From: Isoetes taiwanensis
Taxonomy: Eukaryota; Streptophyta; Lycopodiopsida; Isoetales; Isoetaceae
Direction: 5' to 3'
Length of the DNA: 64,000 nucleotides
Assembly (NCBI GenBank): GCA_021234155.1
Contig: JAJEKV010000020.1
Coordinates: forward strand, 16,793,018 to 16,857,017
Positions within the stretch are counted from its first letter, which is position 1. Each line of letters begins with the position of its first letter. The notes below the pieces were generated by a model. The model saw only the letters and a program-made list of their open reading frames with translations, did no database searches and was not told the origin of the DNA. This document shows positions 1 to 64,000 of this stretch, in pieces. Both the position numbers and the translations under genes were made by a program.

Positions 1-3000
1 TTGTTGCTTCGTTCAGTTACGTATTGCTACTTAGCCCTTCACAGTAACCTAAGCTACCAATCAAGTTATTAGATCCAACCAACATGAACACAATGCATAG
101 TACTCTAAGCGCAACCATTTGCAGCAGTTCCGGCATTAAAACCACATATACTCTAGCCAAGCGACCCATAGCATCAACATTTGCAACCAATATTCTATAC
201 GAATGCGGCAAGGTCCGGCACAAATTTGTCCGGGCCGATGAAGGCGGGGGTAATGCGTCGTACACACCCTTCCACTTGTTCAAATCGACGTGGGAGGACC
301 ACTTGCGTACGCCGTTGTACCTTCACGGTACCAACGCCCGTCATTCAAAATACCATTTACGCCTTAGCGTACCCAAGCCCAGAGTGAGTCTAGACCATCG
401 CACCTAGACTCCGGAAGGAATCTATATCAAAGAATTTCACCATATACAATTACATACAATTCACCATCATGCCCATGCCTTAACATACTCAACATCAAAT
501 AATTCCATGAATTCACACATGGGAAATGTCTAACCATAGCCTTAATAGCGAAATGCAACCATCACCATTAAATTAAAATAGCGTCTATATCTTTCATAGA
601 TTCACTAACAATAAGGTTACTGAGACTTTAATAATAATCTATAACATTCTAACCCGTATGCCTTGTATTTTCTTTCCACTTCAATTGAGCTAATTCCAAG
701 GTTAAATATATATAACTAGATAACTTGTTAGTCTTCTCAGCGTATCGTTATGACTATTAATATAAACCCGCCTTAACAAGGGCCTCAGCTTGTATATATT
801 TCAGACCCAACTCTTGCTCCAACTCCACCTTGATACTTTAAGATAGCGTAGCCTTAACTTTAACCTTGAACTTTATTATATTACTTCCTTACTAACAACT
901 AACTAAATTGGTAACTTTTTTTATGATCTAACCTAACCCTAGGCTGCGTTACGGGTGAAGCCGAATCGACTTTCTTTGCTCCGGATGATATGGCCTCGAG
1001 GGCCATTGAATCCATCACCAAAACTCCTAAGCTCCTCAGATTTCAGTTTGCAAAGGTTTACATTACATTTCGGCGGTTTAGACATGGTCGGCGATTCAGG
1101 ATCAATTCCTGACACCAAGATCGTAGGATTTCACGGTGAATCTTGCTTTGATCTTCACGATTCCTCATTCCTTTTTCCATTCGGCCTCCCTAAAGGCCCA
1201 AGTAGGCCATTTCTCATCACATTTCATGCTTCGGATCTTCCAGATACGGGGATCTGTTATATAAGCAATGACGCATGCAAGGAACTTTTACGGTTTTAAC
1301 AGTTTTAAGCGGTTCGATATACCCTTAATCCATCCCTCATGTTCTAGCATAAGGCTATTCCGATGCCGGCGCCAGTCCGTCTTGTCTACTTAGATAGTGA
1401 TACTTTTACGCAGCTGTCAATATGCCATCATAAATGGCACCCAAATTCCAATCCGCATGAGAAGCTTTTTCCATATTCACTTTTAGTTTAACTCTAAATC
1501 AATACTAAGTTTCATAACAATCCTCGCATCAAGCACAATTCGGCCATGCACAATTTTCAGCTGAAAACCCAGTGTAGGCTTGATCCCACACGGAATCAGC
1601 TGTTGCTTTTTAGCGGCTCCAACGCATCCCCGAGCTTTGCAGCGATTAAGCTCCTTGACCAATCCCTCTGCTTGATCAATCTTTTCAATGCTTTTCTCAC
1701 GTACTTATATTTATTTTTAACCCGCGATTATTTCGTCATTATAATCTCTATATATCTGGCCCGTATTTCTCTTGTCGTGATATTTTGATTAATATTCCTT
1801 TGCATCTCTTTTAAATAAAATAATCCACAATTTACCTCAAAATCCTAGGTCCGTTCACAGAGCGTTTGATAATGTGGGCATGGGCGAACTTACCTTCGGC
1901 ATAGCTTTGGAGCGATCATATCCGGACTAAAGAAGCAAGGTATAGAAATACCTAAATTACCAAATCTCGGTGACCAATCGGCGATTCCTTCCAATACCAT
2001 GCTTTAGTTCTTCTTGGATTGTTGATACGAAGCACGGAAAAGGCTTGGATCGGGGAACAAATGCGGCCTATAACATATGCACCAAAATTGGGGTTTTGAA
2101 GAACTAATCCAGTCGAGGTTAGATTGAAATAGAAGGGTGCAGTTAAAATCATGGCGTAAAGTAAATCGGGGAAGATGGAGATGGAGAAAAGCAGAGGAAT
2201 AAATTCTAAAATGGGCGGAAGTGTAGAAGCCAAAATTTCTTAGCTCAATAACTAACTCTAATTTCCATGGTGCCACGCTGCGATAAAAGCGAAATCCAAC
2301 GCTTAAAATAACGTCCATTTGCACAAAAATCCCTTGGCAGTACGTGAACCTCCTAAAATTGCTTCAAAGTGTGTGTGTCAACATAAACTTATGTTTGTGC
2401 AAGAGCGATGCTAAAAATTCCTCAATAGATCCCTCTAACCAGGCTAAATCCCAACTTATAATTAAAGCTCTCAGCACCATGGAGTGCCGAGTAATAAATG
2501 AATGGGATACTTATGCATGCCTGTCTGTGCCACTAGCGGGATAAGAACACTGTGTAACGGCTATGGCTACCGATTTGGTCTGCGCATGTTTTCTCATGAA
2601 GCCGGATATTGTTCACCCCTACATTTAGGTGCGCATGGCTACACACGGGTATACCATATCTGTTACTAGGCCTAAAATGCAGGAACGGAAAAACTGCAAG
2701 GCTTCTATCACAAATATGAACTATAGCTTTGGTCAAATTATGATTGGGAGATGCAAAGTCAAGAACTGTGGGGAAGATTTGGTCTGAAAATTTATCGGAC
2801 GAGAGCCGTTTAATCCAGGGCCGATGCGGAGTGCCTCCTTTGTACAAACCTTAAGTGTTGCAGATTTATACTGTTCTCGGGTATGACAGGGCTTTGTGAA
2901 TGCTGCTTGTTTTACTTTTCTTTATGTATGCAGCTAACGCTGTCGTGCATTTGGGGGTATCCTTAGATTCTAATTGTCTCCTAGATAGCTTTGAAGGTTC

Positions 3001-3050
3001 TTTTCAGAACAGCCTCGTTCGCGGTTCTTTGTTTGGAATGTTCTGTCTTT
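1..3050. other. Non-coding stretch, no gene recognised
   Basis: No convincing gene is seen. Short open frames occur (for example about 84-407 and 955-1299 on +), but they lack recognisable motifs and splice context, and their composition is that of random AT-rich DNA. Within 955-1060, one frame reads a plausible peptide containing FFAPDDMASRAIESI, but it stops soon after and matches no family I can name. Confidence 0.5.
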
Positions 3051-3056
3051 TGGCCC

Positions 3057-4137
3057 GTTGTTGATGGTTTTGGGAAGCTACTGCAGATGCTGCTGCTATA
3101 GTGGATTTGCATTTCAAAACCAGCTACTACTTTTATACAGAGATGGCTGCCTTGTTCTATGTTCCTTCCCTCGTCGTCATTCCGTGGCTGTACAGGAGGT
3201 ATTTCCAGCAGCTGCAGGTTCTGCAAAGATTGTCAGCAGCCTTGGTACGTTGTTTTAGCCCATTCTTTTTAGCCATCAATACCGTTTTCTCAAACGAAGA
3301 CACACATCTACGATTGCCAAATTGAAAGAGATTAACTGGTGATTTGAGAGGATAGTCCCCCACCTCCATAGATATGTGGGGCCAGATGTATAACCTATTT
3401 GATGATTGCAAACGGTATTCTCTGTAAAGAGCTTTTGTCTGCTTTTTTGGGCATTTATTGCAGATTTTTTCTGCAGATAGGCAATGGAAGCAGCTGCTAT
3501 TTGAGATAAGACATTTTGTCGCTGACCCTCTTGCACTTTTCTGGTACCGGCATTCCCTTGCAGGAATGGCGAAAGGGTCCCATGTCCTCTAAAATACACA
3601 ACACCCAGGGCCGCTAACTTGGCTTCCAGCTATGCTGTTTGGGACCTTATTTTGCATATATGAAGCTTTGTAAAACATTTTAGATGCTATTACGTTTGGA
3701 GTCATCAATTCGATGCTGTACTTATACAGATTATGATTTTCATTAAGAAGAAGCCAGACAAATAGACCAATTTGTACCATCTTTGAACTTATAAATTTAT
3801 TCTGCGGTTTGTGGCTGGGTAGCAACTTTGGCAGTGACGGGCTATACGGTATTGACTGTGAGGAAACTAGTAAAGAGACAAGAGATGCAACGCAGGGACC
3901 CTCTTCCAAATCAGCTCCTTTACAAGCGAAGAACTTATTATCTCAACAATCCCGATGGGGGTATCCTTATGTCTAGCAGTCCTAAAGCCCAATGTTCTGG
4001 GCTCAGTTCCTTTGACGGCTCTTTCCTTTTTTGCTTACATCTACTGGTTGGCTACATCCTGGGATCAGGTAAACTGTAAAATAAAGGGATCATTTCTTGT
4101 TCAAGTGAGATTTCCTCAATGTGAGATTGCTATGTAA
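3057..4137 (+). pseudogene. Unrecognised coding-like fragments, membrane-protein flavour
   Basis: Two stretches look more protein-like than their surroundings. At about 3150-3235 a frame reads LFYVPSLVVIPWLYRRYF and is followed by a possible donor site (3243, GTACGT). At about 3828-4070 a basic segment (AVTGYTVLTVRKLVKRQ) is followed, in another frame, by a hydrophobic segment (VPLTALSFFAYIYWLATSWD) ending at a possible donor, GTAAAC (4070). The frames do not connect without shifts. This could be remains of an intron-containing gene for a membrane protein or a chance resemblance. I do not recognise the family. Confidence 0.25.
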
Positions 4138-4139
4138 GT

Positions 4140-7100
4140 ATTAGCATGGTTGCCTGGTTAGTGGCGTTCGCGGGAATCCTTAATTGCATGGGAGGTTAGT
4201 TTGGTGCCATATTCTCGAGAAAACATCCTCTAGAGGAGGAATGTTGGCATACTAGGGTATAGGATAAAACCTTGCAGAGGTTAGGGGCAAGGTTCACCTT
4301 TTGAATTATTGTCAATTAGTGGTTATTAAGTAGCACCCACAGGTATCTCGCGGAATAAATTGGGCACTAGATAGTGCTGGATCGTGTTTGAACATGGTGT
4401 TCACTGTTGTTTCATTATGAAACACGTTCTGATACTGAGCATTGAATATGGACAGGTGGTACCAAACAAACCAACAAATTATACACTGCATGAACCTTTG
4501 GCTGCAGTCTTCAAATTACAATGCTCATAAAATAATTCTATCATAGTCATTCACTTAAGAACCCCAGAGATATATGAGCTACCAGTTTCAATTCAGCTTT
4601 AGAGTATGCATTGTCTTCTAGAAAATCTTGCATGGCCCAGGTATTACAAGAAGAGACATTCATCACCTTTTGTTGTTGCAGGTTCCACAAGATGTTGGAG
4701 GAGTGTTCCATCCAAGGTATAACTTGTGCGCTTTGATGTGGAAATGTGGAGTTGCTCTTACATCACAGTGCACTCACTGGAGCTTGGCTACAGGTGATAT
4801 GCTTTAGGTGGGTTACTTGCCTCGGTAGATATGGAATTTGCAACAAACATCATTAAGTAACATGCAGGTTTTGCTGGGATCTATGCCAAGTATTCTAGGA
4901 CTCTTTTTTCATAGTAAATCTGGTACATTTCAAGTCCATTCTGGTGAAATGGCATGCAGGTTGATTCTCCCTCTCAATGGTCTGGCCTTTCTGTGGCAGG
5001 GCATGCAAATAGTATGAAACAGTGGTTGGGATTGCATCCAAAGAAAGATACCATGAAACCATCCTTTACTTAGTGGGACTACAAGGACCTTAAAATGTTT
5101 TCATCTGGCCATATATGGGTGTAATTTCCACTATTGAATATAATTTATAAGAGCAGTCTGCAACCCAGGAAAGGTGTGGCTACTAGCTGCCAGGGTTTTA
5201 TAGTATTGCATAGTCATAATGCATCAGCCTAGTAGGATCAAGGCTAAATTAGTAAGAATACACTTGTTAGTTATTCCCTTGCACTCCAGATGCTCCATCC
5301 TCAATTCCTAACAGCACCCACCCCTTTCCTATCATGGGTCAAACGGTGCTGCAATTTTCGAAAACATTATTTAGAAATATAAGCTCTTCAATAGATGCTG
5401 AAGTTGTTATCTAGCCTTATCAGTCTCTTTATTTATTTTGGGGCATATTTGGCGAAGATCCACTCTCAGTCCAGGGCTGGTGAAGTTTGCCCATGGGATT
5501 TCACCGGCTCAGTTATTATTTCCTTTGCATTTTTCCATATTCGAGGCGGCGTAAAGTGGGTATTATTGTGAAAAATGCATTTCATTGAAACATCTATACT
5601 ATAGTGTCACCTGATATTTTCTTCTTACATTCTTCTGTCAGTTAGTTCAAAGAGCATGCTGTAGAGATATTGTCCAGCTGTTTTTGGCTTCGTCCCTATT
5701 CTCTTTGTATTCAAAGCTGCCATGGTCGGTCATGCCCTTGGTTTTAGACCCATTGCTTACGGGCAATAATTCCAAGATGTATAGCAGTTTGCTTTGGGCT
5801 TCCCATAGCAAAGCCTACTGAAGATCAGTTCAATTGCCTAATCCGTGTTCAGACGGTTTATCTGAATCACACCATAACAAAGGAGTCCACAATGTGTTAG
5901 CGTCATAGTCTTTTTAAGTTCTCCAATTATCCAAGGTGTCACATCAAGAGATATCAAAGGCATTTTTCAAGGCATCAAGCGTAACAATCTCAGAAGAAAA
6001 TTTTTGTTTCTTAGAGACATGTGCTTCATTTGCAGCAGAGATCCGTCTCTTACTGCGGCTGTAGTTGGCTGCTGACTGGACTTGTCCGGGCCGAACTTTT
6101 GGCCAGCTTATCTGGATAAACTTCGGTCATGAAGTGATCAATAAACGTGGAATGGCCATTGCTTGAGGTAAGTTTATAGCACCAAAAACTTAGCTTTGTG
6201 TGACTGCATGTTTACTGAAAGTTGGTATCATGCATAGCGGATAGTGCATGCCTTTACCCTTCCTAAATGGTTTCGCACAAGCATTGGAGGGGATGCCTTT
6301 ACTAAGCGTATAATCAAGATATCAAAGTTGGTTTTAATTGTTGCATCTAAGAGTAGCAGTCAACGAACATTGCATATAGTTTAGTGTTTATAGCTCCAGG
6401 TAGTCTTCGTTTTGCAGCCCCAGTTCTTTTTTGGTGATTAATTTTTAGTTTCAAGCTGGCATCCTTAGAATCCAGCGCAAGAGGGAACTAGAAATATAAA
6501 AAATTAGAATGTCTATGTGCAATTGTATCTGGAACTTCCCTTTCGCGGTTTTATAAGAAACCCATTACCTTTTTCCAACACTGTTCTAAACTTTCAATGC
6601 CTTGGCTCATCAAATGAGAAACCAGAATCAGAAATAGGTTATTTTTCTTACCCAGAAAGGAGGCATACTCAAACATGAAGCACAGAACAGTTTGAGAGGC
6701 ATCATGAGGATCAAATGCTCTTTACCTTTCGAATGACATTGAGATCAAAATTGAGATTCAGTCTTTAGCCTAGGCCTTAAAAAAAGGATTTTCAGTTGAC
6801 TGCCATGTTGGAAGTTGGTAACCCAAAGAGAGCAAACAACCAACATGGTCTGAAGCCCTGGCTTTTGCCAAACCAACTTGAATTCATCTATTCATCATGC
6901 TTGCACCCACATAAAAGGTTAACATATGATGATATTGACCCAGCAAAGAGAGTAGGCAACATGAACGAAGAGAAAGACACCATAATGAATAGATGCCACT
7001 AACAAGCCAGATGGATTGCATGCAGAACTATGTATGTACCATCTACATACTATCTTTAATATATGTCATAAAAGAGTATTATATATTAACAAAGTAGGCC

Positions 7101-10100
7101 TGATAACACTTGTCTCTACTACTTAACCAATAAGTAGAGACGACCTATGAGCGGTGAATAGCGAGGGCAACTATGGTAGATTAATCCATTGTCCCTAAGA
7201 TATCCTAGATAGAGACTCCAAATTGCAATCCCAAGACATGAGATAAGTGCTGAGCATCATATACAAAGGTATTCCTTGGAAAAAGAAAGAGAAAGAAAAG
7301 AACTGGGAAGGAAAATAAAAGAAAGAGAAAAGAGAAGGTAAGATAAAAAATTTGAAACCACCAAAGGGGCCATGGGACGGTACAACGAACCGGGACGGTA
7401 ACCCCCGTCAAACAAAGGGACAAGGCCCGTCACAGTCACAGAACAATGAGTTTATAACTCGAACTAAATACAAACAACCAAAATAAGTACAACATAGGTG
7501 GAAGTCAGCTATATGTAACCGAACCAAAGTTGATAGGCCACTAGTCACACAATAATGGCTGCTCCATCTCTGGCATGCACTTCCCCTCCTTGTGGGAAGA
7601 ACATCTTAGCGCTTTATGTTATAAGGTTGAATTAGAATGGTGGAGGAAGAACCTCATCATCCATTAAACAAAGGAAATCATTTCATACAACCTTCTTGTC
7701 TAAGGACTTGTTGTAGTGAACAAGGGACTTATTCTCGTTGTCGAATAAAGCAAAAGAGCTTCAGAAAACAACACGTCTACATTCCTTTTAAAATTGTCGA
7801 TAATTATAATCAAAGGCCAAAAGCGAGGATGCCAATCTTTTTACGTTTTTGTCAGGGCCAAGAATTGCTTGACCTTAACAAAATCCCACACTCATTTGTT
7901 AATATTTGTAGAAACAAATGTGAACTCAAATCAAACTGAAGTGCGATGGTATACAAAGCAATACACATTCAGCTTTCTTATTGTAAAGCCGCACATTTCT
8001 TTAAAAATGTCGTGCTTAGAAAGTTGCAATGTGGAAATAACTTCCTTCACAAGAAGTAGTGCCTTGAGGGCTATCATGTTAAAAGGACATTACTGTCCAG
8101 GTGATATGCGATTACAAAAATCACGATAAGATGTGCGTGAGTGCGTCTTTGAGCAATTTTTCCAACCTATTGAGTTCTGCGACAATTCCAGCTGACTTCA
8201 TATATATTGTCTCAATAAGGAAGTGATGGTTCTTTATCGGCGACTAGGCTGTCTCCAGCCTTATTGTATATGTAATTAAACTTCTTCAATCATTATTTTT
8301 GCATTACAAAACTTGATCTCCCATTTTGGTAAATTGCTTGAGTACTCCTCTTGCATTTGTGGACATAAATCTACTACATACAACCACATCGTTTTAGGCT
8401 GTTGTGGGGTGCTTCCTGCTTCCCTCTGAACCATGGCATCCATTAGAAGTAGCATCGACGAAGCTGGATGTACCTTAGTGTATCAGTGGTACTAGATTTG
8501 AACTCTGAGGATCGGATCAAGGATAATAGAATAAAGCGAAATTAACAACTCAAAAAAGGATTCCAATTGGTAGATTTGTATGAGTGTGTAAGAGCATGAT
8601 GGTCAATGATGATAGTCTAGGAAGTGTGATGACCATACAAATATTACTAGTATTTTCTCTTGCTTTTGCATAAGTTCATGATAGAAAGCGCTTCGTCTTG
8701 AAGGTCAAAATGCGTGCCATCAAACCAGGATATCTTGCATAGCGGTAAAAGCTACTTAGAGACATTGTAGACACTATAGTCTTCCATCATCAGTGACCTC
8801 TGAGTTTTGTTTTCTTTGTGTCATCATAGGCTTACAAAAGCAAAACCAATCTAATTCTTTGGTATCATATAGGTGAGAGATGCAAAATAGCAATGGAATC
8901 CACCGAGGGGTTTGTTGACTAAATTGCATCTCGAGGCTTGCTTTCGAGGAGAGTGGAAAAAAACATTTGATTCTTATTTGGTATCAGAAAGAGTTAGTTA
9001 TTAATCCTAACCAGTCGTCCTCCAAAGCAATTGGATGAAGTGAAGCTTAAAATATGTTCCATCACTACCAAAGCGTGCAAAAATTGCTTCCTTGTAGGTG
9101 CTCACAAAACCCTAAAAGAGAGAGAGACTCTATAGAGAGATAGAGATGCTAGAGGCGCTCAAGGAAGAGATTCCTCCACATCTTCATGAAATTTTCATCC
9201 TTGTTAAGTAGTTCATTCCTACTTTGTATCTAGAAGTAATAATCATAATGATAAAAACAATGCTTTGCTAGCTATGATACTTAGAATGAATAATCTTGCA
9301 TATTCCAATATTAATATGGCAAGAGCATGTAAATGAATCAAAAGAAAGGAAATAAAAGAAAAAATAGAAAGAAGAAGAGAGGAATTGTATACGATGGTAT
9401 CACTTGTTTTCGATCATACCACATTGGCAACATCTTACTAGAACACTTAAGTGTCCTAGGCTTTAAACATGGGACTCCATGGCTATTAGGACTAAAGAAA
9501 TCTAGACGCAAACCAGTAGGAGGGCATTTATTTTGGTTTTATACGATCATGAGTATATCAAACATGTAAAAATACTTCCTCATAAGTTTTGGCTTATCGT
9601 GGAGCATTAAGAATTGTATCTATCTATCGTACTAGCATTTAAAAACAATATTTCATATATACAATAATATTGATCAATAATGCCATTTTCGCGGTCACAT
9701 GGCTTAGGAGCAATTTGCCCTTCTGCAAAGGAACCGGATGCATTACCATTTATTGCAATTGCATGCTTTTAGAATTGCATGCTCTCTTGTTCATTACCTA
9801 TAGTTGAGGAAGCTTATTGTTTCTATCGAGATAGCTCTGTCATATATTATCTACTCATGACTATATAGATGGTTGCTTATTATCCCAAAGAAATTGACTT
9901 TTTGGTTTAAAGTTGAATTTGAAATGGCACCATTATGTTTCATATAGAATTGAACCTTTTAGTTGTGGTTGTTTATATGGACAAAAAGTTTGAAAAAGCA
10001 TTTCAAAGCGTTATTGCTTATTATGATGATAAACGGTACCGTCCCTCCTCTAATTATCATCTAAACAATATTACAAAATATGCATGCGTCGTTATTATAT

Positions 10101-12590
10101 GCTCTCCTTATGTGCCTTTGGCTGCAATGTGACCAATTTGATGTATATGCTCCACCTAAAACAATTTACATTAGCTAAAATTATCCCGGTACGTGTAGAA
10201 CAAGTTCGGCTGACATGAAATTTGCATATAGGAAGTCGGTAATATGTCCTTAAAGATGGCACAAATAAAATAGAAATATCAAGCGTAAAGGGAAAGAATT
10301 AGAAAAATCTCCAAAGGGATGGCAATGCGTCTTCTGGCGACAAAAACCTCTATATGAGGGGTAGTCATGTGTGCAGCATGGGCAAAATATGAATGGGACT
10401 GGTCATGTGTGCCATATAGAGCAAAATGTAAGATATAACTTTTAGAAAGGGGAACTTGAGAAAGCGTCGAGGAGGGGCTGGTCATGCATGACCGCGACAA
10501 AACACCTCTATAATGAGAAGAGAGTGGTCATGCGTGCGAGCGAGATCAATATAAATAACATGCTTCTGCAAAAATACATTGTATTAGAAGTAAGTGTACC
10601 TACGAAGAAAAAGGAAAATGAAGAGTTAGCCTTAAGTGGGATTTTCACAATCTTCTACTATATTGATGTAAGAAGAATCTGAATAAAAGGTCTTTCGAGA
10701 CCAAATATATATGGCTTCTCCTCTTTGCAGAATAATATTGATCCTCGATTAATGAATCAATGCATTCTTATGATGAGAACTTCGCGATGTCGCTGCAAAC
10801 GCAAATTTCGGACATAGAGAACTGCGCTCTTCTCATAGACTTCGGATGGCATGATAACAATAGCTAGATGAAGGTCGGAGCTGAATGTATCATGTATGAG
10901 AAGAGATTAGACATACGGCGTCCATGGCATCGAGGAAGAACATCACGGAACTCCACTATACTTTGCAAGCGTAGCACCTCCCATATATCTTGCGGGATCT
11001 AAATCAATGGTAGAAAGCATTAGCGGGACAATGGTCATGTAGATTGTGGATAAGTGCAAAAAAAGTTATAGAAGGAGGGTCAAGGTGAGGAATTGACCCA
11101 TGCTAATAAGACATTGCAACAAAGAGGCCAGGACAAGCAAAAGATTGCAAGCTGGGCTAAGAGATTAGATAACCTACAGCTTGCTTGTTCATCCCGGCTT
11201 CAAAACATGGCTGACATGAACTAACTTTTGAATGAAAAGCATATTTAATGGTTGATAAGATCGACCGAAATGCTCCAAAGATCACGAGAAGGAGATTTCG
11301 ATGTAGCATGAATTAAGTAGCTTATTTGAATGAAAAGTAGTCACGTCGATACCTTAAGAAACTACCAAGAGCTAACCTCATTCAAAGTTCCCAAAGTCAA
11401 TGGATAACACAAAAGATAATAAGTTCTTAGAAACTCAAAAAAAGCTTGAAGGAGGCCGCGTTAGGACATCTAAATTACATTCATGGTTGAATTGATTACC
11501 CCTTCCGGGGAACTATAGAGCCACAAGAGTGTCAAACCACAATGGCAATGAGGAAGAAAAGGTTCAATGCCATGAAAACCTATAGGTGACTATGCAATGC
11601 AAGCAAGAAGGATTTTTATTAAAGGAGTCAAAGCAAATGCCCAAGGTATATAATGGTACAAAAAAGATGTTTCAGTAGAAAACATGGAAGCATGAATCAG
11701 CGAAGAAAACATCAACAAAAAGCTGTAACCATGACTTGTGACCAAGTACTATATCAAAACAAATAAACCTCCTTGATTAGCGACCACCAACTAGGGATAT
11801 CAAGTTTAAGGACTAACAATGTAAATGAACAACAACAAAAACTCAACAACAACTCCTTCAAAGGGATAGGAGAACAATATAAGCGACATGATTTCCCCAT
11901 CGGCGACAACCACCACTACTCCTAAGATATCTGATGTTAGAACAAAAACAAATCAAACTCAAATAAATGAAGAACAATATAGCATGAAAATTGCACAGTG
12001 ATAATAACGCTACAAAGTCATCCAAGAGAAAGAAGTAGCATGGTCCCTGTGAGCTAAACAAGGTCTTTGCACATAGGGGTGTGTTTCCATAGTTTTGTTT
12101 ATGCGTTTCTGTCCGGGTCTTTTTTGTGTAGACACAAGGTGTCATTTTTCTTAGGCCGGAGTTTTGTTTCACGAAGGCTGTGGGTCAATTTATAGAGCGG
12201 ATGGAGGAAAGAATAATAATGCTTCAGCAATTTACATAAGAGTGATCTTGCGGGCCTTGAATAACTCACATGATTTCTTGGTACTTGAGATATAGAATGG
12301 GCACTTAAGGTAGGCGGTAAAAGTAGGTTAAGACAAAGTTTAGGTGTTGTTGTTATCGGTTTACCTCACAATGACAACCACCGAGATGTTGAGGTAACAT
12401 TAGTGCTTAGAACCGATATCACATCACAAAGACCTACGATGTCTACTCTGAGGCCGGTGAGAGTTTGTGGCTAGAGCGGATAGATATTCTTACTTCTAAA
12501 GCGAGGTAGCTCACTAGAGGACGTCCAGCACACGGGCCTTGAGATTGGGGAGGCGAGTGGTTGTCTTACTCTGAGATGAAGTGGAGCATT
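4140..12590. other. Long non-coding stretch
   Basis: I see no gene, tRNA or clear element here. A purine-rich tract (GAAAGAGAAAGAAAAG-like) lies at about 7275-7345 and another at 9335-9385. A short reading frame at about 5640-5815 (+), containing SLFSLYSKLPWSVMPLVL, looks mildly coding-like but is isolated. The segment at about 11095-11225 (+) reads without stops for about 40 codons (KTLQQRGQDKQKIASWAKRL) and is also unplaced. Confidence 0.45.
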
Positions 12591-13465
12591 TTTTTTATCG
12601 GTGATGCACATAAACAAAGGATTCATGCAAAGACTCGGGGTTGCTCATGGCGTTGTGTATGGAAAGCGCTTTCCAATACTTGACAATGGATTTTGTTTCT
12701 ATACCCGTAGCATGCAAAGGTAATAATCAGGGTGTGGACCATTGTGGATCGATTGACCAAATATGCAGTCTTTATACCTTGCAATCACTAAAGGCCACTA
12801 CGACAAGCTCTTTTTGAGAGGAATTGTTTCAAAAACATGGAGCTCCAGAACCCTTTGACTTAAATTTTGTAGTAATGGCGTGTTTATTTACCTAGTCTTA
12901 AGGACTAAGTTGAAGTTTTCCTCTTGCATTCATCACCGCAAAAAGATGAGTCGGTCGGAAGTGGCCCTCATAGAACATCAGCTGTCACATGCTTCAAAGG
13001 TATAGTCATGATTATGTGCATGAGTATGTGGGGAATGGATGAATTATTTGCCCATAGTTTGCTACCACAACATGGCCGCACATTCACGCCACAAATTGCT
13101 TACCAGCAAATCGTTGAGGGGCGTTACCCGCCCACATGATTAAGGTGGTGAAGAATTGATTAAAACTGACAAGGTGGCACATGATATGGGCGAGGTGTTA
13201 AGCGACCAAAGTTCAATTGAAATTGCCCAAGCAAAGTATGCTAGACAAGCGAATCGTAGAATTTCGATGTGCAGACGTTTGAAGTTGATGATTGGATTTT
13301 CATACGAGTCATCAAAACGAGCTCAACTTGAGGAATGACCGCGATATGGACCATTCGGGATTATCCCGAAAGATAAATGGCCGATGCTTATAAACTTGAA
13401 CTCTGCAAATGGTGGTGAATCGCGATAAAGACTTTTGGATGCTTACATTTCCGAGCGATGTTGTA
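12590..13465 (+). pseudogene. Decayed Ty3/gypsy integrase (+)
   Basis: A degenerate retrotransposon integrase on the + strand, recognisable across several frames. In order: a core segment reading TIVDRLTKYAVFIPC (about 12745-12785, compare the family hallmark V-DRLTK-AHFIP); a segment resembling the LFFREIVSKHG block (12810-12845); a stretch at 12935-12985 resembling the HPQTDGQSE block; and a C-terminal part with QTFEVDD-IF and YGPF-II-K-N (13270-13385), the usual post-core and GPF/Y-like module of gypsy integrases. Frameshifts and stops separate the pieces, so it is a dead copy. No LTR was located around it. It is separate from the - strand elements between 19 and 31 kb. Confidence 0.75.
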
Positions 13466-15000
13466 GTATACCGGTGGTAAGGCACAATGACATGGCAAAG
13501 CGCCTGCGCGCCAGAATGTATATCATGTTTAAACTTACCAAAAAGACCTTCTACCTCGGGGACATTCCAAACATATTGCAAGATACTGTTGGTTATGAAG
13601 CAATTCACGACACAACAAAATATGTCGATAAGCTTGCATATGGTACTTACAACTTGCACACCTAAAAGAAATTACACAAAGCACAAGTTCATAATAATGG
13701 GCACTACCTTGCATTGAGCACAAGAGGATCTTTCCTTTGTTCTTGAAGCAAATAAAAGGGCCTACACTCTCAATGCCCTTCTAACAAGAACATGAGAAAG
13801 CTTGAATAGCTATCATTGGGATTCCCAACTCTCTAAGATATTCATCCTCCATGTGCCTTTAGGGCGTCATATCAACCTTATATATTTCCATGTGCCTTAA
13901 GGCAACCATATATCAACCTACATTTCCGACGCCGTGAAACTATTAGTACGAAGGAAGTTCGTACAAACCAACAAACAACAAACATGTCTTACCTCGTCTG
14001 CCTGTAAATGTTATCGATATTTGCTCAAACTTGCATGTAATGTAGAATGGAAGCTAGAAAAGTTGGTACCATGGAATTCACAAAACCTAACAACAAATTT
14101 AACTCAGATCAAGGAAAATTACAATCGCTAATCTAACATCAACATTCTTACACTTATTTTCACCATGTTCCAAAAATGATTTGAGCACCAAATATCCACC
14201 ATCGCCTAATAAAGACAATTTCTACAAACCACTCGTAAAATTATAGATATTTAATCAACTAATTCTAAATTACATAATTTATTCTATGAAGATGAGCAAC
14301 AATCATATCAAAACTTGCTTGTATTACACATAATGAAGCATCTTGATTCAAGTTTGAAATCTTGGATAGAAGCTCCTTAAAGGAGATGGCTTAAAACCTA
14401 TATACACAAAGAGCAGTGCAGAAAGAAGCAATAGCTTCAACATAGATTGATTTAAATGTATTCACACTGACTTCTGGCCAGTCTATATCCTCGCCTCATA
14501 CGTACCGGAGGGGTGCCCATGAAATGGTGTAGTATCCTCGGTAACCATCAACTCCAATCCATGTTCAATCCAAATTTGTCTGATGCAAATGTTTTACACC
14601 GCTGATCCGGATTAAACATCTTCTTTGCCCTGTATACTTCGGAGAAATGCGTGGACTTAAATTACTCTTTTCTTTGCAGCTACAAACATTAAGAACTCCA
14701 ACAAAAGAAGTTTTGGAAATGGGCACAATGTTTATAATTTTATTTGCTTCAATGAGCCATTGACAAGACCGAAGTTAACTCGACTAAGCGACACATGTTC
14801 CAGATTCAGACTCCAAAAATTGACATTATTTCAACTTGTAGAAAAAAGATAAGGATGTGAAGGTAAATGACATACCATGCCATTCCGCATCAATAGCCAT
14901 GGGTATGCTAAAAATGCCCCTCAGATATAAACAAATGCACTACACCTAGAATATGGAAACCTCTTATGATAAATGTTTTATTAATCACCGATTTTGATGG
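13466..15000. other. Non-coding stretch
   Basis: Nothing recognisable apart from short open frames with no motif. Confidence 0.45.
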
Positions 15001-15008
15001 TTAACATC

Positions 15009-15420
15009 TTATGTACCAGATACCTGAACGCATTCATCCCTATATGATTCGGCTAACCGTGAAGTGATTTCGCTTTTGACAATGCTGACAATGTTTGTGC
15101 CTTGGAGGGATGTAGATAGATGAAGACCATGTAACACCCAAGCAGACAGGACAATCATTTTGAATGAGGGAGACTCTGGATCATATCCACCTATACCTTC
15201 AATCAAACTCACGAAGTGCTGGTAGATTTTCACGAAGCTACCAAGCACTTTTCGATGGTAACGCCAAGACTCGTGGTCCGTACCTCCATCGAAGATATCC
15301 TAGGTGTCAATCCGCTTCGCCGGGTAATGCTCGGCAAATTTAAAGCCACAAAGCAATAACAGATAATCGAAAGGTGGTTGAGTTTCCATAAAACCAAAGC
15401 GATCCTAAACTAATATCTAC
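15009..15420 (-). pseudogene. Unrecognised coding-like segment
   Basis: On the - strand from about 15415 to 15009 one frame reads with a single stop. An 80-residue open part (15248-15009) contains GSFVKIYQHFVSLIEGIGGY, then SFKMIVLSAWVLHGLHLSTS. The amphipathic, helix-rich composition is protein-like, and the frame stays open through an upstream part ending in LLLLCGFKFAEHYPAKRIDT before the stop. I cannot assign a family. It could be an exon of a decayed host gene. A protein search with the frame would settle it. Confidence 0.3.
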
Positions 15421-18400
15421 ACGATGACTTTTTAAAGCGTTCTGCTATCCCCCTTATCATGAAGGAAGGAGATTATTTTCAAAGGCCACGTTGATCCGGA
15501 TTTGGGGCACCTCGGCCTATATGCCCTACCTCAGATACGATGTGGAGCATGGCAGCTTTGAGCCAAGTTTCATGGCATTCCGCAGATTTGTGAGGCAATG
15601 CATAGCAACATGTGAATGTAAACACCTCATTACCGTGAATCCCATCAAGAGAAAGCCTATTTACCCATGAGGCACTATGGTAGTGCTACACTCACTAAGC
15701 ATCATCTATGGTAGTGTGCTATTCTATGTGGCACCCTATATGGCGACAAGTGTTAATTTTACGGTACCTTTTTGTCAACAGAATGCAATGCTACTAATAT
15801 TTATAAATAACAAACGCCAAAATATTTATAACATCAAAAATATGCCCTATGGAGCACCACATCCGCCGCATAAAACGACGACTGCAAATGCACCGCGACA
15901 TCATTGAGCCCGACGCCTGATATGACAAAGACACAAAGCATATAGCAAAGCAATAGCACAAGAAATAACGTTCACCCTTTGGGAACCAGCGAAGTCAACC
16001 GAGCCAATTCTCCAACCTAGCAAGAACGAATATACCACAAAGTTAAATAGCTTAATTTAAACCTAATCAGATTGGTTATTCATTCTACCTAAAGCAATTC
16101 TCCCACCTCGCATCTAGTCGGGACCCAAGAAGAGAGCATATGCCAACGGCGCATCATCAGCCACGCGGCACACCACAACTATCCGAATCCTCCGAAGATC
16201 CATATCATTTAACGAAGAGGCAATAAACCCTCTCATATCCCCTCGTGCGCCTCTTAACTGCATGTAAAGCCTGGGCACATCCTTCCGCATGCCAGCGATT
16301 ATTAAGAACCCTCCTCCCTCACCATTAAAGTGCATGCAGTAGCATGATGGTCAACTTACTCTATTCAATTCTACCACGCTTAGGGCCGCCACGGACCCTC
16401 GACCATGGAATCAAAATATAACCACATGAAATGCCTTCCACGCCCTCCTCAATCCCGAGGTGCCCAATATCCGGCGTCCCGCGCGCAGATACAACCACCA
16501 CCGTCCATCAGAATAAATGTAAATGGTCAAACGTATTAAACGCAATAAAAGCAAATGGTGCGTATGATTAATAACATCACTCACTTAGGGTACTACAGCC
16601 GCAACACCGCGACGCGACAGACGCTTCATCGCAGACTCTCCCCTGCGGCGTACCTCATCCTCAAGATCGATCAAGTGCATGTCCTCGCATGCACCGCCTA
16701 CGAAAATCTAAGGAACCCTGATGTTGGTCTTCCGTGCTTCTCAAGCAGACCATTCAACAACAAACCCATATAAATCTCTCTCCAATACCAGGTGCGGAAC
16801 AACCTCATGCACACACAAAACCACCTATCTTCCTCATCTTGGCAACCTGTGGATGGTTGTCAACAACCGATCCTCCAAAATCTATGGTTCATCATTCTTG
16901 CATAAAATGCAAAACCCAAATAGAATACAATGATCCCAAACCAAGGTTGGCATCAATAAATAAACATTCCTCAAACTAGACATCTTGAAGACGCGACTTC
17001 TGACTATCTCGGAATACTAATCACAACCAAAAACAAGTCTAACAAAAAGAAATATTCGCAGCTTCTTTGGCCAATTTATAAATTTCCCATATAGTTAAAG
17101 ATTAAGAACTTTACAAATCACTAGTTATGGTGTTTCGCTGTCGCGTACCGTATCAATTTCAGCGAGGTGGTTGTGCCATTGTATCGAATAGGCTATGTGG
17201 CTTGAAGGGGGCAAGGTATACGTGAATGCTATAAGATTCATTGATAAAGAGGAAAAATCATTGTGCAGAAATAATGATTTGAATGTGGCGCTGTCGCTGG
17301 TTTTAAGCAGGTTGATACTTTATCAAAATGGTTTTAGCAAACTATAGAAATTTATTAATCGCAATATGAAGCCGATACTTCATTTAATGGGAAAAAGTTG
17401 ATTACGCTTATGTTATTCAAAAATTTTTTACCCCTTGTTTAATTTTTTCCCTTTATGAATTATAGAATTCATTTTTTCTTCAGCAAATTTCGAAGTTCTT
17501 CTGGCTATCCCTTTAATTGATTTCCTCTTAAACAACATTTGAATCAATCGATGATATTGATGTACAAGAAATTCTGCCGTTGTTTATGAACTTAACATCA
17601 TCGCTTCCATAACATCTCCAATAACAATAAATTGATTCCTTTTTTCAATAGGCTAGTATTTTCATTACGTAAAGCCACCGCTTCTATGTGACCTTTCTAA
17701 TATTTCACAAGCCCAAGCTCGTGGACTTCAAGTTTTACCACGCTTTAGTAAGCTCCGTGATACGCATAGTGAAAACCTTCAAACAAGATTTTTGTTTCTT
17801 TAATCTAAAATGAAGAGGAGTTTATATCATGTCAAATAGAAATACCGGAAAGAGCTTCCACTAAACATTTAAAGTGCTGCCAATTCATCACAATGGTTAT
17901 ACTTTATCAATGCGCTATAAGACCTATACAAGGCCGTCACTTAACAGTCGCCCTAAAATCTTCAAGCATTTTCACCTAGGTCTGAAGTCGTCTGATCCGA
18001 CCTTACCTGTATCGGATGGGTCTTTTAAAGGCAAAAAATTCTCCTTCTCGTGTTGCATCGGATAGGCCCCGAAAACGCCAGTGAATGTAGAGCATTTTGG
18101 AGTGATTTGACCATTCAAATCCATTTCTCGAAGTTCTTACTCGCTTCGACCAATGCTAGAACAAAACATCAAATCAGCCGCTAATATCGCTAAATCGAAA
18201 TTCGTGTAACCTTCTTCCATATTTTTTCCAACTCGTGCTTGATGCTTGTTTCGCGTTAGGGTGTAACTATTGGGATCTTTCGTTTCACCAAAACATCATT
18301 TACAGTCGGGCCTTGCATTGGCTCCCCGTTGTATTTCATATCTTAAGGCTGCAAATACTTCAAAAGAGTGGTCCAAGTGATAAAAGCATCGTGCAAAAAT

Positions 18401-19060
18401 GTAGCTTATATGAGACCTTCATGCCCAAAGGCCGGTTTCATGCTATTAGAAGTGTGATATGGTTTCTCCGAACCGGGCCCATCCTCGCATTACAAAACTA
18501 ACCTATAACGTAGCGGGGCTGCTAGATCTGGCAACGAAGCCACATAAGAAACGCTAGAAGAAGTTTAGACGCCCTTGCGCTTATATAATGACAACCCCGT
18601 CAGATACATCGAAGGATCTTCCCATCCAATCCGCATCGCCGTGATGGGCTCTCTCGCTCAATTCTCACGTCATCCGAACATCGAAAGTAGAGGACAATGA
18701 GTGTCATTCCCGCCCGGCCCTCTATAACCTTGCTATGTCAGCGAAGCAAAAAATATACAACATAAGCATCTAGCTACAATAACAATAAACTACCCTCAAG
18801 GGTAGTGGATAATCCATCTAACCATGTCATCAAATACGTAAACAATACAATGAATGCTAGCTAAATACATCAAATAGAGGATCCTACCTGTGCTCGGGGA
18901 CTATGTGGAGTCGACCGACGCAATGGGGCCTCCAGATAGAACGCATCGTCATGGCAATGACTTACCGGCACAGACAATGCATAGCCGAATCACCCATCCA
19001 CTCGCGGCATACTTTGCGATAGGCTAAATCAGTTCGACATGATCGTGAACTCCACGGAGA
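15421..19060. other. Non-coding stretch
   Basis: No gene, RNA or repeat boundary that I can support. Slightly more GC-rich patches (16100-16750) hold only short frames without motifs. Confidence 0.45.
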
Positions 19061-19079
19061 CATAATCCCATGGTATCAC

Positions 19080-19870
19080 CTTAGGAGCAAGTTTTGCAAT
19101 CTCTTAATCTCGAGCTTGACTTGTTTTGACTCCTCATCTGGATACACACTATCACCCACCTTGAACTTCTTACCGCCTTATGCCGGTCTCCAAGCTTTCT
19201 CGATGGCTTCTTGTCGCTGTAGTAAATAGCCTCTCGACCTCTTCCACTAGTTGTCACAGATTCCGCCAACAACCGTTGAGACATCTTCTACCCTTGGACA
19301 CAATGTAGGATTGTTACGTATCCGTGTTAGGTATTGATAGCCATAATTGACGTGAAGGTGGGGTATCCGAGATGACTCTTGCTTCGGGTAATCGTTATAT
19401 ACAACCAACCAAGTAGATATAGTCCTCCCACTTTATCGGGCGTATCCCGTATATAGTGCCTCAACATATCCTCCAAGATTCATTATTCGCCCTTTCCGCT
19501 TGACCATCGGGCTTTGGGATGATATGTTGTACTCATACAAAGCTTCGGGTCTCCCAATGGTGTTGAAGAAGTCTCTCCAAAATGCCTTTATGAACTTCGC
19601 CGTAATCTCTATATAAAATGATCCTTCTAGACATCCCATGCAGCTTCCAAAGATTTCCTTTCTTTGGCAAAGCAAAGTTGCATGGGAAGAAGGGTGTCAT
19701 TTTAGACAACTTGTCAACCACCACCATCAAGACATCATGGCCCTTAGATGTTCGGGAAGACTTGTGATTGTGTCCATACTTACCATCTTCCACTTGGCTA
19801 CCGCAACCTAATGGTTCAAGAGCCCCCGATCAAGCTGCTTTACCTTCATCTCACGACATATGTTGCGTAA
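19080..19870 (-). pseudogene. Gypsy integrase core and C-terminus (-), distal half of a split element
   Basis: Read on the - strand from 19870 to 19080. The core hallmark GHDVLMVVVDKLSKMTPFFP lies at about 19735-19675 and matches the gypsy integrase block that places the first catalytic Asp nearby. At 19250-19100 the usual C-terminal linker follows, including KKFKVGDSVY-type residues over two frames. Upstream of 19870 the zinc-binding region is cut off by the LTR element at 20056-30584. The missing RNase H and HHCC part reappears at 30600-31080 in the same orientation. Stops and frameshifts make this a pseudogene. Confidence 0.75.
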
Positions 19871-20055
19871 ACCAGTGGAATATTTTCACCAAGTATTAAA
19901 GACTTCTGGGTAAAGGTGTGTGACTTGGAACCAGAAGGTTGCAAGTTAAACCTCTATCTTGTGCAAGTAACTATCTTTTGCATGCATGTGATGACCATCT
20001 TTTTTACATAAATGAAAGTATCTGCAACTATCCTTTTGCATGCATAGGATGATCA

Positions 20056-22323
20056 TGGAAGGTATTCCTGGAAAAAACTCTTTCAACCTGGTTTAGAACC
20101 TCCAGTTAAGCTAAGGCAACCACTCTAAGTGCAAAGATTCCGTAAAGAATCACAAGAGATCACTGAGTGTGTGTGGAGTATGTTTCCCCGAAGAAAAAAG
20201 TCAGTTTCACAAAATCTTTAACGTGATCTATGAAGTTTTCTTTAGATGTAGATATCACTCCCTTGATGTGCTCAACACTTCACCAACAGACTACAAAAGC
20301 TCGAGGTCGTAGTAGCTAGATGGGCTTAGATCTTACATCATCAATCTAGCCTCAATTTTGGTCATCCTCGGCAGAGAGCTAAAGTTTGAAACTCCTCGAT
20401 AATAAGTATGAATTTTGTGAGCCATTAACACTATTTTGCCTTCCGCATTAGTTTGCACAACAAAATCGCTTTGTAGACAAAGGGGAGCCTATTTTTCTTC
20501 TTCTCAATTCTTTTACCCCTGTGTCCGTCATGCATATTAGTGGATGTGAGAATGTCGCCTTGAGTTGGTATTATAATTCTTTTCTTCCTCGTAGGAACTT
20601 GGTTTATGTACACTCTAGAAAGTTGGCCGATAAGCAAATTCCTATTAATCCATCGGGCCTAGCCTCTTGATAATTGCTTGCTTTGGACAAGATCTCGATG
20701 CTACTCAATGCATTATCACAAAGGTCGGATTTTCACCATCAAACACTCAAGAGATATTAAAATAATATTCCCGGCTCATGGTCTTAGTACGTGATAAAAA
20801 AATAGGTACACATTTAGCAACCAGAAAATTTGGTCAATAATCTAGATCGTAGGTGAACATAGGAGGTCGGAATCTAGCTCAGATTATCAAGCCGTTCTTC
20901 TTCAAAGCGTAAAATCGCCTTTACACAAAAGCCCCCTCAAACTCTCGCGCTAAAAATCCCTTTGTAGAATGTACCGTTCGCTGAAATCTTCATCATTTCC
21001 TTCAAATCTTCCTCGGCCTTTAGCCCAAGCAAGAAGCATTCATGGCATTAAAACATGATGATCTCGCCTTCTACGAAATTTAATTAATGGTTTCGTTAGC
21101 CTTGATCAATCCGGGATCTTGGCATTTTCCAGTTTTAAGTTTCGCAGCTCGAGAGAAATATCCCACAGCTCCAATTCAATTTAGCGTAATAAAGTATATG
21201 TAAGGCTCAAAAATTCCTGATTTCTTCGATTATTGGCGCGTTGTCCACGCACTGCAGATTCATCACGCCTCGATGCTCCAGACGGGGAATCTGGCTTTGC
21301 AAGAGAAATTAGGTAGGGGTAGATAGGAAAATTTTGCATCCCTTAAACCCTATGGCACACCCCCAGAAATCACATACCATGCTTCCAAATGAGGCCTTTC
21401 TTCAAAAATTTTTTCTAGGGGAATCTTTTCAGGCCCCATAATATTCCGATCTTTTTCATCATAGAGCTCTTTGAATTTGAAGAAAAGTTTGGGAGCGGAT
21501 GAGGTGGCATTTGAAAAGATGACATGGCTAGGTAGTATGACATAGCAATAGAAACGATGACGATCGCACTTCAATTTGAATTTGAAAGATCTCTAGTCAA
21601 AATTTTTAGAATGATGTGGAGATGATGTGTGTGGAATGATGAGGTATCAAAGGTGATGTGGCAACAATGATATTTTGGAAATGAATTTGATTTGAATGAG
21701 AGTTTGAGAGATGAAAAGGATAAAATGACGATGAGTGTGATGTGGAGTAAGGTGGTGGAGGACTTGGCACATCTTAAAGGCTCATTAGGAAGCCAACAAA
21801 TTTTGTGGAGCATCTTTGAGGCATTTTGAGCATTTTCCCCTTAGGATCTTTGCAGGTGCTCTCTACATTTTCTGTTGCATGGAATATTGACTTCATAAGC
21901 AAAGTTATGACTAAGTCAAGTCTCTTGAACTAGTGGATGATGAAGCAAGTGGGTGCTTGGCGATGTACTTTGACTAGAAAGACTACAATAAGCTCTGACT
22001 TTGGGAGGTATATGAGGAAAGTATTTCGGGTTCAATGCTATTTGGATGGTGGAGGATGAGGATGGAAATAAAAAATGCCAAAGATGCCAAGCTCTCATAA
22101 ATGATCACATACCATGGAATGCCTTCAAGGGTCTCTACACTTCCTTTGCCCCGGTTGACCTTTTGTATCTCTTGAGTAACTTGAGTCAATTGTCCTTCCT
22201 TTGCTCTTTCAAACTTGAATATATATGCTAGTGAAGCATTCTTCTAATATCTTGCAAATTGAGTCAAACCGGAGCAGGATTAGTGTACAATATATTATTT
22301 CTACATGCTGCCATAGCATGGCA
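20056..22323 (-). repeat. 3' LTR of the 10.5-kb gypsy element
   Basis: Matches 28312-30584 along its whole length, for example the shared GGTTTAGAACCTCC near the left end and GCTGCCATAGCATGGCA at the right end. The two LTRs differ by many substitutions and short indels. The right third is rich in degenerate TGATGTGGCA-like motifs (21490-21760). Short open frames inside it are not genes. Confidence 0.85.
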
Positions 22324-23419
22324 AAGATATGTTAAACAAAAAGAGAAGGCCGCGTCTTCCAAATTCCTCGACTAGTCAGCTTGATAACTCTCGACTGTTT
22401 CCGTACCCGCTTGCCAATATGAGAATGTGGTTGGCAACTCAATGACCGCGATACGGGATTGGATAAGATAGATTTGATAATTAAGTGAACGCGTATATGA
22501 TGCTACTTCGTGATGAACCTCAAGATGGAAAATAAATCTCTTTGTTATGAGAAGTCAGCAGATGGTGGGTATGACCGCAGCCTTTGGGAAATTCATTGGC
22601 AGAGGCTTCGATGCAATGAGGTCAACCTTGATCGCATGACGATGGAGATAAACATAGGAATGCACCCGCATGTGAAGATAAAGCTTGTTAGTATGAGGAG
22701 CGTCGTATGCAACGTTCAAGAATCTGCATGATGAAGACGAACAGTAACGGAAGAGATGTGTGACAGACATGCTCGATGCACCCTGCATGGAACTATGATC
22801 ATTAGTATCAATTCACCTTCCAGCTTATCACAATCAGACAGCAACACTTATAAACTCATTAACACAATAAATAATAACTCTCAGCGTAACTAAATTTTAA
22901 AATACACATGCCTAACCCGATCTAGCTTTTAATCATATGTATTAACTAAACCTAGCTACATCTTACCACGTAGATTTCGGGCTTGAATGCAGCAAGGGCA
23001 ACATGTTGCCGCTAATACCTTTAGGTGCACAATGCTGATGTGGTTCATCAATTCTCCGCCATCAAAGAATATCCTTCTGTTCAATACAACCTTGCCACCA
23101 TTCCTATTACTTCAAATGGTCTCCCCAAAGATTTTCGTGAATTTTGTTGCTATATCTTCCCTTTGCTTTGTTCCACTTAAATACTAACTCTCCCTTCTTT
23201 CATAAGACTTCAGAATTTTATGTGCTCTTTCGAAGGCTCGCAAATATCCTTGGCCTTTTTCCTCATATTATTGCATTCTCAAATTTCATATCTATACCCT
23301 CAAGTCGTGATCAATCTCAATAAATCAGTTTCCTTTAGAGCATTATCCAGCTTCCAAATTTATCCGATAGGCCACCGAGTGATGGAAGCTCAATTCTATA
23401 GGCAATACCCATTCCTATC

Positions 23420-24010
23420 CTAAGGCCAATTCAAACCGAAAAGGTGTGCTTTGTAGCCACTTTGATGGTAGTTCCAGAGCGCCCAGTGCATCATGAAGTT
23501 TCCAAATGCCAATCCTTTTGAAACACCGATGGTCTTCTTCGGGATTGACTTGAGAGTCTTATTGGTTGACTCGTACTGCCATCGAGGGCAATAGGATGAA
23601 CTCTTGGTGTGTTTGACTTTCAAGGTGGCTAGAAGTAATGCAATTGTATGGTTGATGAATTGGCCACTTCATCTAAACAATTTTGAAAGGGATACCAACC
23701 GCAATGCATATTTTCATGTAGAAACTTTGCAAAGAGTTTGGGCATTAGCTTCTTCAAAGGAACTTCCATTTGTAAAGTAATCAAGTAAACTAATATAAAC
23801 CGTGCTGGAGCTGAGGAAGGTGGGTCTATGGGGGTCTATAAAACCAAATTCCCACATTTGAAAGGTCCAAAGGAAATTATGGCGTACGTATAAAATGGGT
23901 TGCAAGGTTTTTGCCGTAACCGCATTTCGTGGCAGCACATTTTATAGCTTCATAAATAATCCCAAAGAGAGTAGGCCAAAGTATCCCCGACCTTAAAATC
24001 TTTTGCATGT
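23420..24010 (-). pseudogene. Integrase of the 10.5-kb gypsy element
   Basis: The - strand from about 24010 shows the zinc-finger region (HEGVCGGHC, then ILWPTLFG, about 24040-23960). The core start follows as FGFIDPHRP...LLDYFTNGSSFEEANAQTL (about 23870-23720). Finally there is a post-catalytic block, SSSYCPRWQYESTNKTL, followed by HWALWNYHQSGYKA (23605-23440), which matches the SSPYYPQ-NGQ-E-TNKTL and ALWAYRT blocks of gypsy integrases. The frames are interrupted, so it is inactive. The LTR at 22323 lies about 1.1 kb downstream, as expected for this family. Confidence 0.8.
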
Positions 24011-24689
24011 GTCTCACGCAGTGTCCTCCACAAACTCCCTCATGACACTTCAATTAATCATTCTAGCCTTCCTTATCATCCACACACATTCCCCGCCAGC
24101 GACTCCTTCCTTGTCAACTTTGCATAGATCCCTTCACTAGCCCTCAACTTCTTGCATTTTAAGTCCTAAATCCTTTCTTGATCACGCCACTCATGTTCTT
24201 AGGTAACTCATTGCTTTCCAAATAGTTTCATGTCAAGTTACAATCAATGTTTTCAGACACCGTAGATCAAGTTTGTTAGATTGTCATCAACACACAAAAC
24301 CATCTTGATCACAAGTGGAAGATAGGAGCTCGATTCTCGATCAACTTTACCACCTTTTATAGTAATATCATAAGCTTGATCTTTACAAGCCCACCGCACA
24401 ATTTGCCTTGGCTGCTTTTTGCAAATAGGAGTGAAAACGGATTTTGCCTCATGAGCACTTGCACCTCATTGTTTTGCTAAGATGTCCTTGCCTCTCTATC
24501 AAAACATCGTGTGGTCAGCCGTGACTTTCTCTCCAACCCGATATCTAATCTCGCAAGATCGCACTACATCTTGCTTGCAAAAGTAATCACATGATCCCTT
24601 GTAGCGCTGCCAAACCAATTGCTTTCTTTGTCACAATCGACAAGCTTTGAAGGCTTCTAGATCGTGAGGTTTTAGCAGGATAGATTTGC

Positions 24690-25520
24690 AATGGCCTCTC
24701 AATGATTTTGTCAAAAGCAATTTTTGGCATTGCTCATCCCACTCTAATACTAGGGATGTGTTTGTTTTCACTTTGAGAACTTCCCAACCTTTTGTGAGGC
24801 TGAGATTGGGCTTATGGTGTGGGAAAAATGAGGGACATACATTCTCAAGTATAGTCGGGTCATCCCTATGAAGCTTTTAACCGCTTGAGGGTTTTTGGAG
24901 GTGTCAATTTCCTCTTAGGGCTTCAATCTTGATCGTGGCCGATATTTGAATTCCCTGGCCAGATACTACATGCCCAAGCAATTCTCCTCTTTGATGATAA
25001 ACACACACTTTTTTGGGTTCAAACTTACTCCCCTCACACAAGTCAAACAACATGGTTAGCATATCAAAATGTTTTTCCAGAAGTTCCCAAACAAAGATCA
25101 TCCAAAAAATACATACCTAAAGATGTTAGCCGGCATTTCTTTAAAAATTGCATCCATGGCTCTTTGGAATGCTGCGTACATTCAACCAAATGGCATTTTT
25201 CATGGCAAATGTTCCCTAAGGTGTGATAAATGAAGCTTGGTTGATCACCTTTCCTTGATGCTTATCCGATTAAAGCCCGAAAAGCCATCTAAGAATGAGT
25301 AACTTTTCCCCTGCCACAAAGATGCAACACCTCTTCCAAATGGCAAAGGGTAACAATCTTTGGACAAGTATTTTGTTTAAATCTCTATAGTCTATGCATC
25401 CTAATGGCCTTGTTTTCTTTTCAATCAGAACAATGCAAGACGCCCACTGTGGTTCACAATTCTCAAGACCACACCTCAGATCTTTCATTTTGTATAATTC
25501 TTCTTGATTAGGACTCAATA
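24690..25520 (-). pseudogene. Reverse transcriptase / RNase H of the 10.5-kb gypsy element
   Basis: On -, 25518-25270 contains ASCIVLIEKKTRPLGCIDYR followed by DLNKI, the classic RT block of gypsy elements (VKKKDG..R-CIDYR-LN). It continues with a SFLDGFSG-like segment (about 25305-25270). The YVDDI-type catalytic motif appears as FFLDDL at about 25110-25090. The connection to RNase H (KSFIGMTRLYLRMYVPHFSH-like) lies at 24880-24820. Several frameshifts and stops break the reading. Confidence 0.8.
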
Positions 25521-26099
25521 GAGAAGCATTGATTCTTCTTAGTTTTGTATGACAGTTTCATACCTCCCTTTTATTTTAATTTCAAATTCACAAATGCTTT
25601 TGTCAATTCCCAAATGCCTCATCATATAATCCTGGGCAAAGATATCCTTCCAATCATCAAAAATTTGGTAACCAAAGCATTATCCTCTTTCTCTAACAAA
25701 TTTCAACATATACCACCCTATCTAGACCCCTTCTTATTGACCTTGACTTCCCCTTACCCTCGCTTGTCTTCACTTGCATTGACAATGTATCGGGGGTATA
25801 GCTGTTGCGTATCTCTTCTCTCGCTCCTCCTCCTCTTGAATGTTCTCACCAAAATGTTCCAAGAGTACCACTTCGCACAACGAAGTTCGGCTTCACCATT
25901 TTGCTCCCTTGAAACATGGCGTAGTTCTGCATCAAAATCCCCCGCCCAAACATGGCTTGATTTTTTGAGCCGCAACATGTCTTCATTCTGGCCCCATATT
26001 CTCCCTCGACATTTGCCTCGCAGATGAGCCGAGTCTCCGTAAAGCATTTATCACATTCCCCGATGTTTAGATTTTTGTTTGAAGACCTCGCAATCAATG

Positions 26100-26870
26100 C
26101 CTTATATTCTCGCCATTAGAAGTGACATTAGGATAAATTCTTCCTAATTTTAGCCAAGAACCTCGTTTAAAGCATCCTTGAGAATAGCAGCCAGAAGATG
26201 CCACATTAAGCCTTTTGGAAACAATTCACCATCAAACCATAAATAAGCAAATTGCTCAACCCGTTGAAGCCAAATTCCTTTGAGATTTTGCTAGACTCCA
26301 ACTCTACTCAGATCCGGGGCCAAATTCTCCACATGGATGTGATATCAACATTTCTTCTTCAATGAAATTCATGCTTTCAAACTCTCCTAACTTATTATAC
26401 AATGTTACCTTTTTCTTGCCATTTGAGATGGTATATCTCCTTTGACCACACGTGCCTAGCATCTAATCAGAAAGCCACCTTCTCTCAGCCCAAAAGTAAG
26501 TCATCATAAATATCTGATTTGTCCCTATTCCTTCAAAAGCAACCACCACAAAGTTAGCCGCGAACCATTATTCTTCAACATCAATAGGCACATTGCTAAC
26601 TATTCTAATCGGATTGATTTTGGAGTTAGAGAAAGATTTCAAGATCATTGGAGCCTTCTTGTCTATTTCTAGACCACACGCCTCATGACATGGTGTGGCA
26701 TCAATGCTCAGGATCTCTCCATCTAAAGGTGAATCCTTTGCTAATACTTTCCCTTCCATTTTAGCAACACAGTGAAAGCCCGTGATCATTATCTTCCCCG
26801 GGTGAGCATGTGTCATCAATGTGATTTGTCGGGCAAACTCATCTTCCTTAGTAAGATTAAGCACCTTTCT
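26100..26870 (-). pseudogene. Pol linker / protease-side region of the gypsy element
   Basis: A 98-residue open frame on - (26864-26568) and broken continuations down to 26100 lie between gag and RT, where protease and the RT N-terminal linker belong. I could not pick out a clear D-S/T-G protease triad, so the domain call rests on position only. The 160-residue + strand frame at 25545-26027 is antisense to this interval and is not regarded as a gene. Confidence 0.45.
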
Positions 26871-27599
26871 TCACAGAAGAAGGGGCTATTGGCCTTTGAG
26901 CAGAAATAAAAGAAATCTACACGTATTTTAGAATTCCTCCACAACATTCAAATTCCTCACGTGCCTTTGCCTTCTTGACGAATTTTTGAGCAGAGGAGGA
27001 GGCAATGTACCTAACGCTTGCTCACAAGACCTTTATGTTTCAAAAATCTCAGCCTTCCCATTTGCCGGGTTCTTTCTCTTTGGCATTATTCATCCTTTTC
27101 TCCGTGTGTGGATGTACCATAATCTCCTCTTGCTTCAACTTCCTCAAGACAAACCTTTATAGATGCACTTCCTGGTTCACCAATTTTAGATTTTCTTGTC
27201 CGGCAAAAATATTTTCGGGATCAGACCTATCCTCATAATGTCCTACCCTTACAAAATTCACACACTGTGGCACTCTTTACCAAAATGACCTTTTTTCCAC
27301 ACTTAGTGCATGGCCTTATACCAACAATAATCGTAAGAATGAGTATCTCTAAAGCAATGCACATGGGGTAAGTTTTCTTTTCAAATTTTGATTCTTCAAC
27401 TCTTGCAGCTTGTTTAGTTACTCCTCAACCAATGCCTCGCATACCTTGGTGATCTCTCGCTTCCATCTACTGCAGAGCCCCATCCTCTTCCACCTTTAAC
27501 CTTTTCTTTTTCCTTTTGATAGCATAGATGTGTACAAAAGCCGATCCCATACACTCCTACCATAACTGAAAAAAGGATCACTTGGTGAGTGCATTTCAT

Positions 27600-28170
27600 C
27601 TCGTAAGTATGATATCATATCAGCAATTTCAAAAGAGCTTTGGTGAAAGCCTTGTGTATTGTATCAAATCCCTCCCCGCTTTTGATCAAAAGCTGTGGTA
27701 TTCTTGGTCTCACGCTTAACTCGATAAAAGAAGCCACTAAATGCAATGTATGGTTAGGAACATGATTGGATTTGGCATTTGACAAGATAGTGATTGAATC
27801 TTTTTCAACATACCGCTGCACACTTTCACCATGTTTGATGTAAAAGTTTGCAACTCAAATATTAAATCTTGAGGGTCCAAGACTCTTCCAAACCTTGCTA
27901 GAAACTTTTACCAGTCTTTCCCAAGAATTGGTGCCTAAACCTAAGGGAACATATCTCTAACCAAGCCCCCACCTCATCATTCTTGAAACATTTCTTAAAC
28001 TCGTAAAACTTACACCTTTTGTGACCATTATTTTCATATTCTTGATAGTATTTTCTCCTTCAAAAGTCTTGAGGGGAAAGTTGTTGGCATTCACATGCTC
28101 TATCAAAATGTGGACCGAGTAGGCACATTTAACTCTCACTGTGAGGTATTGATAGCAAGGCATGCCTGCA
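27600..28170 (-). pseudogene. Gag of the 10.5-kb gypsy element
   Basis: On -, from 28163, the frames match the intact gag ORF at 56239-56892. Shared blocks include the MPC start region, the NANNFPLKTFE block (NANNFLKTFE in the other copy), SNHVPNHTLHLVASFIELS, and EGFDTIHKAFTKA near the end (about 27660-27620). The capsid-like (retrotrans_gag) domain is split by frameshifts. The LTR begins about 145 bp upstream at 28312, the normal spacing between leader and gag. Confidence 0.8.
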
Positions 28171-28311
28171 GCTTAAGCTTGTATGGTGACAGAGGGTGTA
28201 GGCTTCCCCGATTATCCCGTGGTCTCGAGGGCTCGTGATACCCCATTAACTCTTTCGCGCCATGAGTCCGCCAGATTCCTGAAGATGATCTCGTAGAATC
28301 CTCCAAAATGT

Positions 28312-30584
28312 TGAAGGTGGCCTCGCAAAACCTTCAACCTCGCTGGTTTAGAACCTCCAAGTTGCTTAAGGCAACCACTTAAGTGCAAAGATTCCAGAAA
28401 GAATCACAAGAGATCACCGGAGTGTGTGTGTGAGTGCATGTTTCCCCCTAAGAAAAAGTTCCGCTTCACAAAATCTTTTGGGTAACGATCTATGAAGCAT
28501 AGATGTAGATATCACTCCTTGATGTGCTCAACACTTAACACCACCGCACTACAAAAAAGCTCAGTGAGGTCGTATTAGCTAGATGGGCGAGATTCACATC
28601 ATCAATCTACTAATTTTGGTCAATATCCCCGCAGAGCTAAAGTTTGAAACTCGATATTGGCAAGGAATTTTGTGAGCCACCAACACTATTTTATCAGATT
28701 AGCTCTTGGTACAACAAAGGACCAAGCTTTGTAGACAAAGGGGAGCCTATTTTTCTCTTCTCAATTCTTTTACCCCTGTGTCCTGGCCATGCAATATTAG
28801 TGGATGTGAGAATGTCACTTTGAGTTGGTATTATAATTTTCTCCGTAGGAACTTGGTTGTTGCACACTCTAGAAAGCGTCGACAAGCAAAATTCCTATTA
28901 ATCTATCGGGCCTAGCCTTTGATATTTATTAAAGATCTCGATGCTAATGCCAATGATTACTCAAAGGTCGGATTTTCAATTTCCATCAAACACTCAAGAG
29001 ATAATAAAATAATATCCCAAGCTCATGGTCTTGGGTACAGGATCAAAATAATAGGTACACATTTAGCAAATCCGTAAAATTTGGTCAATAATTCAGATCA
29101 GAGGTGAACATAGGAGGCCCAATCTAGCTCAGATTATCAAGCCGGTCCTTTCAAAGCAAAATCGCTACAATAAAAGCCCTCAAACTCTTCTCAGGCTAAA
29201 AACTTTTGTGGTAGAATGTAATCGCCTGCTGAAATCTTCATCATTTCCTTCAAATCTTCCTCGGGTTTTAGCCCGCAGTAGCGGCTCATGACATTAAACA
29301 TGATGATCTCACTTTAGGTGCTGAATTCAATGGTTTGTTAGGTCGATTTGAACGGATCTCGGCATTTTCCAAAGTTTAGGTTTCCTCGGGTACCGAAGAA
29401 ATATCCCACGTGCCCAATTCAATTTAGCGTATTAAAAGTATATAAGGCTCAAAAATTTGATTTCCTTCGACATTATGCAAAGGTCCACGCGGGATCTCGT
29501 GGGTACTCTCCATCACTCCCACACCGATGCCCACGCGTGGGGAATTGGCTTGGAAGAAATTAGGCAAGGGGGGGTAGATAGGAAAATTTTTGCATCCCTT
29601 AAACCCTATGGCACAATTCCCTTAGAAATCACATACCATGCCTAAAATGAGGCCTTTCTTCAAAATTCTTTTCTAGGGAATCTTTGTGCCCTATAACATT
29701 CCTCGGGATCTTTTTCATCATAGAGCTTTGAATTTGAAGAAAAGTTTGGGGAGTGGATGAGGTGGCATTTGAAAAGATGACATGGCTAGGTAGTATGACA
29801 TAGCAAATAGAATGATGACGCACTCAATTTGAATTTGAAAGATCTCTAGTCAAAATTTTTAGGAATGATGTGGGAGATGATGTGTGAATGATGAGGTGTC
29901 AAAGGTGATGTGGCAACAATGATATTTTGAAATGAATTTGATTTGAATGAGAGTTTGAGATGAAAAAGGATAAAATGATGATGAGGTGATGTGTGGAGTA
30001 AGGTGTGCGGGACTTGGCACATCTTAGTGCTCATTAGGAAGCCAACAAATTTTGTGGGAGCATCTTTGAGGCATTTTGAGCATTTTCCTTAGGATTTTGC
30101 AAGCCTCTCTACATTTTTCTCGTTACGCGGAACATTGACTTCTACAAAGTTAAGGACTAAGTCAAGTCTCTTGAACTAGTGGATGATGAAGCAAGTGGGT
30201 GCTTTATGAAGGGTGTATTTTGACTAGAAAGAACTTTCAAGGTCAAGTTTGACTTTGGGAGGTATATGAGGAAAGAGCCAAGGTTCAATGCTATTGGGAT
30301 GGTGGAGTGGATGAGGATGGAAATAAAAATGCCAAAGATGCCAAGCTCATAAAATGATCACATACTACGGAATGCTCTTCAAGGGTCTTCTTCTACACTT
30401 CCTTTGCCCGGTTGACCTTTTGTATCTCTTGAGTCACTTGAGTCAATTGTCCTTCCTTTGCTCTTCAAACTTGAATAATATATATGCTAGTGAAGCATTC
30501 TTCTAATATCTTGGGTAAATTGAGCCGGAACCGACAGGATTAGTGCCAATATATGCTTGGTTTACATGCTGCCATAGCATGGCA
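28312..30584 (-). repeat. 5' LTR of the 10.5-kb gypsy element
   Basis: This is the partner of 20056-22323. In the direction of transcription (-) it precedes gag. The sequence just inside (28311-28285) should carry the primer-binding site. It reads TTTTGGAGG... on -, and the third copy at 56938 keeps the same bases, but I cannot match them to a tRNA with confidence. The transcription start within the LTR was not located. Confidence 0.85.
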
Positions 30585-30599
30585 AAAGAATGACCATCT

Positions 30600-31080
30600 T
30601 TTTACATACTTAGTATAATAAGTTCAGATGATACTTAATATCCATATAGTCGTCACAATATATAACTCATTAATCAAGGTCGCCATAGCATAAATGACAC
30701 TTCTCGTAATATATTTGCAATGTCCTTCATGCTAAGCCAAAATAACTACTGATCTTGAAGTATATTCATAACCCCCGCATTTATAGGGCTTGTGAGTATC
30801 GAGGATCACTCTTTTACTCCCCGATACTTCGTACACCAAGCTTATCCTATAGTATAAAAGGTTGTCTTCTAAAATTTCAGTAGGGCCTCCCTTTTCTTTC
30901 TCATACCAATGGTCGGGCAAGAAAGCGCATCGACAACCATATTTACTTCCCGTTTATATGATATCTCAAAAATCATATTCTCTCCCAAGAACTCCATCCA
31001 TGTCTTTGTCTTAAGTTGAGGAGTGGTTGCATGAAGATGTACTAGAGGCTCGTGGTCAACATCTAACTAAAATCAAGGAA
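30600..31080 (-). pseudogene. RNase H C-terminus and integrase zinc-binding region, proximal half of the split gypsy element
   Basis: Read on - from 31000. It contains WMEFLGENMIFEISYKREVN followed by VDALS, the RNase H C-terminal signature (YK-GK-N-VADALSR) of gypsy elements. Then GPTEILEDNLLYYRISLVYE (30890-30830) and ESKR-like/H...P residues lead toward the integrase HHCC region. The reading ends at the LTR boundary at 30585. The integrase core with the same orientation resumes at 19870, on the far side of the 10.5-kb element. Both flanks share a TGACCATCTTTTTACAT-like stretch (19992 and 30600), consistent with one interrupted gene. Confidence 0.75.
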
Positions 31081-33645
31081 TCTATAATAAGTTGAGGAAT
31101 CTAAGAGAATCTTTTATAGGATCTTGTAGAACTGTGAGAATATCATGAGAATCTTTAGAGAATCTATGGGAATCTCAAGAGAGCATCTTTGAGAATGTAA
31201 GGAAATGTAAGGGAATCTTAATAAAATCTTTAAGATCCTAGAGGAAAACTTGAAGGAATCTTCGGATCTAGGGAATCTTCATAGAATCTATGAGAACTAA
31301 AGGAATCTCAAGAGAATCTAGAGAAATATCAAGCTTAATTCTTTGAAATCTAGGGGAATATTCTCAAAATCTTGAGAATTTAAAGTAATCTTGATGGGAA
31401 TCACAGAGAATCTAAAGAATCTAGGATAATCTTCATAGAATGTTGGAGAATCAGAGGAATCTTGGGGTATTCTTTTAGAATCTGGGGAATTATAGGATCT
31501 TTATAAAATTCTCAAGAACCTACTGAATCTAGATGGAATCTTGGAGAATCTAGGAGAATATCATGAGAATCTTAGAGAATCTATGGGAATCTTGAGAGAG
31601 CATCTTGAGAATGTAAGGAAATGTAAGGAATCTTTGATAAAATCTTTAAGATCCTAGAGAAAACTTGAAGGAATCTTGGGATCTAGGGAATCTTCATAGA
31701 ATCTATGAGAAATAGAGGTAACTTCAAGAGAATCTAGAGAAATCTCAAGCCATTCTTTGGAAATCTAGGGAATATTCCCAAAATCTTTGGAGAATTTAAA
31801 GTAATCTTGATGGAATCTTGGAGAATCTAGAAGAATCTAGGATAATCTTCATAGAACGTTGGAGAATCTAGAGGAATCTTGGGGTATCTTTAGAATCTAG
31901 GGGAATCTAAAGGATCTCATAAAATCTTTAAGAAACTGAACTGATACGGAATCTTTGGAGAAATCAGGAGAATCTTAATAAAATCTAGGGAATCTTTGTA
32001 GAATCTTAAGAATCTAGGGAATCTTTTGTAGAACTTTAAGAAATTTTAGTGAATCTTTAGAATGTAGGAGAATCTAAGAGAATCTTCATAGAATCTTAGG
32101 GAATCTAGGAGAATCTTCATAGAATCTTAGGGAACCTAGGAGGAATCATGGGATAATCTTTGGGAATCTAGGGTATCTCACAGGAGTCTTAAGAGAATCT
32201 ATGAAATTGTCATAAGATCTCTTTAAGAATCTATGAGAATTTAGATAGAATCTGGAGAATTCCAAGGAATCTTAATAAAATCTAGTGGAATTTCCATGTA
32301 ATCTTAAGAATCTATGGGAATCTCAGAGAATCTTAAGGAATCTAAGGAAACCCAAGGTATCTACGGGAATCTTGGTGCAATCTTGTAAAATGTAGGGGAA
32401 TCTTCTTGTATCCTTTAGAGAATCTCGAGAATCATAGGATTCTATCTCTAGCCTTTTATAGAATCTTGGGAAATCTAAGAGAATTTTACATGGTTCAAGA
32501 GAGAATCATCAACATTCCTAACCCATGCCCCTTAACCAACTGCAAACCGCCTTCGGACGCTTATGAGCAGTCACTTCTACCCATTTGCTCTGTCTTCAGA
32601 ACGCCTACGCACATTCAAGGTTCGAATACCGAGCGTCTACCATGGGGTCTGCTATGTACTTCTTCCATTCAGAACTATGTCAGTTCCTCGAAAGCATCCA
32701 AGGCTAGCTATACCCATGTCACAATGTGATTACCGTGTTCTTTGCAAATTACCTATGCATATATAGGCACCCATGGAGACTGAATCAGACCTCGCCTGAT
32801 ATTCAATCAGAATCGCCTTAACCGACATGCCCTCAGAATCAATCAAGCAAACCGGGTTTCAGACGCTTATGAGTAGTCACTTCTACCCATTTGTTTGTCT
32901 CGAACGCCCCATAGGCAATATTCTAAGGTTCAATACTGAAATGCCTACCATGGGCCCATATAATCTTCAAGAATGTAAGGAAACTGGGAATTCCTAAAAC
33001 TTTTGAGAATCTAAAGGAATCTCGATGGAATCATATGTAAAGAATCTAAAGAATCTTAATAGAATCTTAGGGAATCTAGGAGAATTTTCATAGAATCTTG
33101 GGAAACCTAGAGGAATCATGCGGGATACCCTTTGGGAAAAATCTTTAAGAATCTATGGGAATTTATATAGAATCATGGAGAATCTACAGAACAAGTTAGG
33201 TAAAAATCTAGGGGCAATATAAGGAAATCAAAAGAAACTATAGTAATCTCGCCGCTTATCCTAAAATCTTTGAGAATTAAGAATAATTTGATGGACCTTG
33301 GAGAATCTAGAAGAATCTAGATAATCTTCATAGAATCTTGGAGAATCTAGAGGAATCTTGGATATTCTCTTTGAATCTAGGAAAATCTTGGAGAATCTTA
33401 GGAATCTCAAAAAGAATCTTTATACATCTAGGAAAATCCACTAGGGAATCTAAGAGAATCTTTGGGAATCTAGGGGAGTCTATGGAAATCTTCTAGAATC
33501 TAGAAGAATCTTGCGATGGAAATCTAGAATCTAAGAGAATCTTCATAAATCTGGGAAATCTAGGAGCATCGCCATAAAATTTCTAAGAATCTATGGCAAT
33601 TTAGATGGAATCTTGGAGAATCTATGGGAACAATGATGTGCATTA
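31060..33645. repeat. GAATCT-rich degenerate minisatellite with a longer period
   Basis: About 2.1 kb of sequence is built from short units of roughly 11-14 bp around GAATCT (GAATCTAGG, GAATCTTGG, GAATCTTCATA), interrupted at 32500-32975. A longer period is also visible: a block containing TATCATGAGAATC and then GAATGTAAGGAAATGTAAGG begins at 31141 and again at 31559, about 418 bp apart, with the following 150-200 bp also matching. This is non-coding and resembles a decayed tandem-repeat array. Confidence 0.85.
32500..32975. repeat. Non-satellite insert with an internal direct repeat
   Basis: This interval lacks GAATCT units. Two similar segments, about 32545-32655 and 32850-32955, share GACGCTTATGAG(C/T)AGTCACTTCTACCCATTTG, then the GAACGCC and CTACCATGGG blocks, in the same orientation. 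It may be a solo piece of a dispersed element inserted in the array, or a different array subunit. I do not recognise the family. Confidence 0.6.
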
Positions 33646-36600
33646 ATATAACTAGTCGCTTGCTCTAGCTTGGCAAACTAAATTTGTTTGAAGGGCCTAT
33701 CTAAATTTAAATCTATGAAGAAGAAGAGATTTTAACGCTTCCCACAAGGCAGCATCCGGCCAGTGTAGTTCATTTACTTTACTATTGTAGCTCTATTAAT
33801 TATTTGGTCTTACTTTGTGTAAAGAGGTTGTCTAATCAATCTTTTAATTTGGGATTTTCCTGTGATGGCGTAAAATGCTTTGGAAATTTTTTTACCTATT
33901 ATTGATTTCCTAAGATTTCATGTGGTTTCAAATGTAAAATATTTCCCGCCCTTCCAAAAATCTAGATAAGTTTTCGTGCTATTATTTAGAAGGGGTTTTA
34001 GCTTTGCAAAGTCATTTAATGATCCTATATCCAATATGCAACTCACAAATGCAAATGTTAAGTATTCGCCGCCATAGATTTTTACCGTGTTTTACTACTT
34101 TTTTTTCTTTGTTAGATGGGCGGTGAGTAATGAGATTAGATTTCTCTTCGTGGTACATGATGTGTTTTGTCCAGAGTTTGACATAAGGATCGAAAGCATA
34201 TTTTTTAGGGCGTAATTTCAGGTTTTGTGATGTCCTTGCATACAAAAGAGGGCGAAAGGAGGCTGTAGATGGCATGGCTTATTTTGGCAGAGGCAACCGG
34301 GTTGTTGGCAAGCAAACAGTGTGGTCAAAAGATGACGGATCTGCAGGATTCAGCTTTGTGGGGCAAATTTGCAAAGCTTGACGACGATTTTGCCGCAGCA
34401 CTCCGTGAGTAATCAGTCGAATTTGAAGCTCAAAAGCTTGTGGATGAGTTTTCGGTAGCATGTGCATGTTTAGCTACGAGCTAGGGGAACTTGCCAGATC
34501 TTCCCAAAAAATCACAAAAGATCATCACAGCCATCATATCTCCATCATCATTCAGGTGGAGCCGATGGAGGTTAAATAAAGCGCAAACTCTAAGAGCAAG
34601 TGTTCTACATACCTTATAAAGTCTTTAATGTGTTGATCCATCACGACAAATATCGTGAATTGCTCACAGAATTGCTCGAGCAGCTGAAGCGCTCTGGTTT
34701 TTGGTGGTGGCTGCCCATTTCCATCCAAAAAAGCCGGTTTGCAAGCATTAGAACGGATTAGCTCCCCGCCGAAGCCATTTACATATATTTCTTCAGATTA
34801 CTCTTTAGATAATAATCATATGGGTGTATTAATTTGCAGCTTTAAGAGTGAAGCATATTTAGGTGTGTTTCTCGCAGAAGCTCTGGATCCCCGCATTCAT
34901 GCAGATATGTTTGGTATGACTACGCTAGGTCTTTCATTTGATATCTCCGAAGGAACTAAACGTTATAGGTACAACTCGTGATGTCAAATTTTAGCATGGT
35001 TCCTTTGGAAATACTGTATTCTAATTACCTCTACAACTTCATGAGAGCAAGACCCATTTGTGTAGTTGGATGCCTCAAAGTACTTTACTATGCTATTTTT
35101 TTCTCAATGTTGGCTCAGTGTATTTGGGAGATTTAATGGTAGCTTACGCTTAGGAGTAAAATTTCATGTTATTCTTGACGGCGCGCACTACAAACTACTG
35201 GTTACGGTTCTTATTTTCACCAAGAGCATAGAGCTCAATTTCTGTAAGAATATATTTTTGGTCTCAAACATCGTATTGTCGAGGACAAATGTACAAAGGA
35301 CTATGTGCAGCATGTAAAGCGAATATATCTCTTGGTGTCAAACACCGCTGTTAGAGGACCAGCATTTTAATATAGGAGCCCCCACACCCTATGGTCACAA
35401 GCACTTACAAAAGTAATGGTAACAGAGCTTCACTCTTATTGATCATTTTAATGGCTCTTTATTCCTCTAGGAAACCCACTAGATACCCTCGATAGTGTTT
35501 GTAAATGTGAAAAGTTCCACTTGTGTTGATTTTGGAGCAATTGTCTTGATTTGGAGCTACTCGTCTAAAAAATTCCATTCTTGCTACAAAGATAAGTTAG
35601 CATGCCATTTCCTATGCGTTCTCGCCATTAGTGTGCACAATTGTATGTCCCACTTGGGTTTTGATGTGGAGATTATCAACTGTGGTATCAATGATTCTGC
35701 TGTATTACCGTAACCATTCATCTTTCTCAAGCCGTAAAGACCAATAACCGACCAAACCTGTGAAGAATTAGATCCTATTATAAAATCGGATGACAAAGTT
35801 TACATACTTAGAAGAAAACAATAGACATTATCACGCTTACATTGCTTGCAATGAAATAAGAGTTTCATACCTATCTAAAATCTCTTTCAATCACCATAAT
35901 TTGTTCCAAAAGAAATATGGGAATAATTTGACGATTCCTTGGAGGTTCATAATACGTTTTATCAATTTTCAAAGCTGAGCTGAAGTCTCCATTGTTGTTG
36001 ATCTTATCTATCCGCCACATCCTCCTCTATTGTTGTTGACCTTATCTCTGCTCAGAAAATCTTACATTATGATATACCGGAAATGCATAAACACAAGAAC
36101 GATAAGAAGTCTAAAAGCATTTAGGATCAGAAGCATTTGTCGCGACTCATGCAAAATAATAAGAACTCATGAGATGATCATGTTTTAGAAGCTGTTCTCT
36201 TTATTAGGTAGCTATAACTGCTCGATGGCATATTTACCAAGTGCATAGTCAATCTCTACTTTGATCTAGGACTACATCTTCATTGCTGCTGTAGTGGACC
36301 ACTACCGTGTTCTAGCTTTAGCTTGGGCGAAGCTTGATATCTTATGTCCATCCAAAAGCAACAGCTACACAATACTTTCAGGCATCATTAGCCTCACATC
36401 ATTCTCAAGTAATTCGGACGATGGGTAAGCATATTATGTAGCGGACTTAATTTAAATCATGCAATGCATTGATATTCATGTTTTTGCATTTTCTTGGGCT
36501 ATAGATTGTTTGTTGATGGTGCTTACTATCTTGGGACTTCTAATATTAATTGCGAGTTATTCCCTGTGATAACATTTCTTTCTTTTCACGCTTGCAATAT

Positions 36601-39155
36601 CATAATGGGAAATTCTTGCTTATTATATTGTCCTTTTGAAGTGCCCTCTCAACCTGCAATCCATCTATTGCATGATCCATATAAAGGCAATGGTTAGGTT
36701 CTGAAGCCCGATGGAGATAAGTGGCATCTCATGCCTAATACTTAAATTAATACTACCAATGTACTGTAGTTGAACATTATTACCGCAGATTCACAAGACA
36801 ACTATCTTCTACAAACCTTATAGTTGGTAGAGGACATGCTTATCAAATCCTTTAGCTTGGTATGGCCTTTAAATTTTCCTCGATTGTAAGAAATGGCCGC
36901 TGGAAACATATACATTAAGGCCATTGGTTCATGCCTTCAGCATGCAACATGGTATTTCATTTGATATTACCCCAGATATTGATGCTTTTGTTGAGGTTAT
37001 ATCAAAACAGCTCTCACATTGTCTAGGTTATCTGCCAATTGACCATCTTAAGATCTTTTTCCTTTTTCTCACATAATTTAAGAGTATAAATTTGCAAAGA
37101 TGGAAGGCCATGATTTTGGCATGACTATGACATGGGAAACAATAATTCCTTTAATTACATGATCTCGTGAGGTCTCAACGCTTCTTGATGTCGTATCTCC
37201 TCAGAGCTTTTTGGCTCTCATGTTTGAGATCATTCTTTATCAATAATACCAAAACAATTATATAACTTAAGTTTCAATTCCAGATTCCGCCACCAAGTGA
37301 CATGCTTTATAATGCATAACAACTACCAAAATAGTATGCATAACAACTACCGATACTTTGTCACTTAATGATGGAATTACATTTATATAGAATGAAGGTA
37401 ACTCGATGTACTACATACAAAACAACAAATGATCCAATTTATCACACTCTTTCATAATAAACACAACCATTTTTCCTCACGGCCCATTTGTATCAAAACC
37501 ATTCATGTTCCAATTTATAAAACAAGGCAGCAACTATTGTTTAGTTATGTGGATATAACCGCATAGCTAATGCAATCTTAACTAACCAAGCCTGCACCAC
37601 ATCTTATGACTCATGTACATTTACACTATGCCCATATTGCCACGCTGTATTGAATAAACCTCGATGATATTTCCAGCGTAAGAACAAACAAATTACATGA
37701 ACAATACATAAGCAAGTCGCTTCATTACTATTCTATTTGGTCTTAGTAAGATAAGTCTGATGATGGTTTTAGGGACTAATAACGTGACTCATCACCCTAA
37801 CATTCCTTTGTTGTGTGACTGTAACCACTCATAATGCAACTACTCATAGTACAAAAACTTGTATATATCTTAAGAAACTGCTACGAAATTCACCTAATAA
37901 TTATTATATCATCATTTATTATTAAAGCATGATGTGGCAGGATTTACCCTGCCCCTATCCGACGGTCCAAACATGGGGTGCATGCCCATGCATGTCCCCA
38001 CACCCTTCAATGAGGTGGCAACTTTGTGGCCCCCTATTTTTTGGATGAACGGATGGGATCAATCTCTATATATATGACCCCCATGTTACGCACATGCCCC
38101 CCATGGAATAAGAATATATATAGTATGATATATATATTCCCCTTTCTCTGTTGCGTCTGATAGGTGCCAAAACTGTCGAAACAGAGCATTTTCGACAAGA
38201 TTAAAGCTGCTAAATCCATTTCTAAGTCCTTCCAGGTTCTGTTTCAAGCAAAGTAGGGCGAGACCATACAGAAATTGACCTCCACGTAAGCTTTGTTCCA
38301 CGATTTTCTTAGTTTCTAGGTTGGGATGAATGGGAAGCATTTCATTTCAGCTTTGGGTACTGTATTTGTCCTCTTACTCAAAATATTTTGGCCCCAAATA
38401 CTCCAAAACTTTGCTACTGTGCCGCAGCTATTGGCATGTCGCGGTTGTGCTTGTGGTAAACCTGAAAGTATTCCTTTCTCCATTCACTAACGGATTTGGA
38501 ACTCTATTATGTTTTCCTGAGCAATAGTACCTAGGGTCGAATGACTCTACCATCAAAGACTCTGTTTTGTCTCATTTCCTGCAGCCCCATTCGTGGCAAC
38601 ATTCGTTGCCCCTCCTTTAATCTCTATGAAAGGGTCTTGCCCCTTCTTTAATCTCTATAAATGGCTCTGGACAAATTTTCTCTTCTTCTAGATCCTTACA
38701 ATCGATCATTACATTCGCTGTTATGGAATCTCCATCCTTAAAGTCTGAATCATTTTCTCCTCCTCGCCGCACTATTTTCCTCAGTTGTGGCAATGTCTGG
38801 CAAATTTTCTACTCCAAAACTACCAAGATGATCTTCCTACAATCTGCCAGATTATCTTGCAAACTTCCTTGCCAGATTATCTTGCAAACTTCTCATTTTC
38901 TCAGTTTGACTAACTTAATATCTGATTTTGTTGCAGCAATTTTTCCAAATCCAGAGAGTCATTTGTGTTCATATTCATATCTTTACATTAATCAGAGATT
39001 ATAGATGCTATTGTTTATTAGTTTTCTTATGTTTATTTCCTCAAAAGACAATGTACTTTACTTTATTTGAAGTTTAATCGTGTAAATGGACAATGTATTG
39101 CATGTTGTTTATGCATTATCTGCAGGAAAATAGAAACTTGTATTTTGGCAAAATA

Positions 39156-39238
39156 GGTCGGTAGGTCGGTGAAAAATCCTCACCTAGGTCAGTCTTCTCC
39201 CACCTAGGTCGGCAGGTCGGCTAGGTCGGTGGGTCGGC
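39156..39238. repeat. TAGGTCGG(TGGGTCGG) minisatellite
   Basis: A short run of AGGTCGGT/AGGTCGGC/GGGTCGG units, interrupted once by about 25 bp. Low-complexity and non-coding. Confidence 0.8.
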
Positions 39239-40191
39239 CCAACTATGCTATCAACAAACAAAGGACCAAGAACTTACCTGGAAATATGAGAAATAAGGTT
39301 GATTTAAGAAAAGAGACCTTGTAGTAGAGATCGGGACGAAAATCATAAAATAGGAGGGATGATACTAGAACATGAGGAAAACGTATAGAAAGAAAAATGG
39401 CCCAAAAGGTTTTCCATAATGCTACTATACTGCTGCTGTGAGAAGAACATCGAATAAGGAAAACTCGAAAAGACCAAATACATATCATTCGTCCTCGCCC
39501 AAGAATATTGATTCACTGTTTGAATCGATCTGCATATGCACCAACTTGTTAGTCACTGTATGCCCTACAAGTATGCCAATATTTTAATACTAATATTCAA
39601 TATACATCAGGGTGCCATCATTACAAGTCCTACACCACATAAGGCAACATGTTGATAACAACATTGACATAGTCATCTAGTTAACCTTATCCATCTTGGC
39701 CAAGACATTGAGACTATAAATACACATCTATAATCCACCTACACACAACATAGAACTCACTTGGCAAGTTCATCTCTTCCAACCTCCATGCACTAGAACT
39801 CACAAAGATAATACCTAGTCATTATCAAATTCCATGTAATGCAACAAAGAGTATCATAAATGGAAGCAGCTTATCCATAGAAATACTCTATAGAAACAAA
39901 AAAACTCTCGAGAGGTCAAGTTACTCTTGGGGAGAGACTACATGTGCTTGAGGGGGTTCACTTAAAAGCAATGGCGTTGTTGGCATATACTCATGCAAGC
40001 TCTACTACCTCCTTCAAAGGAAGTAACAACCCTATACATGCATTAAATAACTTGCAAATTGGGCTCTCCTAGCAAGATCTTCCTTCTTTATTACCATCCA
40101 CAACAATGAACTCAACCTTCTATATTTAAAACTTAGCACAAGCTTAGCTCACATGTCCAGTTGGATGCTGCCTAGTGGCGTGACGTTAAAA

Positions 40192-40213
40192 CTACTATCT
40201 ATCTATCTATCTT
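40192..40213. repeat. CTAT microsatellite
   Basis: About five tandem CTAT units. Confidence 0.8.
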
Positions 40214-41011
40214 ATACCATTGGCTGTAATACAATTTCCCTTACTATAAAATGCTATACATCGAATACTTATGTATTATAAATCTACCTAACAACCCTTG
40301 AACAATGAATATATTATCTAATACAGGGAAAAAATATATATATGAGATTCAAGTGTCAATAATTTTGTATCTTGATTGCTTATATAATCTTTTACACATT
40401 AGGCTACATTCTCCCATGGATGAACGATTGCATAAAGGGTCACTTCTATACTTTGATGATAAAGAACTCGAAAGCAATTTATCAATTGTTGCATTCCTAG
40501 TAAAGGCCAACGATCAGTTGCTCATTCAGATCCCTCATTATTGTAAAAAATCCAAGCTGTAGTTTGCAAGTACGCCAACATAAAATAAGACATTACTTAT
40601 AAAAAAATATTTCAGATGGAAGAAGACAGAGATAATCAAATTGAGATCCTGAAAACAATGCTTTGTCGAAAGGTTCAGATGATGAACCCCTTAAGGATTT
40701 AGTATGTGCACCTACCTCAATCATGCATTACACTACTTTCCTTTCCAATGGTACATTTTGAGTGCAACCATCCAAGTACAACTATTGTTGGGACAAGAAA
40801 TGCCTTCTAAATATGAAACGCTAAAATCTATAGGCTTGTGAACTAATGGAAGTTATGCTATCAACCAAATGGAGCGTGATAATAACTGCACATATGAGAA
40901 TTTTAATAGAAATCCAAAGATCTCAATCCTCTTAATGATCTTAAAAACCTTTTTTTTAAATACTGTACATTCCCAAAAAACATTCACTTGCGAAATTTTA
41001 TGTTTTCCATT

Positions 41012-41151
41012 TTAGAAAAAAAATACCAAAATGCCACTACAAGTTTTGACAATCAAAACGTCCCTAAAGGGGCAATATGGTAAATTTGAAACATCAAAGA
41101 GCATTTTGGTACATATCGAAACTTGTAGGGGCGTTTTGATAATTTTTCTAA
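41012..41151. mobile_element. MITE-like foldback element upstream of PPDK
   Basis: A 140-bp imperfect palindrome. The left arm (TTAGAAAAAAAATACCAAAATGCCACTACAAGTTTTGA region) pairs with the reverse complement of the right arm (TCGAAACTTGTAGGGGCGTTTTGATAATTTTTCTAA region). A second internal pairing involves the CCCTAAAGGGGCAATATGGTA segment. It has no coding capacity. Its size and structure fit a small non-autonomous DNA element, but no target duplication is certain. It ends 440 bp before the PPDK start codon. Confidence 0.6.
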
Positions 41152-41487
41152 AAATTAAACTCAAAATAAGAGATGGCGGATGCCCCATTGCTATTACGTC
41201 CATAAATAATGGTTCAATCAGGATGTCATAAAAGAATATGTTCTATTGGGAAGATACTCGAGAAATTGTACTTGCTGCTACTGCCAAGAGTTTAAGAATA
41301 TGTTCTAGTCACAAAGATACTCGAACAGGTGTAGTTGCTATTTATGGAAGAATAAGAAATTGCTCCGTTCCCTACCAAAATCTCACTCGAGAGTAAAAGA
41401 CAATAGCAGCATTATCAGCTTTCGGATTATGTTCCATTCAAAATACACAGATATTTGGGATGTTCTAGTTGAAATCGTCATATGGCC

Positions 41488-41498
41488 CTAAATATAGG
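41488..41498 (+). promoter_or_regulatory. Putative TATA box of PPDK
   Basis: CTAAATATAGG lies 93 bp upstream of the ATG at 41591. That spacing would leave a 5' leader of about 60-70 nt if transcription starts about 30 bp downstream. There is no experimental evidence in the sequence. Confidence 0.45.
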
Positions 41499-41590
41499 CC
41501 ACAAGATTTGTATGTTCTGAATAATGCCACACAAGCAGACAATGTTGCCGCAGTATTATTGCTTCAAAATTAGGCTCCCTTAATTTAGTA

Positions 41591-44500
41591 ATGGTGGCGG
41601 CAGCCATGTCTGTCCGACGGATATCCTTCTTAAGCAATTCACGCAGAGACAATGTTAACTTCGATTGTGTCCTTCCAATTCTCTCTAAATTTTCACACAA
41701 TATGTCGGTTGAAGCTATGGCTTATACTCCAATCAATGGAACAGTGCTGAAGCTTTCTGGCACAAATGCATGCTCTATAATCCCATCTCAATTGGGTGTC
41801 AAGAGAGCCGTATCAGCTGTAAAATCTCACGATATGGATGTTCGGTGTCAAGTAGCAACTGCTCCAGCTTCTAAGACCAAACAGGTTGGCAATTGGAAGA
41901 ACAATTAATCTGTTTTTTGTTCTGAATTTTTGCTTTTCTGATTGCAGCGAGTGTATTCATTTGGTAAGGGGTTGAGCGAAGGCAACAAAAGTATGAAATC
42001 AACGGTAATGACTTGCTTCAGTACATAAAATATTATTCCATTTACAGCCCCCAACATCTGGTTTTATTGTCGTTTGAAATATCACAACACACGATCACTT
42101 GAACGTGCAAATAGCATATCAAGCTTGTTTCCAGAAATTAGATAAAAGCCATTAACGACATTAACAATTTCATAAGTAATAGGTGCAGACAGATGCTGAC
42201 ATCAAAGCATATCATAACCCAATTTATGTTGAGCAGAGGTGAAAAGAATGCTATAAATGTTATTGCAATCTGCGATCCCATGTAACGTAGTTTCACGAGC
42301 CAATAGTTGAAATCGAAGTCAGTTATCACCCAAGACCATACCATATACCTTCTCCAAGCGGTGCCAGTCCAAAAAAAAATGATATGATCCTGAGCTTCCA
42401 AATTTACAAGATGGAACTGACTAAGTATTTTGTTTAACAGCTTGGTGGAAAGGGTGCAAATCTTGCAGAAATGTCAAGCATAGGCTTATCAGTGCCACCA
42501 GGTTTTACAATCACCACAGAAACCTGCCAAGAATACTTTGAGAATGGAAATAAGTTCCCTGCTGGTTTATGGGAAGAAGTTCTTCAAGCACTTGAACGTG
42601 TGGAGAACATGATGAACGCCACCCTGGGCAACCCAGCCACGCCATTGTTAGTTTCCGTTAGATCTGGTGCAGCGGTAAGTTTTTATTAAAGCTATCCCTT
42701 TCTTCTGCTGTACAATAATTGATCTCATGTCAAATTGGTTCTGTAATTTTGTCTGAGAAGAATCAAAGCATTTTGGATATTATAGTTCCATTGATTATGT
42801 GCATGTGTTCAGATCTCCATGCCAGGCATGATGGACACTGTCTTAAATTTAGGATTAAACGACAACGTTGTGCTGGGTCTGGCATCCCGAAGTGGCGAAA
42901 GGTTTGCATATGATTCCTATCGGCGTTTCTTAGACATGTTTGGAGATGTGGTAGGTATATGAATACTATGTGAGATGGTGAATTGCACAATGTTTTACTA
43001 AAGTTTTCCTTAATTTTGAAGGTTATGGGTGTACCACATTCACTTTTTGAGCATGAACTAAACAACCTTAAAATAGCTCGTGGAGTGGACCTTGACACTG
43101 ACCTTACAGTTGAGGACTTAAAGCAACTTGTTTCTAGATACAAAAATGTGTACATTAAGAGCACTGGAAAAGACTTCCCATCTGGTATAGTATTGCGATG
43201 CTTCAAATCGTTTCAAAATATAATAATCACATACTGAAAAACCGGGCATTGATGATCATGTGCAGATCCTAAAGAACAACTTCAACGTGCAATAACAGCT
43301 GTATTTGAATCCTGGAACAGTTCAAGAGCTATTAAATACCGCAATATCAATCAGATCTTTGGCCTACAAGGCACAGCAGTGAACATACAAGCAATGGTCT
43401 TTGGGAACATGGGAGCTGATTCAGGCACAGGAGTGCTATTTACTCGTAGTCCTAGTACAGGAGAAAAGAAACTCTACGGAGAATATCTAGTCAATGCACA
43501 GGTTAGGAAAAAGAAAACATGGCTTGTAGGGGGCGTAAACAACTATGTGTTGTCCATGTATTGAAATATTGTCCTTAAACTAACGTATCTCCTAGGGTGA
43601 GGACGTTGTGGCAGGTATTCGCACACCAGAAGACATTGAAACAATGAAGAATCGACTACCAGCAGCTTATGAAGAATTGGTCCATAACTGTGAAATACTT
43701 GAGAAGCATTACAAAGACATGATGGTACGGAACTGTTCCTAATCTTCTTTTAGAAGTAAGATATGAGGTTGAAAGAAGGAAGGGCTGAGCGTAGTCCATT
43801 TCTTAGTATGTAGGATTCTAAGAATATATGAGATAAATGTAACTGACCTAAGGATAAGGCCAGCACGAAAATAGATATATTAGTTGTCATACTTGGGAGT
43901 ACAAGCGGTCATCTGATTATTGACCTAAACAGCTGATCGTATGCTGGGATCCTTTTAGAAGCAAAATTAATATGCAGTCCATCTAGACAAGGAACCACAT
44001 ACTTGAGATTCGATAATTCATGTTTCATCAGCAGTTTTATCAAAACTTTACGCAGGAACCAAGGCTGGCTGATGCAGTCTTCGTTTTGCAGCCCAACCCT
44101 GACGTGGCATATACCTCAGCCCTTGATTTGCAAAGTGCAAACACCATATATTCTAATATTAAGTAGTTCCTATACGCGTTTCATTGGCTCAGACAATATC
44201 ATGACAAAAAACAATGTAACAGTCTCTCATTTCAAATAATTTCCGCCTTTTTTTTAATTACTTCCCATAATCACAGAAGAATACCAATTTCTCTGACTTT
44301 TCTCATGTAGATTAAGAATGTAAAACATCCATTCGAACATCCATTTGATAGAATTCTTCCAACATTTGTGCAACAGCCAAAGCTAAAATTTTACTATAAT
44401 AGATGGTAGTTTTTGCATCATACCACATTGTGGTATCCCATAGGGTTGTAAAGAGAGAGGTTCTCTACATGCCTTGCCCTCTGTTTACTGAAATATGCCA

Positions 44501-47500
44501 ATTTGCTTTTATCATCTTCCCAAAGTTCTGGAACTTGGAAAGACCACGTGACTTGTGCGTGTTCAACCTGTAGAACCTTTGTCCATTGGGAGATAGCTGG
44601 TAACTTCTGTAATTCCATTAATTAATTTTGTTAGAATAACATTCGTTTATGTGGACTCGCGCAAGCAAACAATGAATTCTTGATTGCCCTTTTAAACTGA
44701 TTGTCTGAGCATTGCATGGAGACGAAACTTTGACCTGTGATAGAACATAGAGTGACTGAGAAAGTTAATGAGATCTTGACAAGGACTACTGTACTTTCTG
44801 ATCTCTCACTAAAGCTTGTCACCAAGTTGCCAGAAATCACTTACATTGGTTCTGTACCTTTTAGAAAGGGTAAATTATCCACATGGATCTAAGTGCTAGT
44901 TTTAATTATCCCTGCTGTACCCTTGGCTAGGATATTGAGTTCACTGTCCAAGAAGGAAGACTCTGGATGCTGCAATGCCGAACTGGAAAACGTACTGGAG
45001 CTGGTGCAGTAAAGATTGCTGTGGACATGGTTCGTGAAAATATTGTTGATGTTCGTACGGCCATTGGCATGGTGGAACCCCAACATCTGGATCAACTTTT
45101 ACATCCTCAGGTAAAACTTGTAGCCATAACTAGCATGCTGGATACATCTTAGATAACTTTTTGCATAGATCCTTGAACTTTTTCGTCGTTTGTACAGTTT
45201 GAAGATCCAACTCTGTATAAGGACAAGGTTGTCGCAACTGGCCTTCCAGCCTCACCTGGAGCAGCTGTGGGACAATTGGTTTTCAGTGCAGAAGATGCAG
45301 AAACTTGGCATGCACAGGGAAAACAAGTTATTCTGGTAGATTTCATAATTTAGAAATTCTGCTCTTATTCTTATTCTACTACTATATTCATGTTGAGAGC
45401 CATTTTCCAGGTTAGGAATGAAACGAGCCCAGAGGACGTGGGTGGAATGCATGTGGCTGTTGGTATTCTTACAGCTCGAGGTGGAATGACATCCCACGCC
45501 GCTGTAGTGGCACGTGGATGGGGAAAATGCTGTGTATCGGGTTGCCCCGATATACGTGTTAATGATGCTAAGAAGGTCTCATACATTTAATTCCCTGTCC
45601 TGCCTTTCCAAAGTGTTAAAATTTTGGCTTGATGTGAATTTAGACCATGACAGTCGAGGGACAAACCTTCAATGAAGGGGACTGGATGTCTCTTAACGGA
45701 ACAACTGGAGAAGTCATTATTGGTAAACAACAACTATCTCCACCAGCATTGAGTGGCGATCTAGGCACATTTATGAACTGGGTTGATCAACATCGCAGAC
45801 TCAAGGTAACATAATGTAACTTCTATTCTCTAGACATCTGGTATTCATATTCTATTCTCTAGACATCGGTTATCTATTCAACCGGGCCCTACAAAGATAC
45901 TTCATTCCTGGTCCTACAAAGATACTTCATTCCTGGGTCTTTACATTTGACTTACGCAAAAATTTGTTGCATAACAAAAACCAGAAATGTGTTTTGCTTT
46001 TTATGTATGAGAATGAAGGCCATCGTCAATCTCACATAGTTATTAACGAGAAAAAAGAATGGTTAAGGCTTGATATTCATACATGGTTATGCAGGTGATG
46101 GCGAATGCAGATACTCCTGAGGATGCTTTAACTGCTCGGAATAATGGAGCACTTGGAATTGGTCTTTGCAGGACAGAGCATATGGTAATGAAGATCCCTA
46201 AAGAGCGCTATGATGTTTTATTGTCATATTCTCCGCATGATTTCTTGTTTCTAGCTTTCTAATCCATGCCTTATGGTCTTAACCAGTTCTTTGCCTCAGA
46301 TGAAAGAATCAAAGCTGTCAGGCACATGATTATGGCATCCACAACAAGCCAACGACAAATTGCTCTGGATAAGTTGTTACCTTACCAGCGGTCCGATTTT
46401 GAAGGAATATTTCGTGCTATGGACGGTAATATTGCTAGACAAAATTCTCCTTGGTCCATTCACTTGGAATTTATACTTATTAAACCACCTGAATACTTCC
46501 AAATATTTATAGATGGCCATAGCCACATTTGCCCAGCAACAGATGGAAGGAAAACATCTGCACATTTCCAAGGGTCTTAGCTCTCTTAGTATATGCCTGA
46601 ATATTTCTGAATAATCATAAATACCAGAAACATAAGGTTTATCAAGAGCATCTGTGTACTTCAATTTGCCTACCAAGAAATGAACCCAACGGACTTAGCA
46701 CTGGTAGCTGTTCGATGCCTTAAACATCTGCCAAAGGGTTCGTCGACCAGGTTTGTGAAATCAATAGCAGCGGGCCTGTTGTTACCACGTCACTTGCAGT
46801 GAATCCAAATATCTGGTGGGATCCATCTGTTGCATAATATCACTGGGGGCAACATCTTCGAGTGTTGCCTAACAGGTCCCAAACCCTTTTGGACACGTAC
46901 AGAATCTACTTGTACTGGTCCCAGTAGCTATCCATGGCTAATACATATGTTGTCAAAGTTTAATGTGCTTCTATAGATCACTGCAATTTCATTTGCATTT
47001 TTTACTTAAAGTTTATCTTCATTTTAGAGTTTACAATCGCAATTTCTGCATTTAATAAGACTCTCTCGTACTACTTGTAGGCCTTCCTGTCACAATACGG
47101 TTATTGGATCCTCCACTACACGAATTCCTCCCTGAGGGTGATATTGATGAGATAGTTGAGGAGCTGGCAAAGGAGACGGGAGTGAAAGAGGAGGAGGTTT
47201 TGTCACGGATAGAGAAATTATCAGAAGTTAATCCCATGTTAGGATTTCGTGGTTGCCGGTAAGTATTAAAGCAGCATTGGCTATCATGAGAATCACCAAG
47301 AGATAGGAAATAAGTTCTTATGTATGCAACAAAGTAATAAAAATAGAGCCCAAAGCCCACAGCTTTAAGGTAGCTTTAGGATAAGACCCAAAAAGCTCTT
47401 TTTTCCAACAAAAATGGTCACATATGAGAAACCTGAGTAAGCAGAATAATTGTTCTTCCCTCGATGCAAATAGCTTAACTGCTCCCGACAATTTCTAATA

Positions 47501-49793
47501 ATAGGGTCTCAATCTCTACCCAGATGCGAATGGCATTATTCATGTTCTTCAGTGTTTTTTGATGCAGTATTGATATTATTTCAGCACAGTAGCCAATAAG
47601 TTATTTAGATTCATTATAATTCAATGTGCCATTCATAGAAACTAATGCACACATGTTCATATGTCAGGCTTGGAATTTCTTATCCAGAGTTGACAGAAAT
47701 GCAAACAAGAGCAATACTTGAAGCTTCCATAGCCATGGTTAACCAAGGAGTCGTCGTACTTCCTGAAATTATGGTGCCCTTGGTTGGAACTGCACAGGTA
47801 ACATATAGTACCATAAAGAGACACAAACCCAAAATTCACATGTCTTCTCCTATACAGATTGTACCAAAGATCTAGTCACTTATCATGAAACCTAAACACA
47901 CGCTTTAAGATGCTATGGGATAAAAAGGAATAATTTCATTTCACATGCAGTCAATTCCATCCTAGGCCATATTTTGGAGGAAAGTGGAAGTTATCAGACA
48001 GGTGATGAAAAGGATGACGTATTGTAGGTAGACAATGAAACCCATGCTGGTCACATAGAGGAGCTACATGCTTGTAGCTATGACGATCTATCATCTATAC
48101 TTGCTGTGGGCAGATGGATGTGCGATGATGAGATAATGTGGCAATGCAGCAGGTTTGATGGAGACTTCGGGCGCTCAAGACATGCTACCATATGTAAATT
48201 AAGTCAGTAGATGTTAGAACACAATACAATGAGTCAGTTTCACCACAACGATGACGGCAGCAGAAGAAAACTGAGACACTATACCTGGTGTCAACAAGGT
48301 CCAATTTGCTGTTGGAAGATCCAGCAAATCATAATTATCCGAATCTCAGTATAGGAAGGAGCTAAATGCTGCTATGCTTGTTTCCGTAAGCTGCACAACC
48401 TTCAATTGTAGATGGCACGATCCCATGCATGCAGAAACTAGAGCTTTCCTAGATCTGGATTAACATTCTCAACCTGGGAACGTACTTGTTGCCTCTGAAT
48501 GACATAAACTTGCATATAATAACTCATGTTGTTTGATGCTCTAACCAGCAGGCTTCTATCTGATATTTATGAATAACATGATCAGGAGCTCATAGATCAA
48601 ATAGCTGTTATTCACACGGTTGCCGACAAGGTCTTTTCAGAAACAGGTGCAAGCATCGAATATAAAATTGGGACCATGATTGAGATTCCTCGAGCTGCCC
48701 TTGTTGCTGACGAGGTGGTCTTTGAAACCCGCTTAGATAGTATTGTTTGCATCTTTCTGTGATTGCTGTCTGATTGAATAAGACGCTTTGCAGGTTGCAA
48801 GATATGCAGATTTTTTCTCTTTCGGAACGAACGACTTAACCCAGATGACATTTGGCTACAGCAGAGATGATGTCAGCAAGTTCTTGCCAAATTATCTATC
48901 AAAAGGAATTCTCCAGCATGATCCTTTTGAGGTATCCCTTCAAATTAAGATAGTGCTCACACATAATAAAGGATCTTGTTAACTCCCAGCTCTTGCAGGT
49001 GTTAGACCAGAAAGGTGTGGGCCAACTTATAAAAATTGCGACCAATCGTGGGAAAGAATCAAAACCTGAACTGAAGGTAGTAGATATACTTTCTTTTGCA
49101 TCTTTTGTGATAGATAATTTCAAAATAATTTTAAATGTAGACTTGATAACTGTCTAACTTTGGGAAATCCTAGTCTTTCCCTACTAACATCTCCACCTGA
49201 TTTCCAAGCTGTGCTGATTTTCAACCTTATGCGTCCTTACTTGCAAGCGAAGTCCTAAACCACTGACCTGCGGGTATTGATGGAGAACTGAAAACTGACC
49301 ATTTGAGACCTAAAGTACTGTGGCTACTTGTTTCTGAGCCATCCTCCACCATCTACGCAAATAACTCTTACAAAAGCCATAGCTTGTACGGAGCCACTCT
49401 CCAATTCTTTTCCTGCTGCACTTTTTCCTCGTCGAAGAAAACCGATCTTTAGGTTAATTGGCGCGCTATAACTATTGCAGAAAATACATGGCTCTATCAA
49501 TATCAGAAGAGGCGCTTTGCTGTCTGCTTAAAAATTTGGTCTCGGAAAGCTTATAAAAAGTTTGTAATGTTTGTTAGGTTGGAGTTTGTGGCGAGCATGG
49601 GGGAGAGCCCTCTTCGGTTGCGTTTTTCCACGAGGCAGGGCTTGATTATGTCTCCTGTTCACCATTCAGGTCTAATTTTTTATTTTGATGAATTAACCTG
49701 AACCGTTTATATGCATACTGATCTTTTGATTATCATCATTGCAGGGTTCCCATTGCAAGATTGGCCGCAGCTCAAGCTGCAATAAAATCTTAG
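41591..49793 (+). CDS. PPDK: Pyruvate, phosphate dikinase (PPDK), 20 exons, 972 aa
   Basis: Converts pyruvate, ATP and phosphate reversibly to PEP, AMP and pyrophosphate. Exons: 41591-41884, 41948-42004, 42441-42674, 42813-42950, 43022-43184, 43266-43501, 43596-43724, 44931-45110, 45198-45335, 45411-45575, 45644-45805, 46095-46184, 46287-46425, 47081-47258, 47668-47797, 48586-48714, 48794-48931, 48999-49076, 49578-49669, 49745-49793. All 19 introns are GT-AG and the frame is open throughout. Residues 1-86 look like a plastid transit peptide; VRC at 84-86 fits a cleavage motif. The N-terminal ATP-binding domain starts with [11 protein letters not shown] (118-128). The swivelling domain has [17 protein letters not shown] with catalytic His552 and the neighbouring regulatory Thr550. 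The C-terminal pyruvate/PEP domain has [12 protein letters not shown] with catalytic Cys930. Length fits plant PPDK (about 950-970). The ATG at 41591 is the first in frame after the TATA-like site. An intact, probably functional gene. Confidence 0.97.
43725..44930 (+). other. PPDK intron 7, the longest intron (1206 bp)
   Basis: Begins GTACGG after ...HYKDMM and ends TAG before DIEFTVQEG. It holds no recognisable gene; the short frames in it are shadows. The other introns range from 63 to 788 bp. Confidence 0.9.
45888..45936. repeat. 25-bp tandem duplication in PPDK intron 11
   Basis: CCTACAAAGATACTTCATTCCTGG occurs twice in tandem, preceded by a second small duplication of TTCTCTAGACATC (about 45826-45866). 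It lies inside the 289-bp intron 45806-46094. Confidence 0.85.
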
Positions 49794-49990
49794 GATTAAG
49801 TAGAGGGCTAGAGTGGCCACTTTGTCATGTATCTAAAAAATTTACATGTACAGTTCAAGGTGGCCAACTTTGTCATGTATCTAAACTATAGCATGTGTAA
49901 AGTTTAAGTATCATGTACAGTTCAATAGTAGTGGTTTATAAATATACCAAGTGTTCACAAGTAATGTTATACAAGAAATTTATTGTGGCA
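49794..49990 (+). other. PPDK 3' untranslated region (approximate)
   Basis: Follows the TAG stop. It contains two direct copies of GTGGCCA(A)CTTTGTCATGTATCTAAA (49814-49838 and 49861-49886) and repeats of CATGTACAGTTCAA (49845 and 49914). AATAAA at 49780-49785 overlaps the last codons; the T/A-rich TTTATAAATATACC near 49935 is another candidate 3'-end signal. The true cleavage site is unknown. Confidence 0.5.
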
Positions 49991-51600
49991 GTTTGATGGC
50001 TGCAAACATATCTCTTTATTTATTGGCATACCAAGGATTATGCTAAACTTTGACTTAGAATCTTTACATGTCTTCTTAATGACTCTTTATCGACTCATGT
50101 CTTGTTACCGACTCACTGTACAAAACATGTCTAAGAACTTCCTTATCTCTCTGAGAAGTGATTTTAACCCGCAATTGTGTTTTGGGTAATTTAACCACAT
50201 GAAAAATGATCCTAAGGGCCATTTCCCACTGGCCATTATGTTGTTGGCTTCAATTATTTGATTCTCTCTTAACCTAGCAAAAAAACAAATTATGGTTTTC
50301 CATTAAGGTTTCGAAATTGTGAAAAGCATATCGTGTTACATAAAATTGTCAATGGTTATGGAGGTGTATTGGTAGATATGATCGTATGATGCTGATGGTG
50401 GATGGGCTGGTTTGACCCAAAGAGACGCGTTTATGAAAGTTGATTATTTAGCTGTTAGAAAAACATCACATGGAGATGCTAAAAAAAGATAGCATGGCTA
50501 TTGCTATTTAAAGATTTTCATTATGGTGACGTGGTATATTTTATTTTAGGTATTTTGATTTAGATTAAGTGTAACAGGGGCAGGATGATGGTGACAGTGT
50601 TCTGTGCTGATCGTGATGTTGGGTCTTTGCAAGATGATCCATTGGCCTTTTTTTGCAGAGACGAAGCCAATCCAGGGAGCGTTAATGATGCTTAACCCAA
50701 ATAGTTCTTGCTCCCTTTGTGTTTCTCTCTACGAAATTCCAGCTTTCCTTTCCTTTCTCTTTGATTTCTTAAAATTGGAAGCTCAGTGGTTGATTCACTT
50801 AGATTCTATCTTCGTCTCAATCTTTTCATGATTTGAAGATGGATTTTGTGCGAACAAAATTTTGCAACCATGTTGATCCTAAGTTTTTGTTTTTTATTTT
50901 TAGCACACCAGCCTAACCAAGCATACATCCTTTCTTGCAATTCTAGCCTATCCACGTAGCACCTCCACCTCATCAAAAACTGATGTAGCATTGGCTATCA
51001 CCATTAGATCTCTATTTAATAAGATCTAGGGCTATAAAAATTAGAAACTAGCAGAACTGCAGGGTTGGGAAGAAGGCTAGGCAGATGGATTTGTGTTGGT
51101 ATTTTAACTGTAGTAATTTGTATTACGTAATTTGTATTATTACGTAATACATGATTTGTTGTAAACAGCAAGGGTACCATTTTCTTGGAAGCATTGCATG
51201 GAATTTGCGTGTTTTAGAGGTTTGCATGAAGCGCGTGCTCGAACGCCATAGCCTAAAGTCGTCGAGGTCTTCTCGACAACCTGAAGTTGTTCGCCTGTGA
51301 ACATACATGAAGACATAGAGGAGTTAGGGAGGAATAAACTACTACTTGGAAAACGTATTGGATGAAAAAGCTATAGCATAAGTAATGTTGTCAAGTGCAA
51401 TAGGCAGGCTTGGGATGAGAGTTAGGTGGGGAATTCTGCATCAAACTATAGAGAGCCTGACCTAAGGCATGTAGACAAAGGTTATTTTAAATACATTGAA
51501 TTGCAGTAGCATCACAAAAACAGACATTACTGATCATATCCAAGAATACTCTTCTTAACAATTTCTTGGGTATTGTAACTTTGATTATCTTGTTTCAAAA
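49991..51600. other. Non-coding stretch downstream of PPDK
   Basis: No gene or element that I can support. Confidence 0.5.
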
Positions 51601-51618
51601 AGATTCTCATTCTTTATC

Positions 51619-51969
51619 TTAGATATTACCTACTTTGTGAAGCATGTGTACGCAAATTAATTGGTTTGCAACTTGCAATTTCCAAAAATTTAAGCTCCCC
51701 GGGTATCTCCATAGACCATTCTGAATGTTTTGTAGATGGTGATTATATATCTTTTTAATGGATATTGACATTCCATTCTTAAGGATGCATTTGAAAACCT
51801 TGCTAGAAGCACCTTGACCTATAAGAAACTTGTCGTGTAAGTTATCTGTAATTCTCATTATGTCATTGTATGTATGGCAAGCCATGTCCATGTGAAGCAT
51901 GAACAGATTGGTAGGACCTGCATAGTTCATGAAACACAAAGAGACCTTAGAATCATGATAACCTGGCAC
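51619..51969 (-). pseudogene. ERECTA-like LRR receptor kinase fragment
   Basis: On -, a 116-residue frame starts just before the kinase domain. LHMDMACHTYNDIMRITDNL closely resembles the juxtamembrane block of plant ERECTA-family receptor kinases. It is followed by FLIGQGASSKVFKCILKNG, a glycine-rich ATP-binding loop (GxGASSxV), and SISIKKIYNHH, where the first Lys of IKK is the likely kinase VAIK lysine. After about residue 85 the similarity is lost. No LRR region, remaining kinase lobe or activation segment is found nearby. It therefore looks like a broken exon or captured fragment, not a gene. Confidence 0.8.
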
Positions 51970-52139
51970 TATAATTACCAGCTAGGGTCTAATCAATCAC
52001 CTTGAGATGTCCTTGAACCTCTTGATAAAACCATTTTTTGCATAATTGCATGCTTCACTACCTATAAAGCTGCATTGATTAGCTCATCAGCCGAAAGGTG
52101 TTGAGAAGCTAATGGAATATGTATTAATATATGAACCTT

Positions 52140-52380
52140 ACATTGTTCATCCCTTATTGGGTCCCTGGTAGGAAGAATCCGCTTCGCGGAGACGTCTTGA
52201 AAATGTACGGTTCCCCCTCGTACAGGGAAGTGGGGATTACCACTGGTTTTTTAGTAGCTACATTAGTAGTGTTTTGTTCGGCTGGAAATCTGCCGTCGTG
52301 ATTGGCGACACGATCGAGAGTTGCTTCCTGTCCTATGGTTTGCTCTCTTTTCTTTCCAAGTGAAACATTTGAATAATAGG
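52140..52380. other. Short GC-richer segment, unassigned
   Basis: One + frame (about 52166-52300) reads GDVLKMYGSPSYREVGITTG followed by a hydrophobic stretch, LVATLVVFCSAGN, then a stop. I considered plastid DNA or a small membrane protein but could match neither. Listed only because it differs from its surroundings. Confidence 0.2.
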
Positions 52381-52631
52381 AACTGAATTTGCTAATCCTG
52401 TGGAAATTGCATACAAAACAAATAGCTGAAATTTAAGGCTGGACATGCATCAATGGGAGGATGGATCTGTCTACATAAACGGGATAATTCAGACTCTGAA
52501 TTGAGGCTCCACTTACCAAGGCTTGAGCCCCAACATGACACCAACTGCATAAGAAAAAAAAAACACAAAAAATACAACTATGAAACAACATCGCTATAAT
52601 GCAGCTTATAGGAGGAACTCCACAATGCTGT

Positions 52632-52714
52632 AATTTTTGAAAATATAGAACGTGATATAGAATCTGCAGTAAGGAATTCATTGAACAAGTTGCACCTTGG
52701 TTCCTTAACACAGC
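52632..52714 (-). pseudogene. UBP12/13-like ubiquitin protease fragment
   Basis: On -, VLRNQGATCSMNSLLQILYH followed by VLYFQK closely matches the catalytic Cys box of plant UBP12/13-type (USP7-like) ubiquitin-specific proteases (VGLKNQGATCYMNSLLQ-type). The nucleophilic Cys in GATC is kept. The similarity covers only about 27 codons and then ends, roughly where an exon boundary could lie. No MATH domain or His box is seen nearby. It is a fragment without function on its own and lies about 660 bp from the receptor kinase fragment, in the same orientation. Confidence 0.75.
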
Positions 52715-53224
52715 AGATCTTTCGTTTTTCGAATCATACCCAGACTAATCCATTACCCTCCGGAACCACTAACATCTGCCTCATTTATGATTTGTATCCC
52801 TTTTTGGATACAAAATAAAGAATATTTCATATCCTATGATTTCAAATTCCAATGGTGTCACTTGTTGCCATATGATATTATACTTCTTTAACATAATGCA
52901 AAAAAATGTCAGGAAGGTACTGCTTGTTGTAGCTACCAGTTGCAAAAAGGGTTGATGCGCTAATCTATGCAAATAAAGGATTTTCGGGATGGTGCCAAGG
53001 TGAATTTAGACTATGTAAAGTGTGTGTCTCTACCATGTCAATCATCCAACATAGTGTTCTGGATAGTATGATTGTCCTGTTGAAATAGATAATAAAGGAT
53101 ATATTTGAGAGTGTTCACTGTAAAAACCTTTTTTGCAATGCCTTCTAGCCTATAAATTTTACAAGAGTCCCTATAGGCAGAACACTCAAACAATAGACAA
53201 AACCCTTTAACTGGTCTGAAAAGG

Positions 53225-53366
53225 TATTTATACAGCCTCTTTGTAGCAAGCAAAGCAAAATCTCACTTACCATCAGCCGTTGATAGTTTGAACTATATTT
53301 ATACAGCCTCTTTGTAGCAAGCATAGCAAAATCTCACTTACCATCAGCCTTTGATAGTTTGAACTG
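53225..53366. repeat. 71-bp tandem duplication
   Basis: Two adjacent copies of a 71-bp unit starting TATTTATACAGCCTCTTTGT (53225 and 53296) differ at only a few bases. Confidence 0.9.
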
Positions 53367-53536
53367 CTTGTAACATCCAGTGCATTTTTCCAAACTAGTA
53401 AAACTTAATTGATACATCATTGCTTATACTAAATCGATTTTTACCTTCTCTGAGATCAATAATGGAGATAGGAGGGAAGTAGGCATGATCATATGAGGTA
53501 ATAAATGTTGGAAAGGCTGGCATCCATGGTCATTTC

Positions 53537-54110
53537 ATGGCATTGACCATGGAGCATTATAATCCTATAACTGACCTTCTTGGATATTTAGAATTGTTAA
53601 ATGAAGATGAGGATATGATGACGTTGATCATTTGTCCCATTTCTCCATTATGGATGACTTTGTTGACGAATGTAGATTGCATGCGGGCAATCGGGGACAC
53701 CGCAAAGCTGGACTGGATTCAAATGAAATACTAGGTAACTAGCTTATTAGACTATTTGCTTCTGCCAAATCTTTGGTTGAAGCAAAATGTTTTTGTTGTA
53801 CGAGTACTTTAAAAAAGTTTACCATCATCAAGCAGGACAAATGCGGCTTCATAGACGGTGTTTTTGCTCAAGCCTTTGCAGACATTTATTTTGAAAAGGG
53901 TTGCCCAAGCCATTGCAGAAGTTTTTGAAAGGGGACTTGTCATGTAGCCAAGTTAGAACTATTGATTTGAGAATGCAGCTCTTAACAACTGATTTAGCTT
54001 ATATAAATAAGAAAAGCATTGATTTCAGCCTTCAAGATGACATTCTAGAAAATGTTTTAGCATGTTTGGACATATTGGAGCACTAGGACTCAAAGAAAGC
54101 TATCTCTTCT
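53537..54110 (+). pseudogene. Unrecognised coding-like fragments (+)
   Basis: Two stretches read protein-like. 53537-53734 is 65 codons rich in acidic and hydrophobic residues (DLLGYLELLNEDEDMMTLII). 53901-54086 has FLKGDLSCSQVRTIDLRMQL followed by LTTDLAYINKKSIDFSLQDD, which looks helical. The family is not recognised. They may belong to the same decayed gene as 54930-55506. Confidence 0.3.
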
Positions 54111-54126
54111 GTTATCTTTCAACGAT

Positions 54127-54925
54127 TAAAGGAAGTTTTCATGAGATCACCTCCACTCATTGGTGTATACAAATGATGACTATTTCTAACTAGCAAGCAT
54201 CATTGCATAGAAAATTGCAAAGCCGAAGGTAATTGTGAGGTACTGACCAAGTTTACCAGATAGAAGTCTGTGTTTCATGAAAAAAGATCTGAATTTGAGT
54301 ATGAATATGTGACTGAGCAGAATGCAAATAGAAAGAATTGTTGTCTTCCCTTACCTCCTTTCAAGTACAACCATGATGGGCATAATGTACACTAAAAAAA
54401 TATCAACATAGTGCACTTCTGTAACACTCGATGCTAAGATTGGAGATATTTCTATACTGACATGCTGAGGATACTGACATTGTTGTCTTCCCTTACCTCC
54501 TTTCAAGTACAACCATGATGGGCATAATGTACACTAAAAAAAATATCAACATAGTGCACTTCTGTAACACTCGGTGCTAAGATTGGAGATTAAAGGCAGT
54601 TTTTATGAGATCACCTCCACTCATTGGTGTGTACAAATGATGACTATTTCTGTACTAGCAAGCATCCTTGCACAGAAAATTGCAAAGCTGAAGGTAATTG
54701 TGAGGTACTGACCAAGTTTACCAGATAGAAGTCTGTGTTTCATGGAAAAAGATCTGAATTTGAGTGTGAATATGTGACTGAGCAGAATGCAAATAGAAAG
54801 AATTGTTGTCTTCCCTTACCTCCTTTCAAATACAACCATGATGGGCATAATGTACACTAAAAAAAATATCAACATAGTGCACTTCTGTAACACTCGGTGC
54901 TAAGATTGGAGATATTTCTACACTG
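54127..54925. repeat. Direct repeat block of about 464 bp spacing, with a partial third copy
   Basis: The segment starting TTAAAGG(A/C)AGTTTT(C/T)ATGAGATCACC at 54127 recurs at 54590 and is similar for about 330 bp. Between them, 54480-54590 repeats only the 3' part (TTGTTGTCTTCCCTTACCTCC to GATTGGAGAT). So the order is full copy, partial copy, full copy. This suggests unequal exchange or replication slippage. Confidence 0.9.
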
Positions 54926-54929
54926 TCCC

Positions 54930-55506
54930 AATAGGCCATGTTGGGCTACATGAATTTGTACATGGAAAAATGAGGAATGGGATACTTGTGGCGGAGGCTG
55001 AGGATACTGACATTGCAGATATGCATGGGGAGAATCTAATAAAGCAGAAATGTGATTGATGCACTGCAAAGTTCAGAGATGTGGCTATGTGCATCTACTC
55101 CAATGTGAAGAACAATCAGGAGGTGTTTGTGCAGGGATCAGACTAGCTGAAGGGGCTAAGGCATCACAACAGACCATATGACCCAAATTTAGAGGTGGAG
55201 AAAGATGAGCTGATACATGAAGCATATTGGAAAGACATGTGATTTAAGAATCCTTGTATACAACAAAATCAGGAGCAATTTAAGCTATGCAACCACTACT
55301 GCGCATCAATAGAACATACCTTGGAGCAAGTTGTCGGACGGAAGATGGAAGTTCATACTAAACTGAGAAACTATGGCATGCACCTCTTGTTTTGGAAATG
55401 CCATAAAAACAATCATGTTCATGACCATCCCAGAATATACCCTGGAGCATGGACTCCCACCATCACTTCCTTCATTTTGATGCAAATAAGGGGCCATGAA
55501 ATATAG
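54930..55506 (+). pseudogene. Unrecognised coding-like fragment (+)
   Basis: A + frame with few stops. It contains GHVGLHEFVHGKMRNGILVA, a block reading HHNRPYDPNLEVEKDELIHE, and an open 61-codon end (55321-55506). The composition is that of a real protein, but the frame has stops (for example before 55100 and near 55240). I cannot name the family. It may be host gene debris. Confidence 0.35.
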
Positions 55507-55959
55507 CGTCTACTTGTGACAACAAGACCAGCAATGGGCATGCACTGATGCTATTGCAGATCAAGTCACAAGATGTAAATTTGATGAAAAAGACAATTTA
55601 ATATGTTAGAGAACAAGAACGACTGTAGTATATTATCAATCCCGTCAAACGACTTTCCATTTCTGGCTGGCCTACTTCCGTGATCCTCGACCACTTCCAC
55701 CAAGCCCATCATGCTAATATCTTATAATTTCTAGCTTTTGAATGAAACCCAAGAATTTCTTCTGCATTATAAAGCAGTTTTGACAAAGATTGTCCCTCCA
55801 TTTTAAAAATTAACTCAAGCCCTTTTCCTTTATGACGAAAAGGATCTGAGCGAAATGGATACTTCTGGTAGCCGAACATGTCAAGCAAAAGATCAATCGA
55901 TGGTAGGGATTCTAGAAGGCAATGCCATGTCTACAACAGTCCCTCTCGTGCTCTGGTGA

Positions 55960-56262
55960 AGATCGAAGAAGACCACTTGTCGAGAAAGAGCATGAGAAGA
56001 TTTAACTACCCTCATGATGAGCAGTACATCATGATGATGATATCTCACTGTGGTGCTCATTAGCCTACTTTTTAGAGTATCTAGAGCATTTGCAGTATGT
56101 TGGTTGCCCTCCCTTGTCATCTTTACACTCTCACTTTCACCATCACAGAGCTGCTGCAATTCAGTAATTGCTGCATTGAGAGCTGTAATATCCTGTCTTA
56201 TGAGAGCTGTTAGCTCTTGGATCTCCAAAGCAGGATCATCAAAGACACCTTTCCTTTTTGCT
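55960..56262 (-). pseudogene. SYP31/32-like (Sed5-type) syntaxin fragment joined to gag
   Basis: On -, from 56261, KRKGVFDDPALEIQELTALI opens about 70 codons that match the N-terminal helical region of plant SYP31/SYP32 Golgi syntaxins. They continue through LQQLCDGESESV and ALDTLKSRLMSTT, then a more diverged part keeping DVL-MR, K-SH and R-VVFF positions. The SNARE motif and membrane anchor are absent. Upstream, the sequence turns abruptly at about 56262 into the gag ORF of a gypsy element; the two frames differ, so there is no in-frame fusion. No intron is visible in the fragment. It is a non-functional captured or recombined piece. Confidence 0.85.
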
Positions 56263-56892
56263 ATCTGCAATCTCAGTGGCCTTGGTGAAGGCTTTGTGTA
56301 TTGTGTCAAATCCTTCTTGTTTTTGAATCTTCAATAGCTTTCTGTGTATTCTTGGCCTGCTACTTAATCCTATGATAAAAGAAGCCACCAGATGTAAGGT
56401 ATGGTTAGGAACCTGATTAATTTGGCATTTGACAAGATAGAGATTAAACCATTCCACATATTGGTGCACACTCTCACCATGCTTAATGCGAAAAGTTTGT
56501 AGCTCAAATATCAGATCTTGGGGGTCCAAAAGCTTATCAAAGCGTGCCAAAATTTTTTTTACTAATTCATCCCAAGAATTGGCACCTAAACTTATAACAT
56601 ACTCCAACCAAGCCCTGACTTCATCATTCTTAAAACATTTTTTAAACTCAGAGAACTTACAGCCTTTTTTGTAACCATATTCTTGGTAGTACTCTTCAAA
56701 AGTCTTGAGGAAGTTGTTGGCATTCATGCTTGGATCAAAAGTAGGAACTGGAATAGGCATGTTCAGCTCAAAATAATGACAAGGCATACCTGAATTTGCT
56801 TGTACAGTGACAGTAGGTATTGGAGCAGTAGCTTCATGATTGTCTTGTGCTTCAGCAGGCTCAGATGCCTCATTAGTTCTTCTGGATGCCAT
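56239..56892 (-). CDS. Retrotransposon gag ORF (Ty3/gypsy), intact but truncated
   Basis: An uninterrupted 217-codon frame on -. After a low-complexity N-terminus (EASEPAEAQDNHEA) it carries a capsid-like retrotrans_gag domain (about residues 45-210): FDPSMNANNFLKTFEEYYQE, WDELVKKILARF, then ESVHQYVEWFNLYL and GFDTIHKAFTKATEIA. The last about 8 codons run into the syntaxin-derived sequence and stop in a different frame, so the natural C-terminus, zinc knuckle and pol are missing. The same family is present in decayed form at 27600-28170. The lack of stops, unlike the other copy, suggests a younger element. Its LTR begins 46 bp upstream (56939 on the map). Confidence 0.9.
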   Translation of the reverse strand: MASRRTNEASEPAEAQDNHEATAPIPTVTVQANSGMPCHYFELNMPIPVPTFDPSMNANNFLKTFEEYYQEYGYKKGCKFSEFKKCFKNDEVRAWLEYVISLGANSWDELVKKILARFDKLLDPQDLIFELQTFRIKHGESVHQYVEWFNLYLVKCQINQVPNHTLHLVASFIIGLSSRPRIHRKLLKIQKQEGFDTIHKAFTKATEIADSKKERCL

Positions 56893-56938
56893 GAGTTCAG
56901 GTTTCAGGAAAATGATCTCGGTAAAACCTCCAAAATGT

Positions 56939-58757
56939 TGAAGGTGTTCCTGGCAAAACCTTCACCCTCAGTGGTTTAGAACCTCTAGGTTGCTTGAGGC
57001 AACCACTCTGAGTGTCAAAATTCCAGAAATAATGCTCAAAAGATTGCTGGAAACAGCTTTCCCTGAAGAGTAAAAAGTCTGCCTCAAAAGAATGGTTGTA
57101 GCTTGCACACCATTCAAGTTTTGAGCATGATTTTTGTCTTCACAGATGCTCAACACCTATATTTGTCAGGCTGCAAAAGTCAGATCAAATCTGTAAGGAG
57201 TAGATAGGCCAAATTCCTGCTCCTGACCCGGTCAATTTATGGTCAATATCCATGGCAGAGAGCTTGATTTATGATCTCGCTATTGGCAGTGAATTTTTTT
57301 GTTTTGTAAGCTTCACCTATTTTGGAAAGGTCTGCATACCAGAGGCCAAGATGTTTTTTTGCAAGTAGAACTCGAAACCTTTTTCTTTTTTGATATTTTT
57401 GCAGACTGCTATAGAGAATAGACAATTGTGAACAAAAATTCTTTCTATGGGAGGAATGCACGCTAACCTAATCTTCCTATGCTCAACATGCACTAAACGA
57501 CAACGTTACCGACTTTAGCATTGCTATCCTTTGCTCTAATGCTCAATGCCAATTTCTTGCTAGAATAGATCTAGATTTGCTCACTCAATCTTGCATTGAC
57601 GAATTGGACTGACAACATGATTGTTTTTGCCTTTGCAGAGGGCATACTAAGTTGACACACTGATAATATTTGGCTACTAGAATAAAACACAGCAAAAAGG
57701 CTTCTGATAACTAATATTTTTGAGAGTAGAACACCAAGTGGCATGAACACTTCACAACAAGGGTCAGATTTTCAATTGATTCAAGTACTCAAAAGATAAC
57801 AATATGGATCCCAAGCTCTGAGTCTTGGGCGCAGGATCAAATAGGTAAACAATCAGTCAATCCGGAGAACTTAGTCAATAATCCAGATTGCAAATCAATT
57901 TTGGAGGTCGGAATCAAGCTCAAATCGATCAAGCCGGTCTTTCTTCAAAGCAAGAAGTCGCTTCTCTGCCTCAAAGCCCTCGAATTTTCCTTCTGTCCAA
58001 AAGCCCCTTTTGTAGATGCTCTGTTTTGTTGAGTTCTTGATCAATTCCCTTTGATTCTCTGTTTTTTAGCTGACAATAGGTATTCTTGGCATCAAACATG
58101 GTGATCCGGCAGGTTTAGGTCATGATTGAGTGATTAGTTTGGCCGGATTAGACGGATCTTGGCACTTCCAGATTTTAGGGTTCATAAAAATGCAGAAGAG
58201 ATATCCCACAGGCCTTTTTCTGCTCGGCGGCTCAAGGTATATAACAAGAAATAAATCCAGTATTTATAATTATAGCGTGCAATATCCACGTGGAATTCGG
58301 TACCTCAACCGCCCCACACGCCCGGATGTTCCACGTGGCATGGGGGAATTGGCTTGGGGAAGAAAAATAGACGGGGGTAGATAGGAAATTTTTTACATCC
58401 CAAGGCCTATGGCACGATTCCCTAGGAGGCAAATATAAGGCTCAAAATAAAACCTTTTTTCAATTTTCTTTTTTTCTATGGGAATCTTTTTTTGCATTTG
58501 AGAAGATTCTGGAATCTTCTCCTGCAATAGGGCACTTTTGGTTTTGGCCTAAAAAAGCTCAAGGAATGAATGATGTGGCATATGGAAGTGATGACAAGGC
58601 TAGGTGAGTATGACATGGCAAATGGTGATGATGACGTGTTAGTCAACTTGGGCTTAGAAAATTCTTTCTAGTCAAAATTGCAAATGATGTGGAGATGATG
58701 TATGTGACATGTGGATAGTGATGAGGTGGTAATGATGATGTGGCAAAGTGATGTGTC
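56939..58757 (-). repeat. 5' LTR of the third gypsy copy, left part
   Basis: Homologous to the LTRs at 20056-22323 and 28312-30584: the shared GGTTTAGAACCTC start, GAAATATCCCAC-like and GACAAGGCTAGGTGAGTATGACATGG-like stretches, in the same order. It ends at 58757, where a different element is inserted; the LTR resumes at 63719. With both parts it is about 2.1 kb and runs off the window. It is more diverged from the other two LTRs than they are from each other. Confidence 0.8.
58753..58757. repeat. Target-site duplication, left (GTGTC)
   Basis: Identical to 63719-63723; 5 bp is the usual size for LTR elements. Confidence 0.9.
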
Positions 58758-59539
58758 TGATATGGCTCACAACAATAAACCATTCCTTTCACCTTTTCCA
58801 AATAGAATACCTGACCTCTTCAAGCAAATTATATTCTCATAATCTGTAAACCGTCTAGGTTTGCTAGAGAATCCACAGAATAAACCGTTAGCAATGACAA
58901 AATGATCTAAGTATGAAATAAATAAGCACAGATCCAATGAACATAAGATACAAGTTACACCAATTGATATGAACTACACCAATAGCTCAGAATGACCTGG
59001 CTCTAGTTCACCAAAACTAGAGGAAGATTCTCAATACAAAGCAAATAATGGCAGTTCTCCATCCAACCGGGCCAACCGATGTTGAGATCTGGCAAATCAA
59101 CAGCAAGGCGGAAGGCAATGGCAATTTCTAGGCAAGGAGCTTGGTTCTCTTCAAAAAGGCAATCTTGGTTGTGCAGTCCAGTCTGACCCACGGCCACTCT
59201 TTTGGCGATATCTCACGATCCGCAAGGAGTTAGCGAATGAGCCACCCCAATCCGGAAACTAGACACTGAGATCTTTCCAATGAGCCCTGGATCGCAATAA
59301 TCCGACTTATATTCGCTGAGATATGACCTTTTGAAGTTGGCCTTTTAGAAACTGCTATTTTTGGACTGAGATATTATCAAGGAGATTAGCTTGGCTTAAT
59401 AGATATTATTTGACCATAATCATTACAATTGCCATTTAATTGCCTTGCCATGCTATTAGTTTGCCCTTCTCACACACCCATGCTAGTCCACCAAGACCAA
59501 CGTTCAAGGCCACTCCCCCGAGCTACCATATCCATATCA
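58758..59539 (-). repeat. Outer element 3' LTR (782 bp)
   Basis: TG...CA ends. It shares the variants GCGAATGAGCC and CCGGAAACTAG (about 59232-59262) with the other outer LTR. A 64-codon open frame at 59003-59197 recurs in the inner LTRs but is broken by a stop in the outer 5' LTR, so it is not regarded as a gene. Confidence 0.92.
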
Positions 59540-59553
59540 ATTCCTCCCTTTTT
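59540..59553 (-). other. Polypurine tract of the outer element
   Basis: On -, AAAAAGGGAGGAAT sits immediately before the 3' LTR, where plus-strand DNA synthesis is primed. The same tract precedes the inner 3' LTR at 61364-61377. Confidence 0.85.
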
Positions 59554-59638
59554 AAAGGCAACTGACCTCAGTTGTGTCCATAAACAAATTAAGCACCAAC
59601 TTAATTTATCCAATTGAGCACCAACTCAATTTATACAT

Positions 59639-59689
59639 GAGCGCTCGCTTAGCATGCGAGAGGTATGGGGATCGATACCCCACTTCTAT
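59639..59689 (+). pseudogene. tRNA-Ala (AGC) 3' fragment at a retroelement junction
   Basis: GAGCGCTCGCTTAGCATGCG AGAGG, then ATGGGGATCGATACCCCA, correspond to the D-arm end, anticodon arm (AGC anticodon), variable loop and T arm of plant tRNA-Ala. The acceptor 5' strand and most of the D arm (about 20 nt) are missing, and the acceptor 3' strand has diverged (CTTCTAT). In the T stem the outer C-G pair known from plant tRNA-Ala is T-A here, which keeps the stem paired. The fragment ends exactly where the inner LTR begins (59690). It is not a functional tRNA gene. Confidence 0.85.
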
Positions 59690-60471
59690 TGATATGGATA
59701 TGGTAGCTCGGGGGAGTGGCCTTGAACGTTGGTCTTGGTGGACTAGCATGGGTGTGTGAGAAGGGCAAACTAATAGCATGGCAAGGCAATTAAATGGCAA
59801 TTGTAATGATTATGGTCAAATAATATCTATTAAGCCAAGCTAATCTCCTTGATAATATCTCAGTCCAAAAATAGCAGTTTCTAAAAGGCCAACTTCAAAA
59901 GGTCATATCTCAGCGAATATAAGTCGGATTATTGCGATCCAGGGCTCATTGGAAAGATCTCAGTGTCTAGTTTTCGGATTGGGGTGGCTCATTTGCTAAC
60001 TCCTTGCGGATCGTGAGATATCGCTAAAAGAGTGGCCGTGGGTCAGACTGGACTGCACAACCAAGATTGCCTTTTTGAAGAGAACCAAGCTCCTTGCCTA
60101 GAAATTGCCATTGCCTTCCGCCTTGCTGTTGATTTGCCAGATCTCAACATCGGTTGGCCCGGTTGGATGGAGAACTGCCATTATTTGCTTTGTATTGAGA
60201 ATCTTCCTCTAGTTTTGGTGAACTAGAGCCAGGTCATTCTGAGCTATTGGTGTAGTTCATATCAATTGGTGTAACTTGTATCTTATGTTCATTGGATCTG
60301 TGCTTATTTATTTCATACTTAGATCATTTTGTCATTGCTAACGGTTTATTCTGTGGATTCTCTAGCAAACCTAGACGGTTTACAGATTATGAGAATATGA
60401 TTTGCTTGAAGAGGTCAGGTATTCTATTTGGAAAAGGTGAAAGGAATGGTTTATTGTTGTGAGCCATATCA

Positions 60472-61377
60472 ATTGGTATCAGAGCCAAGCTATTCCTAAA
60501 GTTTGCAAAGACTTTCGGTTGGTGCTGGAGATTGCAAACAGGAATAGAGAATCTTATTCTGGCTATTCTTGATGTTTGTAAGTCATCTAGTTGGTGCTAG
60601 TGATTGCAAACTGGAATAGAATTCCTCCTCCTAAGAATCTAAATGATCTTCTTTCTATGAATTTTAACTTCTTGGATCATTCTTTCCAATCCAATTCTAC
60701 TCAGAGTAATCAATCTTTGGATATCGGTACGACAAAAATTGTTTGTTGCAGGAAACATATAGGTGCAGGTGATTGGTGACGTGGAAGAAGCAGAGGGAAC
60801 TGAGCCTAATCTTCCTGACCAATCCATTTCGTTTGCCAAAATGGATCTCCTTCCAATCAAGCCTAACCTGGACTGACAATCCATCTCCTTGGCCAGGATG
60901 GATCTCCGTTGAAACGTTTCCTGCATCTACGGAGGGCGTATCTATGGTGGACGGATCAAAATCAATCTTTATCTGAACTCTCTATCCTTAACAAATCTTG
61001 AACTATTCCAAACTAAACAAATTCTAAACAATGTAAGTTGCGGCCCATTGTTTTAGTAAGATGTCTTAATAATGAATATCTGTCTGTAAGAAATTGTAGT
61101 TTAAAGGTAGAGGTGACTTTAAAATCTGTTAAAAGATTTTAAAGGATTCATGCCTTTAGAGAAATTGTAAATCTATTTTATGATTGTATTGCTTCCTTCT
61201 AATGAATGATCATAATCCTAGCCTTTGGTCCTTAAAATGGATTGAGTTGGTGCTCATGTACAAATTGAGTTGGTGCTCATGTATAAATTGAGTTGGTGCT
61301 CAATTGGATAAATTAAGTTGGTGCTTAATTTGTTTATGGACACAACTGAGGTCAGTTGCCTTCAAAAAGGGAGGAAT
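60472..61377 (+). other. Interior of the inner non-autonomous element
   Basis: 906 bp between the LTRs. Only short frames (for example 60591-60779) and no retroelement protein motif. Near the 3' end it has three imperfect tandem units around AAATTGAGTTGGTGCTCATGT (61240-61305). The matching outer interior is 62149-62936 plus 59540-59640. Confidence 0.85.
60474..60486 (+). other. Primer-binding site of the inner element
   Basis: TGGTATCAGAGCC follows the LTR end after 2 bp. It is the common initiator tRNA-Met primer site of plant LTR elements. The outer copy has TGGTATCGAGCC (- strand, 62923-62934), one base shorter. Confidence 0.9.
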
Positions 61378-62148
61378 TGATATGGATATGGTAGCTCGGG
61401 GGAGTGGCCTTGAACGTTGGTCTTGGTGGACTAGCATGGGTGTGTGAGAAGGGCAAACTAATAGCATGGCAAGGCAATTAAATGGCAATTGTAATGATTA
61501 TGGTCAAATAATATCTATTAAGCCAAGCTAATCTCCTTGATAATATCTCAGTCCAAAAATAGCAGTTTCTAAAAGGCCAACTTCAAAAGGTCATATCTCA
61601 GCGAATATAAGTCGGATTATTGCGATCCAGGGCTCATTGGAAAGATCTCAGTGTCTAGTTTTCGGATTGGGGTGGCTCATTTGCTAACTCCTTGCGGATC
61701 GTGAGATATCGCCAAAAGAGTGGCCGTGGGTCAGACTGGACTGCACAACCAAGATTGCCTTTTTGAAGAGAACCAAGCTCCTTGCCTAGAAATTGCCATT
61801 GCCTTCCGCCTTGCTGTTGATTTGCCAGATCTCAACATCGGTTGGCCCGGTTGGATGGAGAACTGCCATTATTTGCTTTGTATTGAGAATCTTCCTCTAG
61901 TTTTGGTGAACTAGAGCCAGGTCATTCTGAGCTATTGGTGTAGTTCATATCAATTGGTGTAACTTGTATCTTATGTTCATTGAATCTGTGCTTATTTATT
62001 TCATACTTAGATCATTTTGTCATTGCTAACGGTTTATTCTGTGGATTCTCTAGCAAACCTAGACGGTTTACAGATTATGAGAATATGATTTGCTTGAAGA
62101 GATCAGGTATTCTATTTGGAAAAGGTGAAAGGAATGGTTTATTGTTGT
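61378..62148 (+). repeat. Inner element 3' LTR, truncated by 11 bp
   Basis: Identical in plan to 59690-60471 but stops at ...TTATTGTTGT and passes directly into outer-element interior (ACATGAGCACCAACTC). Confidence 0.92.
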
Positions 62149-62936
62149 ACATGAGCACCAACTCAATCCATTTTAAGGACCAAAGGCTAGGATTATGATC
62201 ATTCATTAGAAGGAAGCAATACAATCATAAAATAGATTTACAATTTCTCTAAAGGCATGAATCCTTTAAAATCTTTTAACAGATTTTAAAGTCACCTCTA
62301 CCTTTAAACTACAATTTCTTACAGACAGATATTCATTATTAAGACATCTTACTAAAACAATGGGCCGCAACTTACATTGTTTAGAATTTGTTTAGTTTGG
62401 AATAGTTCAAGATTTGTTAAGGATAGAGAGTTCAGATAAAGATTGATTTTGATCCGTCCACCATAGATACGCCCTCCGTAGATGCAGGAAAAGTTTCAAC
62501 GGAGATCCATCCCGCCAAGGAGATGGATTGTCACCCGTGTTAGGCTTGATTGGAAGGAGATCCATTTTGGCAAACGAAATGGATTGGTCAGGAAGATTAG
62601 GCTCAGTTCCCTCTGCTTCTTCCACGTCACCAATCACCTGCACCTATATGTTTCCTGCAACAAACAATTTTTGTCGTACCGATATCCAAAGATTGATTAC
62701 TCTGAGTAGAATTGGATTGGAAAGAATGATCCAAGAAGTTAAAATTCATAGAAAGAAGATCATTTAGATTCTTAGGAGGAGGAATTCTATTCCAGTTTGC
62801 AATCACTAGCACCAACTAGATGACTTACAAACATCAAGAATAGCCGTAATAATGTTCTCTATTCCTCGCTTGCAATCTCCAAAGACCAACCGTAAGTCTT
62901 TGCAAACTTTAGGAATAGCCCTGGCTCGATACCAAT

Positions 62937-63718
62937 TGATATGGCTCACAACAATAAACCATTCCTTTCACCTTTTCCAAATAGAATACCTGACCTCTTC
63001 AAGCAAATCATATTCTCATAATCTGTAAACCGTCTAGGTTTGCTAGAGAATCCACAGAATAAACCGTTAGCAATGACAAAATGATCTAAGTATGAAATAA
63101 ATAAGCACAGATCCAATGAACATAAGATACAAGTTACACCAATTGATATGAACTACACCAATAGCTCAGAATGACCTGGCTCTAGTTCACCAAAACTAGA
63201 GGAAGATTCTCAATACAAAGCAAATAATGGCAGTTCTCCATCCAACCGGGCCAACCGATGTTGAGATCTGGCAAATCAACAGCAAGGTGGAAGGCAATGG
63301 CAATTTCTAGGCAAGGAGCTTGGTTCTCTTAAAAAAGGCAATCTTGGTTGTGCAGTCCAGTCTGACCCACGGCCACTCTTTTGGCAATATCTCACGATCC
63401 GCAAGGAGTTAGCGAATGAGCCACCCCAATCCGGAAACTAGACACTGAGATCTTTCCAATGAGCCCTGGATCGCAATAATCCGACTTATATTCGCTGAGA
63501 TATGACCTTTTGAAGTTGGCCTTTTAGAAACTGCTATTTTTGGACTGAGATATTATCAAGGAGATTAGCTTGGCTTAATAGATATTATTTGACCATAATC
63601 ATTACAATTGCCATTTAATTGCCTTGCCATGCTATTAGTTTGCCCTTCTCACACACCCATGCTAGTCCACCAAGACCAACGTTCAAGGCCACTCCCCCGA
63701 GCTACCATATCCATATCA
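62937..63718 (-). repeat. Outer element 5' LTR (782 bp)
   Basis: Same length and orientation as 58758-59539, differing at only a few positions (for example GGCAATATCTC for GGCGATATCTC, AAGGTGG for AAGGCGG). One change turns a GAA codon into TAA in the 64-codon frame kept by the other LTR copies. Confidence 0.92.
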
Positions 63719-63723
63719 GTGTC
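63719..63723. repeat. Target-site duplication, right (GTGTC)
   Basis: Partner of 58753-58757. Confidence 0.9.
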
Positions 63724-64000
63724 ATCTTATGGGTGCAAGTTTGGTGCTTTGGGATAGATTTAGATTTTGAACATGGAAATGGAAGCATGACATGGCATGG
63801 CTAGAATGGTGATGTGTATGGTGACTTGGCATATAGAATGAAGTGTAAGGTGACTTGGCACATAAAATGCATTTTTCATAGGCCAATTTTTGTGAAATGC
63901 AACTTTTTGGCATTCCCTAGGGCACACTTGAGTTTTGAACATTTCCCTTAGGGATTTTGCAACTTTTCCTTTTTCTTTGACCACATGAAATGTTGACTTT
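63719..64000 (-). repeat. 5' LTR of the third gypsy copy, right part (cut by window end)
   Basis: Continues the interrupted LTR. GTGACTTGGCACATAAAATGCA, TTGGCATTCCCTAGGG and the terminal CCCTTAGGGATTTTGCAAC ... TGTTGACTT correspond to 30010-30145 of the 28312-30584 LTR. Roughly 180 bp of LTR should lie beyond the window. Confidence 0.75.

Follow-up and report, generated by a model that had tools for sequence, protein, structure and literature searches.

In yeast, cDNA of the retrotransposon Ty1 can be joined into an induced break; the inserts are drawn from all regions of Ty1 with a hotspot at the 3′ LTR, and 40 of the 56 3′-LTR insertions contained nucleotides that are present only in the cDNA (PMC10802722). 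In mouse zygotes, breaks are repaired with products of reverse transcription. The inserts described there are pieces cut short at both ends, with at most a truncated LTR; they show microhomology and mostly lack a target duplication, and more than one of them can be joined at a single break (PMC4516963). For I-SceI breaks in tobacco, microhomology of 2–7 bp was reported at five of six assessable junctions, and one insert partly matched a tRNA-Ile gene and was, according to the authors, maybe derived from a SINE (PMC3289645). Joining of LTR cDNA ends is also known from two-LTR joints and tandem LTR elements, for which integrase-independent routes have been discussed (PMC12786077, PMC11899658), and plants, unlike yeast, possess a bona fide alternative end-joining pathway according to a review (PMC12786077).

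Here we analyse a locus in a window of 64,000 nucleotides (the whole stretch of DNA studied, from the lycophyte Isoetes taiwanensis) in which an LTR element has seemingly entered the chromosome by repair and not by integrase. The event belongs to a kind of process known from yeast, mouse and plants, of which it is a clean natural example, recorded at base resolution and with an original target that can be read from the inserted copy itself. As in the capture of Ty1 in yeast (PMC10802722), retrotransposon cDNA would have been joined into a break, but the present insert is natural, contains one whole and one nearly whole LTR together with filler from a tRNA gene, and lies in a plant genome. It shares with the mouse zygote inserts an LTR retroelement as source, a truncated end, short microhomology, several pieces at one break and the lack, there in most cases, of a target duplication, whereas the element is here nearly complete and spans 2,459 bp from the complete 5′ LTR to the almost complete 3′ LTR (PMC4516963). 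The combination of insertion with a probable deletion is common to the I-SceI inserts of tobacco and Arabidopsis, and the microhomology to those of tobacco, but the parts of that report considered here contain no full retrotransposon cDNA (PMC3289645). Two-LTR joints and tandem elements likewise consist of end-joined LTR cDNA ends, but they are circles or tandems, whereas the present case is an inverted nested copy with filler (PMC12786077, PMC11899658). A plant case with near-full-length LTR cDNA and tRNA-gene filler was not found among the open-licence papers listed by the literature searches. A paper by Li et al. from 2022 reportedly deals with integrase-independent retrotransposition.

Results

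An inverted copy interrupts the outer LTR element

The outer LTR element occupies positions 58758-63718 on the minus strand and has intact TG/CA ends and a GTGTC target duplication, which comparison of the flanks placed at 58753..58757 on the left and at 63719..63723 on the right. Its 3′ LTR (58758..59539) and 5′ LTR (62937..63718), both on the minus strand and both 782 bp long, are separated by four substitutions in 782 positions. The interior is interrupted by a closely related copy on the plus strand, which is thus inverted relative to the outer element. Reading from the left, the insert opens with a 49-nt piece of a tRNA-Ala(AGC) gene, after which come the two bases AT and then the element proper: a complete LTR of 782 bp, an interior of 906 bp and a 3′ LTR that lacks its last 11 bp.

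The inner 5′ LTR (59690..60471, plus strand) is complete. The inner interior (60472..61377, plus strand) is a deletion derivative that starts with AT and the primer-binding site TGGTATCAGAGC, two bases after the LTR, and ends with the purine tract AAAAAGGGAGGAAT, which adjoins the next LTR; we take initiator tRNA-Met to be the primer of this family. The inner 3′ LTR (61378..62148, plus strand) comprises 771 of 782 bp, and the match ends 11 bp short exactly as the preliminary description had reported; depending on how the junction bases TTGT are assigned, the trimming amounts to 11–15 bp. Three differences were found over the 770 aligned positions of the inner LTR pair. The features of ordinary LTR-retrotransposon integration are absent from the inner copy, since its CA end is missing and comparison of the flanks gave no integrase-type 5-bp target duplication.

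Among the reading frames that overlap 59600-63800 (starts ATG, GTG or TTG), none was longer than 95 aa. With 782-bp LTRs, a primer-binding site and a polypurine tract but no long coding region, the inner and outer copies look like non-autonomous elements of the TRIM/LARD-like class. At LTR offsets 284 and 304 each of the four LTR comparisons separates the two copies, and several sites in the interior differ as well; the inner and outer copies are therefore not copies of one identical RNA. Both offsets are also variable among other copies of the family.

The filler matches tRNA-Ala genes

The tRNA piece (59639..59687, plus strand) is identical to nt 22–70 of a 73-nt tRNA-Ala(AGC) gene, and in the window itself Rfam and ARAGORN gave no match. 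A search of the assembly with a 51-nt query, allowing up to three mismatches, returned eight other matches to the piece. Five of these match all 49 nt and lie on three other contigs (C941, C1073 and C1086); these five and one of the remaining three were fetched, and ARAGORN called tRNA-Ala(AGC) in all six. A SINE or another repeated carrier of the piece is thus not supported, as the piece has only these eight other places at this threshold and all six fetched are tRNA genes. All eight continue as CTTCTCC without any LTR, whereas the window reads CTTCT-AT-TGATATGG. Because the eight genomic matches read CTTCTCC there, the AT at 59688-59689 is not tRNA sequence; the tRNA piece had been described as abutting the TG of the LTR exactly, and this was off by two bases.

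When the genome was searched for further joins between tRNA-Ala and the LTR, the 1.66-Gb assembly yielded a single match at up to three mismatches, the locus itself; in these searches the best candidates were scored and very common words were skipped, so that one match is not proof of uniqueness. A standing tRNA/LTR chimera carried by many copies of the family was rejected on this result. The first four bases of the piece, GAGC, are also present in the left flank as microhomology, and this overlap at the junction together with the identity to five tRNA-Ala genes marks the piece as templated filler.

The piece also retains information on whether its source was DNA or RNA. In tRNA-Ala(AGC) position 34 is expected to be inosine, and the piece has A both there and at position 37. 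The A37 of the gene is converted to N1-methylinosine in the tRNA-Ala(AGC) of wild-type Arabidopsis, and cDNA made from it therefore shows a T at this position (PMC6874348). Moreover, the piece stops 3 nt before the gene end, within the acceptor stem, and no CCA is added. Because A37 and A34 are kept, CCA is absent and the piece stops within the acceptor stem, the filler was most likely copied or taken from tRNA gene DNA and not from mature tRNA, presuming that the modification of position 37 is conserved in this species. The original identification of the filler as tRNA-Ala thus stands, and its source is refined from tRNA to a tRNA gene. Edited tRNA positions in this way offer a means to tell gene-DNA filler from RNA filler.

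The AT dinucleotide fits an unprocessed cDNA end

The AT that separates the tRNA piece from the LTR (59688..59689, plus strand) may represent the end of an unprocessed cDNA. Next to the polypurine tract, TG has AT directly before it, and the same two bases lie between CA and the primer-binding site, so that ATTGATATGG and CCATATCAAT form a perfect inverted repeat. The ends of an unprocessed cDNA are accordingly expected to read AT|TG...CA|AT, from which integrase would trim the outer bases. AT before TG and a resected 3′ LTR that lacks 11 bp together fit a linear cDNA that was not processed by integrase, although two bases are weak evidence by themselves and the AT could be a chance match, at a cost of about 10%. 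We scanned 45 LTR starts that matched 30 LTR bases exactly and had a non-A base at −3, and AT preceded TG in five, against 4.5 expected from the column frequencies. Hence AT before TG is not in excess genome-wide, and its use as a genome-wide footprint of unprocessed capture was dropped. The present insert and the family copy L021 are among the five; three of the other starts with AT were fetched and showed nothing decisive.

The inner copy shows the likely state of the target before insertion

The insert is flanked by a 9-bp direct repeat, TACATGAGC, found by sequence comparison at 59634..59642 on the left and at 62148..62156 on the right. The counterpart of the broken target is intact in the inner interior, where 61241..61325 (plus strand) contains two 23-bp minisatellite units, each with TACATGAGC in the orientation of the outer flanks. 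Copies of the family differ in having one unit or two (49 pattern matches), and many have one. The interior-deletion junction that defines the subfamily was complete in three of the best 40 of 440 candidates, namely the inner copy, the outer copy and L024 (C941). Both intact members detected, the inner copy and L024, have two units, of C-then-T type, and the left unit that remains in the outer element is of T type. Because both intact detected members have two units, the target in the outer element was most simply two-unit as well, in which case both copies of TACATGAGC would have existed before the insertion.

Alignment of both junctions with the two-unit counterpart at 61241-61325 gives the target loss and the overlaps. 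If the target had two units, comparison with the intact counterpart inside the inner element leaves 11 bp unambiguously missing and 19 bp at most, a range that includes the loss of about 15 bp given in the preliminary description. The left junction, between chromosome and tRNA gene, has GAGC in common, and the right one, between LTR and chromosome, has TTGT (62145-62148, plus strand), the last four bases of the inner 3′ LTR. Both overlaps had been noted before and are seen by alignment, with TTGT relying on the presumed two-unit target. In 20,000 random joins inside the window, at least four common bases occurred in 373, about 1.9% per junction, which corresponds to a chance of roughly 0.03% for two independent junctions. 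With a one-unit target, the 9 bp would count as a genuine duplication and no target sequence would be missing; the overlap on the right would shrink to one T, and GAGC would stay. The claim that the inner copy lacks a target duplication thus holds for a 5-bp duplication and is qualified by the 9-bp TACATGAGC on both sides of the insert.

Most readable relatives have a 5-bp duplication

As controls we fetched 33 copies of the family, hand-picked from the pattern matches with most tandem-array copies left out. Left extensions were obtained for 20 copies and further ends for L021, L026, L038, L043, L045 and L034; 16 copies with one end unread were dropped, and 17 were readable at both ends. An exact 5-bp duplication was found in 12 of these 17 (L016, L019, L020, L022, L024, L027, L028, L032, L034, L037, L042 and L043, with L027, L034 and L043 scored by eye from terminal sequences), none in three (L021, L026 and L038), and an ambiguous result in two, as L031 lies inside a CT repeat and the 3′ LTR of L025 is cut short. 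The family thus mostly integrates normally.

The lack of a duplication is not unique to the present locus, as L021, L026 and L038 likewise have none, and such copies are not all explained. In L021, AT stands on both sides of the LTR termini, and this copy is a possible, though unproven, second capture event. L038 was considered as a perfect two-LTR joint and rejected, as its 3′ flank enters unrelated sequence with a PBS-like stretch of its own. L034 is a composite of the form LTR-LTR-interior-LTR. One of its LTRs lacks the last 18 bp and is joined to AT|TG with no purine tract nearby, and an AAAAC duplication lies outside the whole composite. This structure fits cDNA ends that were joined prior to integration.

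Discussion

Repair of a double-strand break by microhomology-assisted end joining of linear cDNA and tRNA-gene filler is probably the origin of the insert. The preliminary description had read the locus as a break repaired with linear retrotransposon cDNA plus a tRNA sequence, and this reading is supported by the single match of the tRNA/LTR join, the 5-bp duplications in 12 of 17 readable relatives, the AT in front of TG and the trimmed 3′ LTR. From the order and identity of the pieces and the bases that they have in common, we infer that there was a break, that the donor was cDNA, that an alternative or polymerase-theta-like end-joining pathway acted, and in which direction copying went. The break would have occurred among the 23-bp repeats of the outer element, and end joining would have captured there a linear cDNA from a sister element, not yet processed by integrase. 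On the left, the chromosomal end (...GAGC) may have primed on, or been joined to, a tRNA-Ala gene through 4 bp, after which 45 more bases of the gene would have been copied or ligated. The filler and the 5′ end of the cDNA (AT + TG...) would then have been joined with no bases in common, and the other cDNA end, trimmed by 11–15 LTR bases plus any bases outside CA, would have been joined to the right chromosomal end through TTGT, with a loss of 11–19 bp of target. The data are compatible with ligation as well as with template switching, and with joining in the chromosome as well as between cDNAs prior to integration.

Other origins need to be weighed against end joining of cDNA in the chromosome. 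If the target had a single 23-bp unit, the insert would lie in a perfect 9-bp duplication of TACATGAGC without loss, as might result from fill-in at a staggered break or from an insertion process with a 9-bp stagger. The repeat does flank the insert exactly, many copies of the family have one unit, and mouse retroelement inserts with 4-bp or 10-bp duplications are reported, those of 10 bp being explained by break events rather than by integrase (PMC4516963). However, the inner copy and L024, the sole intact subfamily members detected, are both two-unit and C-then-T, the left unit that remains in the outer element is of T type, one unit would need an extra event, and by inspection the ends of the insert have no inverted repeat of their own, so that we consider a one-unit target unlikely, if the most credible of the alternatives. 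Somewhat less likely still, two sister cDNAs would have been end-joined with the tRNA-gene filler before integration, and integrase would then have inserted the composite through its outer ends, giving the GTGTC duplication. Such an order would suit a subfamily with three members detected among the best 40 of 440 candidates, two of them nested, the similar LTR divergence of the two copies (4/782 and 3/770) and the precedent of L034, an LTR(truncated)-AT-LTR-interior-LTR structure with the AAAAC duplication outside. It requires, on the other hand, a break in the middle of a cDNA and access to tRNA-gene DNA; the differences at LTR offsets 284 and 304 and at interior sites show that the two copies do not come from one identical RNA, more copies may have existed in the past than are present now, and similar LTR ages are compatible with either order.

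A donor that already existed in the genome, with an element in or beside a tRNA-Ala gene from which the tRNA/LTR segment was copied here as DNA, would agree with the break inserts of tobacco and Arabidopsis that were judged to be nuclear in origin (PMC3289645). But the search that allowed three mismatches gave no second tRNA/LTR join, each of the eight other tRNA matches runs on into CTTCTCC and not into an LTR, and 5 bp of target would be expected before TG where AT is found, which makes such a donor improbable. Slightly less probable still is a jump of reverse transcriptase from the cDNA end onto a tRNA molecule in the virus-like particle. The polarity would be right for it, as it is with its 3′ side that the tRNA meets the 5′ end of the plus-strand cDNA; against it, the piece ends 3 nt before the gene end without CCA, the 4-bp overlap with the chromosome sits at the tRNA end, and position 34 reads A where inosine is expected. 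Position 37 reads A as well, against T in the tRNA-Ala(AGC) cDNA of Arabidopsis (PMC6874348). We give equally little credit to an artefact of assembly, or to a normally integrated copy whose two borders were damaged later. Both junctions come from the assembled sequence, which could be wrong, and inverted repeats are difficult for assemblers. However, damage would have to create a tRNA piece at one border and yet spare the TG, and the inner copy, with LTR and interior variants different from those of the outer one, is not its mirror, so that a fold-back artefact is unlikely.

If composites do form before integration, concatenation of cDNA in the nucleus would be a source of nested inverted retrotransposons, which are normally read as successive insertions, and dating of genome growth by nesting order would need care.

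Two of the three interior-deletion subfamily members detected among the best 40 of 440 candidates are nested in each other. A random meeting of the two looks unlikely, as a matter of judgement. A linked origin of the pair is plausible, whether through sister cDNAs in one nucleus, a shared burst of activity, cDNA guided by homology or joining prior to integration.

Further copies of the LTR family and the tRNA-Ala locus

Among the 49 matches to the 23-bp interior repeat pattern in the assembly, 21 are held by a single 46-kb stretch of contig C233 (105514–151947), where spacing from match to match is about 1.2 kb, 2 kb or larger; this stretch is a tandem, satellite-like array of the LTR family. 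On C1108 (349400–356088; L034, L068 and L075), we found a composite in the order LTR (truncated by 18), AT, LTR, interior, LTR, with the duplication AAAAC on its outside, and it looks like a two-LTR type joint that was formed prior to integration. Another copy, at C1018:42236000–42239700 (L021, L059, L077 and L078), lacks a 5-bp duplication and has AT next to its LTR termini at either side; it is possibly a second integrase-independent capture.

In the interior of the outer element (window 62148–62936), clustered multi-base changes relative to both of its relatives lie at interior offsets 9–88 and 396–423, and among them the primer-binding site has lost one base. In contrast to this changed interior, the LTRs of the outer element are nearly identical.

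Two copies, L025 and L073, have an unrelated upstream sequence in common, GCTAGTGCGTAACATT, and a near match to it is present in L038, but downstream and followed by a primer-binding-site-like stretch. This pattern perhaps reflects insertion close to the LTR end of another family.

The tRNA-Ala locus L047 (C941:10698650–10699050) carries two tRNA-Ala(AGC) genes on the same strand, 125 bp from start to start, and their downstream flanks are identical across the 29 bases compared: perhaps a local tandem duplication.
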